NCBI RefSeq assembly: GCF_004122145.1
Contig: NZ_SBKQ01000004.1
Coordinates: forward strand, 186,001 to 250,000
Length of the DNA stretch: 64,000 nucleotides
Source of the DNA: Flavobacterium piscinae
GTDB taxonomy: Bacteria; Bacteroidota; Bacteroidia; Flavobacteriales; Flavobacteriaceae
Direction: 5' to 3'
Shown: positions 1 to 64,000 of the stretch, piece after piece
How the letters are laid out: every line of letters starts with the position of its first letter
Numbering within the stretch: position 1 is the first letter of the stretch
The notes under the pieces: generated by a model
Told to the model about the DNA's origin: nothing
The model's input: only the letters and a program-made list of their open reading frames with translations
Database searches by the model: none
Translations under genes and position numbers: made by a program

Positions 1-911
1 AACCAAACAGAAGTAATTATAAAGCAAGTGAGTAATTTACTATTGACAATACTTTTATAATTTACTTTTATGTTTTTTAGGTTGAAAACATTTATAATAT
101 AATTTATGACAATAAATTGAATTAAAAACAATATAAGCTCTGAATAACCGAAAAACTCACTAATTAGTTTTGTAATAGCATCTTGTCCTGGTTTTTGCAA
201 CCAAAAAGATTGGATTTCTGAAACTCTCACAAAAGCTTCATATGCAGGAAGAAAAATTATTAAAGTAACAAAACCAGATATAAATGAATTAATAAAAAAA
301 GTTTTTTTGTTTTCCTTTGGAGATTGTATTAAAAAGAAAAGCAATATTAAATACTGTGCAAAAAGTGTAATAAATCCGAAAAAGTGAGCGTTTAAAATTA
401 AACCGGCAAAAATACCATAATACAAAGCATTTTTTATCGATGTACATTTTAAAAATTTTATTAAACGGTAAAAAGCCAATACCGTAAATAAAAATAACAT
501 TCCATATGGTCTAATCTCTTGTGAGTACGAAATATGAAAAATATTTACTGATACTAAAGCTGCTGCCACTAGTCCCACTTTTTTATTAAATATTTCTTTA
601 GCTAACAGATACATTGAATAAACACCTAAAACTCCAATTATAGCTGAAAAAACTCGTGCTACCAATGTTGTGTATCCAAATAACTCAAATAATATTCGTA
701 CCAAATAAAAATACATGTGCGGTATATATTCCCAAAACAAAATTCCATCATAAAATTCTTTAAATGTTAGTTTTGGGTTAGCATCATTCATGGTTAAAAT
801 CTCATCTAACCATATACTTTGAAAATCAGCCTTATAAAGCCTTAAAAAAGAGGCTAATAATAATATTAGTAATAGAATATTATTAACTTTAATCCAATTC
901 GTAATTTTCAT
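1..911 (-). CDS. GT39-type membrane glycosyltransferase, partial (C-terminus missing)
   Basis: Translating the minus strand from the ATG at 911 gives 303 codons with no stop before the left edge, so the C-terminal part is missing. The protein is very hydrophobic, with many predicted membrane helices. A WLDE motif at residues 34-37 and a downstream SQEIRPYG motif are typical of the PMT/ArnT-like (GT39) family, which moves sugars from polyprenyl-phosphate donors to periplasmic acceptors; the acidic residue of WLDE would be catalytic. The ATG overlaps the stop of the upstream methyltransferase by one base (TAATG), so the two are translationally coupled. The GtrB/DPM-like transferase two genes upstream could make its lipid-linked donor; that link is inference. 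The acceptor is unknown. Confidence 0.8.
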   Translation of the reverse strand, partial: MKITNWIKVNNILLLILLLASFLRLYKADFQSIWLDEILTMNDANPKLTFKEFYDGILFWEYIPHMYFYLVRILFELFGYTTLVARVFSAIIGVLGVYSMYLLAKEIFNKKVGLVAAALVSVNIFHISYSQEIRPYGMLFLFTVLAFYRLIKFLKCTSIKNALYYGIFAGLILNAHFFGFITLFAQYLILLFFLIQSPKENKKTFFINSFISGFVTLIIFLPAYEAFVRVSEIQSFWLQKPGQDAITKLISEFFGYSELILFLIQFIVINYIINVFNLKNIKVNYKSIVNSKLLTCFIITSVW

Positions 912-1675
912 TATGTATTTTTCCATACGTATAATATTGAAACTCCAAAAGGAAAACGAATTTTAAAATTTATAAAAAAAGATTCCGTTTTCATTAAATA
1001 AAAAAGAAAAGCATTGACAAACCCTGGATTAAAGGTTTCAAAATCACTTCCGGCACCTTTTCTTTTGTTACCCAATTTTAATAAGTTACTTAACTTTCTA
1101 AATAAATAAATTGGCAGAAAAAGAAAAAAGTTGAAATAGGATGAAAAAATTGTTTTCCCGTTTTTTTCTAATTTGAATAAATGATCCACTTCATTCAATT
1201 TATATCGCCTAAAATGTTGATTAATTTCATCATGATGACTCCACAAACTCATAAATGCAGGTACTGTAATAAAAATGACGCCATTCTCTTTAAGAACTCT
1301 CTTCATTTCGTTTACGGCTAATTGATCATCTTCAACGTGCTCAATTACATCAAAAGCACACACCAAATCAAATTTTTCAACGGTGAAGGGTAGTTCCGTA
1401 ATTGATCCGTGAATGATTTCTAAACCTGTTTTTTCTCTAGCAAATTCACAACAAAATTCGTCATATTCTATTGAGGTTACTTTACCAAATTCTGATAAAT
1501 ATTCTGAACTTCTACCTGTGCTACATCCAATATTTAATATAGAAATTTCGCCCGATGTATAATTATTATCTGAGATTAATTTCTTTATTAAATTTGAAAT
1601 TATTCGTTCTCTTGCTTTAAACCACCAATGATTTCGCTCTAATAAATAGTATTCTTTATAGTAATCGTGATTCAT
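911..1675 (-). CDS. Class I SAM-dependent methyltransferase
   Basis: This 254-residue protein has a Rossmann methyltransferase core. Motif I is ILNIGCSTGRS near residues 46-56 (SAM-binding glycine loop), and FDLVCAFDVIEHVEDD near 104-119 fits the post-motif-II region of Methyltransf_11/23 proteins. The N-terminal segment with YYLLERNHWWFKARE is common in methyltransferases of polysaccharide clusters. It overlaps the preceding glycosyltransferase by four bases (ATGA) and the following GT39 gene by one base, so all three are probably translated together. The likely job is methylation of a glycan or lipid-linked sugar; the substrate cannot be read from the sequence. Confidence 0.85.
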   Translation of the reverse strand: MNHDYYKEYYLLERNHWWFKARERIISNLIKKLISDNNYTSGEISILNIGCSTGRSSEYLSEFGKVTSIEYDEFCCEFAREKTGLEIIHGSITELPFTVEKFDLVCAFDVIEHVEDDQLAVNEMKRVLKENGVIFITVPAFMSLWSHHDEINQHFRRYKLNEVDHLFKLEKNGKTIFSSYFNFFLFLPIYLFRKLSNLLKLGNKRKGAGSDFETFNPGFVNAFLFYLMKTESFFINFKIRFPFGVSILYVWKNT

Positions 1676-2625
1676 TTTTTATCTTTTTCTTCTCCTGCTT
1701 GAATAATTTTATCAATAATAAACAAAGGTCTATTTCTAACTTGATTGTAGATTCTTAATACATATTCGCCAATTAAACCTAAAGATAATAACTGAACTCC
1801 GCTAAAAAGAATTATGGCAAAAATCAACGTAGTAAAACCTTGGGGTACATTATGATTTACAATTTTATTATAAATAATATAGCTAAAATAGAAAATGGAA
1901 AGTAAAATAGTAAGTAGTCCTAATCTAGTTATTATTCTAACCGGAAAATCGCTAAAATTAAAAATACCATTAAATGCCAGTTCAAACAATTTTTTCCAAC
2001 TATACTTGGTTTGTCCTGCTTGTCTTTCATCCCTGTCATATTCAAATGCTTTTTGTTTAAAACCAACCCAAGAACGCATTCCTCTTAAATACCTACTTTG
2101 TTCCGGCATTTCATTCATTGTGTCAACGACTCTTCTACTAATCATTGAAAAATCACCACTGTCAATTGGAATTGTAAAGTTTGAAATCTTTTGTTGTAAT
2201 CGATAATAAATCCAGTATGCAAACTTCTTTAAATCAGACTCTTTCCTGTTTTTTCTAACAGCATAGACAACATCATAACCCTCTTGCATTAATGAATAAA
2301 ATTCATTAATAAGTTCTGGCGGATCTTGTAAATCTCCATCGATTATCATTGCTCCTTCTGTACCTCTCACATAGTTTAAGCCAGCTGTTACTGCTAATTG
2401 ATGACCGTGATTTCTAGACAGTAAAACACCTGTGAAACGTTTGTCTTTTTTACATAGTTGTTCAATTAAAAAAGGCGTTTTATCTTTACTACCATCATTA
2501 ATTAAAATTACTTCACAAGTAAAATTTGTTTGATTAATTACATTAGAAATACGCTCTATGAGCTTATCAAAGACAGCTTCTTCGTTGTAAAGCGGAACTA
2601 CAATAGAAATTTTTATTTCTTCCAA
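1672..2625 (-). CDS. GT2 glycosyltransferase, DPM1/GtrB-like (polyprenyl-phosphate sugar synthase)
   Basis: This 317-residue protein starts with the GT-A signature SIVVPLYNEE. LINDGSKDKT follows, then the metal/nucleotide-binding MIIDGDLQDPPE near residues 93-104. RYLRGMRSWVGF near 180 is typical of dolichol-phosphate mannose synthase/GtrB relatives. Two C-terminal membrane helices (about 225-290) match the GtrB layout. Such enzymes transfer a sugar from a nucleotide donor to polyprenyl phosphate at the inner membrane. The GT39-type transferase downstream would be the natural user of the product. The sugar is unknown. A TAnnTTTG element lies 35 bases upstream of the start, so this gene may begin its own transcript after the rfb genes. 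Confidence 0.88.
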   Translation of the reverse strand: MEEIKISIVVPLYNEEAVFDKLIERISNVINQTNFTCEVILINDGSKDKTPFLIEQLCKKDKRFTGVLLSRNHGHQLAVTAGLNYVRGTEGAMIIDGDLQDPPELINEFYSLMQEGYDVVYAVRKNRKESDLKKFAYWIYYRLQQKISNFTIPIDSGDFSMISRRVVDTMNEMPEQSRYLRGMRSWVGFKQKAFEYDRDERQAGQTKYSWKKLFELAFNGIFNFSDFPVRIITRLGLLTILLSIFYFSYIIYNKIVNHNVPQGFTTLIFAIILFSGVQLLSLGLIGEYVLRIYNQVRNRPLFIIDKIIQAGEEKDKK

Positions 2626-2659
2626 AATTCAATTTTTTTTTGGTGTTTTAATTACTTTT

Positions 2660-2667
2660 CAAAAGTA
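2660..2667 (-). promoter_or_regulatory. Candidate -7 promoter element for the GT2 gene
   Basis: The minus strand reads TACTTTTG, an exact match to the Bacteroidetes sigma-A motif TAnnTTTG. It lies in the 130-base gap between rfbD and the glycosyltransferase and places a transcription start about 28 bases before the ATG. No clear -33 TTTG is seen. Confidence 0.45.
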
Positions 2668-2755
2668 GATAATTCTATTTTAAAATCTAATTTTAATTCA
2701 CTGAATTATTTGTGAAAAAAATGGCTCAAACTAGCTTATTATTATAGCAAAAAAG

Positions 2756-3610
2756 TTATAAAGATCTCAAACTCTCCTCCCAATCCTTAATCTCAACACC
2801 AAATCCCTTTTTAATTTTACTCTTATCCAAAACACTATACGCCGGTCGTTTAGCGGGTGTAGGAAAACCGGAAGTTGGAATAGGTATTAAATTGATACTA
2901 ATTTGGTTCACCTCAAAGATTTTCTTCGCAAAATCATACCAACTGCATTGCCCTTCGTTGGAGAAATTGTAGATGCCGAAAAGGTTTGGTGATGGGTTAT
3001 TGGTGATGGGTGATTGGATTATATTGACCAAAACCTCGGCTAAATCAACAGCATTTGTAGGCGTTCCGATTTGGTCGTTTACAACTGTTAGTTTATCTCT
3101 TTCGGAAGCCAAACGAAGCATGGTTTTCATAAAATTATTTCCGAATTGTGAGTAAACCCAAGAGGTTCGGATGATAAAATGCTTTTCCCATGTTTCCTGT
3201 ATCGCTTTTTCACCGTCTAATTTGGTTTGACCGTAAACACCGGTTGGATTTGGAATATCTTCTTCGGTATAAGGAGAATTTTTTGTTCCGTCAAATACAA
3301 AATCGGTGGAAATATGAAGTAAAATCGTGTCACATTCTTTGCAAACTACAGCCAAATTCTTGGCTCCAACTACATTGATTAAATGAGCTTTTTCAGGTTC
3401 ACTTTCCGCTTTATCAACCGCTGTGTAGGCAGCTGCATTAATGCAAAAAGTTGGTTTAAATTGTTTAAATAGTTGTTTAACGTTGTTCAAATTGGTTATG
3501 TCCAACGTACTTGAATCGCAAAAAGCAAACTGAATAGCAGGATAATTGGGAGCAATAAATTGCAAACTCTGTCCTAATTGACCGCCCGCTCCTGTTACTA
3601 AAACTACCAT
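2756..3610 (-). CDS. rfbD: dTDP-4-dehydrorhamnose reductase
   Basis: This 284-residue protein catalyses the last step of dTDP-L-rhamnose synthesis, the NAD(P)H-dependent reduction of dTDP-4-dehydro-L-rhamnose. The Rossmann motif VTGAGGQLGQ is at the N-terminus, and the short-chain-dehydrogenase catalytic pair Y126xxxK130 lies in GVYGQTK. STDFVFDG near residues 101-108 is the RmlD active-site strand. The length is normal for the family. The start overlaps the end of rfbC by seven bases, so the two are coupled. It is the third rhamnose gene of the run rfbA-rfbC-rfbD; rfbB is not in the window. Confidence 0.95.
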   Translation of the reverse strand: MVVLVTGAGGQLGQSLQFIAPNYPAIQFAFCDSSTLDITNLNNVKQLFKQFKPTFCINAAAYTAVDKAESEPEKAHLINVVGAKNLAVVCKECDTILLHISTDFVFDGTKNSPYTEEDIPNPTGVYGQTKLDGEKAIQETWEKHFIIRTSWVYSQFGNNFMKTMLRLASERDKLTVVNDQIGTPTNAVDLAEVLVNIIQSPITNNPSPNLFGIYNFSNEGQCSWYDFAKKIFEVNQISINLIPIPTSGFPTPAKRPAYSVLDKSKIKKGFGVEIKDWEESLRSL

Positions 3611-4155
3611 GCTTTTTTAGCGTTTTCTAATGTGGGTAAACATTTGTCTTTTTCAGAAATGATTAATTTTTCTGAGTTAAAATTCCAATCAATTCCAATC
3701 GTTTCATCGTTGTAAATGATCCCACCTTCGGATGCTTTATTGTAAAAATTATCACATTTGTAAAAAAATGTAGCCGTTTCACTCAACACTAAAAAACCGT
3801 GAGCAAAACCTCTTGGTACAAAAAATTGCTTTTGATTGTCAGCAGATAAAACCACCGCCTCATATTGACCAAATGTTTTTGATTCCGGACGAATATCAAT
3901 TGCCACATCCAACACTTCACCTTGTAAAACTCGAACTAATTTAGCTTGAGCATGTTCAGCGGTTTGATAATGCAATCCGCGTAAAACGCCTTTTGTGGAA
4001 TACGATTGATTATCTTGAACGAAATGTACATTTTGACCCACTCCCTCCTGAAAAGTGCGTTCATTAAAACTTTCCATAAAATAACCGCGTTCGTCTTGAA
4101 TTATTTTTGGCTCGATAACGAAGCAGCCTTTTAATTTAGTTTCTATAAAATTCAT
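3604..4155 (-). CDS. rfbC: dTDP-4-dehydrorhamnose 3,5-epimerase
   Basis: A 183-residue RmlC-type cupin epimerase that converts dTDP-4-keto-6-deoxyglucose to dTDP-4-keto-rhamnose. GVLRGLHYQ carries the catalytic base His62, and VPRGFAHGF follows in the barrel. I chose the ATG at 4155 because MNFIETKLKG matches how family members begin. An in-frame ATG eight codons upstream (4179) would add an unconserved tail that runs into the short gap behind rfbA. The gene sits between rfbA and rfbD on the same strand. Confidence 0.95.
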   Translation of the reverse strand: MNFIETKLKGCFVIEPKIIQDERGYFMESFNERTFQEGVGQNVHFVQDNQSYSTKGVLRGLHYQTAEHAQAKLVRVLQGEVLDVAIDIRPESKTFGQYEAVVLSADNQKQFFVPRGFAHGFLVLSETATFFYKCDNFYNKASEGGIIYNDETIGIDWNFNSEKLIISEKDKCLPTLENAKKAW

Positions 4156-4195
4156 AGTGAAAATGTGTCGATTTGACAATTAGTCAATCTGCCAA

Positions 4196-5053
4196 TTAAA
4201 TTAATCCCATTAAATGTGTTCCATAACCACTTTTTAGTAATGGCTCAGCAAGTCTTTTAAGTTGTTCGGCATTTATAAATCCCATTTTATAAGCCGCTTC
4301 TTCTATGGCACCGATTTTCAAACCTTGTCGTTCTTCAATGACTTGTACAAATTGTCCGGCTTGCATCAGCGATTGAAACGTTCCGGTGTCTAACCAAGCA
4401 GTTCCTCGGTCTAAAATACTCACTTTTAAATTTCCCCGTTTTAAATATTCTTTATTAACGTCGGTGATTTCTAACTCTCCCCGATGACTTGGTTTTATGT
4501 TTGCAGCAATTTCGATAACCGAATTATCGTAAAAGTAAATTCCCGGCACCGCATAATTCGATTTAGGTTGACTTGGTTTTTCTTCTATTGACAAAACATT
4601 TCCGTTTGCATCAAAATCTACCACACCATATCGTTCCGGATCATGCACATGATAGGCATAAATAATTCCACCTTCCGGATTATTATTGGCTTGAAGTAAT
4701 TCGGCTAAACCGGTTCCGTAGAAAATATTATCTCCTAAAATTAAAGCTACTTTATCGTTGCCAACAAACTCTTTACCGATGATAAAAGCTTCGGCCAATC
4801 CATTTGGATGTTCTTGAACCGCATATTCAAACCGACAACCTAATTTGCTTCCGTCTCCTAAGAGCTGACGAAATAAAGGTAAATCATGTGGCGTAGAAAT
4901 AATTAAAATCTCATTTATCCCGGCCCACATTAAGGTGGACAAAGGATAATAAATCATTGGTTTATCATAAATTGGCATTAACTGTTTACTAACCGCTAAT
5001 GTTAACGGATGCAATCGTGTCCCTGATCCTCCGGCTAAAATTATTCCTTTCAT
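4196..5053 (-). CDS. rfbA: Glucose-1-phosphate thymidylyltransferase
   Basis: This 285-residue RmlA makes dTDP-glucose from glucose-1-phosphate and dTTP, the entry step of dTDP-rhamnose synthesis. The nucleotide-binding [11 protein letters not shown] is at residues 8-18, followed by [11 protein letters not shown] and [10 protein letters not shown], all near-invariant in the family. [20 protein letters not shown] further on is also typical. The length is full. It starts one base after the stop of the Wzz-like membrane protein gene and is followed by rfbC, so it lies within a single transcriptional run. Confidence 0.96.
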
Positions 5054-5054
5054 T

Positions 5055-6041
5055 TTAGCTGTTTTTTTGATTGCTTTTCAGTGATTGTTTTTTATAAAAA
5101 CGCAACATTCCTTTAAAACCAATAAAAAAAAGTAGGAAAATAAACGGAACAATGAATTTCATTTTACCGTTAGTTCCTTTTGTGTTTTTATCATTTATAA
5201 TTATACTTGTTGCTTTAATAACCTTATCAAGATTAACTAAACTTATTCTTAAATTAGCTTGCTCTCCAATTAAGTTTTCTTTGGTTTGGAGAACATCATT
5301 TAATTGAGTGTTTTCATTAAAATAAACCAATTTATCACTGTTATTGGAATTTGTTCTGTTTTTAAATTGATTCATTAAACCATCTATTTGAGCAATGGTA
5401 GAGTCATTTGCTTTCATTTTAATTTGAATATTGCTCAAATATTCATTTTGTAATTTTTTAAAATGTTGGCTATCGTTTAAGAAATTTAAAATAGGTTGAA
5501 CCGTCTCGTTTTCTGAGGTTATTTTTGACGTGTTGAAGGTAATTAAATGAAAAGGGTAGTTTTTACTCGTTAATTCATTTTCAACTACTTTGTCAATATT
5601 TCCATCTTCTGCTAATAACTTAATTAATTCAAAATTATCTTTTTTATTATCAATGAATTTGTAAACATCAATGATTGGTTTTATCTGAATGTTACCAAAT
5701 TTCTTAGTGTTTTTAATTCCAATTTCTTTTAAAAAGAGCGTATCTCCTTCATTTATTTTTGATTGTAATAAATCAACTTTAGAATACAAATAATCTGTGC
5801 TTCCAAAATTTGGTGAAACGATAATTTGATGATCATATGACTTAACTTTCTTATCTAAATAATATCCTATTCCGCCACCAACAACAAAAAGAATAGCAAG
5901 CAAAATAAAATTCTTTTTAACAAATAATATCAATCGAAAGAGCGTGTTTAGAAGTCCTTCATAAATACCGTTTACTTTTTGAGTAATTTTTGCTAAGTCA
6001 ATTTCTTGATTATCAGAGTTAATTGGTGAGTTTGAGCTCAT
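5055..6041 (-). CDS. Wzz-like two-helix inner-membrane protein
   Basis: A 328-residue protein of two membrane segments around a large, presumably periplasmic domain. One helix is near residues 44-64 ([21 protein letters not shown]) and one near 294-312 ([16 protein letters not shown]). The central region is rich in Lys, Asn and helix-forming stretches. The layout matches polysaccharide co-polymerases (Wzz), which set glycan chain length, and the position directly before rfbA fits. The classic Wzz proline-glycine motif near the second helix is not obvious, so assignment rests on topology and context. It ends one base before rfbA and starts two bases after the preceding gene ends. Confidence 0.6.
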
Positions 6042-6043
6042 GT

Positions 6044-7735
6044 TTATTTAGAATTAAAAATTTGTTCTAATATTTTGATAGTAATTAAATAAGTTGGTTT
6101 AACACCAGTCGTTCCTAAACCGCCCGATGCCAACGTACTTCCGGTTTCCAATGGATTATCTGAAGCATAGTAAGCATAACGTACTTTTACATTTTCTGGT
6201 ATACTTTTTCGTATTTTGGACGCCGATTGAATGGCTTTTTGATAATAAGCTCCTTCCATTTCCAACCCAATTACACCCCACGTAGATTCATGGAAAAACT
6301 TTAATAAATCTTTGTTTTGTAATGAAGTTCCTAAAACGGTGACCATTGGTCCGGCAAAAACCGGAATGTCATTGCCATAAAACATGTTAGGTGACAATTG
6401 ATTTTCAAACGGATAATTATCGCCTGTTCCTTCGTTAATGTGTGCAGACGGAATCATGATATCTCCTTTTCCTCCCTGCAAAATACCGGCTTTTCCCATA
6501 ATGGAAACCGATTCTACATTCAAAAAAGTTTGATTGTTGTTTTCTTTGTAAGCTTTTAACAACTCGTCAATGGTTTCATAGGCTTGTTCGCCAAAAGCAT
6601 AATCCATGACAATCAAAACAGGTTGTTGTTTAGCTATTTTTGCTTTTGGAAAAGCTGTTTTAGAAAAATCTATTTTGGCTGTATCAAAGATTTGTACATC
6701 AATATTGGTCCCTGAAGTATCTAATAATGAAATCATACCACTTTTTAAAGCCACTTCTTCTACTTTATTTCGTAAAACATCCGCTCCGGATTTACTTAAT
6801 TCTTCATAAATAAAGAAGTCTGTTTTATCTTTAAATTTGGATTTTAAAACCTGCGTTGCAAAAATTGAATTCATCACACTGTGCATGTTAGCACTAATAA
6901 TGTGAATCGGTCGATCTAACAAGTTATTTTCTTTTAAAACATCTTTGATGCGGGTTGCCCAAAATTCTCCGTGAATGTGATGTCCTAAACGTTCTCTCAA
7001 AATCGGACTAAAAGTGATGGTTCGTTTGTTATTATCAATTACTTCTTCAATGGCTAATTTTCCTAACCAATAGATAATATGTAAAAAACGATCGGGTTTT
7101 TCAGTGGAGCCAAAAGCATCATAAATATCTAATACTTCCGAAAAACTTCTTCCCAATACATTTGAGGCATGTGAAATCGCTTTTTCTTTATCAATTTGAG
7201 ATAATTTTTTTCCCTGTAAAACATAGTGTTCTACTTTCTGCCAATCACGCGTTACTTCAAATTGATTTTCATCTAATAAAACACGATCTTTTATTTTATG
7301 TGACTCGATGAAAATAAACGTCAAATGCGTTAAAATATCATAAATATCGGAACGGCCTCGTGTTATTTCCACATTCATTTGTTCCTCGTCGATTCGGTAA
7401 CAGTTGCGTCTTCTTTTAGGAGGAACTATCGCTTGAAAATGCGATTTTGAATAGCCTTCGTCGGAAGTTAAATTGATGTATCTACACTCTTCTATTCCAA
7501 CCGGAAGACGTTCAATCACATATAATAATCCGTTTAATTCAACTTTTTCTTCGGCAATGGAACCATAAATTTCAGGTCGCAATTGCAATAAAGCTTCACG
7601 CAACGTTTCACCGGAAACACCCATCGGTTTATAGAAACCTCGGTTGAACAAGTGACGCATGGTGATATATAATCGCTCAATAGCAGCCGATGATTCTTGT
7701 GCTCTTGAACGGGATATGTTTTTTATTTCTTTCAT
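6044..7735 (-). CDS. Conserved Bacteroidetes protein with nucleosidase-like C-terminal motifs
   Basis: A 563-residue cytoplasmic-looking protein with no signal peptide or membrane segment. I do not recognise a characterised family; I weakly recall a Bacteroidetes DUF of this size (DUF6909) but cannot confirm it. Near the C-terminus GLEMEGAYY (490-498) is followed about 25 residues later by YYASDNP. This EMEGA...SD pairing resembles the ribose- and base-binding residues of the purine/uridine phosphorylase and MTA nucleosidase superfamily. PVFAGPMVTVLGTS just before would then be the preceding strand. The N-terminal 250 residues are helical and unlike those enzymes. The gene lies between the GH3 gene and the Wzz-like gene with very short spacers. 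Confidence 0.6.
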   Translation of the reverse strand: MKEIKNISRSRAQESSAAIERLYITMRHLFNRGFYKPMGVSGETLREALLQLRPEIYGSIAEEKVELNGLLYVIERLPVGIEECRYINLTSDEGYSKSHFQAIVPPKRRRNCYRIDEEQMNVEITRGRSDIYDILTHLTFIFIESHKIKDRVLLDENQFEVTRDWQKVEHYVLQGKKLSQIDKEKAISHASNVLGRSFSEVLDIYDAFGSTEKPDRFLHIIYWLGKLAIEEVIDNNKRTITFSPILRERLGHHIHGEFWATRIKDVLKENNLLDRPIHIISANMHSVMNSIFATQVLKSKFKDKTDFFIYEELSKSGADVLRNKVEEVALKSGMISLLDTSGTNIDVQIFDTAKIDFSKTAFPKAKIAKQQPVLIVMDYAFGEQAYETIDELLKAYKENNNQTFLNVESVSIMGKAGILQGGKGDIMIPSAHINEGTGDNYPFENQLSPNMFYGNDIPVFAGPMVTVLGTSLQNKDLLKFFHESTWGVIGLEMEGAYYQKAIQSASKIRKSIPENVKVRYAYYASDNPLETGSTLASGGLGTTGVKPTYLITIKILEQIFNSK

Positions 7736-7761
7736 GTATTTTTAATTTCTAACCCGCAAAG

Positions 7762-9258
7762 TTACGTTTTTTTATATTGGTTCAGAAAATCAGCAATTTT
7801 TCTATCATTACTCAAACGCGGCAATTTATTTTGTCCACCTAATTTTCCAATCGATTTCATATACTCTTGAAAACCGTTTTGAGCAACTTTTGTAATGACT
7901 AATGTTCGCAACACTTTACCGACAATCAAATCGTCATAATAGGTGTTTTGTTTTCGCATCGCATTATCGATTTTTAAAGCAAATGCTTCTAAATTGTCTG
8001 GTTCATTTTCAAACTCGATAAACCATTCGTGATAAGGTAATCCGGTTTCGGGTGAAATTTGTGGAGCAACCGTAAATTCGTTTACTCGAATGGTTGTTTC
8101 CTCCATGGCTTCTTTCAACGCATGTTCTGCTTCTTTGCCAATAACATGCTCTCCAAATGCGGAAATAAAATGTTTGATTCGCCCGGAAACAATCACACGA
8201 TGCGGTTTTAATGATGTAAATTGTACCGTATCGCCAATGTTGTAGGCCCAAAGTCCGGCATTAGTAGAAATAATGAGTGCATAATTCACTCCTAATTCCA
8301 CTTCACCAATGGTATATCGTTTAGGATTTTCGGTAAAAAATTCGTCGGTTTTGATAAATTCATAAAACATGCCGGCATTCAATAAAAGCAACATTCCTTT
8401 TTCGTTTTGCTTGTCTTGGTAAGCAAAAAATCCTTCAGAAGCAGGAAACAATTCTACCGAATCAACTTTTCTCCCTATTAAATTTTCAAATTTAGCTCGA
8501 TACGGTTCAAAATTAACTCCACCATAGACATACAAACTGAAATTTTTAAACAGTTCGCCTACTTTTTTTCCTGACTTTTCATGTAATTTTTCAAAATACA
8601 TTTGCACCCAAGCCGGAATACCTGAAATAACGGTCATGTCTTCCTTTATGGTTTCATCAACAATGGCATTAACTTTAGTTTCCCAATCGTCTATGCAATT
8701 GGTTTCCCACGAAGGCATTCGGTTTTTTAATAAATACTTTGGCACATAATGGGCTACAATACCTGACAATCGACCCAATTTGATTCCATTTTTTTCTTCT
8801 AAAATGGGGCTTCCTTGCAAGAAAATCATTTTTCCTTTGACAAAATCGGCATTTCCGGTTTCATGAATATAACTTAGTAACGCATTTCGAGCGGCTTGAA
8901 TATGAAACGGTATTGATTCTTTAGTGAGTGGTATATATTTTGCCCCGGAAGTTGTTCCCGATGTTTTGGCAAAATAAATCGGTTTGCCTTTCCATAAAAC
9001 ATCGGATTTTCCTTCCACAACCAAATCAACATAATCACGTAATGCTTCATAATCCCTAACCGGAACCTTTTCTGCAAAATCTTGAAAGGTTTTGATTTTC
9101 TCGAAATGATGATCTTTACCAAACTTGGTTTTAGAGGCTTCTTTAATCAGATTTTGAAAAACTTTTTGCTGAGTTTCAACAGGTTTTGATGCCCATTTTT
9201 TGGTTTCTTTTGCTATTTTTTTAGCAAATAATTTGGCGGCTAAAACTTTAATTCGCAT
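7762..9258 (-). CDS. GH3 auxin-responsive promoter family protein (acyl-adenylate-forming)
   Basis: This 498-residue protein belongs to the bacterial GH3 family, part of the ANL superfamily that adenylates carboxylic acids and joins them to an amino acid or another nucleophile. The phosphate-binding loop TSGTTSG is at residues 99-105. The downstream segments LFPASEGFFAYQ, YTIGEVELGVNYALIISTNAG and WAYNIGDTVQF are the usual GH3 core. The length is normal. The start is two bases after the M23 peptidase stop, so the two are co-transcribed. The substrate in bacteria is unknown; the plant name does not imply a hormone role here. Confidence 0.85.
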   Translation of the reverse strand: MRIKVLAAKLFAKKIAKETKKWASKPVETQQKVFQNLIKEASKTKFGKDHHFEKIKTFQDFAEKVPVRDYEALRDYVDLVVEGKSDVLWKGKPIYFAKTSGTTSGAKYIPLTKESIPFHIQAARNALLSYIHETGNADFVKGKMIFLQGSPILEEKNGIKLGRLSGIVAHYVPKYLLKNRMPSWETNCIDDWETKVNAIVDETIKEDMTVISGIPAWVQMYFEKLHEKSGKKVGELFKNFSLYVYGGVNFEPYRAKFENLIGRKVDSVELFPASEGFFAYQDKQNEKGMLLLLNAGMFYEFIKTDEFFTENPKRYTIGEVELGVNYALIISTNAGLWAYNIGDTVQFTSLKPHRVIVSGRIKHFISAFGEHVIGKEAEHALKEAMEETTIRVNEFTVAPQISPETGLPYHEWFIEFENEPDNLEAFALKIDNAMRKQNTYYDDLIVGKVLRTLVITKVAQNGFQEYMKSIGKLGGQNKLPRLSNDRKIADFLNQYKKT

Positions 9259-9260
9259 GG

Positions 9261-10130
9261 TTATTCAAAATCAATAAATTGAGAAGGGTCGATCGTAAAT
9301 CCGTCTTTCCAAAGTTCAAAATGCAAATGAATACCGGTTGATTCTTTTCCGGTAGATCCTGCCAATCCAATTACTTCTCCTGTTCGCACCACATCACCTT
9401 GGGTTTTGGTCAATGTGGCTGCGTGTTTATAAACGGATAAAATGGCATCCCGATGTTTGATTATAATTACATTTCCGGTAGTGGGTGTCCAATCAGCAAA
9501 AACAACGGTTCCGTTGGCAACCGCCTTTATTGGCGTGTCTTTAGGAACGGCAATGTCTACTGCAAAATGCTTATTTTTTGCACTGTATTTTTCAGTAATA
9601 TGTCCTCTAACCGGGGGAAACAAAACCAAGTTAACTTTTGACTGAGCTTTTTCAAAAAGATTGTATTTATCCTCTAAAGCCACTTGTTCTCTTAGTTTTA
9701 ATTCTTCCTTTGACGGATTTAATTCATCTTTGGAGATGTCAACATTTTCTGAATTTAAAATTGAATCTTTGTTGAACTTAGCGTACTCTAAATCACCGGT
9801 CAGAATTTTTTTTATTGATTGAATATACAATTCGTTTTTTTTAACTTCTAAAGCCAAAGAATCTGATTTTACGGCCAAAAATGTTGCGTCTTTTTTTAAT
9901 TTATTGGAGGCATAACCCGGAATAAATTCTCTTAATGGTGTAAAAGCAATAATATAAGTTGTGATGGAAATAATTAAAATAGCTGAAATAGTTACTACCA
10001 CAAACACATTCATCAAATTAAGTTTTAATGAAAAAATCTCTTCAAAAGATTCTTCATTCAAAATAACCAAACGGTTTTTGGTGAACAATTGTTTTTTAAG
10101 TCGTTGTCTTTTTAGTCTTTTAGCAGACAT
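9261..10130 (-). CDS. M23 family metallopeptidase (envelope peptidoglycan hydrolase)
   Basis: A 289-residue LytM/M23 protein. One membrane segment near residues 40-65 is followed by a coiled region and a C-terminal zinc peptidase domain. The Zn-binding HxxxD lies in KNKHFAVDIAVP, and HLHFELW at 268-274 supplies the catalytic and second metal histidines, so the active site looks intact. It probably acts in the periplasm, anchored in the inner membrane, cutting peptidoglycan cross-links. It starts the minus-strand run that continues into the GH3 gene two bases later. A TAnnTTTG element lies 18 bases upstream, and tatA is divergent. Confidence 0.9.
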   Translation of the reverse strand: MSAKRLKRQRLKKQLFTKNRLVILNEESFEEIFSLKLNLMNVFVVVTISAILIISITTYIIAFTPLREFIPGYASNKLKKDATFLAVKSDSLALEVKKNELYIQSIKKILTGDLEYAKFNKDSILNSENVDISKDELNPSKEELKLREQVALEDKYNLFEKAQSKVNLVLFPPVRGHITEKYSAKNKHFAVDIAVPKDTPIKAVANGTVVFADWTPTTGNVIIIKHRDAILSVYKHAATLTKTQGDVVRTGEVIGLAGSTGKESTGIHLHFELWKDGFTIDPSQFIDFE

Positions 10131-10147
10131 ATTTTTCTTTTAATATA

Positions 10148-10155
10148 CAAATATA
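10148..10155 (-). promoter_or_regulatory. Candidate -7 promoter element for the M23 peptidase operon
   Basis: The minus strand reads TATATTTG, matching TAnnTTTG, 18 bases before the M23 ATG. This would be the main promoter of the envelope/polysaccharide run. Confidence 0.5.
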
Positions 10156-10273
10156 GGAATTAAAGCTACTTTAAAAAGCGTCTATATTTTTGTTTTACAC
10201 AAATATATTGCACTTTAACGCTGTTTTTAGTTAAGAATTGTTTATAATCTAACCAAGTACATTAAAATATTTT

Positions 10274-10281
10274 TACCTTTG
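10274..10281 (+). promoter_or_regulatory. Candidate -7 promoter element for tatA
   Basis: TACCTTTG matches the Bacteroidetes TAnnTTTG element and lies 19 bases before the tatA ATG. Confidence 0.55.
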
Positions 10282-10300
10282 TGGTCTCAATTAAGATATT

Positions 10301-10498
10301 ATGAATGCATTAGCTATATTTTTAGGTTTTGTTGGTCCTTGGCAGATTGGTTTGATTATTGTCGTGGTTTTACTTTTATTCGGAGGAAAGAAAATTCCGG
10401 AATTAATGAAAGGTTTAGGAAGCGGCATCAAAGAATTTAAAAACGCCGCCAAAGATGACCAACCGGCTAACAAAAAAGAAGAAGAGAAAAAAGAATAA
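10301..10498 (+). CDS. tatA: Sec-independent (twin-arginine) translocase protein TatA/E
   Basis: This 65-residue protein has the TatA layout: one N-terminal helix ([17 protein letters not shown]), the hinge motif FGGKKIPEL, an amphipathic helix ([14 protein letters not shown]) and a short charged tail ending in a Lys/Glu run. TatA oligomers form the pore for folded, twin-arginine-tagged substrates in the inner membrane. No tatC is nearby, as is common in Flavobacteria. The gene is divergent from the M23 peptidase and ends at a bidirectional terminator shared with tex. Confidence 0.93.
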
Positions 10499-10517
10499 CT
10501 TTTATTTACTTTTAAAT

Positions 10518-10558
10518 AAAAATCCAAACACGAATTTTGAATTTGTGTTTGGATTTTT
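10518..10558. terminator. Bidirectional intrinsic terminator between tatA and tex
   Basis: A perfect 14-base inverted repeat (10518-10531 and 10545-10558) with a 13-base loop has A's on one side and T's on the other, so it can terminate both the plus-strand tatA and the minus-strand tex transcripts. It abuts the tex stop codon at 10560-10562. Confidence 0.85.
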
Positions 10559-10559
10559 T

Positions 10560-12695
10560 TTATAGTACCATTGTCAACTGAATTCGCTTTCGCACTTCAT
10601 CCACTTCCACTACTTTTACTTGCACATGTTGGTGTAATTTGACTACTTCATTCACATCCGAGACAAATCCGGCTTTGAGTTGCGAAATATGAACCAATCC
10701 GCTTTCTTTTAATCCAATATCTACAAAACAGCCAAAAGCAGTAATATTATTCACAATTCCGGGTAGAATCATTCCGGTTCTTAAATCGGACATTTTTTTG
10801 ACATTGGGGTCAAATTCAAAAACTTTGGCCGCTTTTCTGGGGTCAAGTCCGGGTTTTTCTAATTCTTTTAAAATGTCTTTGATTCCCAAAATTCCAATGG
10901 TTTCATTCGTGTAATTTTCGGGGTTTATCAACCCAATTTTTTCTTTATTTCCAATTAAATCCGATAAGGATACTTTTAAATCTTTCGCCATTTTTTCCAC
11001 AATTGAATAGGCTTCCGGATGAACAGCTGAATTATCCAACGGATTTTTTCCGTTTTGAATACGAATAAAAGCAGCGGCTTGTTGAAACGCTTTTTCGCCC
11101 AATCGAGGTACTTTTTTCAACTGTTTTCTATCTTCAAAAGGACCATTTTCAGAACGGAACGTTACAATATTCTCAGCCATTTTTTCACCTATTCCGGAAA
11201 CATAACTCAACAAGGATTTACTGGCAGTATTTAAGTTGACCCCCACCGAATTTACACAACGAACGACAACCGTGTCCAATTCCTCCTTTAATTTGGTTTG
11301 GTCCACATCGTGCTGGTATTGCCCTACCCCGATGGATTTGGCATCTATTTTTACCAATTCAGCCAACGGGTCGGCCAAACGTCTTCCAATGGATACCGAC
11401 CCTCGAACCGTGACATCATAATTCGGAAATTCATCTCGTGCTATTTTGGAAGCGGAATACACCGATGCTCCGGCTTCGGAAACCACAAACACTTGGATTG
11501 GCTTGTCAAACGCAATTTTTTTTATGAAAAATTCGGTTTCACGACTGGCTGTTCCGTTTCCGATGGAAATGGCTTCAATGTTATAGGCATTCACCATCGA
11601 ACGGATTTTCTTCATCGCCATCACATGTTCATTTTGTGGCGGATGCGGATAAATGGTTTCGTTGTATAACAAATCGCCTTTTTCATCTAAACAAACTACC
11701 TTACAACCGGTGCGATAGCCTGGGTCGATGGCTAAAATTCGCTTTTCTCCTAACGGCGGAGCAAGTAACAACTGACTCAAATTTTGAGCAAATACATCAA
11801 TCGCTTTAGCATCTGCTTTGGTTTTGAATTCTTGTAAGGTTTCATTGGAGATAGCCGGTTCTAACAAACGTTTGTAGCTATCTTTTATAGCTAACTTCAA
11901 TTGATGTGCCGTTTCTTTGTTGTTTTTAATCGTATTATTTTCGATGAATTCGATAGCTTCTTGTCCCGAACCTTCGGGATCAATTTCGATATTCATTTTT
12001 ACAAAACCTTCTGCTTCGGCACGTAACATAGCCAATAATCGGTGCGATGGTGCTTTTGAAAGTGGTTCGGCCCAATCAAAATACTGATTGAATTTTTGTG
12101 CGGCTTCGTCGTCTTTTTTGCTTTTTACCACTTTGGTAGAAACAATCGCTTTTCGCTGAAATAACCGTCGAAGATTTTTTCGAATAAACGTGTTTTCATT
12201 GATCCATTCGGCAATAATGTCTCGTGCTCCTTGTAACGCTTCGTATTCATTAGCTACTTGATCATTCAGGTATTTTGAAGCGATGAATTCAATATCATCG
12301 CTGTTTTGAGCCATGATGATTTTGGCCAAGGGTTCCAATCCTTTTTCGCGAGCCACGTCGGCTTTGGTTTTTTTCTTCTTTTTATAAGGTAAATAAAAAT
12401 CTTCGATTTCTTGTATATCGAATGAATTTTCAATTTTTTGTTTTAATTCCGGTGACAATTGTCCTTGTTCGTCAATTGACTTTAAAATGGATTCTTTTCG
12501 TTTTACAATTTCTTCAAATTGTTTATTGAGTTTAAAAATCTGTTCAATTTGCACCTCATCCAGATTCCCGGTTTGGTCTTTTCGGTAACGGGAAATGAAG
12601 GGAATTGTGCAGTCTTCGTTTAACAGATTTATAGTGTTTTCGATTCCTCTGGTGGGAAGTTGTGTGGCGTTTTGGATATACTGAATATTATTCAT
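10560..12695 (-). CDS. tex: Tex family RNA-binding transcription accessory protein
   Basis: A 711-residue Tex protein. The N-terminal helical region has the conserved TIPFISRYRKDQTGNLDE. A YqgF/RuvC-like domain begins near residue 320 (RILAIDPGYRTGCK). A helix-hairpin-helix pair follows around 500-560 (LLSYVSGIGEKMAENIV, KKVPRLGEKAF), and a C-terminal S1 RNA-binding domain runs from about 640 (GMILPGIVNNITAFGCFVDIG). Tex binds nucleic acid and affects transcription; its precise role is still loosely defined. The start overlaps the stop of the ATPase gene upstream by one base (TAATG). Confidence 0.95.
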   Translation of the reverse strand: MNNIQYIQNATQLPTRGIENTINLLNEDCTIPFISRYRKDQTGNLDEVQIEQIFKLNKQFEEIVKRKESILKSIDEQGQLSPELKQKIENSFDIQEIEDFYLPYKKKKKTKADVAREKGLEPLAKIIMAQNSDDIEFIASKYLNDQVANEYEALQGARDIIAEWINENTFIRKNLRRLFQRKAIVSTKVVKSKKDDEAAQKFNQYFDWAEPLSKAPSHRLLAMLRAEAEGFVKMNIEIDPEGSGQEAIEFIENNTIKNNKETAHQLKLAIKDSYKRLLEPAISNETLQEFKTKADAKAIDVFAQNLSQLLLAPPLGEKRILAIDPGYRTGCKVVCLDEKGDLLYNETIYPHPPQNEHVMAMKKIRSMVNAYNIEAISIGNGTASRETEFFIKKIAFDKPIQVFVVSEAGASVYSASKIARDEFPNYDVTVRGSVSIGRRLADPLAELVKIDAKSIGVGQYQHDVDQTKLKEELDTVVVRCVNSVGVNLNTASKSLLSYVSGIGEKMAENIVTFRSENGPFEDRKQLKKVPRLGEKAFQQAAAFIRIQNGKNPLDNSAVHPEAYSIVEKMAKDLKVSLSDLIGNKEKIGLINPENYTNETIGILGIKDILKELEKPGLDPRKAAKVFEFDPNVKKMSDLRTGMILPGIVNNITAFGCFVDIGLKESGLVHISQLKAGFVSDVNEVVKLHQHVQVKVVEVDEVRKRIQLTMVL

Positions 12696-13831
12696 TAGGT
12701 AATAAATTCTAGATAATTTTGTTTATTAATTACTTCAAATGTTGCTTCCGGATAGGCTTTTGCAAAAGCAATTGGAATTTTAGATTTTTTATTTTCATTC
12801 CATTTGAATTCAAAAGCATTGATGCTATCTGCTTCGGTTTCCAGCCAATCTAATTCTTGTTGGTCGTAAGTTCGCCAAAAATAATTCTGTTTTGACATTT
12901 TTTGATAGGCTTGTTTTTTCATTCGTTCAGAAGCGAGGTAGTTTTCCCATAAATCACCTACATCGGTTCGGTTATTCAACGTTGTAAAATTATTAATAAT
13001 GGCATTTCGGATTCCATTATCAAAAAAATACCAACGGCTTGATTTGGTGATTTCTTTGCGGAGATTTCTTGAAAAACCTTCTACTTTGAACAAAATAAAC
13101 ACTTTAGACAACAAATCTAAATAACGTTCCACTGTATTTTTTGACATTTGCAATTGATTTCCTAACTCTTGTAATGAAACTTCTTTACCAATCTGAAAAG
13201 CAATCAATCGCAACAAATCATAAATTTTATCAGCGTTTTTAATACCTTCAAAAATTAAAATATCTTTTAATAAATAAGCATTTACTATTTCTTTTAAATA
13301 CTCTTTTTTTTCGTCCCACGATTCATAATGGGTTAACTCTGGATAGCCACCATAAAGTAAACGGGTTTCTAAATTTTCAGTTGTCTGTTTATAATTTTCA
13401 AATTGTTGAAATTCCTGCTGAGCTAAAGGAAATAAATACAATGTGCTTTTTCTTCCTACCAATGGTTCTCCTAATTTATTAGCTAAATCAAACATTGACG
13501 AGCCGGTTGCAATGACTTTTATTCCATCTATGGTATCGACTATGAATTTCAAAATCAGACCAATATCTGTAATATTTTGAGCTTCATCAATAACCAAAAG
13601 GGAAATATTTTGCAACAATTTTGAATAGTTAGCCAAACTTCTTTCCTCCAACAAACGAGCATCGTTTACGTCTTCACCATTTAGTTGAAGTACTTTTTCC
13701 TCAGCATTTTCTAAATATTTTCTTATCAGTTGCGTTTTGCCTACGCGTCTTGCTCCCAATAAAATTAATACTTTATTCGGTTTTAATTTGGAATGAAAAT
13801 CAGCTAAAACAGCTCTTTTGTAATAATTCAT
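12695..13831 (-). CDS. AAA ATPase with DUF4143 C-terminal domain
   Basis: This 378-residue protein has a Walker A loop GARRVGKT (residues 26-33), a Walker B strand LLVIDEAQNI near 78-87, and a sensor-type GSSMFDLANK segment. A winged-helix-like and DUF4143 nuclease-like region follows, ending in FEFKWNENKKSKIPIAFAKAYP. Proteins of this AAA_14/DUF4143 type are common, often sporadic, and of unknown function. Its stop overlaps the tex start, so it may drive tex expression. Its promoter region carries two operator-like palindromes (13880-13938), which suggests regulated expression. Confidence 0.85.
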   Translation of the reverse strand: MNYYKRAVLADFHSKLKPNKVLILLGARRVGKTQLIRKYLENAEEKVLQLNGEDVNDARLLEERSLANYSKLLQNISLLVIDEAQNITDIGLILKFIVDTIDGIKVIATGSSMFDLANKLGEPLVGRKSTLYLFPLAQQEFQQFENYKQTTENLETRLLYGGYPELTHYESWDEKKEYLKEIVNAYLLKDILIFEGIKNADKIYDLLRLIAFQIGKEVSLQELGNQLQMSKNTVERYLDLLSKVFILFKVEGFSRNLRKEITKSSRWYFFDNGIRNAIINNFTTLNNRTDVGDLWENYLASERMKKQAYQKMSKQNYFWRTYDQQELDWLETEADSINAFEFKWNENKKSKIPIAFAKAYPEATFEVINKQNYLEFIT

Positions 13832-13859
13832 TTTTAAAATTGAATTAGCATTGAAAGAA

Positions 13860-13867
13860 CAAAGATA
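13860..13867 (-). promoter_or_regulatory. Candidate -7 promoter element for the DUF4143 ATPase
   Basis: The minus strand reads TATCTTTG (TAnnTTTG), 28 bases before the ATG. The expected -33 region falls inside the first palindrome at 13880-13907 and has no TTTG, consistent with regulator-dependent initiation. Confidence 0.55.
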
Positions 13868-13879
13868 GTAAAAAAATGT

Positions 13880-13938
13880 AAATTCCGTCAGTTGATTGAC
13901 GGAATTTGGCTAAATTGAGTCAGTTAGTTGACGGAATT
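13880..13938. promoter_or_regulatory. Two operator-like palindromes 32 bases apart
   Basis: Copy 1 (13880-13907) has 11-base arms AAATTCCGTCA and TGACGGAATTT around a 6-base centre and is perfectly palindromic. Copy 2 (13912-13938) keeps the same layout with a degenerate left arm (AAATTGAGTCA) and the right arm TGACGGAATT. The start-to-start distance of 32 bases is close to three helical turns. The pair lies just upstream of, and partly over, the -33 position of the ATPase promoter. Confidence 0.6.
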
Positions 13939-13947
13939 AACGAAAAT

Positions 13948-14853
13948 TTAATCCTGCACAATAAAATCCTTCGGGTCAACTTTTTGAAATTCCGGCTGGA
14001 TATTTACATGGTTGATGTTGAATTTTTCATAAAGAACTTCTTCAATTTCATGTAACAAATCGTTGAATTCACTCATTTTGATGTCGGCGGCACAATCGAG
14101 ATGAGCCTCTAAATGCAATTCTTCTTCGTTTAAATGCCACACATGAATGTGGTGCAATTTCCCCACTCCTTTGATTTGATGCACTTCACGAATAATATCT
14201 TTAATATCAATGTTGTCCGGTGTAAATAGCATCAACATTTTAGTGGATTTTAGAAATAAATCAAATCCTACAACTATTAGATAAACAGCAATCAACAATG
14301 TCATCAGACTGTCAACCCAATAAATTTGATAATATTTCATTAACAATCCTCCGGTTAAAACCGCTACCGAGGCCAACATATCGGTTAACAAATGCAAATA
14401 AGCCGATTTCATGTTCAAATTATGAGCCGCATCTTTACGAAGTAATAAAACTGAAAATCCGTTTACCGCAATTCCTAAAAGAGCCAACCAAATTACTAAG
14501 TTAGATTCAATGGGTACTTGATGCATCAATTTTAATATCGCATGATAAATTAATATAAATGCTACAATAACTAATGTAGAGGCATTGATAAAAGCCGCAA
14601 TCAATTCAGCTCTTTTGTAACCAAATGTGTGATTGATAGAGGCTTTTCTTCGGGATAATTTATGAGCCACCAAACTAAAAATGAGCGAAAGCACATCAGA
14701 AAAATTATGTAATGCATCTGAAATTAAGGCCAAACTTCCGGAAACAATTCCGCCAATCACCTGAGCGATGGTAATTAAGGTATTCAGTAAAATGGAATAA
14801 ATTAAATTATTCCCTTTTACGTTATGCTTGTGGATTTTTGGGTTGGTGGACAT
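13948..14853 (-). CDS. Cation diffusion facilitator (CDF) family transporter
   Basis: A 301-residue CDF antiporter of the ZitB/CzcD type that exports divalent cations, usually zinc, in exchange for protons at the inner membrane. Six hydrophobic segments are visible. The metal-site motifs SDALHNFSD in helix 2 and HLLTDMLASV in helix 5 are intact. A cytoplasmic C-terminal domain (VHQIKGVGKLHHIHVWHL onwards) is typical. The His-rich loop between helices 4 and 5 seen in ZitB is short here. The gene ends 117 bases before the DUF4143 ATPase start and is probably not co-transcribed with it. Confidence 0.92.
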   Translation of the reverse strand: MSTNPKIHKHNVKGNNLIYSILLNTLITIAQVIGGIVSGSLALISDALHNFSDVLSLIFSLVAHKLSRRKASINHTFGYKRAELIAAFINASTLVIVAFILIYHAILKLMHQVPIESNLVIWLALLGIAVNGFSVLLLRKDAAHNLNMKSAYLHLLTDMLASVAVLTGGLLMKYYQIYWVDSLMTLLIAVYLIVVGFDLFLKSTKMLMLFTPDNIDIKDIIREVHQIKGVGKLHHIHVWHLNEEELHLEAHLDCAADIKMSEFNDLLHEIEEVLYEKFNINHVNIQPEFQKVDPKDFIVQD

Positions 14854-14875
14854 TTGGTTTTTTGTTTTTTAAAAC

Positions 14876-14934
14876 CATTAAGGAATTAAGGTTCATTAAG
14901 TTTTTGTTTCTTAATATCACTTAATTCCTTAATG
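14876..14934. repeat. 15-base inverted repeat between rpiB and the CDF gene
   Basis: CATTAAGGAATTAAG (14876-14890) and its exact reverse complement (14920-14934) flank a 29-base loop. There is no T-run on the minus strand, so it is not a standard intrinsic terminator. AT-rich intergenic repeats of this look are, as I recall, common in Flavobacterium genomes. Confidence 0.6.
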
Positions 14935-14943
14935 CTTAAATTG

Positions 14944-15375
14944 TTATGAACAACTTATTTTATTCACTCTATTCTGATGTCTTCCGCCTTCAAAATCGGT
15001 TTTCAAAAACATATCCACCATTTCCACCGCTTGCGGAATCGAAGTAAATCGTGCCGGAATACTAATGATATTCGCATCGTTATGTTGTCTGGCCAAAGCA
15101 GCGATTTCTTTCGTCCAACACAAAGCAGCTCTAATGCCTTGATGTTTGTTTACCGTCATAGCAATTCCGTTTCCGCTACCACAAATGACAATGCCAAAAT
15201 CGGCTTTTCCTTTTTCTACATCAGTGGCTACAGGATGACCAAAATCGGGATAATCCACGCTATCAGTGGTGTTGGTTCCGTGATTAATGACTTCGTGGCC
15301 ATTTTTTTCTAAAAATTCAACGATGGCTTTTTTATAATCCGGGCCGGCGTGATCGTTTCCAATGGATATTTTCAT
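14944..15375 (-). CDS. rpiB: Ribose 5-phosphate isomerase B
   Basis: This 143-residue RpiB/LacAB-type enzyme interconverts ribose-5-phosphate and ribulose-5-phosphate in the pentose phosphate pathway. GNDHAGPDYK near the start and IVICGSGNGIAM, with the catalytic cysteine, are family signatures; ALCWTKEIAALARQHNDANI follows. I chose the ATG at 15375 (MKISIGNDHAG) because the family starts there. The upstream ATG at 15423 adds 16 unconserved residues and would run through the shared promoter region of the divergent YdeI-like gene. Confidence 0.93.
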   Translation of the reverse strand: MKISIGNDHAGPDYKKAIVEFLEKNGHEVINHGTNTTDSVDYPDFGHPVATDVEKGKADFGIVICGSGNGIAMTVNKHQGIRAALCWTKEIAALARQHNDANIISIPARFTSIPQAVEMVDMFLKTDFEGGRHQNRVNKISCS

Positions 15376-15396
15376 GTGTTGTTGTGTTGTTATTTT

Positions 15397-15412
15397 TATC
15401 TTTACAAAAATA
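15397..15412. promoter_or_regulatory. Overlapping divergent promoter elements, rpiB and the YdeI-like gene
   Basis: The minus strand reads TATTTTTG at 15405-15412 (TAnnTTTG) for rpiB. The plus strand reads TATCTTTA at 15397-15404, one base off consensus, for the YdeI-like gene. Both sit between the two chosen start codons (15375 and 15434) and support those starts. Confidence 0.4.
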
Positions 15413-15433
15413 ATCAAATTCAATCAGGTTAGG

Positions 15434-15952
15434 ATGAAATTTAACGGTCAGGTTTGTTCGTTTGATGATAATGCTTTGTATTGGGAATTACACATCCCTA
15501 TTCCGGAAAATGTCTTTTCAACTTTAGTTGAGTTAGCCAAAGACAAACGTGTTGTTTGTACCTTGAATAGAGATTTTTCTTTTCATTGTGCGATGTTGCC
15601 AAAAGGAACCTTTCATTATATATTATTGAATAGAGCAATCTGCAAAAAACTAAATCTACATTTGAATGATGATGTGGAAGTAGAATTAGTAAAAGACGAA
15701 AGTAAATACGGTATGCCGCTTTCTGAGGAAATGCATGAAGTTTTATTCAGTGATCCGGAAGGAAGTGATTTATTTCATCAACTCACACCCGGCAAACAAC
15801 GAACATTAATTCATGTAGTGAATAAATACAAAAGTTCACAACTTAGGATTGAGAAATCATTCGTAATTTTAGAGCATTTGAAAAGTCGAAAAGGGGTTTT
15901 GGATTTTAAAGGGTTGAATGAGGATTTCAAGAATTTTAATAAAAACTTTTAA
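15434..15952 (+). CDS. YdeI/OmpD-associated family protein with DUF1905 domain
   Basis: A 172-residue protein in two parts. The N-terminal DUF1905-like beta-barrel region (about 1-95) has WELHIPIPENV and LPKGTFHYILLNRAICKKLNL. The C-terminal OmdA/YdeI region has the recurring LTPGKQRTLIHVV and a helical tail ending in KGLNEDFKNFNK. The function is not established; relatives are annotated YdeI/OmpD-associated. I chose the ATG at 15434 (MKFNGQVCSF) because it begins the conserved domain; the ATG at 15362 would overlap the divergent rpiB start. Confidence 0.78.
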   Translation: MKFNGQVCSFDDNALYWELHIPIPENVFSTLVELAKDKRVVCTLNRDFSFHCAMLPKGTFHYILLNRAICKKLNLHLNDDVEVELVKDESKYGMPLSEEMHEVLFSDPEGSDLFHQLTPGKQRTLIHVVNKYKSSQLRIEKSFVILEHLKSRKGVLDFKGLNEDFKNFNKNF

Positions 15953-15961
15953 GTAAATTTA

Positions 15962-16759
15962 ATGAGTACATTCTTTTTCATTTTTTTTGTTTTTATAGCT
16001 TTTTTAGTGATTTATTCCCTTTATTTTGGTGATAATAAACCAAAAAAAGTAATAAAAAAGGAAAGTATTGATTATAAAAAAGAAGATCATATTGAGGAAG
16101 GAATGTTATATGATCCAGAAACAGGATGCTTAATAACTCTTGATCAAGCACAAAGTGGTGTTTGGGATATCGGTAGTTGCAAAAAAATTGATTTTCCAAA
16201 CCAAGATAAGGTACAACTTAAACAAGTAATTGAATATTTTACAAAATTAAAATTCAAACAAATAAAACAAAACTATGCAGAAGACTCTGAAAATGAATAT
16301 GATAAAATAAGTGTGTTATTCCAAGATTGCCAAATTCTTCAAAAATATGAAGATTGGTTTTGTACCGAAGTATTTGAAATAAACAATTATTGCTGGTTAA
16401 TCATTTTAAATGTTTATTATAAAAATATAAATGAGGAACAAATTCTGTTATTTATAAATAACACAAAATCCACTGGACATTATCAATTTCTTGAAAACGA
16501 TTTAGAAAATCGATTATTAAAATTACTACATCCTGAAAAAGATTTAATTCTTGATAATTACATTACCAATACCATAGAAAAATCAAGATTTACAATAGAA
16601 AATAAAGCTATTTTATCTCAAATAAAAGGTTATAAAAACTTAGATGTTGAGTTATATAAAGGAAAAATTTTAATTAAATCAAAAAGGCCGGTTTGTTTAG
16701 AAGATGCTAATATATTAGTTGAAATTAATGAAAAACTTAACATATCTAGAAGTGATTAA
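15962..16759 (+). CDS. Hypothetical membrane-anchored protein
   Basis: A 265-residue protein with one N-terminal hydrophobic helix (FFFIFFVFIAFLVIYSLYFG), a lysine-rich stop-transfer segment, then a soluble, Lys/Ile/Asn-rich domain. It looks like a signal anchor with a cytoplasmic or periplasmic domain. I recognise no family. It starts nine bases after the YdeI-like gene and its end overlaps the lycopene cyclase start, so the three genes are probably one transcript. Its base composition appears more AT-rich than that of its neighbours, which may mark an accessory gene. Confidence 0.7.
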   Translation: MSTFFFIFFVFIAFLVIYSLYFGDNKPKKVIKKESIDYKKEDHIEEGMLYDPETGCLITLDQAQSGVWDIGSCKKIDFPNQDKVQLKQVIEYFTKLKFKQIKQNYAEDSENEYDKISVLFQDCQILQKYEDWFCTEVFEINNYCWLIILNVYYKNINEEQILLFINNTKSTGHYQFLENDLENRLLKLLHPEKDLILDNYITNTIEKSRFTIENKAILSQIKGYKNLDVELYKGKILIKSKRPVCLEDANILVEINEKLNISRSD

Positions 16760-17900
16760 CTACGATTACATCATCCTAGGTTCCGGATTATCCGGTTTGC
16801 TTTCCGCTTATCGGATGGCGAATGATGCTTGGTTTGATGATAAATCAGTAGTAATCATTGATAAAGAAATCAAAAATCAAAACGATCGAACCTGGTGTTT
16901 TTGGGAAGAAGCTAATGGCGAGTTTGATTCTATTTTATCTAAAACCTGGGAAAAAGCATTCATAGGAAATCAGGATTTTCAACAATCATTTGAAATGAAT
17001 CCTTATTTATATAAAATGATTCGAAGTAGTGATTTTTATCAATTGGTGTTTGATGCTATTTCAGCGAAATCTAATTTTACTTTTATTAATGATAAAATTT
17101 TAAGTTGGAAAACGAATGGAAATTCGGTTGAAGTTCAAGGAAAAAATAAATCCTATAATGGATATTATTTATTGAATAGTTTTTTTGACGTCAATCCTGT
17201 TCTTAACCAAAAAAAATACCCTTATTTAAAACAACATTTCATCGGATGGTTTATTAAAACCAAAACCGAAATTTTTGATGATTCGGAAGTAAAATTCATG
17301 GATTTTACGATTGAGCAAAGTGGTAATACGCGTTTTATGTATGTTTTGCCCACCTCTAAGAACGAAGCCTTGTTTGAATATACGTTGTTTTCGGAAGATT
17401 TATTGGAAAATTCGGAATACGAAAAAGCTATTCAAAATTATCTTCACAATTTAGGAATAAATGAATATGAAATTGTAGAAAAAGAAGCCGGAAATATTCC
17501 AATGACGTGTTTTCCTTTTGATAAACAAAATTCAGAACGCGTTTTATTCATCGGAACAGCCGGTGGTTGGACCAAAGCCAGCACGGGTTTTACGTTTTTC
17601 AACAGTAAAAAAAAGTCGAAAAAATTGGTGGAATTTTTAAAATCGAATCAAAATCTTTCCCGGTTCAATAAAAAAAACAGGTATTGGCTCTATGACTTAA
17701 TTTTGTTGGAAGTTTTACATCAAAATAATGAATTGGGAGCCCAACTTTTTGGGACACTTTTTCAAAAAAATTCCATTCAAAATATCTTCCGATTTTTAAA
17801 TGAGGAAGGAACTGTTGTCTCCGATTTAAAAGTGATGTTAACGTTACCTAAATGGATTTTTATCAAAGCTACTTTTCGAGCGTTGAGGAAGTTGGTGTGA
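16728..17900 (+). CDS. Lycopene cyclase (CrtY/CrtL-type)
   Basis: This 390-residue FAD-dependent cyclase forms beta-ionone rings on lycopene, the step before beta-carotene and zeaxanthin. YDYIILGSGLSGLLSAYRM is the dinucleotide-binding loop, and NDRTWCFWE is the diagnostic CrtY motif. FIGTAGGWTKASTGFTF near the C-terminus matches the conserved FxGxxGG..PSTGY-type segment. I used the ATG at 16728; the GTG at 16752 is also possible and would reduce the overlap with the previous gene from 32 to 8 bases. No crtI, crtB or crtZ is present in the window. Confidence 0.85.
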   Translation: MKNLTYLEVINYDYIILGSGLSGLLSAYRMANDAWFDDKSVVIIDKEIKNQNDRTWCFWEEANGEFDSILSKTWEKAFIGNQDFQQSFEMNPYLYKMIRSSDFYQLVFDAISAKSNFTFINDKILSWKTNGNSVEVQGKNKSYNGYYLLNSFFDVNPVLNQKKYPYLKQHFIGWFIKTKTEIFDDSEVKFMDFTIEQSGNTRFMYVLPTSKNEALFEYTLFSEDLLENSEYEKAIQNYLHNLGINEYEIVEKEAGNIPMTCFPFDKQNSERVLFIGTAGGWTKASTGFTFFNSKKKSKKLVEFLKSNQNLSRFNKKNRYWLYDLILLEVLHQNNELGAQLFGTLFQKNSIQNIFRFLNEEGTVVSDLKVMLTLPKWIFIKATFRALRKLV

Positions 17901-18569
17901 CTGTTGTCTGTTATCCGTTATCTGCAAACGGTTGACTGACAACCGATAACCGATAACAGACAACTGTACCAAACGTTAAATATTCACATTGTTAACAGTA
18001 TTTCATAATTGCTTGATATTCAGCTAACATTAAATTAACATAAGTTGTTCATAAATTCAGATAGAATTTTAGAAGTATTTTTACGAAGTATAGGTTTTTT
18101 TTCTAATCAAAAATTGAATTGAAAAAATCAACTTTAGTTTTGATTTTTTACTTTAAAATTATCAACTTTTTGAAATCAGTTTTCAACAGTTTTTCTCAAC
18201 AAACTTATTCATAATTTGCATCAAAAATTGGATGTTAACAACTGTTAATAAAAACTAAAAAAATAGTCATATTCAATATTTTAACTATTCAAAAAGGTGT
18301 TGATAATTATGTAAAACAAATTAAAACTGCATTTCAAATTATTTCTCAAAAAAGTTTTTCTACAAATTAACACGCTATAATAACCATCATAAAATTTAAA
18401 TTAATTTAAAATTTCTTTTTGTTGTTTTTAATGAATGTTGAAAACTTACTGATTTTAGAATGAAGAATAACGATTGAAGATTTTTGAAGTACGCTATTTT
18501 ATAAATCTTTGTTCTACTTAAAGTAAAAAAATATGTTCTGTAGTTTCCGTGTTTTCTGAGAGAACTAAA
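17901..18569. other. 669-base non-coding region; candidate replication origin
   Basis: No gene is visible. Directly after the lycopene cyclase stop lies a 20-base inverted repeat. The rest is very AT-rich. Five copies of TTnTCAACW, one or two changes from the DnaA box TTATCCACA, occur at 18160-18168, 18181-18189 and 18194-18202 on the plus strand and at 18299-18307 and 18437-18445 on the minus strand. A near-palindromic TTAACAACTGTTAA lies at 18236-18249. By hand estimate well under one such 9-mer would be expected by chance in this span. This makes it a reasonable oriC candidate, but no GC-skew calculation was possible. Confidence 0.4.
17904..17965. repeat. 20-base inverted repeat after the lycopene cyclase gene
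   Basis: The arms 17904-17923 and 17946-17965 are complementary at 19 of 20 positions and enclose a 22-base loop. They can form a stable hairpin four bases after the stop codon. There is no following T-run. It may act as a transcript end or stabiliser, or be a dispersed intergenic repeat. Confidence 0.65.
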
Positions 18570-18806
18570 TCATTCCACAATTCGTAAATGACTTTCTAAA
18601 TTATCAATTATATTTCGTACTACTTCCACATCATTTTGATGCACTTTCAATTTAATACCACCGTATGCTATACTCGCAAAAGGATCAATCGAAACTATCG
18701 TTTCATTTTCAAAAAAGAACTGAATACCTTCGTTTTCTAATACGGTTTTTAAAACGGCAATTTCTGTGGGTAAAGTAAATACGGCTACGGTTACAAAGTC
18801 TTTCAT
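18570..18806 (-). CDS. DUF2007 family small protein
   Basis: A 78-residue protein that fits the DUF2007 (putative signal-transducing) family. FVTVAVFTLPTEIAVLKTVLEN is the typical opening helix, FFFENETIVSIDPF the middle, and GIKLKVHQNDVEVVRNIIDN the closing strand-helix. The fold is ACT/PII-like in relatives; the function is unknown. It stands alone on the minus strand between the putative origin region and the divergent rnr gene. Confidence 0.75.
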   Translation of the reverse strand: MKDFVTVAVFTLPTEIAVLKTVLENEGIQFFFENETIVSIDPFASIAYGGIKLKVHQNDVEVVRNIIDNLESHLRIVE

Positions 18807-18915
18807 TTTTCAAATTTTCATAAAGATACAAAAGTTATATTTTCAATAAATCTACTTTCTAAATTCTATTTTCTCCCATCTTATTCGTAATTTTCAACCT
18901 TATTAGAAAAGAATT

Positions 18916-21093
18916 ATGAGTAAGAAACCCAAAAAATTAGGTAAAAAGAACAAAGATTTTACTGCACAAATATTTAAAATATTATCCAAAGAACCCAATA
19001 AATCATTCAATTACAAACAAATAGCGGCTGTTTTAGAATTATCCGATACTAAAAGCAGAAACGAAATTATTCGCGATTTAAAAATTCTTAAAGCCCAAGA
19101 TAAAATTCATGAAACCGAAATTGGCAAATACCAAATGGTTTCTAAAGCCGAATACTACGAAGGAACCATCGACATGACTTCGCGTAAAACCGGCTATTTT
19201 ATTTGTGATGAATTGGAAGAAGATGTATTCATTCCATTCATCAATTTAAATCATGCATTGGATAACGATAAGGTGAAAGCGTATATCTACAACCGAAGAA
19301 GCTCTCGCCGACCGGAAGCAGAAGTATTAGAAATTTTAGAACGAGCCAAAACTGAATTTGTAGGTGTAATTGACATTCAGAAAAATTTTGCTTTTGTCAC
19401 CACCGCCAATGCTAAAATGTACACTGATATTTTTATTCCTAAAAATAAAATTGGTGAGGCGGAGCATGGCGATGTGGTTTTAGTAAAAATGGAAGATTGG
19501 CCGAAAAAAGCCGATAGTCCGTTTGGTTCTGTGGTTAAAGTATTAGGAAAACCGGGTGAACACAACACCGAAATTCACGGTATTTTAGCCGAATATGGTT
19601 TGCCGTATGATTTCCCGATTGAAGTTGAGGCGTATGCTAACAAAATTGATACTTCTGTTACTGAAGAAGAAATAGCCAAACGTCGCGATATGCGAAAAAC
19701 ATTAACGTTTACCATTGATCCGAAAGATGCAAAAGATTTTGATGATGCCTTATCGTTTGAAAAATTAGACAACGGAAATTATGAAATTGGCATTCACATT
19801 GCCGATGTTTCACATTATTTGCAAGAAGGAACTATTTTAGATGATGAAGCGTATAAACGAGCTACTTCGGTTTATTTAGTTGATCGTGTTGTTCCGATGC
19901 TTCCGGAAGTGTTAAGCAACGACGCCTGTTCGCTGAATCCACACGAGGATAAATTTACGTTTTCTGCCGTTTTTGAAGTTTCACCTAAAGCAGAAGTGGT
20001 TAAACAATGGTTTGGAAGAACCGTGATTTATTCTGATCAGCGATTTTCGTATGAAGAAGCTCAACACCTTATTGAAACCAAACAAGCTATTATTCCGGCG
20101 GAAATTTCATTAACCGGAAAGGATTATAAAACACCTCAACCTATTTTAGAAGCCACTTTGAAATTGGATGAATTGGCTAAAATTCTGCGTCAAAAACGTA
20201 TGGCCAACGGTGCTATTTCCTTTGATAAAGTGGAAGTAAAATTCAATTTGAATGAGCAAGCCGAACCGGTGGGTGTTTTCTTTAAAATTTCTAAAGATGC
20301 CAATCATTTAATTGAAGAATTTATGTTGTTAGCCAATCGAAAAGTGGCAGAATTTATCGGAAAACAAAAGAAAACCTTTGTTTATCGAATTCACGATGAA
20401 CCGAATGAAGATAAATTAATCAACTTGCAAACAGTGATTTCGAAGTTTGGTTATAAAATCAATTTCAAGTCGAAACAAGATATTTCTAAATCATTGAATA
20501 ATTTATTGAATGATGTGGTGGGTAAAAAAGAGCAAAATTTAGTTGATACATTAACCATACGAAGTATGAGTAAAGCGGTTTATTCTACTGAAAACATTGG
20601 TCATTACGGATTAGCATTTGATTATTATTCGCATTTTACTTCGCCTATTCGACGTTATCCGGATGTTATGGTACATCGTTTGTTGCAGTATTATTTGGAT
20701 GGAGGAAAATCAGTATCCGCAGAAGTTTATGAAGAAAAATGTGCTCATTCCTCCGATATGGAAAATTTAGCTGCTAAAGCGGAACGGGATAGTATCAAAT
20801 ACATGCAAGTGAAATACATGCAAGATCATCAAGATCAAGAATTTTTAGGCGTAATTTCCGGTGTAACCGAATGGGGAATTTATGTAGAAATCATCGAAAA
20901 CAAATGTGAAGGAATGGTGCGAATCCGTGAAATTAAAGATGATTATTATGTGTTTGATGAAAAGCAATATGCATTAGTAGGCGAAGTTTCTAAAAACATT
21001 TTACAATTAGGCGACGAAGTTTACGTTAAAGTAAAAAATGCCGATTTGATAAAAAAACAATTGGATTTTCATTTTATTAGAAGAAAAGAATAG
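18916..21093 (+). CDS. rnr: Ribonuclease R
   Basis: This 725-residue 3'-5' exoribonuclease degrades structured RNA and mRNA. An N-terminal helix-turn-helix-like region (KILSKEPNKSFNYKQIAAVLELSD) precedes two cold-shock domains. The RNB catalytic domain has TIDPKDAKDFDDALS (metal-binding aspartates) and IGIHIADVSHYL. HFTSPIRRYPDVMVHRLL is the classic RNB end motif. A C-terminal S1 domain begins near GVISGVTEWGIYVEI. Length and order match the family. It is monocistronic, with 167 bases before the next gene. Confidence 0.96.
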   Translation: MSKKPKKLGKKNKDFTAQIFKILSKEPNKSFNYKQIAAVLELSDTKSRNEIIRDLKILKAQDKIHETEIGKYQMVSKAEYYEGTIDMTSRKTGYFICDELEEDVFIPFINLNHALDNDKVKAYIYNRRSSRRPEAEVLEILERAKTEFVGVIDIQKNFAFVTTANAKMYTDIFIPKNKIGEAEHGDVVLVKMEDWPKKADSPFGSVVKVLGKPGEHNTEIHGILAEYGLPYDFPIEVEAYANKIDTSVTEEEIAKRRDMRKTLTFTIDPKDAKDFDDALSFEKLDNGNYEIGIHIADVSHYLQEGTILDDEAYKRATSVYLVDRVVPMLPEVLSNDACSLNPHEDKFTFSAVFEVSPKAEVVKQWFGRTVIYSDQRFSYEEAQHLIETKQAIIPAEISLTGKDYKTPQPILEATLKLDELAKILRQKRMANGAISFDKVEVKFNLNEQAEPVGVFFKISKDANHLIEEFMLLANRKVAEFIGKQKKTFVYRIHDEPNEDKLINLQTVISKFGYKINFKSKQDISKSLNNLLNDVVGKKEQNLVDTLTIRSMSKAVYSTENIGHYGLAFDYYSHFTSPIRRYPDVMVHRLLQYYLDGGKSVSAEVYEEKCAHSSDMENLAAKAERDSIKYMQVKYMQDHQDQEFLGVISGVTEWGIYVEIIENKCEGMVRIREIKDDYYVFDEKQYALVGEVSKNILQLGDEVYVKVKNADLIKKQLDFHFIRRKE

Positions 21094-21223
21094 TTTTTAC
21101 TTATACATAACTTTAATAATATCACCATATAAGATATATAAGTTTTCACATTCTTGAACTTAAATGACTTATATGGTTGATAAGATTGTTTTATTTTTAC
21201 TACTTAAATTTATACAATGGTAT

Positions 21224-21231
21224 TATATTTG
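21224..21231 (+). promoter_or_regulatory. Candidate -7 promoter element for the DUF2807 gene
   Basis: TATATTTG matches TAnnTTTG, 29 bases before the ATG at 21261. It supports this ATG over the far-upstream alternative at 21177. Confidence 0.55.
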
Positions 21232-21260
21232 AACTAATCAATCATCAAAATCATCCTATC

Positions 21261-21929
21261 ATGAAAAAAATCATCTTCCTTTTTATTTTAACTACTTCTC
21301 CCCTTTTTGCTCAAACAGTAACCAAAAGTCCGGGCGATTTTACAACGGTAAAAATATTTGACAGAATTTCAGCTCAGCTTATTCCATCGAATGAAAATAA
21401 AGTGGAAATCAAAGGTTCCAGAGCGGCAGAAGTAGAAGTGGTGAATAATAATGGCGATTTAAAAATCCGCATGCCACTCACCAAATTGTTAAAAGGTGAA
21501 ACCATTGAAGCGACCGTTTATTACAAAAAATTAGAAGGTGTAGAAGCCAGTGAAGGTTCGTATGTTAATGCAGAAAAAACAATAAAAGCGGTTAATTTTG
21601 AGTTGAATGCCAAAGAAGGAGCAGAAATTAAAATTGCGTTAAATGTGCAAAAATGCAACAGCAAAGCTTCCACCGGCGGAAAAATAAACATTACCGGAAC
21701 TACTCAAAATCAGGAGGTTATCGTTACTTCGGGAGGTGAAGTAAATGCTAATAAATTCAATTCCAATCAAACTACTGTGAGTATCAATGCGGGTGGAAAT
21801 GCCAGTATTCACGCCACTGATTATGTGGATGCAAAAGTGAGAGCGGGTGGATATATTTACATTTACGGAAAACCAAAACAGATTGACCAAAAAACAGTTT
21901 TAGGCGGTTCTATCAAAGAAATGAACTAA
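21261..21929 (+). CDS. Secreted head-GIN/DUF2807 domain protein
   Basis: A 222-residue exported protein with a clear signal peptide, MKKIIFLFILTTSPLFAQ. The mature part is a repetitive beta-helix-like DUF2807 domain. It opens with the FTTVKIFDRISAQLIPS pattern and has repeated short strands with Asn/Gly turns such as GGEVNANKFNSN and GGNASIHATDY. Such proteins are common and numerous in Bacteroidetes; the function is unknown, and the old label putative autotransporter adhesin is not supported by any barrel here. I took the ATG at 21261 because it begins the signal peptide and follows the promoter element. Confidence 0.85.
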   Translation: MKKIIFLFILTTSPLFAQTVTKSPGDFTTVKIFDRISAQLIPSNENKVEIKGSRAAEVEVVNNNGDLKIRMPLTKLLKGETIEATVYYKKLEGVEASEGSYVNAEKTIKAVNFELNAKEGAEIKIALNVQKCNSKASTGGKINITGTTQNQEVIVTSGGEVNANKFNSNQTTVSINAGGNASIHATDYVDAKVRAGGYIYIYGKPKQIDQKTVLGGSIKEMN

Positions 21930-22014
21930 GAAAGGTGTTCATTTGAATTTTAAATTTTAAATTAGCATTTAGAAAGTTTCGTAACCTGAAACTTTAAACC
22001 TGAAACTTTTTTCA

Positions 22015-22698
22015 ATGCTTAACGATATTTTAGCTGCCATTCCTTGGGGAATTCTTTTGGCTTTTACCATTGGGCCGGTTTTTTTTGTATTGATCGAAAC
22101 CAGTATTACTAAAGGTTTTAAAGCGGCTATGCTATTTGATTTAGGCGTTGTATTTGGCGATTTGGTTTTTATACTTATCGCCTATTTCAGTACTAACCAA
22201 TTGTTGGAAAAACTTAAAGATGACCCAAGTCTGTTTATTTTTGGTGGTGTAATCATGTTTGTGTTTGGGTTAATTTCATTTATTAAAGAAAAGAAAAGTA
22301 AAAAGAAAAACCTCAACCCGGAATTTGTAGCCGATTCGATTCCGAAAAACAATTATTTAGCACTTTTTTTTAAGGGATTTTTACTCAATTTCATCAACAT
22401 TGGTGTATTAGGTTTTTGGGTGGGAATCATTATCGTTTTTGGTCCTCAAATGAATATGAATCCCGGTCGCATTGTCCTATTTATGTCGGTTATTCTCATT
22501 ACTTATCTTATTACCGATATCATCAAAATCATCTTAGCTAAACAACTTAAAAACCGATTAACGCCGTATATCATTTATAAAATCAAACGTGTAATCAGTG
22601 TGATTTTAATGATTTTCGGATTCTTTTTAATCATTCAAGGATTTTTTCCGGAGGAAAAGGAAATGATAAAGGAGAAAATTGAGAAGATGAAGGAGTGA
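22015..22698 (+). CDS. LysE family translocator
   Basis: This 227-residue inner-membrane protein has about six helices. The LysE/RhtB opening IPWGILLAFTIGPVFFVLIE, with the family's GPxFF signature, is present, and FKAAMLFDLGVVFGDLVFI follows. It probably exports amino acids or similar small metabolites; the substrate is not predictable. A basic loop (KEKKSKKKN) separates the two helix bundles. The stop lies five bases before the ATG of the next gene, so the two may share a transcript. The 85-base gap upstream contains a tandem repeat of CCTGAAACTTT. Confidence 0.87.
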   Translation: MLNDILAAIPWGILLAFTIGPVFFVLIETSITKGFKAAMLFDLGVVFGDLVFILIAYFSTNQLLEKLKDDPSLFIFGGVIMFVFGLISFIKEKKSKKKNLNPEFVADSIPKNNYLALFFKGFLLNFINIGVLGFWVGIIIVFGPQMNMNPGRIVLFMSVILITYLITDIIKIILAKQLKNRLTPYIIYKIKRVISVILMIFGFFLIIQGFFPEEKEMIKEKIEKMKE

Positions 22699-22703
22699 TA
22701 GTT

Positions 22704-23357
22704 ATGAAAAAATTTCTTCTTATATTTTGTTTATTTTTTTGTCAATTTTTATTGGCACAAAATGATTCTGTAATTGTTTCAAAGCCAAAAATAGGAGTGA
22801 TTTCTGTTGATAAGCTGAATGTAGTTTATAGAGGAATTCAAAATCCAATTTCGATTGCTGTTCCAAACGCAAAATCATTTACTGTTTCTGGATTAGGGGT
22901 AAAAGAAGAAAATGGTAAATATTTTATTGTTCCCGGACAAGGAAATGAAGTGATTGTCACTTTAGAAATTATTTTAGAAGATGATTCAAAAGTGATAGAA
23001 GAACATATTTTCAGGATAAAAAATATTCCTCGTCCTTTGGGTAAAATAAATAATAGAAATTGTGATAACTATGTAACAATGGATATAACAGAGCTTAAAA
23101 ATGCAAAAATTTCAGTTTATCAGGATGATTTTCTATTTGACTGGAATTTTGAAGTAACAAGTTTTGTGATTAAAAAGGAAAAAAAGCCCGCTATTATAGT
23201 AGATGGAAATACTATCAATGAAAATACTCTAATTGAATTAAATAGATTAAAAAAAGGAGATATAATTACAATAGCAGCTATTAAATACAAAGTGTCTCCA
23301 AATATTAGTGGTCTTTGGCCTAATATTCCACCAATTCTGATATTAATTTCTGATTAA
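22704..23357 (+). CDS. Secreted protein resembling the GldM C-terminal domain
   Basis: A 217-residue protein with signal peptide MKKFLLIFCLFFCQFLLAQ. The mature start, KIGVISVDKLNVVYRGIQNP then ISIAVPNAKSFTVSGLG, closely resembles the C-terminal domains of GldM, the periplasmic stalk of the T9SS motor (VSPDKMNVVYRG-type sequence). GldM itself is about 510 residues with an inner-membrane helix; here only the terminal domains are present, with a cleavable signal. I used the ATG at 22704 since it starts the signal peptide; a GTG at 22695 is possible. The function is unknown: a T9SS accessory role is inference. Confidence 0.7.
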   Translation: MKKFLLIFCLFFCQFLLAQNDSVIVSKPKIGVISVDKLNVVYRGIQNPISIAVPNAKSFTVSGLGVKEENGKYFIVPGQGNEVIVTLEIILEDDSKVIEEHIFRIKNIPRPLGKINNRNCDNYVTMDITELKNAKISVYQDDFLFDWNFEVTSFVIKKEKKPAIIVDGNTINENTLIELNRLKKGDIITIAAIKYKVSPNISGLWPNIPPILILISD

Positions 23358-23408
23358 CCACTTAAGGTACAGTTAAAAATAAAATTAAAACACTAATTTT
23401 CCTTGAAG

Positions 23409-23466
23409 CTTTCAGGGTCATCACCCTACCGATAGCAATCGGGAGAACCGGGTTAGACGGTTTTGC
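23409..23466 (-). pseudogene. Degenerate copy of the tRNA-Cys 3' half
   Basis: Positions 23409-23426 match the tRNA 3' end and flank (23532-23549) at 15 of 18 bases. Positions 23445-23466 match the anticodon-to-T-arm part (23556-23577) at 21 of 22. Between them the copy has 12 extra bases and a small hairpin, CCGAT agca ATCGG (23429-23442), in place of the T-loop. It stops within the anticodon loop and has no 5' half, so it cannot be a working tRNA. Confidence 0.7.
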
Positions 23467-23502
23467 GTTATCTTTAATTTAATTTTTTCTAAAAATTTAA
23501 AA

Positions 23503-23533
23503 CAAAAAAAAGAGCTACCAAATTGGTAACTCT
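23503..23533 (-). terminator. Intrinsic terminator of tRNA-Cys
   Basis: On the minus strand a hairpin (23524-23533 paired with 23511-23520, one mismatch, 3-base loop) is followed by a run of eight T's (23510-23503). It starts five bases after the tRNA 3' end. Confidence 0.85.
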
Positions 23534-23538
23534 TTCAG

Positions 23539-23610
23539 AGGCATCGCCCGGATTCGAACCGGGGTAGACGGTTTTGCAGACCGGTGCCTAGCCGCTCGGC
23601 CACGACGCCT
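23539..23610 (-). tRNA. tRNA-Cys (anticodon GCA)
   Basis: The minus strand folds into a 72-base cloverleaf. The acceptor arms AGGCGTC and GATGCCT pair over seven bases with one G-U. The anticodon loop CTGCAAA gives anticodon GCA, cysteine. The T-arm has GGTTCGAATCC. CCA is not encoded. It is preceded by a promoter element and followed by a strong terminator, so it is transcribed alone. Confidence 0.95.
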
Positions 23611-23623
23611 TATCATCGGATGG

Positions 23624-23631
23624 CAAATGTA
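23624..23631 (-). promoter_or_regulatory. Candidate -7 promoter element for tRNA-Cys
   Basis: The minus strand reads TACATTTG (TAnnTTTG), 13 bases before the tRNA 5' end. Confidence 0.6.
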
Positions 23632-23703
23632 AATAAAAAGTTTAAAGTTAAAAAGCTAAACCTTAAAAAACTTTTGTAAAAGTAACCTTATTCTTAAAGT
23701 TAA

Positions 23704-23729
23704 GAGATTCCTCATTCTTCGGAATGACA
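23704..23729 (+). repeat. Dispersed 26-base repeat, intergenic copy
   Basis: This stretch matches the reverse complement of 45892-45917 inside gltX at 22 of 26 positions. It contains a small hairpin, CATTC/GAATG with a TTCG loop (23714-23727). It lies between folB and tRNA-Cys, where such a hairpin could mark the end of the folB transcript. Confidence 0.65.
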
Positions 23730-23777
23730 ATTTTACGCAGGAAAACCCGCAAACTACTAACTCCCTACTCCCAACTA

Positions 23778-24137
23778 TCAACTCCTGTATTCTTCCATCA
23801 CCACCGTAACCGCTTCTACATCGCCACCAATAGGCGGATTCAGTTTAGAAACCGAAACGATTACACGAGAAACCGCAGCAATTTCATCAAAAATACGTTT
23901 GATGATACGATGAGCAACGTGTTCTAATAACTTGGAACGAATAGCCATTTCCTCCACCACAATTTTGTTCAGGTGAACATAATCTACTGTATCGTGTAAC
24001 TCATCAGAAACCGCCGACTTTCGCATATCGGTTTTAATTTCCAAATCTATCGAATAATCAGAGCCGATTTTGCTTTCTTCCATCAAACAGCCGTGAAACG
24101 AAAACGTTCGGATGTTTTGTAATTTAATTGTTCCCAT
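23778..24137 (-). CDS. folB: Dihydroneopterin aldolase
   Basis: A 119-residue FolB that cleaves dihydroneopterin to 6-hydroxymethyl-dihydropterin in folate synthesis. The family pattern is intact: RTFSFHGCLMEESKIGSDY (active-site region), TVDYVHLNKIV with the Tyr of the pterin pocket, KLLEHVAHRI, and the closing KLNPPIGGDVEAVTVVM with the catalytic Lys. It starts nine bases after the sprF stop, so it is probably read through from the spr operon even though the functions are unrelated. Confidence 0.95.
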   Translation of the reverse strand: MGTIKLQNIRTFSFHGCLMEESKIGSDYSIDLEIKTDMRKSAVSDELHDTVDYVHLNKIVVEEMAIRSKLLEHVAHRIIKRIFDEIAAVSRVIVSVSKLNPPIGGDVEAVTVVMEEYRS

Positions 24138-24146
24138 TTGTTGTTT

Positions 24147-25085
24147 TTAATAGGTACACGGACAGTTGCTGATGCCTTGGAAAATATCTATCCCAAGCGT
24201 AACCATGTGCGTACCCGAATTGTAATTCACCAATTTGTTGAGCGTAATTTGATAGGAATAAGCAAAGTAGAAATTACTTCTTTTTAATCCCAGCATCGGT
24301 CCAATGTTCAACGGTTCCAACAATTGATCATTTAAAAACCGATAGGAAACGCCTGCCCAATAATAATCCTCAAAGTTATAAAAACGCAGCTTTAAATTCA
24401 AGTCGGTAGTTGATCTTTGATCACTTTCAAAATATTGAAAAAAGCCGGAAGGTTCCACTTCAAAATCACTGTTGGAACTACTCCGCCATTTATAACCTGA
24501 AAACACTTGATAATTACGTAGTTCTAAAGGTTCAATATCATTAAAAATATCTACATTTTTGTTTAATAAATTCGCTACGGTAAAACTTCCGTAGAAACCA
24601 TTTTTACGATACAAAAAACCCACATCTATGTTGTGGTTTGTTAATCGTCTGTCATCAACCACGGCCATATCTTGACCGGTAAAATTTTCTATTTCAATTC
24701 GAAACTGATTTAATGCATACGAAATTCCAAACGAAACAAATTGTTCGGCATATTTATCAATTACAATATGATGAGCAAAACTCACTTTTGCTCCGGATTG
24801 ACGGGTATTTCCGTTTTTATCGTTGTACAAATACAATCCAATTCCGGATTGGTCATGAATTCGCATATCAGCAGCAAGTGACATGTTTTCGGGAGCGTTT
24901 TTGATGCCTACCCATTGTGTAAATCCGTTGGCTCTTATTTTTACATGGTCGCCAATTCCGGCATATACCGGCGAAATAATAAAAGGATTATCGGCTAAAT
25001 ATTGCGTAAAAGAAGGTAGGTTTAATTCCTGTGCTTTTCCGTTTAGAAAAGCCAGCAAAATGAAAAATGGGGCTATTTTTTTCAT
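24147..25085 (-). CDS. PorP/SprF family type IX secretion outer-membrane protein (SprF-like)
   Basis: This 312-residue PorP/SprF protein has a signal peptide (MKKIAPFFILLAFLNGKAQ) and an outer-membrane beta-barrel. LPSFTQYLADNPFIISPVYAGIG is the usual opening, and repeated amphipathic strands run to YNSGTHMVTLGIDIF. SprF in F. johnsoniae is needed to bring the adhesin SprB to the surface. The gene lies directly after the giant adhesin gene, the same relative order as sprB-sprF, so it is probably its dedicated partner. The name is by synteny; many paralogues exist in Flavobacteria. Confidence 0.87.
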   Translation of the reverse strand: MKKIAPFFILLAFLNGKAQELNLPSFTQYLADNPFIISPVYAGIGDHVKIRANGFTQWVGIKNAPENMSLAADMRIHDQSGIGLYLYNDKNGNTRQSGAKVSFAHHIVIDKYAEQFVSFGISYALNQFRIEIENFTGQDMAVVDDRRLTNHNIDVGFLYRKNGFYGSFTVANLLNKNVDIFNDIEPLELRNYQVFSGYKWRSSSNSDFEVEPSGFFQYFESDQRSTTDLNLKLRFYNFEDYYWAGVSYRFLNDQLLEPLNIGPMLGLKRSNFYFAYSYQITLNKLVNYNSGTHMVTLGIDIFQGISNCPCTY

Positions 25086-25106
25086 GGTTGTAGGTTTTGG
25101 GGTTAA

Positions 25107-25140
25107 ACCAACTCCAAACTTGTGGCGATTTGGAGTTGGT
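25107..25140. repeat. Perfect 12-base hairpin between sprB and sprF
   Basis: ACCAACTCCAAA (25107-25118) is exactly complementary to 25129-25140, with a 10-base loop. It sits in the 69-base gap between the adhesin stop and the sprF start. On the plus strand it is followed by T-rich sequence; on the minus strand, the direction of the operon, no T-run follows. It may be a processing or stabilising hairpin rather than a terminator. Confidence 0.6.
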
Positions 25141-25154
25141 ATTTTTTTATTTTT

Positions 25155-28100
25155 TTATCTGTAAAGGGTAACGTTTCCAACAAATTGTCTTCCGCCGTCG
25201 AGGGTAATAGTATACCAATAATCACCGGTAGGTAACAGTGATCCGTTATAGGTTCCATCCCACTCTCCTTTGTGTCCAAATTGAGTTATAATTCTACCGT
25301 AGCGATCAAAGACTTCTACGCGAGCTCTAGGGAAACCTTCTAAATTTTCAGGAACCCAAGTATCATTATCACCATCATCATTAGGTGTAAAGAAGTTCGG
25401 AATTTCGATGTCGATGAATTCCATGTTAATTTGAGCTTCAGCAGTACAACCGTTTTCATCTTCTACAACCACCGTGTAGGTTCCGGTAGCTAAGATTTGG
25501 AAAACATCATTGTATCCGTAGTTTACACCGTTTAGATAGTAGGTATAATTACCCGTTCCACCGGTTGTTGTGGCTGTAAACTGGTTTTGATAGGTTTCTG
25601 CTAATGTTAAAACAATTGGTGTGTAATTTGTTATAGTAAAATCAACTGTTTCTATACAACCTCCTTCATGAAGAACACTTACCGTATGGTTTCCGTTTGT
25701 TAAATTGGTGAATACATTTCCATTTTGATATGCACCACCGTCTAACGAGTAAGTTACATCCGATTCCACTTCTTGAACAACTTTAATGGTTACTGTGTTA
25801 AAGGCTGAATCGCCAACACAACCATAAACTACATTAGCTGCAGGAGCTATTGTAATACCACCGTCTACATCAACTTCCAATGTTGTTACGCATCCGTTCG
25901 CATCTCTTACATAAATGGTATAAGATTGTCCACCGGCTAAATTTTCAAACAAAATACGGTTTGGGGTATAATTGTTTTCATTATTCAAACTCGTCGAATA
26001 CGGAGCCGTTCCACCATTAACGGAAATTTCAATAGCTCCTACGTTATCACCGGCACATAAATCAGGGAACATGGTTACTAAGGAAGCATTTAGTGGATTT
26101 GGTTCATTGATGGCAATATTCAATTGAGTTGTACAACCAATTTCATCTCTTACAATAACCGTATAATTTCCGGTAGGTAGGTTGGTAAAGGTTTGGTTTG
26201 AACCAAAATCCATCAAGTTAGGTGAAACCGCAAATTCTAAAATACCTGTTCCTCCTGATGCTGATACTTGGAAAGAACCGGTTGATTCACCATGGCAAGT
26301 TACATCTACTTGTGTAAATACCGCTTGAATTGGTGTGGATGGATTGATGGTAAACTGAACTTGTTGCTCACAACCATTGGTATGTCTAACGGTGATGGTA
26401 TGGTTTCCAACCGCAACATTGTTAAATGTTTCTGATGCTTGGAAAGCTCCACCATCTAACGAATAAGTAACTTCATTTTCAACAGCAGCATTTACAGTTA
26501 CTGTCACAATATTTCCTACGACATTTCCAGTACAAATATAACTCACATCAACAGTTGGAGAAATAGTAACTGGTGCATCTAACGTTACCGGAATAGAGGA
26601 AATACAACCATTCGCATCTTGAACGAAAATCGTATAAGTTTGTCCACCTGATAAGTTAGCATACGTAAATTGATTAGCAACAAAGTTGTTTTGGTTATTC
26701 AAACTGGTTGAGTAAGGTGCAACACCGCCATTTACAGTAATTGTAATGCTTCCGTTTCCGTCTCCGGTACACAATTCTTGTACTAAAGCGGAAACATTAG
26801 AAGTTAAAACAGTTGGTTCAGTGATGATTACTTGTTGCGTAATACTACACCCAATTCCATCTCGAACAATAATGTCATACGTTCCGGCTGCCAAATTAGA
26901 AAACACATTGTTGGTTGTAAATGTGGTTAAGTTAGGCGAAATCGCATATTCAATTGTTCCGGTTCCTCCTGTTACATCAACGGTAACGCTTCCGGTTGAC
27001 TCACCGTTACAAAGTACGTTTTGAACACTGGATAAAGTGGCATTCAACGGCTGATTATCATCGATATTTACATCAACTGTTTTGGTACAACCATTGGTGT
27101 GTTGAACTGAAATAGTATGATTGCCTGCAGGTACATTCTCAAATACATTTGATGCTTGATAGTTTCCGCCATCCAAAGCATATTGAACATTTCCAACTGC
27201 TGAAGCATTGACAGAAACAGTTACGATGTTACCCGGCACATTTCCTGTACAGTTATAAACAACTGATTCGATAGCCGGAATTACTTCAACCGGTGCATCT
27301 AGGAAGATATACGCAATTGTTTCACAACCGTTGGCATCTTTTACAAAGATGAAATAATCGGTTCCGCCTACTAATCCTGTGAACGATAATTGCCCTTCAA
27401 CAAAAGCACTTGGATCTTGGTTATTTAAACTGGTTGAATAGGGAGCTGTTCCACCTGTAATTAAAATGGAAAACGAACCATCATTATCTCCTAAACATAA
27501 GTTTTGAACTACTGAAGTCAAATCAACATCGGCTACTAATGGAGCAGGTTCTGTGATTTCAACGTCTAATAATATAAAACATCCGTTTTGATCTTGAACG
27601 ATAATTTCATAATTACCAGGAGCTAAATTGTTGAAAGTTCCGGTGTTGAAAAACTGATTCAAATTGGGTGAAATCGCATATTGAACGGTTCCTGTTCCCC
27701 CTGTGGTTTGAATGGAAACACTTCCGTTTGCACCACCATTACATAAAACATTGTTTACGGTTAAGTTGGAAATCATTAATTCTTGCGGATCGGTAATTTG
27801 AATTACGGAAGAAACCGCATTACAATCCACACTATCCACCTCAACTGTATAATTTCCGGATGGAAGATTGGTAAACAGACCACTACTTTGAGGACCGGCA
27901 ATCACATTATTTGCACCATCAAAAAGTGTATAGCTGTAATTACCTAAACCGCCGGTTGCGTTGGCAATAATGGTTGCTGTGCTCTCACCGAAACAGTTGA
28001 TGTTCGCACTGTTAAGATTTAAATTCAATTCTAAATCCGGAATCGTTTCTATTGTAATTTGATTGGTTTGAACTACCGCACAATTGTTAGCGTCTCTTAC

Positions 28101-31100
28101 AAAAAACTGATACGTTCCGGGTCCAACATTGTAAACCGTTGTGTTGGTAAAGTTCACTCCATCCGTGCTGTATTGATAAGGAGCCGTTCCACCGGATGCA
28201 GAAACGGTGATAACCGCATCATTTATACAGGTTAAAGAACTCGTTAAGGTCAATGAAGCAACAACTGATGTAGGTTCTGTAATAGTTATTGTATTCGTTG
28301 TAAAATCACAGTTCCATCCGTCTGTGATGGTGATGCTATAAATTCCGGCACCTAAACCGGTAAACGTTGGACTGGTTTGAGCACCTGAAGAAGTTACAAT
28401 CGTTGTTCCGGTTAAATCATACGAATTCAAAATGTATTGATATGTTCCTTGACCACCGGTTACATTGGTAGCGGTTACTGAAGCATTTGTATCACCATTA
28501 CATAGTAAATTAGTATTGGCAGCAGTAAGATTTGCAGAAATTAAACTCGGTTGAACTAAAATAACCGTTGAACTTATTGAACATCCTCCGGCATCTTGCA
28601 CTGTAACGGTATAGTTTCCGGCCGCTAATCCGGTGAACAATGAATTGGCTCCAAGAGGCTGAATCGTTGTTGAAGTGCTGTTATTGACCAATTCAAATTG
28701 ATATGTTCCCCAACCACCGGTTGCACTTGCAAAAATTTCACCTAAGTTATTTGTACAGGTTACATTAGCAGTTTCATTGGCTGATAATACCAATGGTTCG
28801 CTTGGTGAAGAGACAACAGCAAAGTTTGATGTAGCTGTACAGAATGGAGTTTCAGTAGCCGTTACAACCACTTGATAATTTCCACCTGATAATCCGGAAA
28901 CTACAAATGGATTAACTGTTGTATTTCCACTTCCGGAAGCGACAATATTACCTTGAATGTCAATTACATCGTAGGTAGCATTTCCTATATAACCCAAAAC
29001 ATTTACGGTAATTGTTCCATCTGTATCGCCAAAACATGTAACGGCAGAAGAGTTGATTATGCTCGCTTCGATGGTATCAAACGGAGCAATTGTATAAGGA
29101 GTGGTTACAAAATAACATCCGGTTACATTATCTGTTACTTGAAATGTATACGTTCCCGGTTCTGTTAACGTAAAGTTGGCATTGAAAACACCACTTCCGG
29201 GAGTAACAGCCGGCTGACTTCCTTGTGGTAATAATTCAAAGGTAAAATCACTGGAACCACCTGTTACATTTATTTGAACTATTCCGTCATTTGTACACGT
29301 TAAATTCGTTACTGTTGTTGCAGTAACAGCCGTAATGGTTGGTAACGGATTTATGTTAACGACAGTTGATGCTAAACAGTTATTAGTATCACGAACAGTG
29401 ACCGTAATGTTTTGAACGCTTCCATTATCCACAATTGTAAAGGTATTGGAAGCAAAGAAATTCGTTCCGTTAATGCTGTAAACATAAGGGGCTGTTCCAA
29501 AATTGGCTGTGGCTGTAATGGTTGATGTTTGAACTACATTCGAAGCATCACAAGCAAAATCGGTAGCCATTGCAGTAACTGTTAATAAAGCCGGTTCATC
29601 AATTACAATGATTTCTTGTAATGAACAATTTCTGGCTGAAATAACAGTAATTGTATACGTTCCAGCTGCTAATCCGGTGAAAACGCCATTATTTTGAGAA
29701 ATAGGAGCATTTACACCATCGGTTAAAACATAGGTATAAATCGGGTTATCATTGGATGACGGTAAAGTTACATTGATACTACCATCATTTCCACCATTAC
29801 AACTTACATCATTGTGTGTTGTGGTGAAAGTTACAGGAGTGGCAGGCTCTAATTCAATTGGAGCTTGAGCTGAACAGCCTGTGGTTGTGTCGTTAATTAC
29901 TACAATGTAATTTCCGGAAGCTAATCCATTAAAAATTGGAGAAGCTTGAGCTGCTACAATTACACCACCCACATTGTTTTGTAATTCGTATGTAAAAGTT
30001 CCGCTTCCGCCGAAAGGTGTTACGGTAATAATTCCATCGTTATTAGCACATGAAGTTTGAGCTGTAACTGAAGGCGTTAAATTTAACGGAGCTGGAATTG
30101 ATAGATTCACTGTATGAATACAACCGTTAAAATCTCTCACACGAATAGAATAATTTCCTGAATTTAAGTTGTTATATGTAAAAGTTGGAACGGTTTGTGT
30201 TTGGAAAGTTCCACCGTTTAAACTGAACGTATAAGGAGCTATTCCAGCGGTTGTTAATGTCACTTCAATAGTAAAATCGCCTTGAGCGGCAGTACACAAA
30301 TTTGTAACCGAAGCAGCAATTTGCGGCGAAGGATCGGTAGGAACAAAAACAGGTGCAGCTTGAATACAATTATTCGCATCTCTGATATAAATCACATAAT
30401 TTCCACCTTCTACGTTGAAAACATTGGTAGCACTACCAACCCAAGTTCCCACCGTAGGGGCCGGATTTCCTGCAATAACCAATTGAAATTGATAAGGAGC
30501 GGTTCCAAATTGACCGGTTGCAGAAATTCGTCCTCTGTTATTCTGACAATTATCATTTCTGGTAACATTTGCCGTTACTTGTAATAAATTGGTTGACTGA
30601 GTAATGGTAAACGGAACCGAAGCACTACTACATCCGGTTAACGTACCTCCATTTTCAGTAAATAAAATATAATAAATTCCAGGTGCTAGAGGCCCAAGAT
30701 TGGTAACTGAAATTGGCCCTCCTGTTGTAGCAGAAGTTCCTGATATTCCGGTTGAACTATTCGATTGAGAATTGAAAACTTCATACGAAACACTGGTAGC
30801 CGTAGCATCATAATTATCAAAAGTAAAATTCACAAATCCATCGTTACTTCCGGTACAACTTACATTTCCAATCACATCTAACACAGAAGTTAAATTGGAA
30901 GGCGTGTTGATTGGTGTATCAGCTGTTTTAAAATAATAACAATCGGTTACTAAATCATGTACTACAAACGTGTAGGTTACACCCGGAACTAATCCGGTAA
31001 ATGTTGATGTTTCAGGTGTTCCCGCATCTGCCGGTTGATAAGCGGAAGAATAAGGCAATGTATTGGTTTCTAAAATAGCAAATTCATATGAACCACTACT

Positions 31101-34100
31101 TACTGCAGAAGTTACCGTAATTACGGCAGTTCCACCATTCACACAATCCGCTGTGGAAGCCGAAACATCAATAATCAAATCACTTGGCGGAGAAGCAATT
31201 ACAATATTGTCAACCATCATTACACATCCATTGGCATCAATTACTTCCACATTGTAAATTCCAAAATTTAAAATTTGGAAAGAATGATTTTCATTGGTTA
31301 CCGGAGTATATGAAGCTATAAAACCAAAATTATTATTTAAAACATAAGTATATGGAGTTGTTCCACCGGCTACACCTTGCACGATTATTTCACCATAAGA
31401 AGTACCACCCGGATTGTTACACGTAATATCTACCGTAGCTATTGTGAAAGCAATCGGATTGGGTTCTGTTAATGTAATGGATGCTGTATCCGTACATGAA
31501 TTAGCATCGGTTAACGTAATTTGATATGTTCCGGCGGTTAAGCCAGAAGTTTGTGTTCCGAAATTAACTCCGGTTGAAGTGTTGATTATTTCAAAAGTAA
31601 ATGGAGCTAATCCAACGGCATTGTTGGTATTGATTTGAATTTCACCGTCATTCCCTCCATGACATAAAATTCCTTGTACTTCTACTACCGAAGTAATTTC
31701 CGGCAATGTTAATGGTTCAACTGTAATTGTTTGACTGTTAAACGTACAGCCTTGTGCATCGGTTATTAAAAATTGATAATTTCCGGCATTTGTCGTTGAA
31801 TACACATAATTGTTTCCAACTACATTTGTTGAAGTTCCAAAAGCTCCACCATTAAAAGAAACTTGATAGCTAAACGGAGCTAATCCTCCTGAAATAAGAG
31901 CAGAAATTTCAGCATTTGGCGAAGCGGTACAATCTAACCCTTTTGTTAACGATATATCGCCTGTTAACTCTACTTGAATGGTTTGCGAAACAGTTGAGGT
32001 ACATCCATTAGCATCCGTCACAATTACCGTATAATTCCCCGGAGTTAAATTAGCAAATGTGTTTGAATTTTGAGATGGGTTTCCATTAATACTGTAGGTA
32101 TAAGGAACTACACCACCTGTTACTGCAATTACTAATGTAGCCCCATTAGCGTCAAAACATAAATCGGATGACGGTGCAATTACAGCAACAGGATTCGTAG
32201 GTGTAGTTAGGTTGAACGTGTTGCTCACAACACAACCATTGATATCATTTACCGAAATTGTATAGGTTCCGGCTTGAGTTAAATTTGTAAATGTGGCATT
32301 TGATTGAGGTCCAAGTACAGTTCCGTTGGGTTGCGTAAGTTGGTATTGATAACTTCCCCATCCGCCGGTAGCGGTTATGATTAGATTACCATTGGAATTA
32401 CAACTGATTGGATTAGCCACAAAAGTGAATGCTAATGCACTACTTGGTGCTTCTACTAGTGCAGTAGTGGTGTCTGTACAATTAGTAACAGTATCGGTCA
32501 CTGTTATCGTATACGTTGAAGCGGTTAAACCTGTTAGCGAAATTGTTGAAAGAGTTGAATTATTTGCTGATGCAACAACTGTATTTGAACTATTTACGAT
32601 TTGATAATTGTATGGATTTGAGTTTGTTACCGAAAACGAAATTTCTCCGTTTGAGGCTCCAAAACAAACCACATTACTCACCGTTTGACCAATAACATCT
32701 ATAATCGGTAACGCATTAATGGTGTAAGTTTCTTGATAAATACAACCATTGCTATCGGTCACTTCAAATGTATACGTTCCGGTAGTTAATCCCGCAAAAA
32801 CAGGATTGGTTCCGTTGTTCAACGTTTGTCCCGCCGGAGCAATAATTTGATAAGTAAACGGTGCAGTTCCTCCAACAGTTGTTACAGTTACCGTAGCATT
32901 TTGAGATGGACACGTCAAAGCAGTTGCACTAAAAGTTAAATCGGTTAATTGATTTGGTGCAACCAAAGAAATGGTATTGGTTGTAAAAATACATCCGTTA
33001 GCATCTTGAATATAAATCGTATAATTTCCGGATGTTAAGCCCGCAAATTCAGAAGAAGAAACAAAGTTCACCCCATCAATACTGAATTGATACGGAGCAG
33101 TTCCACCAGAGATGCTTCCCGGAACAATGTTAATTGTTCCCGCGTTAGTTATACAAGTATAATTTTCAGTAATTTCAGCAACACCGGTCATTGGCGTTGG
33201 TTCAGTTATTGTAAAATCTGTTGGGAATTCACACACTCTGTTTCCTTGTGATTGAACCAAAACAACAGTATAATTTCCAGCAGGTAAATTGTTGAATATA
33301 CCTGAATTATTAGTGCTGATGATGTTTCCATTTTCATCTAATAATTGATATGATACCTGAAAACCATTAGATGAAGTTAAATTGTAAATAATTGATCCAT
33401 CATTTTGACCAAAACAATTTATATTTTGAACAGTTGTAGTGAACTGAACATTAGGAACTAATTCAATTGTTACAGGATTTGATAAAGCAGTACAATTATT
33501 TGCATCAACAACTATAAAAACATAGGTTCCTTGCTGACCAAATTCAATATCAAAAATAACGCTAGTTTGATAGTCAGTTCCAGTTGGATTTAACAATGTT
33601 CCATTATAACTGTAGATTGCAAAAGAATAAGGAGGTTGTCCTCCTGAAGGATTAACTAAAATATTTCCTTGATTACAAGTAATATTTTGAGAAACGGAAG
33701 CAACTAAAGCCAAATTATTTTCATCTTCAATAGTTACAGTTCCGGTAAAAGTACAACCATCTTCTGTAACCACTGTAACGGTATAAGTTCCAGGATTTAG
33801 GTTATTGAAGGTATAATCATTATCAACAACCCATCCGCTTGTGGCAGAAATTGGATTGGTAATGCTAAACTGATATTGTGGTTGTGCACCATTAGCTTGC
33901 ACACGAATGCTACCAAATCCATTACAATTGGTGTTTTCAGGAATTAAATTAACTTGAAAATCATTTTCTTGAATTCCAATGTTGGGTAGTTCGAAAACAC
34001 AGCCATCTGTTACACCAATTTGGGTAACTTGAACGGTATATACTCCCGCATCTGAAATAGTAAACACAGGATTATTTTGGTAGGGAACTAAAATATTTCC

Positions 34101-36395
34101 TGTCGTTTGACCCACCAATTGAAATTGATAATCCGAAGGTAAATTCGTAATTGTGATACTTCCCGGTGTATTACAAAGAATATTCGTTGTTACATATTGA
34201 ATATCCAATAAATTCGTATAAACATTAAAATAAAAACGGGTAAAACAACCATCTTGATAATTGATCGTCAAGCGATATTGTCCTGCTGTAGTTACATTAA
34301 AATTAGCACCCGTACCAACTTGATTCCATTGACAAGAAGGATTATTATTGGCACATGTATCAATACCAACCGGTGGACAACTCGCTTCATTTAACACCTC
34401 CCAAACGATACTGGTGGCATCGCTGATTCCTGTTTGAATGAGTTGACTGTCATTCGTTCCACAAAGGAAAATGTAAGGCAATTGTTCACCATTATTTGGA
34501 CAAATCACTACCTCATCGGCAAAAGGAATCACCGGATTGGTTTGAGTTGCTCCAAATAATAATACATTAAATGTTTGCGTAATTCCGATACACGGAGGAG
34601 TTGCTGTATTCACCACGGTATAGGTTCCCACACTGGAAACGGTAATCGTTTGTGTATTTCCGATTACTTGATTTGAACTATTGTACCAAGTGTAGGTGTC
34701 GTAGCCATTTGCAGCGGTAAGCGTTAAATCTGTTCCACACAAATAGGCTTCGTTTTCAAAAATACAATCGTCGATATCGACCAAGAAATTCGCCGGACCC
34801 GGTTGACCAAATCCACAACTGTCCAGTCCGGCAAAACTTGGGTCATTAGATATCCAATTACTATTTAATACACCTCTATAAGTTGTATAAGCTTGATTTT
34901 GAATTAAGTTTGAACAAGCGTCTTCTAATTCGCTACAAGTGGTTGCAACTTGAACACGAATACGAATAGTGTAAACAGGATCACCTATTTCAACTAAATT
35001 ATTCGGTAAAGTAAAAACCAATTCATCCAAACCCGGATCATGTGTGAAGGTCACCCCAGGAGCTCCACTTAAATCAGCCGAAATGAAACTGGTATTGATG
35101 GGTAAGATGTCGCGAATGGTTATGTTTGTCGCGTCATCATTCCCTACATTTTGAAATGTAATAACATAATCTAAGAATTGCCCCAGGTTAACATCAGCCC
35201 CACCGATGTCGTTTCCTGCTAAATCTTCTACTGTTTTTACTAATTTAATATCCGGTTCTATGACTTCAATGTTAAACGCATTGAAGAACATAAAGTAAGT
35301 GTCTTGTGTTGAGGTAATTCGCAATGTTGCCGCAGTTTCATTATTTGGAATTACGCTGTTAAGCGGATTAGCTACCGTCATAATATCACCATCGTAACCC
35401 AATGTGTTCAAACTGTTGGGCACTCTGTCCGTATAATCAACATTATTCAGTGTTAATCTACTATTAAAGAAATTGTTAGTTGCGTTTAAGGTATTTCCTA
35501 AGGCGGTAAATGTTGGATTTGAATCTGCTCTAATTAACAACTGATCTCCCGTAATTCGATTATCACCTTCTAAGGCAGCCGAGGCTAATTTTGCTCTTAC
35601 CGGAAATGGCGGAGGTAAAGTGGTAAATCCGGAGTAAGTAATATCTGTTTGTCCAATTGTTGCCCGAACACCGGCAAAACCGTCATAAGCCGTAATGTAT
35701 TTTCCGGTCATGGTTGGATTTTCATAGACAAAGAAAATTGTCCATCCGCCGGAAACTCCTCCCCCATTGATTTGTCCTTGTGTAGCTCTGATGTTCGCTA
35801 CGGTATATTCTCCTTCCGGATTGGCCAAGCCTGTTACTAAAGAAGTAATATCGGCGTAACAAGCATAAGGACTATTGGCAATAAAGTCAGGACTGGTAAA
35901 TCCGTCAAAAATTAATTGTCCGGTGATGTTTTGATAAGCTCCTCCGGGTAATTTTAATCGCACTTGGTTAAAATCATTTTCACGTACATTATCTCCATCT
36001 CCCGGAGAAGTAGAAAACCCGTTGTTGAAACGATAGGTTGCGGACCAATATAATCCTGCATACACAATTTTGTTACAACCGCTTGCGGGTAAAAGTAAGG
36101 ATGCACTACTTGAACTGAAGGTAGAAGGATCTCCATCAATATCAATGTATTGCATGTTGAGATTGTCATTGTATTCCGAAGAATTTCCGGTTTCATTATA
36201 CGGAACATTCGGCCCATCGGAATTGGTTTGTCTGTTTACAATTCCGTTAGAAATTAAAGTCATGTCTCCTTTAAGGTTTCGTTCATAACGAACCGTAAAA
36301 GGAACAGGAACCTGGGCATAGGTGGCCAAGCTCACTAGCAAAAAACAACCGAGTAGGAAGATTGTTTTAAATTGTGGTATTTGGGGCGTTTTCAT
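25155..36395 (-). CDS. Giant SprB-like T9SS-secreted gliding adhesin
   Basis: A 3746-residue cell-surface protein. Signal peptide 1-28. An N-terminal beta-domain (about 29-378) has YIDIDG, TFSSSSA, IVYAGLYWSATY and YTVANIRATQG. A DUF11-like domain (380-540) follows, then a cysteine-bearing bridge. A very long array of SprB repeats runs from about 738 to 3600, each near 75-80 residues with patterns such as CNGGANGS, GGTGxxxYAIS, LAPGNYEIIVQDQNGC and ITEP. The C-terminal gliding-type sorting domain (3665-3746) opens with IPNFFTPNDDGDNDTW. In F. johnsoniae SprB (about 6500 residues) is moved along the surface by the gliding motor. Ten bases separate it from the SprD-like gene upstream. Confidence 0.92.
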   Translation of the reverse strand: MKTPQIPQFKTIFLLGCFLLVSLATYAQVPVPFTVRYERNLKGDMTLISNGIVNRQTNSDGPNVPYNETGNSSEYNDNLNMQYIDIDGDPSTFSSSSASLLLPASGCNKIVYAGLYWSATYRFNNGFSTSPGDGDNVRENDFNQVRLKLPGGAYQNITGQLIFDGFTSPDFIANSPYACYADITSLVTGLANPEGEYTVANIRATQGQINGGGVSGGWTIFFVYENPTMTGKYITAYDGFAGVRATIGQTDITYSGFTTLPPPFPVRAKLASAALEGDNRITGDQLLIRADSNPTFTALGNTLNATNNFFNSRLTLNNVDYTDRVPNSLNTLGYDGDIMTVANPLNSVIPNNETAATLRITSTQDTYFMFFNAFNIEVIEPDIKLVKTVEDLAGNDIGGADVNLGQFLDYVITFQNVGNDDATNITIRDILPINTSFISADLSGAPGVTFTHDPGLDELVFTLPNNLVEIGDPVYTIRIRVQVATTCSELEDACSNLIQNQAYTTYRGVLNSNWISNDPSFAGLDSCGFGQPGPANFLVDIDDCIFENEAYLCGTDLTLTAANGYDTYTWYNSSNQVIGNTQTITVSSVGTYTVVNTATPPCIGITQTFNVLLFGATQTNPVIPFADEVVICPNNGEQLPYIFLCGTNDSQLIQTGISDATSIVWEVLNEASCPPVGIDTCANNNPSCQWNQVGTGANFNVTTAGQYRLTINYQDGCFTRFYFNVYTNLLDIQYVTTNILCNTPGSITITNLPSDYQFQLVGQTTGNILVPYQNNPVFTISDAGVYTVQVTQIGVTDGCVFELPNIGIQENDFQVNLIPENTNCNGFGSIRVQANGAQPQYQFSITNPISATSGWVVDNDYTFNNLNPGTYTVTVVTEDGCTFTGTVTIEDENNLALVASVSQNITCNQGNILVNPSGGQPPYSFAIYSYNGTLLNPTGTDYQTSVIFDIEFGQQGTYVFIVVDANNCTALSNPVTIELVPNVQFTTTVQNINCFGQNDGSIIYNLTSSNGFQVSYQLLDENGNIISTNNSGIFNNLPAGNYTVVLVQSQGNRVCEFPTDFTITEPTPMTGVAEITENYTCITNAGTINIVPGSISGGTAPYQFSIDGVNFVSSSEFAGLTSGNYTIYIQDANGCIFTTNTISLVAPNQLTDLTFSATALTCPSQNATVTVTTVGGTAPFTYQIIAPAGQTLNNGTNPVFAGLTTGTYTFEVTDSNGCIYQETYTINALPIIDVIGQTVSNVVCFGASNGEISFSVTNSNPYNYQIVNSSNTVVASANNSTLSTISLTGLTASTYTITVTDTVTNCTDTTTALVEAPSSALAFTFVANPISCNSNGNLIITATGGWGSYQYQLTQPNGTVLGPQSNATFTNLTQAGTYTISVNDINGCVVSNTFNLTTPTNPVAVIAPSSDLCFDANGATLVIAVTGGVVPYTYSINGNPSQNSNTFANLTPGNYTVIVTDANGCTSTVSQTIQVELTGDISLTKGLDCTASPNAEISALISGGLAPFSYQVSFNGGAFGTSTNVVGNNYVYSTTNAGNYQFLITDAQGCTFNSQTITVEPLTLPEITSVVEVQGILCHGGNDGEIQINTNNAVGLAPFTFEIINTSTGVNFGTQTSGLTAGTYQITLTDANSCTDTASITLTEPNPIAFTIATVDITCNNPGGTSYGEIIVQGVAGGTTPYTYVLNNNFGFIASYTPVTNENHSFQILNFGIYNVEVIDANGCVMMVDNIVIASPPSDLIIDVSASTADCVNGGTAVITVTSAVSSGSYEFAILETNTLPYSSAYQPADAGTPETSTFTGLVPGVTYTFVVHDLVTDCYYFKTADTPINTPSNLTSVLDVIGNVSCTGSNDGFVNFTFDNYDATATSVSYEVFNSQSNSSTGISGTSATTGGPISVTNLGPLAPGIYYILFTENGGTLTGCSSASVPFTITQSTNLLQVTANVTRNDNCQNNRGRISATGQFGTAPYQFQLVIAGNPAPTVGTWVGSATNVFNVEGGNYVIYIRDANNCIQAAPVFVPTDPSPQIAASVTNLCTAAQGDFTIEVTLTTAGIAPYTFSLNGGTFQTQTVPTFTYNNLNSGNYSIRVRDFNGCIHTVNLSIPAPLNLTPSVTAQTSCANNDGIITVTPFGGSGTFTYELQNNVGGVIVAAQASPIFNGLASGNYIVVINDTTTGCSAQAPIELEPATPVTFTTTHNDVSCNGGNDGSINVTLPSSNDNPIYTYVLTDGVNAPISQNNGVFTGLAAGTYTITVISARNCSLQEIIVIDEPALLTVTAMATDFACDASNVVQTSTITATANFGTAPYVYSINGTNFFASNTFTIVDNGSVQNITVTVRDTNNCLASTVVNINPLPTITAVTATTVTNLTCTNDGIVQINVTGGSSDFTFELLPQGSQPAVTPGSGVFNANFTLTEPGTYTFQVTDNVTGCYFVTTPYTIAPFDTIEASIINSSAVTCFGDTDGTITVNVLGYIGNATYDVIDIQGNIVASGSGNTTVNPFVVSGLSGGNYQVVVTATETPFCTATSNFAVVSSPSEPLVLSANETANVTCTNNLGEIFASATGGWGTYQFELVNNSTSTTIQPLGANSLFTGLAAGNYTVTVQDAGGCSISSTVILVQPSLISANLTAANTNLLCNGDTNASVTATNVTGGQGTYQYILNSYDLTGTTIVTSSGAQTSPTFTGLGAGIYSITITDGWNCDFTTNTITITEPTSVVASLTLTSSLTCINDAVITVSASGGTAPYQYSTDGVNFTNTTVYNVGPGTYQFFVRDANNCAVVQTNQITIETIPDLELNLNLNSANINCFGESTATIIANATGGLGNYSYTLFDGANNVIAGPQSSGLFTNLPSGNYTVEVDSVDCNAVSSVIQITDPQELMISNLTVNNVLCNGGANGSVSIQTTGGTGTVQYAISPNLNQFFNTGTFNNLAPGNYEIIVQDQNGCFILLDVEITEPAPLVADVDLTSVVQNLCLGDNDGSFSILITGGTAPYSTSLNNQDPSAFVEGQLSFTGLVGGTDYFIFVKDANGCETIAYIFLDAPVEVIPAIESVVYNCTGNVPGNIVTVSVNASAVGNVQYALDGGNYQASNVFENVPAGNHTISVQHTNGCTKTVDVNIDDNQPLNATLSSVQNVLCNGESTGSVTVDVTGGTGTIEYAISPNLTTFTTNNVFSNLAAGTYDIIVRDGIGCSITQQVIITEPTVLTSNVSALVQELCTGDGNGSITITVNGGVAPYSTSLNNQNNFVANQFTYANLSGGQTYTIFVQDANGCISSIPVTLDAPVTISPTVDVSYICTGNVVGNIVTVTVNAAVENEVTYSLDGGAFQASETFNNVAVGNHTITVRHTNGCEQQVQFTINPSTPIQAVFTQVDVTCHGESTGSFQVSASGGTGILEFAVSPNLMDFGSNQTFTNLPTGNYTVIVRDEIGCTTQLNIAINEPNPLNASLVTMFPDLCAGDNVGAIEISVNGGTAPYSTSLNNENNYTPNRILFENLAGGQSYTIYVRDANGCVTTLEVDVDGGITIAPAANVVYGCVGDSAFNTVTIKVVQEVESDVTYSLDGGAYQNGNVFTNLTNGNHTVSVLHEGGCIETVDFTITNYTPIVLTLAETYQNQFTATTTGGTGNYTYYLNGVNYGYNDVFQILATGTYTVVVEDENGCTAEAQINMEFIDIEIPNFFTPNDDGDNDTWVPENLEGFPRARVEVFDRYGRIITQFGHKGEWDGTYNGSLLPTGDYWYTITLDGGRQFVGNVTLYR
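25630..27760 (-). repeat. Three-copy higher-order repeat within the adhesin gene
   Basis: Near the C-terminal end the SprB repeats fall into a three-module unit of about 720 bases (240 residues), present three times. Module A carries YAISPNL and CNGES; module B carries GGTAPYSTSLNN and GDN; module C carries CTGNV, NIVTV, SLDGGAYQ and HTNGC. Upstream repeats lack this regular order, so the segment looks like a more recent tandem duplication. Boundaries are approximate. Confidence 0.7.
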
Positions 36396-36405
36396 TTTGG
36401 GGTGT

Positions 36406-38388
36406 TTATTTTATGTTAATGTTCATGATCCAAATTTCATCAAAGTAGGTGTTGTCCACATTCGTGTAATAAGAGATTAGGGCTTCACTCCATTCCGAAT
36501 GTTTTTTTAAATAAACATACCTGAAATTGTTTTTTGGGTTAATAAAATAATGGGCTGTAATTCCTCGCTTTTTTAGTTTGTTGATAAAATCATCCGCAAA
36601 AGCAGGTTCGGAAAAAACATTGGAAATAATGTAAAATCCGGGTTCTTGATTTGCTACCTGTAAATAATTTCCTTTTTTGGCTGTAGCTCTCTTTTTGTCG
36701 GTCAGTCTGGAATAATACTCTTTGATTTCTTCATCGGTTAAGGTAAATTTGGAGTTGGTATTTGTTTTTGGTTCTTCTTTTTTGAGTTGGGAAATTTTAG
36801 CTTCCAATTCTGTATTTTTTGAATTATTTTTTTGAGTTGGTAATTTGATTTCTTCTCTTTTAGTTGATGATTTCATAGCGGATAATTTGCTATTCAAATC
36901 ATTTTTATCTTCTTTTACAACAACTGTTTCACCATTTTTAACCGTTGTTTTTGTAGTGGTTTCTACCGTTTTTTCTTCTGTAACTACCGTTGTTTTTGGG
37001 TCGCAATTGCAATCTTTTTCAGCAATGGTTGTTTCTAATCGTTCGATATATAGCATCATGTTTTCAATTCGTTTTTCAAAATCAGCTTTTTTCAAGTTTT
37101 CAAGCGAATCTTGTTTGATAATAATTTCCAATAGTTTTAAATGATTTTCGTCCAACGTCATTTTTAATTTTTCAATTTCAACGTTTTTATTATAGGCTTT
37201 CATTTCTTCGTTTTCTTCCTCTTCAAATTCTACTTGCATTTCAACTTCTGTAATTGCTTTTGATGGTTTTTTCTTTTTCAAAACCGATTTTTTCTTCTTT
37301 GGAGCAGGCTCAATGACAATAGGTTCTTCGGGCATATCCTCATATTCTTCTTCAGCCATATCCTCTTCATATTCTTCCTCAATTTCTTGTGTTTTTTTCA
37401 ATACTTTAGGCTTTTTAACAATAGCTGTGGTCTTCTTTTTTGAAGATGATTTTCTGTTTTGTGTTTCTTCGCTGTCTTTTCCTGCAAATCGATAAGAAAG
37501 TGTAATTTCGTGGGTAGGTCCAAAGTTTACTAATCCATCGTTTATTACTCTTTCATACGTGTAACCTAAAGATAATTTTTTGGTAAAATGAGCTCCAACG
37601 CCAATATTTACTCCAAAGAAATCATCAATTCCTGCTTGTACCCATCCTAAATTCGGAAAATTGGTTATCACCGAACCTCCATACACAAAATCATCGGTTT
37701 GATTCATTTTTCCTCTAGCAATTAATCTGAAAAAACCGTTTTCAAACAATCCTTCTTGGTTTTGCATTTGATGATGATACATTACATGTCCGGTATAGGT
37801 TTTTTGTGCATAATCTTGAACCATTTTACTGGATTTAAAATCATAATCCACAAAGTTTTCTGCATAAATTCCAAAGTCAAAACTTCCCCAGGTTACATTC
37901 AAACCCGGTTTTACAGTTAAAATTGAATTGTTTCGCAGAGCCAAAATGGCCGGATCCGGTTCGTTGGTTACCGCTCTGGTTCTATCCACACCACTATTGT
38001 AATAAGCAATATTAAAACCAAGTGTTAATTTGATTTTTTCTAAAATCGGAATTTGATACGCATAATTACCAACACCTCCAAAACTGGTGATGATTCCCAA
38101 ATTTTGTTGATAAACTCCAATTCCTACCCCTGCTCTTTCACCATATTTCCCGGAATAGGAAAGCATGTATAATTCCGGTGAATCATCAAATTGAATCCAT
38201 TGGTTTCTGTGGTAAAGCGTGAGGTAGGAATTATTTTCTCGAACCACAGAAAATGTTGGATTCATCATGAATCGATTCAACAATAAAGTGTTTTGCGTAG
38301 GTATCGTAAACGTCAATACAGGAGCATCTTGTGCTTGCATAGTAGCAAACACAAATCCTATAAATAGTATTACGAATAGTCTTATCAT
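36406..38388 (-). CDS. SprD-like protein: PorP/SprF domain plus charged linker and SPOR-like end
   Basis: A 660-residue protein with signal peptide MIRLFVILFIGFVFATMQAQ. Residues about 20-305 form a PorP/SprF-type barrel domain (LLLNRFMMNPTFSVVREN, LSLGYTYERV). Residues 305-570 are a Lys/Glu-rich, partly coiled linker. Residues 584-660 form a SPOR-like domain (GFYIISNVFSEPAFADDF, INPKNNFRYVYL, ending NINIK). The same C-terminal domain ends the hybrid protein at 59926-61791. The gene order here (SprC-like, this gene, adhesin, SprF) matches sprCDBF of F. johnsoniae, where sprD mutants spread poorly. It may link the outer-membrane adhesin exporter to peptidoglycan. Confidence 0.75.
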   Translation of the reverse strand: MIRLFVILFIGFVFATMQAQDAPVLTFTIPTQNTLLLNRFMMNPTFSVVRENNSYLTLYHRNQWIQFDDSPELYMLSYSGKYGERAGVGIGVYQQNLGIITSFGGVGNYAYQIPILEKIKLTLGFNIAYYNSGVDRTRAVTNEPDPAILALRNNSILTVKPGLNVTWGSFDFGIYAENFVDYDFKSSKMVQDYAQKTYTGHVMYHHQMQNQEGLFENGFFRLIARGKMNQTDDFVYGGSVITNFPNLGWVQAGIDDFFGVNIGVGAHFTKKLSLGYTYERVINDGLVNFGPTHEITLSYRFAGKDSEETQNRKSSSKKKTTAIVKKPKVLKKTQEIEEEYEEDMAEEEYEDMPEEPIVIEPAPKKKKSVLKKKKPSKAITEVEMQVEFEEEENEEMKAYNKNVEIEKLKMTLDENHLKLLEIIIKQDSLENLKKADFEKRIENMMLYIERLETTIAEKDCNCDPKTTVVTEEKTVETTTKTTVKNGETVVVKEDKNDLNSKLSAMKSSTKREEIKLPTQKNNSKNTELEAKISQLKKEEPKTNTNSKFTLTDEEIKEYYSRLTDKKRATAKKGNYLQVANQEPGFYIISNVFSEPAFADDFINKLKKRGITAHYFINPKNNFRYVYLKKHSEWSEALISYYTNVDNTYFDEIWIMNINIK

Positions 38389-38390
38389 GT

Positions 38391-41354
38391 TTATTCGATT
38401 ACGGTAATAGATCCTTTTTTAATAATTTCGTCGTTTTCAGAAATGGTATAATAGAAAACCGGTTCAGTTTTAGCATATTCTAAAGTAGAATTCGGCCAAT
38501 TGTTTTGATAATTTCGGGCTCTGAAAACCACTTTTCCTTTGGGCGAATAAATAATTACTTCGACCTCTTCTTTGTTCACATATTCATTTGGAATCGACCA
38601 AAAATCATTAATGCCATCATTATTTAGGGTAATCACATTTGGCACAACAATACTTGTGTTTTCAACAACAGTAACCGTGAATGTTTTAGTAAATTCACAG
38701 TCGCCAAGGGTTCCGATGATGGTATAGGTTCCGGCTTCAGAAACAGAAAATGTATTTCCGGTTGCGATGATTTCGTTATTTAAATACCAAGTATAATTAT
38801 CCGCTCCGCTGGCAATCACTTCAGTTGAACCGCCTTGAATAATAGTAATGGCATCGGCTATGTTTAATGTAATTCCATCTGTTGTGATGACTTCAACAGC
38901 AATTGTATTCGATGAATATGAACATCCATCAAAGTCAATTGTCATAAAATAATTTCCGGGTTCGGTTACGGTAACCGAATTACCTGTACCGATTTCCGAG
39001 TCATTTTCAATAGAAAACCATGTTAGATTATAATCCGGATTTGTAATTTCTGATGATAAGGTGACACTTCCACCCGATTCGCACAAAACTCCTTCAGACG
39101 ATAAAGTAAAATCATCTGATATTCCTAATTTTATTTCTACAACATTCGAAATAATAGCACTAAAACCAGGAATAGAAACGCGTAATTCGTATGAACCATT
39201 ATCCAAATAAGAAGTAATGTCATAAGTTGTGCCGGAGGATGAAAAAACTAATTCTCCCTCTTTAAACCAATCATACACATACCCGAATGAATTGTTTAAA
39301 ATGGACATTGTTTCAGAAGAACTCACCGCATTAAAGTTTGTAATAGACAACGTTGCTTGGTCACTTTCGCATAGTGAATAACCTGAATTAGCGGCAATGG
39401 TCACGTTAAATGAATCGGGATAAACCAATTCGGAGACCGCCTCTTGTGTTGCATTGCAACCTGTGGTTTGGGTAACAATTACTTTGTAAATACCATTTTG
39501 TGATACATTGATTGATGAACTTGTTTGACCGGAAATAAGGGCATTATTTCTAAACCATTCAAATGTTGGATTCACAGCGTTGGTTGTTACAGTTAAGATT
39601 TTAGTCTCACCGGGAATAATAATTGACGTTGCCGGAAAATTCAAACTTGCTGTAATACTATTTTGTTCTAAATTCAACGTATTAGAAGTAACCGAACAAG
39701 CACCATATGAAATCACCAAATGATAATTTCCTGCTTGGTTGGTAGTATAACTTGGTTGTGTTGCTCCGGTAATTAAGGTATTATTTCGATACCATTTATA
39801 AGTAAAAACACTATAGGTTATAGAACTGTTTAACTGAACCGTATTTGTGCCACACAAACTTCCAACAGCTGTTAACACCGGTGTTGGAAGTTGCAAAGCA
39901 ATTGAAATAGCATTCGATTCAATGGGTGCAAAAGTTGGAATACTCACACGAAGTTTATACGATCCGTTTTCTGTAGCATTATTAATGGTATGCGTTGATG
40001 CGGTTGCACCTGCAACAGGTGTATTATTCAATAACCATTGATATGTAAAGTTTGAATTGGGTAGAGAAACAGGTACATTTCCACTTGACGTTTGAGCTAT
40101 TATGGAATTTAAAGACAAGGTAGAATTCGTTACATTACACGATTGATAATCGCCGGAATTTTGAATCGTTACCGTAAACCCAATTGGATATTGCACCACA
40201 ACGGTTAATTGTTCAGAAATCGTGCACCCTTGTGTTTCTGTTACGGTTAATTGATAAGTACCGGGTTGAGTAACAGTATAATTGGCCGTAGTTGCACCCG
40301 CTATTACTACGTTGTCTTTTCTCCATTGATAAGTGGGAGTTGTTGCGTTGTTAACCGAATTAATTTGAAGTTGTTCACCCGGAATTAAGACTTCTGTTGC
40401 TTCTACATTCCAATCAACATCTAATTCAATTAACTCCAAAAAGATAGCATTCGATTCAAAAACACAACCACCAAACGTGATTCTTAACTTATAAGTTCCT
40501 TCTTGTGCAGCATTATACGTTGGTCCGGTTGCTCCCGAAATGGCAACATTATCTTTAAACCATTGGTAAACGTAACCCGTATTTTGATGCGATGACGATA
40601 AAAGACGTGGAGTTCCATCACAGATATAATCTACGTTACCGGCAGAAGAAATTGATAAATTGATTCCTGCAGTGACATTAACAGTGACAATATTGGAATA
40701 GGAATTCATTACACAACTTCCATAATCTACAATAGCATAATAATTTCCGGATTGGGTTACTGTTAATGAAGGACCGGTTGCTCCGGCAACTTCTGCAAAA
40801 TTCCGATACCATTTATAGGTCAAACCGGAATAGAATAAAGGCGAAGCTGCAGTTCCGGTGTTATCAACTTGTAACGTTGTATTTCCTCCTTCACAAAAGG
40901 AAACGGAACCCGAATTATTATTAATTGAAAATGGCTGATTATGAATGGCATAATATGCTGAAAATGCTACACTATTTGGACTTGTCACGGCAGGAGCTGT
41001 ACTTCTTACTCTAATTCTGTACGCCTCTCCTGCCACTGTTGTAGGCATTGCAAAAGATACATTTACCGGAGAAGAAGTACTTGTTGAAGTGGTTAACGTT
41101 GTTGCCGTTCCAAAGTTTCCGGAAGCATCAGAAAGCTCCACAATAAATTGATTACCGGCTTGAACGTTGGAAACGGGGAAGAAGGTAAAACTTAAATTGT
41201 ATGAGTTAAATCCTTGTGAAGCACAAGCTTGTGTGAATCCCAATGCGGGAGTTCCGATGACGATCGTTTGGGCATACCCATTCCCGATGCTGTTAAGCAA
41301 CATCAAAAACAAAGAAGAAAAAAATAATTTTCTTGGGGTAATTTTCCAAACCAT
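38391..41354 (-). CDS. SprC-like T9SS-secreted multi-Ig-domain protein
   Basis: This 987-residue secreted protein has signal peptide MVWKITPRKLFFSSLFLMLL...YAQ. About nine Ig/PKD-like beta-sandwich modules of 80-90 residues follow, each with a YxWxxNxxxIxGATxxxYTVxxxGxYxLxV-type pattern and often a cysteine near the end. A gliding-motility-associated C-terminal domain (about 903-987) opens with VVPNVITLNNDGINDFWSIP, so it is probably exported by the T9SS through a type B signal. It is first in the operon and ends two bases before the SprD-like gene. Assignment as SprC is by position; the sequence itself shows only a T9SS Ig-repeat protein. Confidence 0.75.
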   Translation of the reverse strand: MVWKITPRKLFFSSLFLMLLNSIGNGYAQTIVIGTPALGFTQACASQGFNSYNLSFTFFPVSNVQAGNQFIVELSDASGNFGTATTLTTSTSTSSPVNVSFAMPTTVAGEAYRIRVRSTAPAVTSPNSVAFSAYYAIHNQPFSINNNSGSVSFCEGGNTTLQVDNTGTAASPLFYSGLTYKWYRNFAEVAGATGPSLTVTQSGNYYAIVDYGSCVMNSYSNIVTVNVTAGINLSISSAGNVDYICDGTPRLLSSSHQNTGYVYQWFKDNVAISGATGPTYNAAQEGTYKLRITFGGCVFESNAIFLELIELDVDWNVEATEVLIPGEQLQINSVNNATTPTYQWRKDNVVIAGATTANYTVTQPGTYQLTVTETQGCTISEQLTVVVQYPIGFTVTIQNSGDYQSCNVTNSTLSLNSIIAQTSSGNVPVSLPNSNFTYQWLLNNTPVAGATASTHTINNATENGSYKLRVSIPTFAPIESNAISIALQLPTPVLTAVGSLCGTNTVQLNSSITYSVFTYKWYRNNTLITGATQPSYTTNQAGNYHLVISYGACSVTSNTLNLEQNSITASLNFPATSIIIPGETKILTVTTNAVNPTFEWFRNNALISGQTSSSINVSQNGIYKVIVTQTTGCNATQEAVSELVYPDSFNVTIAANSGYSLCESDQATLSITNFNAVSSSETMSILNNSFGYVYDWFKEGELVFSSSGTTYDITSYLDNGSYELRVSIPGFSAIISNVVEIKLGISDDFTLSSEGVLCESGGSVTLSSEITNPDYNLTWFSIENDSEIGTGNSVTVTEPGNYFMTIDFDGCSYSSNTIAVEVITTDGITLNIADAITIIQGGSTEVIASGADNYTWYLNNEIIATGNTFSVSEAGTYTIIGTLGDCEFTKTFTVTVVENTSIVVPNVITLNNDGINDFWSIPNEYVNKEEVEVIIYSPKGKVVFRARNYQNNWPNSTLEYAKTEPVFYYTISENDEIIKKGSITVIE

Positions 41355-41508
41355 AAAACACTCTTTATGTCAGACTGCTTTTACCCCAAAAGCAATCGGT
41401 TGTTATTTTGTAATTTAAATAGGCACTACACTACATTTAATTACGAAAAAAACGATAAATGGTTTTTTATTTCTATCTGTTTTTGAATTTTGTTTCACTA
41501 AAAGTATA

Positions 41509-41516
41509 CAAATATA
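41509..41516 (-). promoter_or_regulatory. Candidate -7 promoter element for the spr operon
   Basis: The minus strand reads TATATTTG (TAnnTTTG), about 155 bases before the SprC-like ATG. No TTTG is found at -33, which suggests activator dependence. Confidence 0.5.
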
Positions 41517-41572
41517 TGGAGGAGAAAATAAATTTAACATTAAAATCGATGAACGACATACATGTTTGTGGG

Positions 41573-41603
41573 AAACCGTAATTGCCTTTGTTGAAAACCG
41601 TAA
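41573..41603 (-). promoter_or_regulatory. LytTR-like direct repeats upstream of the spr operon
   Basis: On the minus strand TTACGGTTT occurs twice, at 41595-41603 and 41573-41581, exactly 22 bases apart. Paired 9-base direct repeats at 21-22-base spacing with a GTT core are the layout recognised by LytTR response regulators (AgrA, VirR type). The pair lies about 57 bases upstream of the spr -7 element. Confidence 0.45.
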
Positions 41604-41698
41604 CCGCAAATGCTGTTGGTCGATTATTTAGAAACAGACTACCTTTTTTTGTGATTTATTTAAAAAAATCATTTACGGCAATTAGGTAAATTTTTCCG

Positions 41699-41706
41699 TA
41701 TTTTTG
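41699..41706 (+). promoter_or_regulatory. Candidate -7 promoter element for glnS
   Basis: TATTTTTG matches TAnnTTTG, 18 bases before the ATG at 41725, and supports this ATG rather than the TTG at 41704, which overlaps the element. Confidence 0.55.
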
Positions 41707-41724
41707 TCGTTCATTTTAATGATT

Positions 41725-43407
41725 ATGTCAGAAGAAAAGTCGCTCAATTTTATTGAACAAATAATCGAAGAAGATTTGAAAAACGGTTTTCCTAAAGCGA
41801 AACTTCGTTTTCGTTTTCCGCCTGAACCTAACGGGTATCTTCATGTGGGTCACGCGAGTGCCATTTGTTTAAATTTTAGTTTAGGAATTGATTATCAAGC
41901 ACCGGTTAATTTACGTTTTGATGATACCAATCCCGCCAAAGAAGAACAAGAATTTGTTGATGCCATCAAACGGGATGTGCAGTGGCTTGGTTTTCAATGG
42001 GCTGAAGAACGCTATGCATCTGATTATTTTCAAGAATTATATGATTGGGCAGTCGAATTCATCAAAATGGATAAAGCGTATGTCGATAGCCAATCTTCCG
42101 AAGAAATGGCCAAGCAAAAAGGAACGCCCACTCAAGTAGGTACCAATAGCCCATTCAGAAATCGCTCTGTAGTAGAAAACCTTGACCTTTTTGAACGCAT
42201 GAAAAACGGAGAATTTCCGGAAGGAACTCACGTTTTACGTGCCAAAATAGATATGGCATCTACCAATATGTTGATGCGAGACCCGATCATGTATCGCATT
42301 TTACATAAACATCATCACCGTACGGGTAATAAATGGTGTATTTATCCCATGTATGATTGGGCTCACGGAGAGAGTGATTATATCGAAGGCATTTCGCATT
42401 CGCTATGTACGCTGGAATTTTTACCACATAGAGAATTATATGATTGGTTTTTAGACCAAATTTATGATAGCTCAAAGGTTCGTCCGAAACAACGAGAATT
42501 TGCCAGAAGAAACCTTTCGCATACGGTTGTGAGTAAACGAAAATTACTGCAATTAGTACAAGAAGGTCACGTTTCCGGCTGGGATGATCCTAGAATGAGT
42601 ACGATTTCCGGTATGCGAAGAAGAGGTTTTACACCGGCTTCTATTCGAAATTTTGCCAAAACCATCGGAATTGCGAAACGAACCAATTTAATCGATGTTT
42701 CGCTTTTAGAGTTTTGCGTTCGTGAAGATTTGAACAAAACGGCTCCCCGTGTAATGGCGGTTTTAAATCCGGTAAAGTTGGTTATTACCAATTATCCCGA
42801 TGGACAAGAAGAGTGGTTAGAGGCAGAAAATAATCCTGAGGAAGAAGTTTTGACCTACCGAAAAGTGCCTTTTTCAAAAGAATTATACATTGAAAGAGAG
42901 GATTTTCAAGAAGAAGCCAACAAGAAATTTTTCCGTTTAACCCTGGGAACAGAAGTGCGTTTGAAGAATGCTTACATTATTAAAGGTGAAAATGTTATCA
43001 AAGATGCTGACGGAAATATCACTGAAATTCACGCTTCGTATGACGTGGATTCTAAGTCGGGTAGTGGCACTGAAGCCAGTCAACGCAAAGTAAAAGGAAC
43101 CATTCATTGGGTTTCGATTCCACATGCAGTTGAAGCAGAAGTACGTATTTATGATCGTTTATTCACACACGAAAATCCGGATGGTGATAAAGAAGTTGAC
43201 TTTAAAAATTACATCAATCCTAATTCATTAGAAGTAATTACTGGATATGTTGAACCAAGTTTAACATCCGCTCAACCGGAAGATAAATTTCAATTTCAAC
43301 GGTTAGGTTATTTTTGTACCGATAAAGATTCTACTTCAAAAAAATTAGTTTTTAATAAAACAGTTGGCTTAAGAGATACTTGGGCAAAAATTGAAGCCAA
43401 AGAATAA
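41725..43407 (+). CDS. glnS: Glutaminyl-tRNA synthetase
   Basis: A 560-residue class I synthetase. The signature RFPPEPNGYLHVGHASAICL includes the HIGH-type motif (HVGH), and GlnRS-specific FDDTNPAKE follows. The KMSKS-type loop is VVSKRKL, and the anticodon-binding beta-barrel region has DKDSTSKKLVFNKTVGLRD at the end. The length is normal for bacterial GlnRS. I chose the ATG at 41725 (MSEEKSLNF) because of the promoter position. A terminator follows 25 bases after the stop. Its presence implies direct glutaminylation of tRNA-Gln in this organism. Confidence 0.96.
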   Translation: MSEEKSLNFIEQIIEEDLKNGFPKAKLRFRFPPEPNGYLHVGHASAICLNFSLGIDYQAPVNLRFDDTNPAKEEQEFVDAIKRDVQWLGFQWAEERYASDYFQELYDWAVEFIKMDKAYVDSQSSEEMAKQKGTPTQVGTNSPFRNRSVVENLDLFERMKNGEFPEGTHVLRAKIDMASTNMLMRDPIMYRILHKHHHRTGNKWCIYPMYDWAHGESDYIEGISHSLCTLEFLPHRELYDWFLDQIYDSSKVRPKQREFARRNLSHTVVSKRKLLQLVQEGHVSGWDDPRMSTISGMRRRGFTPASIRNFAKTIGIAKRTNLIDVSLLEFCVREDLNKTAPRVMAVLNPVKLVITNYPDGQEEWLEAENNPEEEVLTYRKVPFSKELYIEREDFQEEANKKFFRLTLGTEVRLKNAYIIKGENVIKDADGNITEIHASYDVDSKSGSGTEASQRKVKGTIHWVSIPHAVEAEVRIYDRLFTHENPDGDKEVDFKNYINPNSLEVITGYVEPSLTSAQPEDKFQFQRLGYFCTDKDSTSKKLVFNKTVGLRDTWAKIEAKE

Positions 43408-43432
43408 GTTTAAACAATAAATAAAAACAATT

Positions 43433-43458
43433 AAAAGCCACATATCATAGTGGCTTTT
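43433..43458 (+). terminator. Intrinsic terminator of glnS
   Basis: AAAAGCCAC and GTGGCTTTT form a 9-base perfect stem with an 8-base loop, followed by a T-rich stretch. Confidence 0.85.
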
Positions 43459-43747
43459 CTTATTATTGTAAAAAACTATTGGTTTTAAAAATTAAATAAT
43501 AAAAAACAATTAAAAATGACTTTTTTAGATAAGTTTTAAGAGAATAGAAAAAAACAGCAATATGTTTTTATGATTTGCTTGACAAAAATGAATTTAAACG
43601 CTTCTAATTCGTTTTTGATTATTTTTCGTTCATTTTTACTTTCACAAAACATAAAGATTTTAATTTTTCTGTTTTGCGAGTTTTCTTTATTTTAAATTTC
43701 TCAAATTTTTAAAATCAGTGTTCAAAGAAGAAACAGAAAATATAGTT

Positions 43748-43773
43748 CAAAAAAAAGAGACCCGAAGGTCTCT
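43748..43773 (-). terminator. Intrinsic terminator of the SPFH gene
   Basis: On the minus strand AGAGACC-TTCG-GGTCTCT forms a 7-base stem with the stable TTCG loop, followed by a T-run (43756-43749). It begins seven bases after the stop codon. Confidence 0.9.
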
Positions 43774-43779
43774 CCTATT

Positions 43780-44742
43780 TTATTCTTCTTCTTCGGTTGT
43801 CCCGAATTCATCTTTTTTCTTCTTTCCAATCCGCGAATTACTGTTTGCTTTTTTCATCGCTTCACCCACTTGGTTGCTTGCTGTAAAACTCGCTACCATA
43901 TTGTTTAACATATCACTTCCGGCTTGTGGGGAATTAGGTAATAAAATCAAGTTGGAATTTGTATCGGCACCAATCGCTTGCAATGTATCATAGTGTTGTG
44001 TCACTACAATTAAGGCAGAGGCTTCCTGAGAATTAATTCCCACTTTATTCAACACATCAACAGATTCTACTAAACCTCTTGCAATTTCTCTTCTTTGGTC
44101 GGCAATACCTTGACCTTGAAGTCTTTTGCTTTCTGCTTCCGCTTTTGCTTTTGCTACAATTCTGATTCTTCCGGCTTCTGCTTCGTATTCAGCAGCGGTT
44201 TTTTCACGATCGGCAGCGTTGATTCTATTCATCGCATTTTTTACTTGAATATCCGGGTCAATATCAGTAATCAATGTATTGATGATGTCGTATCCATACG
44301 TAGTCATCGCTTCGTTTAATTCGCGTTTAACGGCAATGGCAATGTCATCTTTACGCTCAAAAACATCATCTAATTTTAATTTAGGAACTTCCGCACGCAC
44401 CACGTCAAAAACATACGAAGTAATCTGATCATGAGGATATTCTAATTTGTAAAATGCTTCATAAACCTTTTCTTGAATCACTTTAAACTGAACCGAAACT
44501 TTCATTTTCACGAATACGTTGTCTTTGGTTTTGGTTTCAATAATCACGTCTAATTGTTGAATTCTCAGATTAATTTTCCCTGCAATTCGGTCAATAACCG
44601 GGATTTTTAATTGTAAACCGGACTGTCTGATACTGCTAAAACGACCAAATCGTTCAATAACTGCAGCCGTTTGTTGCTTCACTGTGAAAAAGGAAGCTAA
44701 TAAAAGAAAAACACCTAAAACAATAATAATGTAACCAATCAT
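43780..44742 (-). CDS. SPFH/Band 7 (stomatin/QmcA-like) membrane protein
   Basis: This 320-residue SPFH protein has one N-terminal membrane helix (YIIIVLGVFLLLASFFTV), a Band 7 domain (about 20-210; TAAVIERFGRF, DVIIETKTKDNVFVKM, TLITDIDPD) and a coiled, Ala/Glu-rich flotillin-like region. A Lys/Glu-rich tail ends in a poly-Glu stretch. Such proteins form ring assemblies in the inner membrane and modulate proteolysis or membrane order; no NfeD partner is adjacent. It is monocistronic, with its own terminator. Confidence 0.92.
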   Translation of the reverse strand: MIGYIIIVLGVFLLLASFFTVKQQTAAVIERFGRFSSIRQSGLQLKIPVIDRIAGKINLRIQQLDVIIETKTKDNVFVKMKVSVQFKVIQEKVYEAFYKLEYPHDQITSYVFDVVRAEVPKLKLDDVFERKDDIAIAVKRELNEAMTTYGYDIINTLITDIDPDIQVKNAMNRINAADREKTAAEYEAEAGRIRIVAKAKAEAESKRLQGQGIADQRREIARGLVESVDVLNKVGINSQEASALIVVTQHYDTLQAIGADTNSNLILLPNSPQAGSDMLNNMVASFTASNQVGEAMKKANSNSRIGKKKKDEFGTTEEEE

Positions 44743-44787
44743 AAAAAATAGTTTAATGAGTTATACGTAATGATACGAAATTTCTCG

Positions 44788-44795
44788 TACGTTTG
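44788..44795 (+). promoter_or_regulatory. Candidate -7 promoter element for the PorT-like gene
   Basis: TACGTTTG matches TAnnTTTG, 21 bases before the ATG at 44817, and excludes the upstream in-frame start at 44793. Confidence 0.55.
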
Positions 44796-44816
44796 TTACA
44801 ACTTTACACACATTTT

Positions 44817-45473
44817 ATGAAAAGATATTATTTGACACTCGTTTTATTTAGTATAACAAGCACCGTATTGGCTCAATATGGCAAGGGTGATTACAACCAT
44901 ATTGGAATAAGTTTAGGTATAAACCAAACCAACTTATATACGGATAATTTTAATATTAAACCCGCAATGAATTGGACAGCAGGCTTATCCATGCGTGGAA
45001 ATTACTACAATAATTTCTCGATGATATATGGTATGAATTTTACTGAAAACAAATTTTCCATTGAAACTTTTTCAGGCTTTTCTCAAAAAGAAGTGGATTT
45101 AAAGATGATGGCTGTTCAAGTTCATTTGTTGTTGTGTTATAAAATTGGCGGAGGTCCTGTTTCATTGGATTTTGGTCCGGTTTTACAAGTGAACAGTAAA
45201 TTAAAATTCAACGATGCTGATGAAAATAATTTTATTGTAGGCAATGAATTACTTCGTGTTCAAGATATTGAAGACATCAACACTTTTAATTTTAATGTTT
45301 ATGCCGGAATTTCAGGAGGTTTTGAAAATATTCGTTTGAGTTTAAGTTACCAATATGGTGTGACCAATATTTTAAATAATCTCAATCAACAAGATGACGT
45401 GGCCGCTCTAGCCGATGGAAAGTTAAAAGGAAATTTAGGAGTTATTGCCGGAAACATTATCTTCTATTTTTAA
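44817..45473 (+). CDS. PorT-family-like outer-membrane beta-barrel protein
   Basis: A 218-residue outer-membrane protein with signal peptide MKRYYLTLVLFSITSTVLAQ. The mature part alternates short amphipathic strands and turns, as in the OMP_b-brl_2/PorT family (HIGISLGINQTNLYT, AVQVHLLLCYKIGGGPVSLDFGP), and ends in an aromatic residue (IIFYF), as expected for a BamA substrate. It could be a PorT-like T9SS factor, but the family is broad and PorT identity cannot be claimed. I used the ATG at 44817 because it begins the signal peptide and lies just after the promoter element. Confidence 0.8.
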   Translation: MKRYYLTLVLFSITSTVLAQYGKGDYNHIGISLGINQTNLYTDNFNIKPAMNWTAGLSMRGNYYNNFSMIYGMNFTENKFSIETFSGFSQKEVDLKMMAVQVHLLLCYKIGGGPVSLDFGPVLQVNSKLKFNDADENNFIVGNELLRVQDIEDINTFNFNVYAGISGGFENIRLSLSYQYGVTNILNNLNQQDDVAALADGKLKGNLGVIAGNIIFYF

Positions 45474-45476
45474 ATT

Positions 45477-45504
45477 AAAAAGGCTCCTTCAAGGGAGCCT
45501 TTTT
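45477..45504. terminator. Bidirectional intrinsic terminator between the PorT-like gene and gltX
   Basis: AAAAAGGCTCC pairs with GGAGCCTTTTT over 11 bases with a 6-base loop, flanked by A's and T's. It serves both convergent genes and touches the gltX stop codon at 45505-45507. Confidence 0.9.
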
Positions 45505-47022
45505 TTATAAGGATTGAATCGCTTTTTCAATTCTTTTAACGGTTTCTTCCTTTCCAATTAGTTCAATAATATCAAACAAATGTGGCCCTTTTAACGCTCC
45601 AACTAAACTCAATCGAAGTGGTTGCATTACTTTCCCCATGCCAATTTCATTGGTTGTCATCCAGTCTTTTACAATCGTTTCAATGTTTAAAGAGGTAAAA
45701 TCATCTATCGATACTAAAACGTCAATCACTTGTTTCATTAAAACCGGCGTTTCCTCTTTCCAATTTTTGGATGCTTTTTCGTCATACGAAGTCGGTACCA
45801 CAAAGAAATAATCGGCTAATTCCCAAAAATCTGATACAAAATTTGCTCGTTCTTTGATGGAAGAAACGATTCTTTTCATCAACGACCTGTTTGTCATTTC
45901 GACGAAGGAGAAATCTCTTTTCTTTAAGTCAGAAATAAATAATTCCGCTAACGCTTCCTCACTTTGCTTCTGTAAATACTGATGATTAAACCATTTGTTT
46001 TTCTCCGGGTCAAATTTAGCTCCGGCTTTGTGCACACGATTCAAATCAAATTTTTCCACTAATTCATCTAATGAAAATAATTCTTGATCGGTTCCGTCAT
46101 TCCAACCTAATAACGCTAAAAAGTTGATTACTGCTTCCGGAAAATAACCGGTTTCACGATATCCGGATGAAATGCCTTCTTCCGTTTTCCATTCCAACGG
46201 GAAAACCGGAAAGCCCATTTTATCGCCATCTCGTTTGGATAATTTTCCGTTGCCAATAGGTTTTAAAATTAATGGTAAATGAGCAAATTCAGGTGCTTCC
46301 CAACCAAAAGCTTTGTACAACAAATGATGAAGTGGGAGAGAAGGCAACCATTCTTCGCCACGAATTACGTGCGACGTTTCCATCAAATGGTCATCAACAA
46401 TGTTGGCCAAATGATACGTTGGCATTCCGTCGCTTTTAAATAAAACTTTGTCATCCAGTAAGTTTGTATCAAATTTGATGTCGCCTCGAATGATGTCTTT
46501 CAATTCTAAAACCTCATTCACAGGTGTTTTAAAACGTATCACAAAATCTTCGCCGGCAGCAATTCTTCTGTTCGTTTCTTCGTCAGAAATGACCAATGAA
46601 GTATCTAATTTTTCACGATTATGCCAATTATAAATAAAGGTTTTTCCTTGTTCTTCGTGTTGTTTACGATGTTTATCTAAGGCTTCCGGAGTATCAAACG
46701 CATAATACGCCCAACCTGATTGGATCAATTGATCGGCGTATTGTTTATACAAATGCTTGCGTTCACTCTGACGATAGGGACCAAATTTTTCGTTTTTTCC
46801 AACTGTTTCGGAAGGTGAAATTCCTAACCATTCCAACGCTTCGAATATGTATTGCTCTGCTCCGGGAACAAAGCGATTTTGGTCAGTATCTTCAATACGC
46901 AGATAAAAAACACCGTTATTTTTTTTAGCAAATAAATAATTGAATAAAGCGGTTCTTACTCCACCAATGTGCAAAGGTCCGGTTGGACTGGGTGCAAAAC
47001 GAACACGAACAGGTCTTGACAT
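45505..47022 (-). CDS. gltX: Glutamyl-tRNA synthetase
   Basis: This 505-residue class I GluRS has RFAPSPTGPLHIGGVRTALF with the HIGH motif, LRIEDTDQNR, and the KMSKS-type loop KLSKRDGD. The C-terminal anticodon-binding helical domain is complete. I chose the ATG at 47022 (MSRPVRVRFAP): a TATCTTTG promoter element lies just upstream, and the ATG at 47043 would sit inside it. Odd feature: residues about 369-377 (DFSFVEMTN) and flanks are encoded by a copy of a dispersed 26-base repeat that also occurs between folB and tRNA-Cys. Confidence 0.95.
   Translation of the reverse strand: MSRPVRVRFAPSPTGPLHIGGVRTALFNYLFAKKNNGVFYLRIEDTDQNRFVPGAEQYIFEALEWLGISPSETVGKNEKFGPYRQSERKHLYKQYADQLIQSGWAYYAFDTPEALDKHRKQHEEQGKTFIYNWHNREKLDTSLVISDEETNRRIAAGEDFVIRFKTPVNEVLELKDIIRGDIKFDTNLLDDKVLFKSDGMPTYHLANIVDDHLMETSHVIRGEEWLPSLPLHHLLYKAFGWEAPEFAHLPLILKPIGNGKLSKRDGDKMGFPVFPLEWKTEEGISSGYRETGYFPEAVINFLALLGWNDGTDQELFSLDELVEKFDLNRVHKAGAKFDPEKNKWFNHQYLQKQSEEALAELFISDLKKRDFSFVEMTNRSLMKRIVSSIKERANFVSDFWELADYFFVVPTSYDEKASKNWKEETPVLMKQVIDVLVSIDDFTSLNIETIVKDWMTTNEIGMGKVMQPLRLSLVGALKGPHLFDIIELIGKEETVKRIEKAIQSL
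45892..45917 (-). repeat. Dispersed 26-base repeat, copy inside gltX
   Basis: The reverse complement of this stretch matches 23704-23729 at 22 of 26 bases. It is read in frame as part of the GluRS C-terminal domain. From memory, repeats with a GTCATTTCGACGAAGG-type core are frequent between genes in Flavobacteriaceae; I cannot check this here. Confidence 0.65.
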
Positions 47023-47040
47023 TTGTAAATAATTTTTTTG

Positions 47041-47048
47041 CAAAGATA
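47041..47048 (-). promoter_or_regulatory. Candidate -7 promoter element for gltX
   Basis: The minus strand reads TATCTTTG (TAnnTTTG), 18 bases before the chosen ATG at 47022. Confidence 0.55.
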
Positions 47049-47094
47049 AGATTTAGTTTGCTTTTTCTGTTGAATCAGGATAGAGAGGAATGAT

Positions 47095-48123
47095 TTATTT
47101 CATTTCTTCCGGTATTCTTTTGTTCATGATTGAAAACCAAAGAGGCGGAATAAACGACAAAACCATTGAAGTGGGATAGCCGTAAGGTAATTGTGGACTT
47201 TCCTCATGACATTCTAAAATTTGATATTCCTTGGTCGATTTATAATGATGGTCACTGTGTCTGGTTAGTTCATATAAAATGATTCTTCCCAAAATATGAT
47301 TGGAATTCCAAGAATGTTTTTCGGTTACTCGTTCATATCGGCCGGATGGTAATTTTTTTCTTTTTAACCCATAATGTTCAATATAATTGATGGTTTCTAA
47401 CAAAAGAAAACCGATTATGCCGGCAGAGATTCCAACGATTAAGACTTTTAAACCAAAAAAAGCATATAGGCTTATCAAGTAGGTGATTTGAAGAATAGTA
47501 AACCAAAACATGTCATTTTTTGGGGAGAAAAAAGAAGTGTTATTGATTTCATTAATTTTTTTCTGAATTTTCCAGGCTTTCATATATGTTCCACTAACGG
47601 CTTGCCACCAAAAAGAGTATAAATTCTGATTGTATTTTGCCGTTGAAGGATCTTCCGGAGTAGAAACATCCAAATGATGTCCGTGATTGTGTTCGATGAA
47701 AAAATGGGTATAATGACTTGGAACAAGCAATAATTTTCCTAAAATTCGCTCAAATAATATTTTTCGATGACCCAACTCATGAGCAACATTTATTCCGTTA
47801 GAACCCAAAATAATTCCTAAACTGAGCACTATTCCGATTAATTCATACAGTTGTAACGAAGTTGTTTGAACGATTTTAAACGTAAAAAAGAGACTTCCAT
47901 ATACAATTAAGATATTCAGGTACAACAACCAGTCATAGAGTTTATTTTTCAATTTTTTTTCTTTTTCCTCGTCTGAATAATTGGAATGATTAAGCGGTAG
48001 AATGTATTCCAGAATAGGAATAAAAATAAACACAAAAACAATTAAAAAATAAGACCAAAAGCCTTGTTGAAAAATACATAAAATTCCAACCAAAGGGATA
48101 CTGTATGCCCATAAGTATTTCAT
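47095..48123 (-). CDS. Alkane 1-monooxygenase (AlkB-type) family protein
   Basis: A 342-residue integral-membrane di-iron hydroxylase of the fatty-acid desaturase superfamily. The three histidine boxes are present: HELGHR, EHNHGHHLDVSTPEDP and RHSDHH. The AlkB-specific NYIEHYGLKR lies between the second and third. About six helices surround them. It could hydroxylate alkanes or other fatty chains at the terminal position; no rubredoxin or rubredoxin reductase gene is adjacent, so the electron donor is elsewhere. In Flavobacteria such genes also occur in strains not known to grow on alkanes, so the substrate is uncertain. Confidence 0.88.
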   Translation of the reverse strand: MKYLWAYSIPLVGILCIFQQGFWSYFLIVFVFIFIPILEYILPLNHSNYSDEEKEKKLKNKLYDWLLYLNILIVYGSLFFTFKIVQTTSLQLYELIGIVLSLGIILGSNGINVAHELGHRKILFERILGKLLLVPSHYTHFFIEHNHGHHLDVSTPEDPSTAKYNQNLYSFWWQAVSGTYMKAWKIQKKINEINNTSFFSPKNDMFWFTILQITYLISLYAFFGLKVLIVGISAGIIGFLLLETINYIEHYGLKRKKLPSGRYERVTEKHSWNSNHILGRIILYELTRHSDHHYKSTKEYQILECHEESPQLPYGYPTSMVLSFIPPLWFSIMNKRIPEEMK

Positions 48124-48174
48124 GATACAAATCGTTTTTCTAAAATTAGAAAATTCTTTTAAAAACTTTTAACT

Positions 48175-48203
48175 TTTGACTAAAAAATAAAATTGTACTT
48201 TTA
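48175..48203 (+). promoter_or_regulatory. Candidate promoter for the DUF4175 gene
   Basis: TTTG at 48175-48178 and TACTTTTA at 48196-48203, 17 bases apart, fit the Bacteroidetes -33/-7 pair with one mismatch. They lie 28 bases before the TTG start. Confidence 0.5.
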
Positions 48204-48230
48204 TCGGTTACAAGTAAAAGCCTTATTATT

Positions 48231-51200
48231 TTGGAAACAAAGTCGCTGATTTATCAAAAGTTAGAAGCATTTATCAAAAAATATTACACCAATGAATTAC
48301 TCAAAGGAGTTATTTTGTTCGTTGGCTTAGGGTTGTTGTATTTCTTTTTTACCCTTTTTATAGAATATTTTCTTTGGTTAAAACCAACCGGAAGAACCAT
48401 CCTTTTTTGGACTTTTGTAGGGGTTGAGCTTTACTTATTATCACGTTTTATATTGTTTCCGCTCTTCAAATTATTTAAGCTTCAAAAAGGAATTGACTAC
48501 AAACAAGCCTCACATATTATTGGAAATCATTTTACGGAAGTGAATGACAAACTCACGAACTTTCTTCAATTAGCGGAAAACAATCAACAATCAGAGCTGC
48601 TTTTGGCCTCTATTGAACAAAAAGGAAAAAGTTTGCAACCGATTCCGTTTAATAACGCGATTAATTTCAAGAAGAACACCAAATACCTTCCGTGGGCCAT
48701 TGTTCCGCTATTATTTTTGAGTTTCTTTATGTTGTCGGGAAATAGCGATATAATTGCCGATAGCATGAATCGAGTAGTACGATACAATGAGAAATTTTCG
48801 CCACCGGCACCTTTTTCGTTTGTGGTATTGAATGATAATTTACAAACCGAACAAGGTTCAGATTTTATTTTGCAAGTGAAATCAGAAGGAAAGGTAATTC
48901 CTGAAAATGCAATGATATTTATTGGCGAAGAAAGTTATTACATGGAAAGTACCAAACCAGGTGTTTTTGAATATCGTTTTACGAAACCTTCAAAAAACAT
49001 TACTTTTCATGTGGAATCCAATTCGGTTGCTACACCTGATTTGGAACTTTCAGTAGTGGCTGTTCCAACGATTTCTAATTTTGAAATGGTTTTACAGTTT
49101 CCATCGTATTTAAACCGAAAAGCAGAAGTTATCAAAGGATCCGGTAATGCAATTGTTCCTGAAGGAACGAGGGTGAGTTGGAAAATAAATGCTCTTTCTA
49201 CCTCAAAAATTGAATATTCCGATGGTTCCGGATTTATCAAATTTAATCAAGAATATGAGGTGTTTAAATTGTCTAAAAACATTGTTCAAAATACAGAATA
49301 TCAACTACTTACTTCTAATGCTAAAATCAAACATTACGAGAAGTTAAACTATCAAATTTCAACGATTAAAGATCAATTTCCTACCATTACAGTCAACAAT
49401 GCTCCGGATAGTTTGCGAATGGAGAAGAATATTTTAATCGGACAAGTGTCAGATGATATTGGACTTTCTAAGTTGCAAATTGTCTATTATCCAAAAAACA
49501 ATGAAAAAGCAGCTTTAAAATCATCTATTCCGGTCAAAAAGGATGTGTTTGATCAATTTATCTTCATGTTTCCCGGAAATCTTCCGGTGGAGGAAGGGGT
49601 TTCTTATGAATATTATTTTGAAGTCTTTGATAATGACGCAATTCACAATTATAAAAGTTCAAAATCATCTGTTTTCTCAGACCGAATCAGTACGGAAGAA
49701 GAACGGGAAGAAGAGCAATTGAAACAACAAAATGACAATATCAATAGTATTCAGAAGTCTTTAAAAAATCAAGATAAGCAGTTATCTGAGCTAGAAAAGC
49801 TTCAGAAAATGAGCAAAGAAAAGGAAAGCTTAGAATTTAAAGACAAACAAAAAATAAATGATTTCATCAAACGCCAAAAGCAACAAGAGGAAATGATGAA
49901 AGAATTTACTAAGGATTTGAAGAATAATTTGAACGAGTTTAACAAAGATGAAAAAGACGAATTCAAAGAACAGCTTGAAAAACGTGCTGAAAATGCTGAA
50001 AAACAATCGGAAGAAAATCAAAAATTACTAGATGAACTTCAAAAACTCTCAGAGAAGATTCAGGATTTAGACATCGAAGAAAAGTTAGATAAAATTAAAC
50101 AAAATGCGAAAAACCAAACGAAAAACCTCGAGCAATTAGTTGAATTAACTAAAAAGTATTACGTTGAAAAGAAAGCAGAACAGCTCATGAAGAAGCTGGA
50201 TAAACTAGCTGAAAAACAAGAGAGTTTATCAAAAGAAGAAAAAGAAAACACTTCTGCTAAGCAAGAGGAATTAAACAAAGAGTTTGATAAATTGCAAGAA
50301 GAATTTCGTGAATTAGAAAAAGAAAACAAAGAATTAAAAAAGCCTTTAGACATTCCTTCTGACGAAAAGCAAGAAAAAAGCATAGAAGAAGACATGCAAA
50401 AAGCCTCTGATGAGTTACTAAAAGACCAAAAAGAAAAAGCTAAACCAAAACAAAAAAGTGCTGCCCAAAAAATGAAACAAATGAGTCAACAAATGGCTCA
50501 AAGTATGGCTGGAGGTGATATGGAGCAACTCGAAGAAGATGTCAAAATGATGCGTCAAATACTTGACAATTTATTGGCTTTTTCTTTTTCTCAAGAAGAG
50601 TTGATGAAACAATTTAAAGGATTGAAAAAAGGAGCACCTTCTTATAATAAATACCTTAAAATTCAACAAGATTTGAAACAGCAATTCAAACACGTTGATG
50701 ATAGTTTGTTTGCTATGTCATTACGAAACGAGATGATAACTGAGAAAGTGACGGAAGAAATAGGAAACGTGCATTACAATGTAGATAAAGCTCTAGAATC
50801 CTTAGCAGAAGCAATAATTTCCAAAGGTGTTTCCCACCAACAATATACAGTAGCAGCGTCCAATCGATTAGCCGATTTTTTGTCAGACATCATGAATAAC
50901 ATGCAGATGTCAATGCAAGGGATGGGTTCCGGTTCTTCCGGAAAACCTAAACGGGGTCAAGGGAAAGGTGGCGGACAATTACCGGATATCATCCAAAAGC
51001 AACAAGGTTTGTCTGAAAAGATGAAAAAAGGCATGGAAAAAGGGGAAAAGCCCAGTGATGGAAAAGACGGGGAGAAAGGGGAAAAACCCGGCGGAAAAGA
51101 AGGTAGCAAAGATGGTGATAAAGGCAAAGGTAATCAAAAAGGAAATAAGCCCGGCGAAGGAAGTGGTGGTGGCCAAAGTAATAATGACGGAGAAGAAAAT

Positions 51201-51605
51201 GCACGAGAATTGATGGAAATTTTTCAAGAACAGCGTCGTTTACGTCAACAATTAGAAGATGAATTAAGAAAGAAAGGACTAACTCCCGGCGGACAAAAGG
51301 TGTTGGATCAAATGAAAGATGCAGAGAAACAAATTTTGAATAAAGGATTCAAAAACGAAGTGCTTCAACGGATGTTGAACATCAATTATGAAATGTTGAA
51401 ATTAGAAAAAGCATTGCAACAGCAAGGTGAAGATACCAAACGACAATCAGAAACAAACACAAAAGATTTTAATAATTCAGTGAAACCTCTTTCGCCTGAA
51501 TTACAACAATATTTGAATAGTGTTGAAATTTTAAATCGACAAAGCTTACCTTTGCGTCCAAATTATAACCAAAAGGTACAGCAATACTTTAAAAAGAATG
51601 ATTAG
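48231..51605 (+). CDS. DUF4175 family large membrane protein
   Basis: This 1124-residue Bacteroidetes protein has two N-terminal membrane helices (about 23-45 and 58-75) and a third near 150-167. A beta-rich region (170-480) is followed by a long coiled-coil (about 490-750) with Glu/Lys/Gln heptads. A Gly/Lys-rich low-complexity stretch (about 900-985) comes before a helical end. The function is unknown. The only plausible start is TTG at 48231: no in-frame ATG precedes the conserved N-terminus, and the promoter is just upstream. The stop overlaps ybeY by eight bases. DUF4175-ybeY-mnmG is, as I recall, a common order in Flavobacteria. Confidence 0.87.
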   Translation: METKSLIYQKLEAFIKKYYTNELLKGVILFVGLGLLYFFFTLFIEYFLWLKPTGRTILFWTFVGVELYLLSRFILFPLFKLFKLQKGIDYKQASHIIGNHFTEVNDKLTNFLQLAENNQQSELLLASIEQKGKSLQPIPFNNAINFKKNTKYLPWAIVPLLFLSFFMLSGNSDIIADSMNRVVRYNEKFSPPAPFSFVVLNDNLQTEQGSDFILQVKSEGKVIPENAMIFIGEESYYMESTKPGVFEYRFTKPSKNITFHVESNSVATPDLELSVVAVPTISNFEMVLQFPSYLNRKAEVIKGSGNAIVPEGTRVSWKINALSTSKIEYSDGSGFIKFNQEYEVFKLSKNIVQNTEYQLLTSNAKIKHYEKLNYQISTIKDQFPTITVNNAPDSLRMEKNILIGQVSDDIGLSKLQIVYYPKNNEKAALKSSIPVKKDVFDQFIFMFPGNLPVEEGVSYEYYFEVFDNDAIHNYKSSKSSVFSDRISTEEEREEEQLKQQNDNINSIQKSLKNQDKQLSELEKLQKMSKEKESLEFKDKQKINDFIKRQKQQEEMMKEFTKDLKNNLNEFNKDEKDEFKEQLEKRAENAEKQSEENQKLLDELQKLSEKIQDLDIEEKLDKIKQNAKNQTKNLEQLVELTKKYYVEKKAEQLMKKLDKLAEKQESLSKEEKENTSAKQEELNKEFDKLQEEFRELEKENKELKKPLDIPSDEKQEKSIEEDMQKASDELLKDQKEKAKPKQKSAAQKMKQMSQQMAQSMAGGDMEQLEEDVKMMRQILDNLLAFSFSQEELMKQFKGLKKGAPSYNKYLKIQQDLKQQFKHVDDSLFAMSLRNEMITEKVTEEIGNVHYNVDKALESLAEAIISKGVSHQQYTVAASNRLADFLSDIMNNMQMSMQGMGSGSSGKPKRGQGKGGGQLPDIIQKQQGLSEKMKKGMEKGEKPSDGKDGEKGEKPGGKEGSKDGDKGKGNQKGNKPGEGSGGGQSNNDGEENARELMEIFQEQRRLRQQLEDELRKKGLTPGGQKVLDQMKDAEKQILNKGFKNEVLQRMLNINYEMLKLEKALQQQGEDTKRQSETNTKDFNNSVKPLSPELQQYLNSVEILNRQSLPLRPNYNQKVQQYFKKND

Positions 51606-52017
51606 TTTTAATTATGAAATCGATTTTGAACTCAGTAGTGAATCCGATTTTACCACTTGGATTCAAAACATAATCGCTTCAGAAAACAAAGAAGAAGGAG
51701 ATATCAACTATATTTTTTGTGATGATGAATATTTACACAGAATTAATGTTGAGTACCTCAATCACGACACGCTGACTGATATTATTAGCTTCGACTACAG
51801 TGAAGGAAATTTTTTACACGGAGATATTTTTATTTCCGTGGAAAGAGTGGCTGAAAACGCAAATGAATTTAATGTTTCTTTTGACAACGAATTGAAAAGA
51901 GTGATGGCTCATGGCGTGCTTCATTACTGTGGCTATAAAGACAAAAGCAAAAGTGACGCATTGCTAATGCGTCAAAAAGAAGAAGAAAAAATCATGATGT
52001 TCCACGTGGAACATTAA
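51598..52017 (+). CDS. ybeY: rRNA maturation RNase YbeY
   Basis: This 139-residue metal-dependent endoribonuclease acts in 16S rRNA 3'-end maturation and ribosome quality control. The zinc motif HGVLHYCGYKDKS (H3xH5xH-type; the third ligand position is taken by Asp/Lys context here) and the preceding YLNHDTLTDIISFDY are typical. The start overlaps the DUF4175 gene by eight bases. The last five codons (FHVEH) and the stop lie within and just after a perfect parS palindrome (51998-52013), so the C-terminal tail is shaped by a DNA segregation site. Confidence 0.93.
   Translation: MISFNYEIDFELSSESDFTTWIQNIIASENKEEGDINYIFCDDEYLHRINVEYLNHDTLTDIISFDYSEGNFLHGDIFISVERVAENANEFNVSFDNELKRVMAHGVLHYCGYKDKSKSDALLMRQKEEEKIMMFHVEH
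51998..52013. promoter_or_regulatory. parS site 1 (ParB binding), inside the ybeY 3' end
   Basis: TGTTCCACGTGGAACA is a perfect 16-base palindrome and differs at one position from the widely conserved chromosomal parS consensus TGTTnCACGTGAAACA. Confidence 0.85.
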
Positions 52018-52036
52018 AAAAAAGATAAGCGTGAAT

Positions 52037-52052
52037 TGTTTCACGTGGAACA
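52037..52052. promoter_or_regulatory. parS site 2 (ParB binding), upstream of mnmG
   Basis: TGTTTCACGTGGAACA exactly matches the reverse complement of the parS consensus. It lies 39 bases after the start of site 1 and 12 bases before the mnmG ATG. Confidence 0.9.
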
Positions 52053-52063
52053 AATAAAGAAGT

Positions 52064-53935
52064 ATGTTTCAAGACAAGTATGATGTAATTGTGGTTGGGG
52101 CTGGGCACGCGGGTTCAGAAGCCGCTGCTGCTGCTGCCAATATGGGTTGTAAAACTTTATTGGTTACCATGAATTTGCAAACCATCGGTCAAATGTCCTG
52201 TAATCCTGCAATGGGCGGAATTGCAAAAGGGCAAATTGTTCGTGAGATTGATGCGTTAGGCGGTTATTCGGGAATTGTTTCAGATAAAACGGCTATTCAG
52301 TTTAAAATGTTGAATAAATCGAAAGGTCCGGCCATGTGGTCGCCAAGGGTTCAAAGTGACCGAATGCGGTTTGCAGAAGAATGGCGTTTGATGTTGGAAA
52401 ACACTCCAAACGTTGATTTCTATCAAGAAATGGTGGCCGGATTAATTATTAAAAACAATGTTATTAAAGGGATCAAAACGTCATTAGGAATTGAAATAAA
52501 AGCAAAAACTGTAGTGTTAACGAATGGAACTTTTCTTAATGGTTTAATTCATATTGGTGAAAAACAATTCGGAGGAGGAAGAGCAGGGGAAAGTGCTGCT
52601 TTCGGGATAACCGAAGATTTAGTTAAACTTGGGTTTGAATCAGGAAGAATGAAAACCGGAACACCTCCCAGAGTGGATGGTCGTTCATTGGATTATACTA
52701 AAATGAGAGAAGAAAAAGGAGATGACAAACCACATAAATTCTCTTATTTAGATTCTTCAAAACCCTTGACACATCAAAAATCATGTTGGATGACATATAC
52801 ATCTGGAACTGTTCATGATCTGTTACGCGAAGGGTTTGATCGTTCTCCTATGTTTAATGGACGAATTCAAAGTACAGGACCACGTTATTGTCCTTCCATT
52901 GAAGATAAAATCAATCGTTTTGCAGATAAAGACAGACATCAATTGTTCGTTGAGCCGGAAGGTTGGAATACAGTTGAAGTATATGTTAATGGTTTTTCAA
53001 CCTCTTTACCGGAAGAAGTGCAATATAAAGCCCTCCGTTCTGTAGAAGGTTTTGAAAACGTGAAGTTTTTCCGTCCCGGCTATGCTATCGAATACGATTA
53101 TTTTCCACCAACGCAATTAAAACACACATTAGAAACTAAATTAGTAGACGGATTGTATTTTGCCGGACAAATCAATGGAACAACCGGTTATGAAGAAGCC
53201 GCTTCTCAAGGGTTAATGGCAGGAATTAATGCAGCTCTAAAAGTACAAGAGCGTGAACCTTTTATACTAAAAAGAGATGAAGCTTATATTGGTGTATTGA
53301 TTGATGATTTAATTACTAAAGGAACAGAAGAACCGTATAGAATGTTTACCTCACGAGCAGAATACAGAACTTTATTGCGTCAGGATAATGCCGATGAACG
53401 ATTAACACCTAAAGGATTTGAATTAGGATTAGCATCAGAAGATAGATTAATTCGAATGAATCATAAGTTTAATGAAGCTCAAAAAATGGTTGACTTTTTC
53501 AGAGAAACCAGTATTTCTCCTGAAGAAGCAAATCCGGTTTTAGAAACAAAGGGAAGCTCTTTAATGGTTCAATCAGACAAAATGTACAAAGTGTTTTCAA
53601 GACCACAAATTGATTTAGAAGACATTGTTTTGTTTGATAAAGTAAAAGAATATATATCAGCAAATCAATTAGACGAAGAAACGGTAGAACAAGCGGAAAT
53701 TCAAGTAAAATATAACGGCTATATTGAAAAAGAGCGGAATAATGCTGATAAATTAAAACGCTTAGAAGACGTAAAAATTCCTGAGAACTTTGATTTTGAC
53801 AAAATTAAATCATTGTCGTATGAAGCAAGAGAAAAATTTAAAAAAATTCGTCCGGTTACTGTTTCGCAAGCATCACGAATTAGCGGCGTGAATCCAAGTG
53901 ATATTTCTATTTTATTAATTTATATGGGAAGATAA
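52064..53935 (+). CDS. mnmG: tRNA uridine-5-carboxymethylaminomethyl(34) synthesis enzyme MnmG
   Basis: A 623-residue FAD enzyme (formerly GidA) that works with MnmE to modify the wobble uridine of several tRNAs. The FAD loop VVGAGHAGSEAAAAAANMG is at residues 10-28. MSCNPAMGGIAKGQIVREID, RGPA-type KSKGPAMWSPRVQSDR, and KTGTPPRVDGRSLDY are diagnostic. The C-terminal helical domain is complete (YEAREKFKKIRPVTVSQASRI...). It lies between parS sites on both sides; mnmG is near the origin in many bacteria. Confidence 0.97.
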   Translation: MFQDKYDVIVVGAGHAGSEAAAAAANMGCKTLLVTMNLQTIGQMSCNPAMGGIAKGQIVREIDALGGYSGIVSDKTAIQFKMLNKSKGPAMWSPRVQSDRMRFAEEWRLMLENTPNVDFYQEMVAGLIIKNNVIKGIKTSLGIEIKAKTVVLTNGTFLNGLIHIGEKQFGGGRAGESAAFGITEDLVKLGFESGRMKTGTPPRVDGRSLDYTKMREEKGDDKPHKFSYLDSSKPLTHQKSCWMTYTSGTVHDLLREGFDRSPMFNGRIQSTGPRYCPSIEDKINRFADKDRHQLFVEPEGWNTVEVYVNGFSTSLPEEVQYKALRSVEGFENVKFFRPGYAIEYDYFPPTQLKHTLETKLVDGLYFAGQINGTTGYEEAASQGLMAGINAALKVQEREPFILKRDEAYIGVLIDDLITKGTEEPYRMFTSRAEYRTLLRQDNADERLTPKGFELGLASEDRLIRMNHKFNEAQKMVDFFRETSISPEEANPVLETKGSSLMVQSDKMYKVFSRPQIDLEDIVLFDKVKEYISANQLDEETVEQAEIQVKYNGYIEKERNNADKLKRLEDVKIPENFDFDKIKSLSYEAREKFKKIRPVTVSQASRISGVNPSDISILLIYMGR

Positions 53936-53986
53936 AAGTTATTCAGTAGGCAGATTAAAGTGTTCAGTTTAATACTAATCATTAAT

Positions 53987-54002
53987 TGTTCCACGTGAAA
54001 CT
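53987..54002. promoter_or_regulatory. parS site 3 (ParB binding), after mnmG
   Basis: TGTTCCACGTGAAACT matches the parS consensus at every specified position except the last base. It sits in the 126-base gap between mnmG and the methyltransferase gene. Confidence 0.82.
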
Positions 54003-54061
54003 ATTTTCGAAAACCCAACAAACACTTAGTGTTCCACAACAATGGCACGTTATAATTTAAA

Positions 54062-54907
54062 ATGAATTTTTCAAAAGAACCGTATCTTAAAGTTACAGAT
54101 TTTTCCGTTTCAGGAGAACAATTTGAATTGTTGATAGACGAAGACCTCCAATTATTAAAAACCTATCCGCCACCAGCAATTTCGGATTTGCCGAATTATT
54201 ATGAAAGTGATGATTACATCTCGCACACCGATAGTAAGCGTTCTTTGTTTGAAAAAGTATATCATTTTATCAAACGAAAAGCAATTCGTGACAAAGTCAG
54301 TTTGATTGATTATTGGAGTGGTGAAAAAGGAAGTGTTTTAGATATTGGTTCCGGTACGGGTGATTTTCTGGCAGAAGCCAAATTACAAAAATGGAAAGCC
54401 GTTGGAATGGAGCCCAGTGAAAAAGCAAAGTCACTTGCAAAACGAAAAGGAATTTGCATTATTGATACATATGCGGAATTAGAAGACAATTATTTTGATG
54501 TTATAACGATGTGGCATGTTTTAGAACATGTACCCGATTTAGATTTTCAGATTAAAGAATTAAAACGCTTAATAAAACCGGATGGTGTAATTTTTATTGC
54601 AGTCCCAAATTATAAATCGTATGACGCAAGACATTACGGAAAATTTTGGGCGGCATATGATGTGCCTAGACATCTTTGGCATTTTTCTAAAACAACCATG
54701 CAAAAGCTATTTGCTCAAGAAAATCTAAAGCTTGTAAAAGTTTTACCCATGTGGTTTGATAGTTTTTATGTAAGTTTATTGTCAGAAAAATACAAAACCG
54801 GAAAAATGAATCCCTGGAAAGCGTTTTGGATTGGTCTTACATCCAATTTAAAAGGTAAAAAGAGTTTAGAATATTCCTCACACATTTATATCTTTAAAAA
54901 CAGTTAA
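54062..54907 (+). CDS. Class I SAM-dependent methyltransferase
   Basis: A 281-residue methyltransferase. Its N-terminal segment (about 1-80) carries LLKTYPPPAISDLPNYYESDDYISH, typical of a Bacteroidetes subfamily next to mnmG. The SAM loop is VLDIGSGTGDFLAEA near residues 98-112, then VGMEPSEKAKSLAKRKG and FDVITMWHVLEHVPD. The ending is YSSHIYIFKN. The substrate is unknown. It follows mnmG after a 126-base gap holding parS site 3, and probably shares the mnmG transcript. Confidence 0.88.
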   Translation: MNFSKEPYLKVTDFSVSGEQFELLIDEDLQLLKTYPPPAISDLPNYYESDDYISHTDSKRSLFEKVYHFIKRKAIRDKVSLIDYWSGEKGSVLDIGSGTGDFLAEAKLQKWKAVGMEPSEKAKSLAKRKGICIIDTYAELEDNYFDVITMWHVLEHVPDLDFQIKELKRLIKPDGVIFIAVPNYKSYDARHYGKFWAAYDVPRHLWHFSKTTMQKLFAQENLKLVKVLPMWFDSFYVSLLSEKYKTGKMNPWKAFWIGLTSNLKGKKSLEYSSHIYIFKNS

Positions 54908-55088
54908 ATAATCATTTTAAGACCTTTTTTGGGGCTATTTCTTCAATGAACATCTCTTATGTCAATTCAGATCTATTAATTGATTTAATCGATTTTAACA
55001 CACCAAAACCAAATAAATTTTAGTTATTTACTGTTTAAAAACCATTGTAATTTCTTATACTGACAATATTTTGAAAATGTTTTTCAAA

Positions 55089-55119
55089 TTTGCCAATTAA
55101 ATAGGAATTACTACTTTTA
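55089..55119 (+). promoter_or_regulatory. Candidate promoter for the OmpH/Skp gene
   Basis: TTTG (55089-55092), 19 bases, then TACTTTTA (55112-55119) fits the Flavobacterium -33/-7 arrangement with one mismatch. It lies 28 bases before the ATG in a gap of 240 bases that holds nothing else I can see. Confidence 0.5.
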
Positions 55120-55147
55120 CCAAAATTTTATAAATCAGACAATCATA

Positions 55148-55735
55148 ATGAAAAAATCAATTTTAGTTTTCGGCTTACTTTTGGCCATGGCATCGTGTGA
55201 AAAAGCAACCGAGCAAAAAGATTTCAAAACAGCTTATGTAGATACTTCAAAACTTTTAGAGGAGTATACAGAAGCAAAAGATATAGAAGAAAAATATAAA
55301 TCGAAAGGCGAAGAAATGGGCAAGCAATTGGAAGCTGAAGTCGTTCGATTTCGATCTGAAGCGGCAGCATTTCAAAAAAATGCTCAAACCTATGGTCCAC
55401 AATGGGCTCAACAAAAAGGAGCTGAACTGCAACAAAAAGAACAAGAATTGTCTTATGCTCAACAGGCTATTTTACGTCAATTGCAAGATGAAAGTGGCAA
55501 AGAAATGGATAGCTTGGTGAAAGATGTTAAAAAATTTATTAAAGATTACGGGAAAGAAAAAGGATATAATTATATTTATGGAACGGGCGACGCAGCAACT
55601 GTTTTATACGCTAAAGATGAATATGATATCACCAATGAAATCATTAAATTATTGAATGAGAAGTACAAATCATCTTCTTCAGATGACAAAAAAGATGAAA
55701 AAGCAGAAACCAAAGTTGATTCTACTAAAAAGTAA
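55148..55735 (+). CDS. OmpH/Skp family lipoprotein chaperone
   Basis: This 195-residue Skp-like protein has signal peptide and lipobox MKKSILVFGLLLAMASC-E, so it is a predicted lipoprotein, unlike soluble periplasmic Skp. The mature part begins TAYVDTSKLLEEYTEAKDIE, the standard OmpH opening, runs through a long Glu/Gln/Lys coiled-coil (about 45-125), and closes with the beta-strand segment YNYIYGTGDAATVLYAKDEYDIT. A Lys/Asp/Ser-rich tail follows. It likely holds outer-membrane proteins in transit. An intrinsic terminator follows. Confidence 0.88.
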   Translation: MKKSILVFGLLLAMASCEKATEQKDFKTAYVDTSKLLEEYTEAKDIEEKYKSKGEEMGKQLEAEVVRFRSEAAAFQKNAQTYGPQWAQQKGAELQQKEQELSYAQQAILRQLQDESGKEMDSLVKDVKKFIKDYGKEKGYNYIYGTGDAATVLYAKDEYDITNEIIKLLNEKYKSSSSDDKKDEKAETKVDSTKK

Positions 55736-55755
55736 GTTTCGATTTACAATTAACT

Positions 55756-55778
55756 AAACCTCTCTATTCGGGAGGTTT
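55756..55778 (+). terminator. Intrinsic terminator of the OmpH/Skp gene
   Basis: AAACCTCTC pairs with GGGAGGTTT (one T-G wobble) around a 5-base loop, followed by T's. Confidence 0.85.
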
Positions 55779-55874
55779 TTTTATTTTGCTTAAATTCAAA
55801 AATTGAAAATTCAGAACAAGACTTTCGTCATTAATCAAAAATTTGTACTTTCACACATTTAAACTCAACGCCAC

Positions 55875-58151
55875 ATGGAAATTACAAACGATGCACGCCA
55901 AGTCTTGCAATTTATCAATCAAACGCAACGCTCTATTTTTCTAACCGGAAAAGCAGGAACAGGAAAAACTACCTTGTTGCGAAAAATCATTCAAACAACT
56001 CACAAAAACACAGTAGTGGTAGCTCCAACAGGAATAGCTGCTTTAAACGCAGGCGGTGTTACCATTCACTCCATGTTTCAGCTGCCTTTTGGAGGTTTTA
56101 TACCTGAATTTATAACCGGTTCAAGCCTATCGCAACACCAAAAATTTGAGACTAAAAACACCTTAGTGAAGCATTTCAAAATGAGCGGACAAAAAAAAGC
56201 AGTGATGCTTAATATGGAATTACTCATTATTGACGAAGTCAGCATGCTTAGAGCCGATCTATTGGATGCAATCGATTTTATGTTGCGAAAAGTTCGTCGG
56301 AAAGACATTCCTTTTGGTGGAGTGCAAGTACTTTTTATTGGCGATTTATTGCAATTGCCACCCGTTGTTAAAAACGAGGAATGGCAAGTTTTACGCAACT
56401 ATTACCGAGGGATTTTCTTTTTTAACGCCAAAGTTATTTTGGAAAAACCGCCCTTATACATTGAATTATCAAAGATTTTTCGTCAAACGGATGATCGTTT
56501 TATTTCGGTGTTAAATAATCTTCGCAACAACACCATTACACAACAGGATATGATGGTGTTAAATGATTTTGTAAAACCCAATTTCGATATCAAAGCCAAT
56601 AAAGGTTACATTACACTAACCACGCACAATGCCAAAGCCGATTCGATAAATGCTGAATCGTTAGAAGAATTAGAAGGAAAATGTTACCGATACAAACCTG
56701 AAGTAGTAGGGGATTTTCCTGAAAAAATTTATCCGGTCGAAGAAGTTTTACAACTGAAAGTGGGTGCTCAAATTATGTTTATTAAAAACGATTTGTCTCC
56801 CGAAAAAAATTATTTTAATGGAAAAATGGGTTTTATTAAATCCTTATCTGAAGCCGAAATTATTGTGCATTTTCCCGAAGAAAATAAAACCATTGAAGTG
56901 GAGAAATATGAATGGAAAAACATTCGTTATTCGGTAAACGAAAATACTAAAGAAATTGATGAAGAAACCATGGGAACGTTTGTTCATTATCCGATAAAGT
57001 TAGCATGGGCAATCACGGTGCATAAAAGCCAAGGACTAACTTTTGATAAAGCCGTTTTGGATGTTTCGCAAGTATTTCTGCCCGGTCAAGCCTATGTGGC
57101 ACTTTCGCGTTTGCGTTCGTTGGAAGGTTTAATTTTATTAAAACCGATTCAAATGAACGGCATTTCCAATGATCAAGAAGTGATGCAATATGCTGAAAAT
57201 AAAGCGGATGAAGAAACCATCGTGACTGCATTACAGAAAGAAACGCAACAGTTTATACTTCATTACATTAAAAACAGTTTCGATTGGGAAGCCATTACAC
57301 AAGATTGGCGAAACCATCGATTTAGTTATCATACCGATGCTGAAAAATCGGAGAAATCAAAGCAACAAAAATGGGCAGAAACGCAAGAACAAAAAGTGGC
57401 TTTATTAGAAGAACCTGCAAAAAAATTTAGACATCAATTAGACAAACTTTTTCACGCCGATGATGTCAATATTCCTTTTATTGCGGAAAGAGTGAAAGCA
57501 GCCAAAGATTATTTTCTTCCAAAATGGAATGAAATTATGTTTGATTTACTTTTGAAAATGGAAGAGATCAAACGTAAAAAAAGAGTCAAAGAATTCTACA
57601 CAGAGTTGAGTGAATTAGAAGAAGGAACTTTAAAAACGATTCTTCAATTATTTAAAGCCGTTAAAATGGTGGAGGTTTTAGCTGAAGGAAAGGAAATAAA
57701 CAAAGAAAATTTAACTTCCAATGAAATTCAAAATTACAGAAGTATTTTGATTGAAAATGTGGAAGAACATTATAAAACGATCAACAAAGCCTTAATTGAT
57801 GAGGTGGAAGAATCTGATTTTGACCCACATCATTACACTCTCAAAAAGAAAAAAACAAAAGAACCAAAGAAATCAACGGTTCAAGAAACCTACGAACTTT
57901 GGCAACAACACAATTCTATTCAAGACATAGCAAAAATTAGAGTATTAACACCACAAACGATTCAAGGCCATTTAGCGAAGTTGATTGAAGCGAAAACCAT
58001 TTCTATTGAAGAGGTGTTGCCGGAAGACAAAATAAACGAATTGGCAGCCGCATTTGAAGGCTATAACAAAGAATCATTAAACACTTTAAAAGAACAAGTT
58101 GGCGAAAAGTTTACTTGGGGGGAATTAAGGATGTTTAAAGCAAGTTTGTAG
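55875..58151 (+). CDS. PIF1-like SF1 helicase with C-terminal helix-turn-helix domain
   Basis: This 758-residue protein has Walker A GKAGTGKT at 25-32, VVVAPTGIAALNAGGVTIHS (motif Ia, PIF1-type), LLIIDEVSMLRADLLDAID (motif II), FIGDLLQLPPV (motif III), and the UvrD_C_2-like end TVHKSQGLTFDKAVLDVS...YVALSRLRS. Residues from about 480 are helical. The end (about 665-758) is an HTH_40/RQC-like domain: YELWQQHNSIQDIAKIR, LTPQTIQGHLAKLIEAK. PIF1 enzymes unwind G-quadruplexes and replication-blocking structures. The combination with HTH_40 is, from memory, usual in Bacteroidetes. Confidence 0.9.
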   Translation: MEITNDARQVLQFINQTQRSIFLTGKAGTGKTTLLRKIIQTTHKNTVVVAPTGIAALNAGGVTIHSMFQLPFGGFIPEFITGSSLSQHQKFETKNTLVKHFKMSGQKKAVMLNMELLIIDEVSMLRADLLDAIDFMLRKVRRKDIPFGGVQVLFIGDLLQLPPVVKNEEWQVLRNYYRGIFFFNAKVILEKPPLYIELSKIFRQTDDRFISVLNNLRNNTITQQDMMVLNDFVKPNFDIKANKGYITLTTHNAKADSINAESLEELEGKCYRYKPEVVGDFPEKIYPVEEVLQLKVGAQIMFIKNDLSPEKNYFNGKMGFIKSLSEAEIIVHFPEENKTIEVEKYEWKNIRYSVNENTKEIDEETMGTFVHYPIKLAWAITVHKSQGLTFDKAVLDVSQVFLPGQAYVALSRLRSLEGLILLKPIQMNGISNDQEVMQYAENKADEETIVTALQKETQQFILHYIKNSFDWEAITQDWRNHRFSYHTDAEKSEKSKQQKWAETQEQKVALLEEPAKKFRHQLDKLFHADDVNIPFIAERVKAAKDYFLPKWNEIMFDLLLKMEEIKRKKRVKEFYTELSELEEGTLKTILQLFKAVKMVEVLAEGKEINKENLTSNEIQNYRSILIENVEEHYKTINKALIDEVEESDFDPHHYTLKKKKTKEPKKSTVQETYELWQQHNSIQDIAKIRVLTPQTIQGHLAKLIEAKTISIEEVLPEDKINELAAAFEGYNKESLNTLKEQVGEKFTWGELRMFKASL

Positions 58152-58176
58152 GTTTTATCTTTTATTATGAAACAGC

Positions 58177-58560
58177 CTAATTCAACCAATACACCGCCAG
58201 AACTGCCGGAATAAAGTAAATGACAATCGTTCTGGCACCGTCATAATCTTTGGCTAAACGTTGTCCGAAAAGTAAAAAAAGCAACGTTACACAACTCATG
58301 ATAGCGGCATAAAAACCATATTCTCGGTTGCCGTTATACAACAATTGAATCATGCCGGCAATGGCTAAAATTACGGTGACTAATTCTAAAAGCAATACAA
58401 AAGCCAAGGCTTGTGCAACCATATTTTTGATAATCGTTTTAGAAAAATGTTCTTTTAACCAAGCTAAATTGTCTTTCCAATAAAACAATTTATCATAACC
58501 GGATTGCAAAAAAGTAACAGTCAAAAGAAGCAAAATCAGAAAAGAAGCAGGATTGTTCAT
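58177..58560 (-). CDS. DoxX-like family membrane protein
   Basis: A 127-residue protein of four membrane helices. The DoxX-type opening LLLTVTFLQSGYDKLFYWKDN is followed by helices near 45-70, 78-100 and 105-124, with GQRLAKDYDGAR in the last loop. DoxX-like proteins are of uncertain function, sometimes linked to quinone or thiosulfate metabolism. It starts four bases after the holB stop and is probably co-transcribed with it, convergent to the helicase gene. Confidence 0.8.
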   Translation of the reverse strand: MNNPASFLILLLLTVTFLQSGYDKLFYWKDNLAWLKEHFSKTIIKNMVAQALAFVLLLELVTVILAIAGMIQLLYNGNREYGFYAAIMSCVTLLFLLFGQRLAKDYDGARTIVIYFIPAVLAVYWLN

Positions 58561-58564
58561 GCGT

Positions 58565-59713
58565 TTATTTTTTATGAATTAAACGGGTTAATTTAATTGA
58601 TAAATCGGTTAAAATAATCTTCGCATTGCCATTGCGTTCAATGTGATACATGGCATCGTTAAGCTCTTGATAAATTGACAGGATATTATTTCCATTGACA
58701 AAAGGTGCAAAATTTTCGAGTTTAAATTTTTCAACTTTTGGTTCCAAATAAACCAATGAAGTGGCTTGATAATTCAACAATAATGCTTGACGGAACATTT
58801 CAATACAAAATGATAAAAATTTCTTTTGTGTTTCACGACCTAGTTTGGCAATTTCCTCACTCCAAGCAATCAATTCTTGAATAGCAGCAGCGTTTCCTTT
58901 GGCTTTAAAGGCAGCACGAACCCAAAGCACAAACCATTGTTCAAAAGGTAAATCTTCGTTATCGTCGCTCAATAATTTCAACGCTTTGTTGTAATTTCCT
59001 TGTGCTTGATGAGCAATTTTTGCAGCTACTTTCGGGTCAAGTTGTTGCCTTTCAATCAAAGCTTCGGCAATTATATTTTCAGGTAAACCATTAAAATCCA
59101 ACACCTGACAACGAGAACGAATGGTTTGAATCAAATCTTCTTCTTTTTCAGTAATCAAGATAAAAACAGTTTTGTCGGTGGGTTCTTCTAATATTTTTAA
59201 AAGTTTATTGGAAGCGGCGATGTTCATTTTATCAGCCATCCAAATAATCATCACTTTATAGCCCCCTTCATAGGCTTTCAGTGAAAGTGTTTTCACAATT
59301 TCTTGAGCATCATCCACACGAATTTCTCCTTGTTTGTTTTCAACACCCAAAATTTTAAACCAATCAAACAAACCACCGTAACAGTTTTCATTTAAAAAAC
59401 TTCGCCAATCTTGAATAAAATCAATGCTTTTGGGTTTCGATTTTACATCTTCAGTAGTTACCGTTGGATAAATAAAATGTAAATCCGGATGAGCAAAATG
59501 TTGAAATTTGAGGTTGCAAGCATCGTTTCCACCGGTATTTTCATTTCCGGTATTATAGCAAAGAAGGTATTGTGCATAAGCAATAGCCATAGCCAATGTT
59601 CCGGAACCTTCTGGCCCAACAAAAAGTTGTGCATGCGGAATACGACCCAGTTGTACACTTCGGGTTAAATGATTTTTGATATGCTCTTGGCCTAATATTT
59701 GTCTGAATTGCAT
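58565..59713 (-). CDS. holB: DNA polymerase III subunit delta'
   Basis: This 382-residue clamp-loader subunit opens with MQFRQILGQEHIKNHL and IPHAQLFVGPEGSGTLAMAI. The P-loop lacks the usual lysine (GPEGSGTL at 33-40), as expected for a delta' subunit that does not hydrolyse ATP. The zinc-type cysteines are partly present (CYNTGNENTGGNDACNL). ADKMNIAASNKLLKILEEP and the SRC motif in IQTIRSRCQVL are diagnostic. A TAnnTTTG element ends only five bases before the ATG, which points to a leaderless transcript. Confidence 0.93.
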   Translation of the reverse strand: MQFRQILGQEHIKNHLTRSVQLGRIPHAQLFVGPEGSGTLAMAIAYAQYLLCYNTGNENTGGNDACNLKFQHFAHPDLHFIYPTVTTEDVKSKPKSIDFIQDWRSFLNENCYGGLFDWFKILGVENKQGEIRVDDAQEIVKTLSLKAYEGGYKVMIIWMADKMNIAASNKLLKILEEPTDKTVFILITEKEEDLIQTIRSRCQVLDFNGLPENIIAEALIERQQLDPKVAAKIAHQAQGNYNKALKLLSDDNEDLPFEQWFVLWVRAAFKAKGNAAAIQELIAWSEEIAKLGRETQKKFLSFCIEMFRQALLLNYQATSLVYLEPKVEKFKLENFAPFVNGNNILSIYQELNDAMYHIERNGNAKIILTDLSIKLTRLIHKK

Positions 59714-59717
59714 AAAG

Positions 59718-59725
59718 CAAATATA
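59718..59725 (-). promoter_or_regulatory. Candidate -7 promoter element for holB (leaderless)
   Basis: The minus strand reads TATATTTG, and its last base is five bases upstream of the ATG at 59713. A start of transcription at the usual distance would fall on or within one or two bases of the start codon. Confidence 0.45.
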
Positions 59726-59875
59726 ATTGATTTTTTGCCTCTGATTCGCTTTGTTTTTGAGTAATTTATAATTGAATTTTTATAAGATCAAGTTAAAATA
59801 CTTTGTTTGTATGAAAAAAGAAACCATTTTTAACACTTTAATCGATAAAAAATGCGTTTTGTCGTGAGTCTTTAG

Positions 59876-59883
59876 TACCTTTG
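59876..59883 (+). promoter_or_regulatory. Candidate -7 promoter element for the hybrid SprB-N/SprD-C gene
   Basis: TACCTTTG matches TAnnTTTG, 42 bases before the ATG at 59926. Confidence 0.5.
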
Positions 59884-59925
59884 AGCCCAAATTAGTTGTC
59901 CCAAATCTAAATTGCTCCATGCAAA

Positions 59926-61791
59926 ATGAGTAAGCTTATGAATCGAAAAAGATGTAAAAATTTATTTTTATTACTTTTTATGTCTGTCAGTTGGTGCCAT
60001 GCTCAAATGGCTATTCCTTTTAAAGAGCGATACAAAGTGAATGTAAAAGGCGACATGGCTATTATAGCCAATTCTATCTTAAACCGAATTGATAAAAAAA
60101 ATTCGCCAAACGATCCGTATAACGACCAAAGTATTGATGCCATTACCAACGACGAAATCGATATGGAATACATTGATATTGACGACGATAATCAAACTTT
60201 TTCATCCAGTAGTGCCGCATTATTTCAAAAAGAAGAAGCCTCCAAAAAAATAATTTATGCCGGAATATATTGGTCTGCCACTTACAAATACGAAAGCGGA
60301 TATAAAAAAGGAGAAGACAAGTTTGTTGCTTTTGACAAAACTAGAGAGTCTTTTGAAGAGATATTGGTAAAATTTCCTGATCAAAAAGAGTACAAAACAA
60401 TCAAAGGTGAAATTATTTTTGATGGATTAAAAAATAAAAAGTTTAAAGATGCCGCCCCCTATGCAGTATATGCAGATATTACCCAGCAAGTTCAAGAACT
60501 TGGAAACCCTTTCGGATTTTATACAGTTGCAAATGTAAGAGCCACTCAAGGTACGCTTATAGGTGGTTCTGCTGCAGGTTGGACCATGATTTTTGTGTTT
60601 GAAGACTTATCCATGAGTGAAAAGTTTATTGTTTCAAATGATGGATTCGCTGGGGCTTCAAGTGAAAGTGTAAATGTTGTTTTCAAAGGATTTAAAACCT
60701 TGCCCGAAGGAAATGTTCATGTAAAATTGGCCGGTGCAGCCTTAGAGGGTGATTTTAAAGTGGATGGCGATTTGTTTATGTTTGGTTCAACCAAAAATAA
60801 AGATTTTACTAACGTTAAAACCATTACAAGACGTTACAGTAATTTTTTTGACAGTTCAATCACCATTGAAGACGAACAATTTAGGTACCGGATTCCCGAC
60901 AGTAAAAACACCTTGGGTTATGATTCGTTTTTAACCACTTTATCAAATTATAACAATCGTTTTGTCGGAAATAATTTAGATGAAGCGACGGTTCGATTTA
61001 AGTCATCCGGTGATGTGTTTTATCTTTTTTTTAGTGCAATGGCTATCGAAACTAAACCCTTAAAAGAAGCTCAAGAGGATAATACTAAATTAGTTTACCA
61101 AGATGATAAATTCAAAATAGTAGATAAATCTACGAACAAGGAAGTTGTTCAAAACCAACCTTTACAAGGTTCAGACGATACTTTATTGGCACTAAAGGCA
61201 AAAGAGGCTTTTGTCAAAGAAACTTTAGAAAACCCAAAAGAGATTGTTGAGAAAACTCAAAATAAATCTGTAGAAAAAGAAATACAACAAGACTCAAAAC
61301 CGATTGGAGACTCAAAACCTGAAACTAAAAAAGAAATTGCAGTCAAACCCATAGATACAACCCCAAAAAAAGAAACCGTTGTTAAAAAAGAGGAGCCTAA
61401 AACATCAATAAAAAATGAAGTTTCTACTCAAACTCAATCAGCTGAACCACAACCCAAACCCGTTCTGGCTGTTTCTGATACACTAAAAACCGCAACTCCA
61501 AAAGAAAATGAAGAGTTGGAAATAGAAGTATTAAACGACATCGATTCTCCCAAAGGTTATTATTTAGTGGTCAATGTTTTTAATGAAAGAGTGAATGCTG
61601 CCCGGTTTATGAAAAGTTTGCGTGACAATGGACTCGACCCTAATTATTTTACAAATCCGGCAAACAATTATATGTATGTATACCTCGATTATGTCTCAAC
61701 CAAACAAGAAGCCGAAAAACTTATCGAAAATAAATTAAATAATTCATACACCGAAGAAATGTGGATTTTGATAGTAAACATGAATAAATAA
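59926..61791 (+). CDS. Hybrid protein: SprB-type N-terminal domain plus SprD-type SPOR-like C-terminal domain
   Basis: A 621-residue exported protein. Its signal peptide runs about residues 5-27 (an ATG at 59938 is an equally good start). Residues about 28-390 match the N-terminal domain of the 3746-residue adhesin: YIDIDDD, TFSSSSAAL, IIYAGIYWSATY, GEIIFDG, YTVANVRATQG, DGFAG, LEGD, NTLGYD. A Lys/Glu/Pro-rich linker (about 400-540) follows. Residues 544-621 match the C-terminus of the SprD-like protein: GYYLVVNVFNERVNAARF, NPANNYMYVYL, ending NMNK. There is no T9SS sorting domain, so it probably stays in the periplasm. It may bridge peptidoglycan and surface adhesin machinery. It is monocistronic upstream of pgk. 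Confidence 0.75.
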   Translation: MSKLMNRKRCKNLFLLLFMSVSWCHAQMAIPFKERYKVNVKGDMAIIANSILNRIDKKNSPNDPYNDQSIDAITNDEIDMEYIDIDDDNQTFSSSSAALFQKEEASKKIIYAGIYWSATYKYESGYKKGEDKFVAFDKTRESFEEILVKFPDQKEYKTIKGEIIFDGLKNKKFKDAAPYAVYADITQQVQELGNPFGFYTVANVRATQGTLIGGSAAGWTMIFVFEDLSMSEKFIVSNDGFAGASSESVNVVFKGFKTLPEGNVHVKLAGAALEGDFKVDGDLFMFGSTKNKDFTNVKTITRRYSNFFDSSITIEDEQFRYRIPDSKNTLGYDSFLTTLSNYNNRFVGNNLDEATVRFKSSGDVFYLFFSAMAIETKPLKEAQEDNTKLVYQDDKFKIVDKSTNKEVVQNQPLQGSDDTLLALKAKEAFVKETLENPKEIVEKTQNKSVEKEIQQDSKPIGDSKPETKKEIAVKPIDTTPKKETVVKKEEPKTSIKNEVSTQTQSAEPQPKPVLAVSDTLKTATPKENEELEIEVLNDIDSPKGYYLVVNVFNERVNAARFMKSLRDNGLDPNYFTNPANNYMYVYLDYVSTKQEAEKLIENKLNNSYTEEMWILIVNMNK

Positions 61792-61834
61792 TCGAAACAT
61801 GATTATTATCAAACCATTTTAAATTCTAAAATTT

Positions 61835-61842
61835 TATATTTG
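61835..61842 (+). promoter_or_regulatory. Candidate -7 promoter element for pgk
   Basis: TATATTTG matches TAnnTTTG, 31 bases before the pgk ATG. Confidence 0.55.
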
Positions 61843-61873
61843 TCTTTAAAATTAAACAACAAAACAAAAAATC

Positions 61874-63061
61874 ATGAAAACGTTATTCGACTTCAATTTT
61901 AAGAATAAAAAAGCTTTAATCCGAGTAGATTTTAATGTTCCCTTGGATGAAAATTTCAATGTAACGGATGTCAATAGAATTGAAGGAGCAAAACCAACCA
62001 TTGATAAAATTTTGGCCGATGGCGGAAGCGTGATTTTAATGTCACACCTAGGAAGACCTAAAGGGGTAGAAGAAAAATATTCACTTAAACATATCGTTAC
62101 CAAAACAGAAGAAGTGCTGGGGGTTCCTGTAAAGTTTGCTACTGATTGCATCGGAAGTATTGCCGAAAAAGCCGCTGCCGATTTAAAACCGGGAGAAGTT
62201 TTATTATTAGAAAACCTTCGTTTTTACAAAGAGGAAGAAGCAGGTGATGTGGAATTTTCAAAAAAATTAGCTTCTTTAGGCGATATTTATGTAAATGACG
62301 CCTTTGGTACAGCCCACAGAGCACATGCTTCTACAACCATTATTGCTCAGTTTTTTCCGAACGATAAATGTTTCGGAACTTTGTTGGCAAAAGAAATTGA
62401 AAGTCTGAATAAGGTTTTAAAAGACAGTGAAAGACCGGTAACAGCCATTTTGGGTGGTTCAAAAGTGTCCTCCAAAATTACCGTAATTGAAAATATATTA
62501 GACAAAGTTGACCATATGATTATTGGTGGCGGAATGACATTTACTTTTGTGAAAGCCTTAGGTGGAAACGTTGGTGATTCGATTTGTGAAGAGGATAAAA
62601 TGCAATTGGCATTGGATATTTTACATTTAGCAAAAGAAAAAAATGTACACATCCACATTCCGGTTGATGTAGTGGCTGCCGATGCTTTTTCAAACGATGC
62701 CAAAACGCAGATTGTTGATGTTCGTGAGATTCCGAATGGATGGCAAGGTCTTGATGCTGGACCAAAATCTTTGGAAAACTTTAAAGAAGTTATTATGAAT
62801 TCAAAAACGATTTTATGGAATGGTCCTATAGGTGTTTTTGAAATGGAAACTTTTGCAAAAGGCACAATCACATTAGGAAATTATATTGCAGAAGCAACTG
62901 CAAACGGTGCTTTTTCACTTGTTGGCGGTGGAGATTCGGTAGCAGCCGTAAAACAATTCGGTTTAGAACCAAAAATGAGTTATGTGTCAACCGGAGGAGG
63001 AGCAATGTTGGAAATGCTTGAAGGAAGAACCTTACCGGGCATCGCCGCAATTTTGGATTAA
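61874..63061 (+). CDS. pgk: Phosphoglycerate kinase
   Basis: A 395-residue glycolytic enzyme that transfers phosphate between 1,3-bisphosphoglycerate and ADP. The diagnostic stretch [20 protein letters not shown] is at the start. [24 protein letters not shown] and [13 protein letters not shown] follow in the substrate domain. GGSKVSSKI, the GGGM hinge, [13 protein letters not shown] and [13 protein letters not shown] complete the nucleotide domain. The length is normal. It has its own promoter and is followed, after 97 bases, by the transglycosylase gene. Confidence 0.98.
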
Positions 63062-63108
63062 AAATAATTTTTAACAATAAAAAAACAATTTCTGTCGTTT
63101 TACTTAAT

Positions 63109-63116
63109 TATGTTTG
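63109..63116 (+). promoter_or_regulatory. Candidate -7 promoter element for the lytic transglycosylase
   Basis: TATGTTTG matches TAnnTTTG, 42 bases before the ATG at 63159. Confidence 0.45.
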
Positions 63117-63158
63117 TAAAACATAACCAATTGACAAATAAAATATTAACCTGAAAGA

Positions 63159-64000
63159 ATGAATTTACGAAATACCACACTTCTCGTTGTTCTGTTTTCT
63201 GCCTGCGTTACTTATGCTCAAGACTCAACGCTTGTAGACGTAAATACAGCTGCAGAACCAAAGTTATCCTATTTAGACTCCATTAAATCAACTTTTCAAA
63301 AACACGAAATTGCAGCTTGTGTGGATGAACGCTGGATGAATGAATTAAGCAATCAGGATTTGTACAGCGAAATGATTGCGGATATCGAAAACACCAACCT
63401 AGACGAGAAAGTGGAGTATGATTTATCAACTGAATTATTGAAAGAACGATTAAAAGCGTTAGATGCAAAATCTGCTTTTCATATTGAATACAATCCCGGT
63501 TTAGAGAATATTATCAAACATTATCTCAAAAACAGAAAAAGATCGTATGAGCGTTTGATGGCTTTGTCACAATATTATTTCCCCATTTTTGAAGAAGCTT
63601 TAGCAAAATACAATGTACCGTTAGAAATTAAATACTTAGCAGTCGTAGAATCAGCCTTAAACCCAAGAGCGGTATCCAGGGCAGGAGCAACCGGATTATG
63701 GCAGTTTATGTACGGAACCGGAAAACAATATAATCTTGATATTACAACTTTTACAGACGAACGAAGTGATTTATTGAAAGCTACGGATGCGGCTTGCCAA
63801 TACATGGTAAATATGTATAAAATCTTTGGCGATTGGGATTTAGTTCTGGCATCCTATAATGCAGGTCCCGGTAATGTTTCTAAAGCAATTCGTCGTTCCG
63901 GCGGAAAACAAAACTACTGGAATATCAGACCTTACTTGCCTAAAGAAACCCAAGGTTATGTTCCTGCTTTTTTAGCTACAATGTACGTGTTTGAATACCA
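63159..64000 (+). CDS. Lytic transglycosylase (MltD-like), partial
   Basis: The reading frame from the ATG at 63159 is open to the right edge (280 codons), so the C-terminus is missing. A signal peptide (LRNTTLLVVLFSACVTYAQ) leads to an N-terminal helical region. An SLT domain follows: KYLAVVESALNPRAVS with catalytic Glu164, AGATGLWQFM, ASYNAGPGNVSKAI and YLPKETQGYVPAFLATMY. This order matches MltD-type enzymes, which cleave glycan strands to 1,6-anhydromuropeptides; full-length relatives carry LysM domains beyond the visible part. It probably acts in the periplasm. Confidence 0.9.
   Translation, partial: MNLRNTTLLVVLFSACVTYAQDSTLVDVNTAAEPKLSYLDSIKSTFQKHEIAACVDERWMNELSNQDLYSEMIADIENTNLDEKVEYDLSTELLKERLKALDAKSAFHIEYNPGLENIIKHYLKNRKRSYERLMALSQYYFPIFEEALAKYNVPLEIKYLAVVESALNPRAVSRAGATGLWQFMYGTGKQYNLDITTFTDERSDLLKATDAACQYMVNMYKIFGDWDLVLASYNAGPGNVSKAIRRSGGKQNYWNIRPYLPKETQGYVPAFLATMYVFEY

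Follow-up and report, generated by a model that had tools for sequence, protein, structure and literature searches.

The fusion gene and its surroundings

The window (the whole stretch of DNA analysed here, 64,000 nucleotides) contains, at positions 59926-61791 of the forward strand, an open reading frame (ORF) for a protein of 621 amino acids (P0001), referred to here as the fusion, with a head domain like that at the N-terminus of the adhesin SprB and a foot domain like that at the C-terminus of SprD. The features of the locus, and the two homologous domains, are the following:

59876..59883, forward strand: TACCTTTG box, probably the -7 element of a promoter belonging to the fusion gene itself (upstream alignment of orthologues)
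59926..60003, forward strand: putative signal peptide, residues 1-26, without lipobox (judged by eye from the sequence)
60007..61056, forward strand: SprB-type head domain, residues 28-377, 43% identity to the SprB N-terminus (also cropped AF2 model)
61057..61548, forward strand: low-complexity linker, residues 378-541, with AF2 pLDDT of 22-34 across residues 411-530
61549..61782, forward strand: SprD-type SPOR foot, residues 542-619, 38% identity to the SprD C-terminus
35265..36314, reverse strand: homologous head at the SprB N-terminus (alignment to P0001)
36412..36639, reverse strand: homologous SPOR foot at the SprD C-terminus (alignment to P0001)
58565..59713, reverse strand: gene that we take to be holB, left flank of the slot (same neighbour at orthologous loci)
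61874..63061, forward strand: gene that we take to be pgk, bounding the slot on the right, 82 bases past the fusion stop (same neighbour at orthologous loci)

The start codon of sprB lies about 23.5 kb from the fusion ORF. The promoter consensus of Bacteroidota is TAnnTTTG, and the box upstream of the fusion, conserved as TAC[CA]TTTG in all eight orthologues aligned upstream, is presumably a -7 box of this type. The only cysteines of P0001 are residues 10 and 24, the mature protein being cysteine-free; the strongest hydrophobic window begins at residue 13, the best one past residue 40 is weak (1.08), and neither a lipobox nor a second membrane span was found in the sequence. Pfam and NCBIfam recognize neither an SprB repeat nor a T9SS sorting domain in P0001, while both are recognized in SprB (P0003), in agreement with the original prediction that the fusion protein is devoid of them. 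CHU_C is matched by SprB and SprC in the same databases, and the PorP/SprF barrel (PF11751) is matched by SprD (P0002) at E 2.3e-49 and is absent from P0001. Among the Pfam and NCBIfam matches of 36 fusion members, at E values up to 0.1, no type A or type B sorting domain was found, and no CxC twin-cysteine motif, as in SprF, was found in the mature fusions scanned. Since the searches turned up neither a sorting domain nor a lipobox or an additional membrane span, the periplasm, suggested at the outset, is still the best reading of the protein's location.

Homology of the two ends

In single comparisons, the N-terminal part of P0001 matches SprB at 160 identical of 372 positions (43%; 276 bits; E 2e-83), and the C-terminal part matches SprD at 46 identical of 134 (66 bits; E 2e-15). 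Taken alone, the head scores 267 bits against SprB and the foot 58.5 bits against SprD, whereas 100 shuffles reach at most 26.2 and 19.2 bits, respectively, and crosswise controls (head against SprD or SprC, foot against SprB) yield 15-17 bits. The proposed homology of the first ~360 mature residues to the SprB N-terminus and of the last ~78 to the SPOR-like end of SprD is thus upheld, and the likeness is specific, not one of generic folds. The resemblance at the DNA level is weak (66% over 138 bases, plus a 19-base match at E 0.25), so that the gene is neither a recent copy nor an assembly join; with DNA identity this low, and with the gene syntenic in many genomes, recent gene conversion was rejected as well. 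The fusion shares with SprB a head of about 350 amino acids, but lacks the SprB repeats and the T9SS type-B sorting domain, and has a SPOR foot added. With SprD it shares the foot, but the outer-membrane barrel is found only in SprD and the head only in the fusion (head against SprD, 16.9 bits). As to a possible similarity to the DUF3344-like N-domains of surface proteins, one of 36 fusion members gave a Pfam DUF3344 match (E 0.012), too weak to count.

The two AF2 models were built from alignments of nine rows. At full length the model is of low quality (mean pLDDT 49, pTM 0.45), and the cropped model of the head, mostly beta, reaches a pTM of 0.75 with a mean pLDDT of 64. With Foldseek, neither the full nor the cropped model matched anything at E 0.001 or better. 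VIA-align placed jelly-roll domains of GH86 agarases first for both the full (Z 9.8, rmsd 2.8, 125 aligned) and the cropped model (Z 9.5, rmsd 3.1, 129 aligned), with Z scores little higher than the tool's own background of 7-8, and we therefore read from the fold search only that the head is, as modelled, a putative jelly-roll beta sandwich. The other VIA-align rows for the head are carbohydrate-binding modules, protease P-domains, PNGase F, lectins and receptor domains. A sequence search for relatives of P0001 of known structure returned none.

As to the foot, the Pfam SPOR profile (PF05036) matches P0001 at E 0.0015 and 19.3 bits, under the cut-off of 21 bits, and matches 26 of 36 fusion members at E values up to 0.1, the best being 4.3e-10. 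The AF2 model of the foot has the order beta-alpha-beta-beta-alpha-beta, which is also the order in DedD, DamX, CwlC and RlpA, and it aligns structurally to DedD (Z 6.4, rmsd 3.6, 77 aligned), DamX (Z 5.9) and CwlC (Z 5.9), all of them Z values against which the tool cautions. By sequence, a profile built from the feet also matches CwlC (E 7.7e-4), and in the register set by this alignment the glutamine of the SPOR motif 'VQIGAF' corresponds to residue 548 of P0001. In RlpA, this position is represented by Q270, which contacts denuded glycan and which is the sole highly conserved one among the contacting side chains of SPOR domains of known structure (PMC6895207). SprD-type proteins and fusions together supplied 73 distinct feet; a residue occupies this column in 72, and it is the glutamine in none (38 V, 30 I, 2 M, 1 L, 1 T), the feet of SprD and of the fusion both being without it. 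This points away from classical glycan binding, without excluding such binding. As a SPOR domain the foot is distinctive, differing from DedD, DamX, CwlC and RlpA in the replacement of the glutamine by V, I, M, L or T and, in the fusion, in the attachment of an SprB-type head. Two SPOR feet are present in 10 of 30 fusion ORFs.

Distribution and genomic position

Among the matches listed, at least 24 of the 299 Flavobacterium genomes searched contain an ORF with both head and foot, and in one more, G262, head and foot reside on separate ORFs, making a total of 25 fusion genomes, a count from which weak or broken fusions may be missing. The fusion ORF of G092 is cut by a contig end, and G190 and G296 possess tandem copies. 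Seven orthologues came from a scan of named genomes, those of F. lacus CGMCC 1.12504 and F. filum DSM 17961 among them, and every one is flanked by holB and pgk; the F. lacus record is identical to G205 in coordinates and scores and was counted once, so that six genomes were added. The genome of the window encodes a second fusion of 596 amino acids (L036:8354-10144), at a distance of one gene from a pair of genes with C-termini matching that of SprB. In a class-wide sample of 198 genomes (at least four of Flavobacterium) heads and feet occur, and an ORF with both ends at E 1e-8 is present only in the window's genome, with up to seven candidates scored per genome; six loci of other families have an SprD-type foot with no head-bearing ORF in the locus. 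A tblastn search against a phage collection, for a phage origin, gave no match, and nothing was found that links the names RemH or RemI to the gene.

A few observations on related ORFs can be added. The window's genome also encodes a third, distant SprB-type head; its ORF (L037:4176-11471) spans at least 2,432 amino acids and holds several near-identical repeats of ~100 amino acids. Two Flavobacterium ORFs of ~500 amino acids (L028:676-2172 and L032:646-2139) combine a partial SprB-type head (E ~1e-13) with a different C-terminus. In G262, a single contig, the fusion, the SprB head, GldJ and SprA all look broken by stops or frame changes, a pattern that fits sequencing error and gene decay alike.

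The position of the gene is conserved. A copy is flanked by both holB and pgk in 18 of 24 fusion genomes; in two more only one flank is present (G092, at a contig end, and G305, with holB only), and in four (G070, G093, G200 and G285) the copies are solely elsewhere. The same slot was surveyed in 15 genomes out of 27 searched. In five of these (G006, G004, G072, G206 and G032) it is the sprC-sprD-sprB-sprF operon that is found between holB and pgk, identified from the two ends of each locus, not from the whole of sprB, with four extra ORFs between operon and pgk in G206. In six (G002, G007, G010, G012, G024 and G283) holB adjoins pgk with no ORF of at least 120 amino acids between them, in G009 one and in G033 two other ORFs are found there, and in G001 and G005 no holB is present beside pgk. 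Thus the fusion occupies the place of the adhesin operon in other species. An MltD-like gene follows pgk even where the fusion is absent. In the window's genome and in G205, G150, G220 and G147, the fusion is in the slot and the operon resides some 20-28 kb away, beside a relative of the window's gene at 41719. G070 presents a different arrangement, with the fusion ~500 bases upstream, on the same strand, of an extended operon (ORFs of 147 and 429 amino acids followed by SprC, SprD and SprB). In G093, similar to G070 as judged by eye, a 147-aa ORF comes after the fusion, and the contig end truncates the ORF behind it.

The operons themselves vary. In four of the five genomes with an operon in the slot, SprD is 1,162-1,636 amino acids long (L199:10579-15318, L201:10661-14149, L203:2415-7325 and L205:3144-7691), as opposed to 660 in the window, and its foot is more diverged. 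In the window, the only Rfam match at the gathering score is a tRNA gene (23539-23609, reverse strand), ~540 bases downstream of sprF.

Origin and selection

A tree was built from head matches of 280-520 amino acids with identical ones removed (68 rows), omitting three unlabelled rows (L117, L137 and L139, the latter being the SprB head of G220). In the resulting tree of 65 heads, 37 fusion rows, representing 36 genes as one gene of G190 was entered twice, make up one side of a branch supported at 100/100; the tandem copies of G190 and G296 that are cut by locus ends were grouped with the fusions, their full ORFs having the foot. A wider group (98/92) also contains the SprB heads of G259, G150, G278, G205 and the window. 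This tree indicates that the fusion arose once, inside the radiation of SprB heads. The head-then-foot arrangement reverses the sprD-sprB gene order, and therefore a simple deletion cannot have produced it; we infer that it could have come about by tandem duplication and a subsequent deletion.

In a tree of HolB, pgk and MltD sequences of 37 genomes, the fusion-bearing slots form two large clades, one of 10 genomes and one of 12, with G220 and G147 in addition, amounting to three changes of state, as obtained by a quick method in which G147, G009, G150 and G220 have long branches. With the fusion slots mostly in two main clades, vertical descent with losses appears to be the simplest reading. 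For ten close pairs, dN/dS is 0.02-0.09 in the head, 0.04-0.11 in the foot (one value not computable) and 0.03-0.39 in the linker (0.38 against L038 and 0.26 against L039), the low linker values of two-foot copies being due to inclusion of the first foot in what is called the linker there. Purifying selection is also apparent in pairs without SprD and SprF (G063/G071, G164/G063, G120/G221 and G120/G199). By these ratios, both ends are under strong purifying selection. Reading the fusion as a decaying relic of an operon formerly in the holB-pgk slot is hardly credible: it sits in the operon's slot, and in G262 head and foot are on separate ORFs (GldJ and SprA being split there too, maybe by sequencing error), but dN/dS of 0.02-0.11 in both domains (ten pairs, one foot value not computable) speaks for its rejection, and the promoter box is conserved and duplicated and tandem copies exist.

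Co-occurrence with the adhesin operon and the T9SS

The fusion is INDEPENDENCE from SprB in 16 of the 25 fusion genomes, in which neither an SprD nor a true SprF match was found. An SprD match at E 1e-59 or better is present in seven of 24 fusion genomes searched, G000 having its own, and a true SprF (E <1e-90) in eight of 25. Most of the 16 are drafts, with G092 76% complete and G305 showing 6% contamination; for the other 14, completeness is 90% or more and contamination no higher than 5%. In none of the 16 does a long ORF carry a close SprB head; a distant one, 34-36% identical, is found in eight, where its ORF measures 875-1,720 amino acids. As far as the searches reach, SprD accompanies the fusion in all ten genomes of the window's clade and in none of the 12-genome clade; among the six genomes added by the named scan, SprD is full-length in five and represented by a 465-aa part in G517. 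As to the secretion and gliding machinery, SprA is present in all 25 fusion genomes and GldJ is above the cut-off in 24, the exception being G278 (82% complete), counts from fusion genomes whose link to the fusion would be void if both genes were universal in fusion-free genomes as well. Hence, of the two partners expected to accompany the fusion, the T9SS does so (SprA in 25 of 25), and the sprB operon, its genes missing in 16 of 25, does not.

Among the 17 fusion genomes without a true SprF, 14 have another SprF-like carrier, always with a CNCPA[VI]N tail, and in the remaining G092, G190 and G275 no SprF-like carrier was found at E 1e-15. A second SprF-like carrier, ~30-33% identical, is found in loci L150-L163 and L165-L171 (for example, L170:925-1935), and in all 21 loci its tail is a twin-cysteine CNCP[AS][VI]N. 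Five of these loci have a neighbouring ORF with HFSLKR at its end, an ending possible for type-B cargo; the carrier is a candidate for a second track-bound adhesin system. The SprD of the window (36406-38388) possesses a CNC at residues 460-462, its only cysteines, before the foot; the motif is also present in G205, G278 and G150, is absent from the other SprD-type ORFs scanned, some of them cut by locus ends, and recalls the twin-cysteine track link of SprF.

Possible function

In Flavobacterium johnsoniae, SprF carries SprB, the C-terminal tail of SprF is periplasmic and disulfide-bonded to the moving-track protein GldK, and SprC moves on the track (PMC12635249). By homology, the foot of SprD, behind a barrel of the same family as SprF, would face the periplasm. 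We tentatively favour the possibility that the fusion is a periplasmic head-linker-foot adaptor or place-holder of the T9SS/gliding track, serving several adhesins and not SprB only. Such a protein would be exported by Sec and would remain in the periplasm; its foot would sit at the docking place of SprD, and its head, via the flexible linker, would engage or occupy the site met by SprB-type cargo heads before export. The combination of an SprD-type foot, an SprB head and no export signal suggests the periplasm and the SprD docking place, and we infer each step beyond the periplasm. Consistent with an adaptor are the twin-cysteine SprF-like carriers of 14 of the 17 fusion genomes without a true SprF, the presence of SprA in 25 and of GldJ in 24 of 25, the linkage in G070, the second fusion near genes with SprB-like C-termini, and the lack of the glycan-contacting SPOR glutamine in all 72 feet. 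As the fusion is kept under strong selection where the operon seems absent, it is probably more than a helper for SprB alone. Speaking against an adaptor are the three fusion genomes without any SprF-like carrier at E 1e-15 (G092, G190 and G275), the foot without a head-bearing ORF in six loci of other families, and a co-evolution test for head and foot that was not specific. In this test, with pgk accounted for, the distances of SprB heads and SprD feet are correlated (partial r 0.56, 14 genomes), but the partial r is -0.20 once SprF is controlled for (nine genomes); rows with the SprD barrel, available for four or five genomes, were not used. We therefore reject the mirror-tree signal as a sign of head-foot contact, there being nothing specific beyond the shared operon. 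The idea that the two domains work together, put forward in the original prediction, is suggested by the fusion itself, the correlation beyond pgk being lost under control for SprF.

The strongest rival is a role at the cell wall, with the foot binding peptidoglycan, perhaps at the septum, the jelly-roll head binding a glycan or protein there, and the likeness to the adhesin operon reflecting origin only. Such a role would agree with the SPOR fold of the foot, recognized by structure and by sequence, with the two SPOR repeats of 10 of 30 ORFs, with the resemblance of the second half of the head to carbohydrate-binding jelly rolls (the GH86 agarase, Z 9.5), and with the occurrence of the fusion where SprD and SprF were not found. 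The structural Z values, however, lie within the tool's warning range, the foot is closer to that of SprD (E 2e-15, single comparison) than to Pfam SPOR (E 0.0015), and the MltD-like neighbour gives no support, since it is also beside pgk without the fusion. The glutamine that contacts denuded glycan (PMC6895207) is in none of the 72 feet. We regard a wall protein as possible but unlikely.

A second rival is a factor specific to SprB, for assembly or as a decoy, that would bind the periplasmic partner of SprD or SprB and regulate SprB loading. Both ends of the fusion are shared with SprB and SprD, all six genomes added by the named scan have SprD (five full-length, one as a 465-aa part), and in G070 the fusion is linked to the sprB operon. 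On the other hand, SprD and true SprF were not found in 16 of 25 fusion genomes, selection is undiminished in the pairs tested, and, among the matches listed, many genomes with SprB heads are without a fusion. As a general role, the SprB tether or decoy originally proposed is thus refuted by the 16 genomes, and overall we hold an SprB-specific role to be improbable. With fusions in 25 of 299 genomes among the matches listed, and none in many that have an SprB head, the protein cannot be needed for gliding in general.

It is quite improbable, in our estimate, that the fusion is a surface or matrix adhesin that crosses the outer membrane without a sorting domain, for example by riding other cargo, with its head acting outside as that of SprB does. 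The head of SprB is the N-terminus of a T9SS-sorted protein, other long ORFs also have the head, and the second fusion is near two genes with SprB-like C-termini; but no sorting domain was found among the matches of 36 members, and the SprD foot would be periplasmic by analogy with the C-tail of SprF.

A bolder version of the adaptor would have SprB-type heads and SprD-type feet as a genuine binding pair, and the fusion as a periplasmic clasp acting in trans, or even as a head-to-foot chain, on the T9SS/gliding track, marking an adhesin-handling step that persists in a lineage without SprB. This is a long shot, but, if true, it would provide the first function for the SprD foot and a non-glycan role for a SPOR subfamily.

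In conclusion, the anatomy and history of the fusion family are well supported. In the papers searchable, neither the N-terminal head of SprB nor the SPOR-like foot of SprD was found to have a stated function. The open literature searched showed none for the fusion, in accord with the earlier view that none is described, and no paper there was found to describe a head-foot fusion. The fusion is a new combination of known parts, and it occurs in species with and without the adhesin operon. As a small soluble protein of just a head and a foot, it allows each of them to be studied without the rest of an adhesin several thousand residues long. The holB-pgk slot, containing an operon, a fusion or nothing, reveals that the place of the adhesin operon varies within Flavobacterium.
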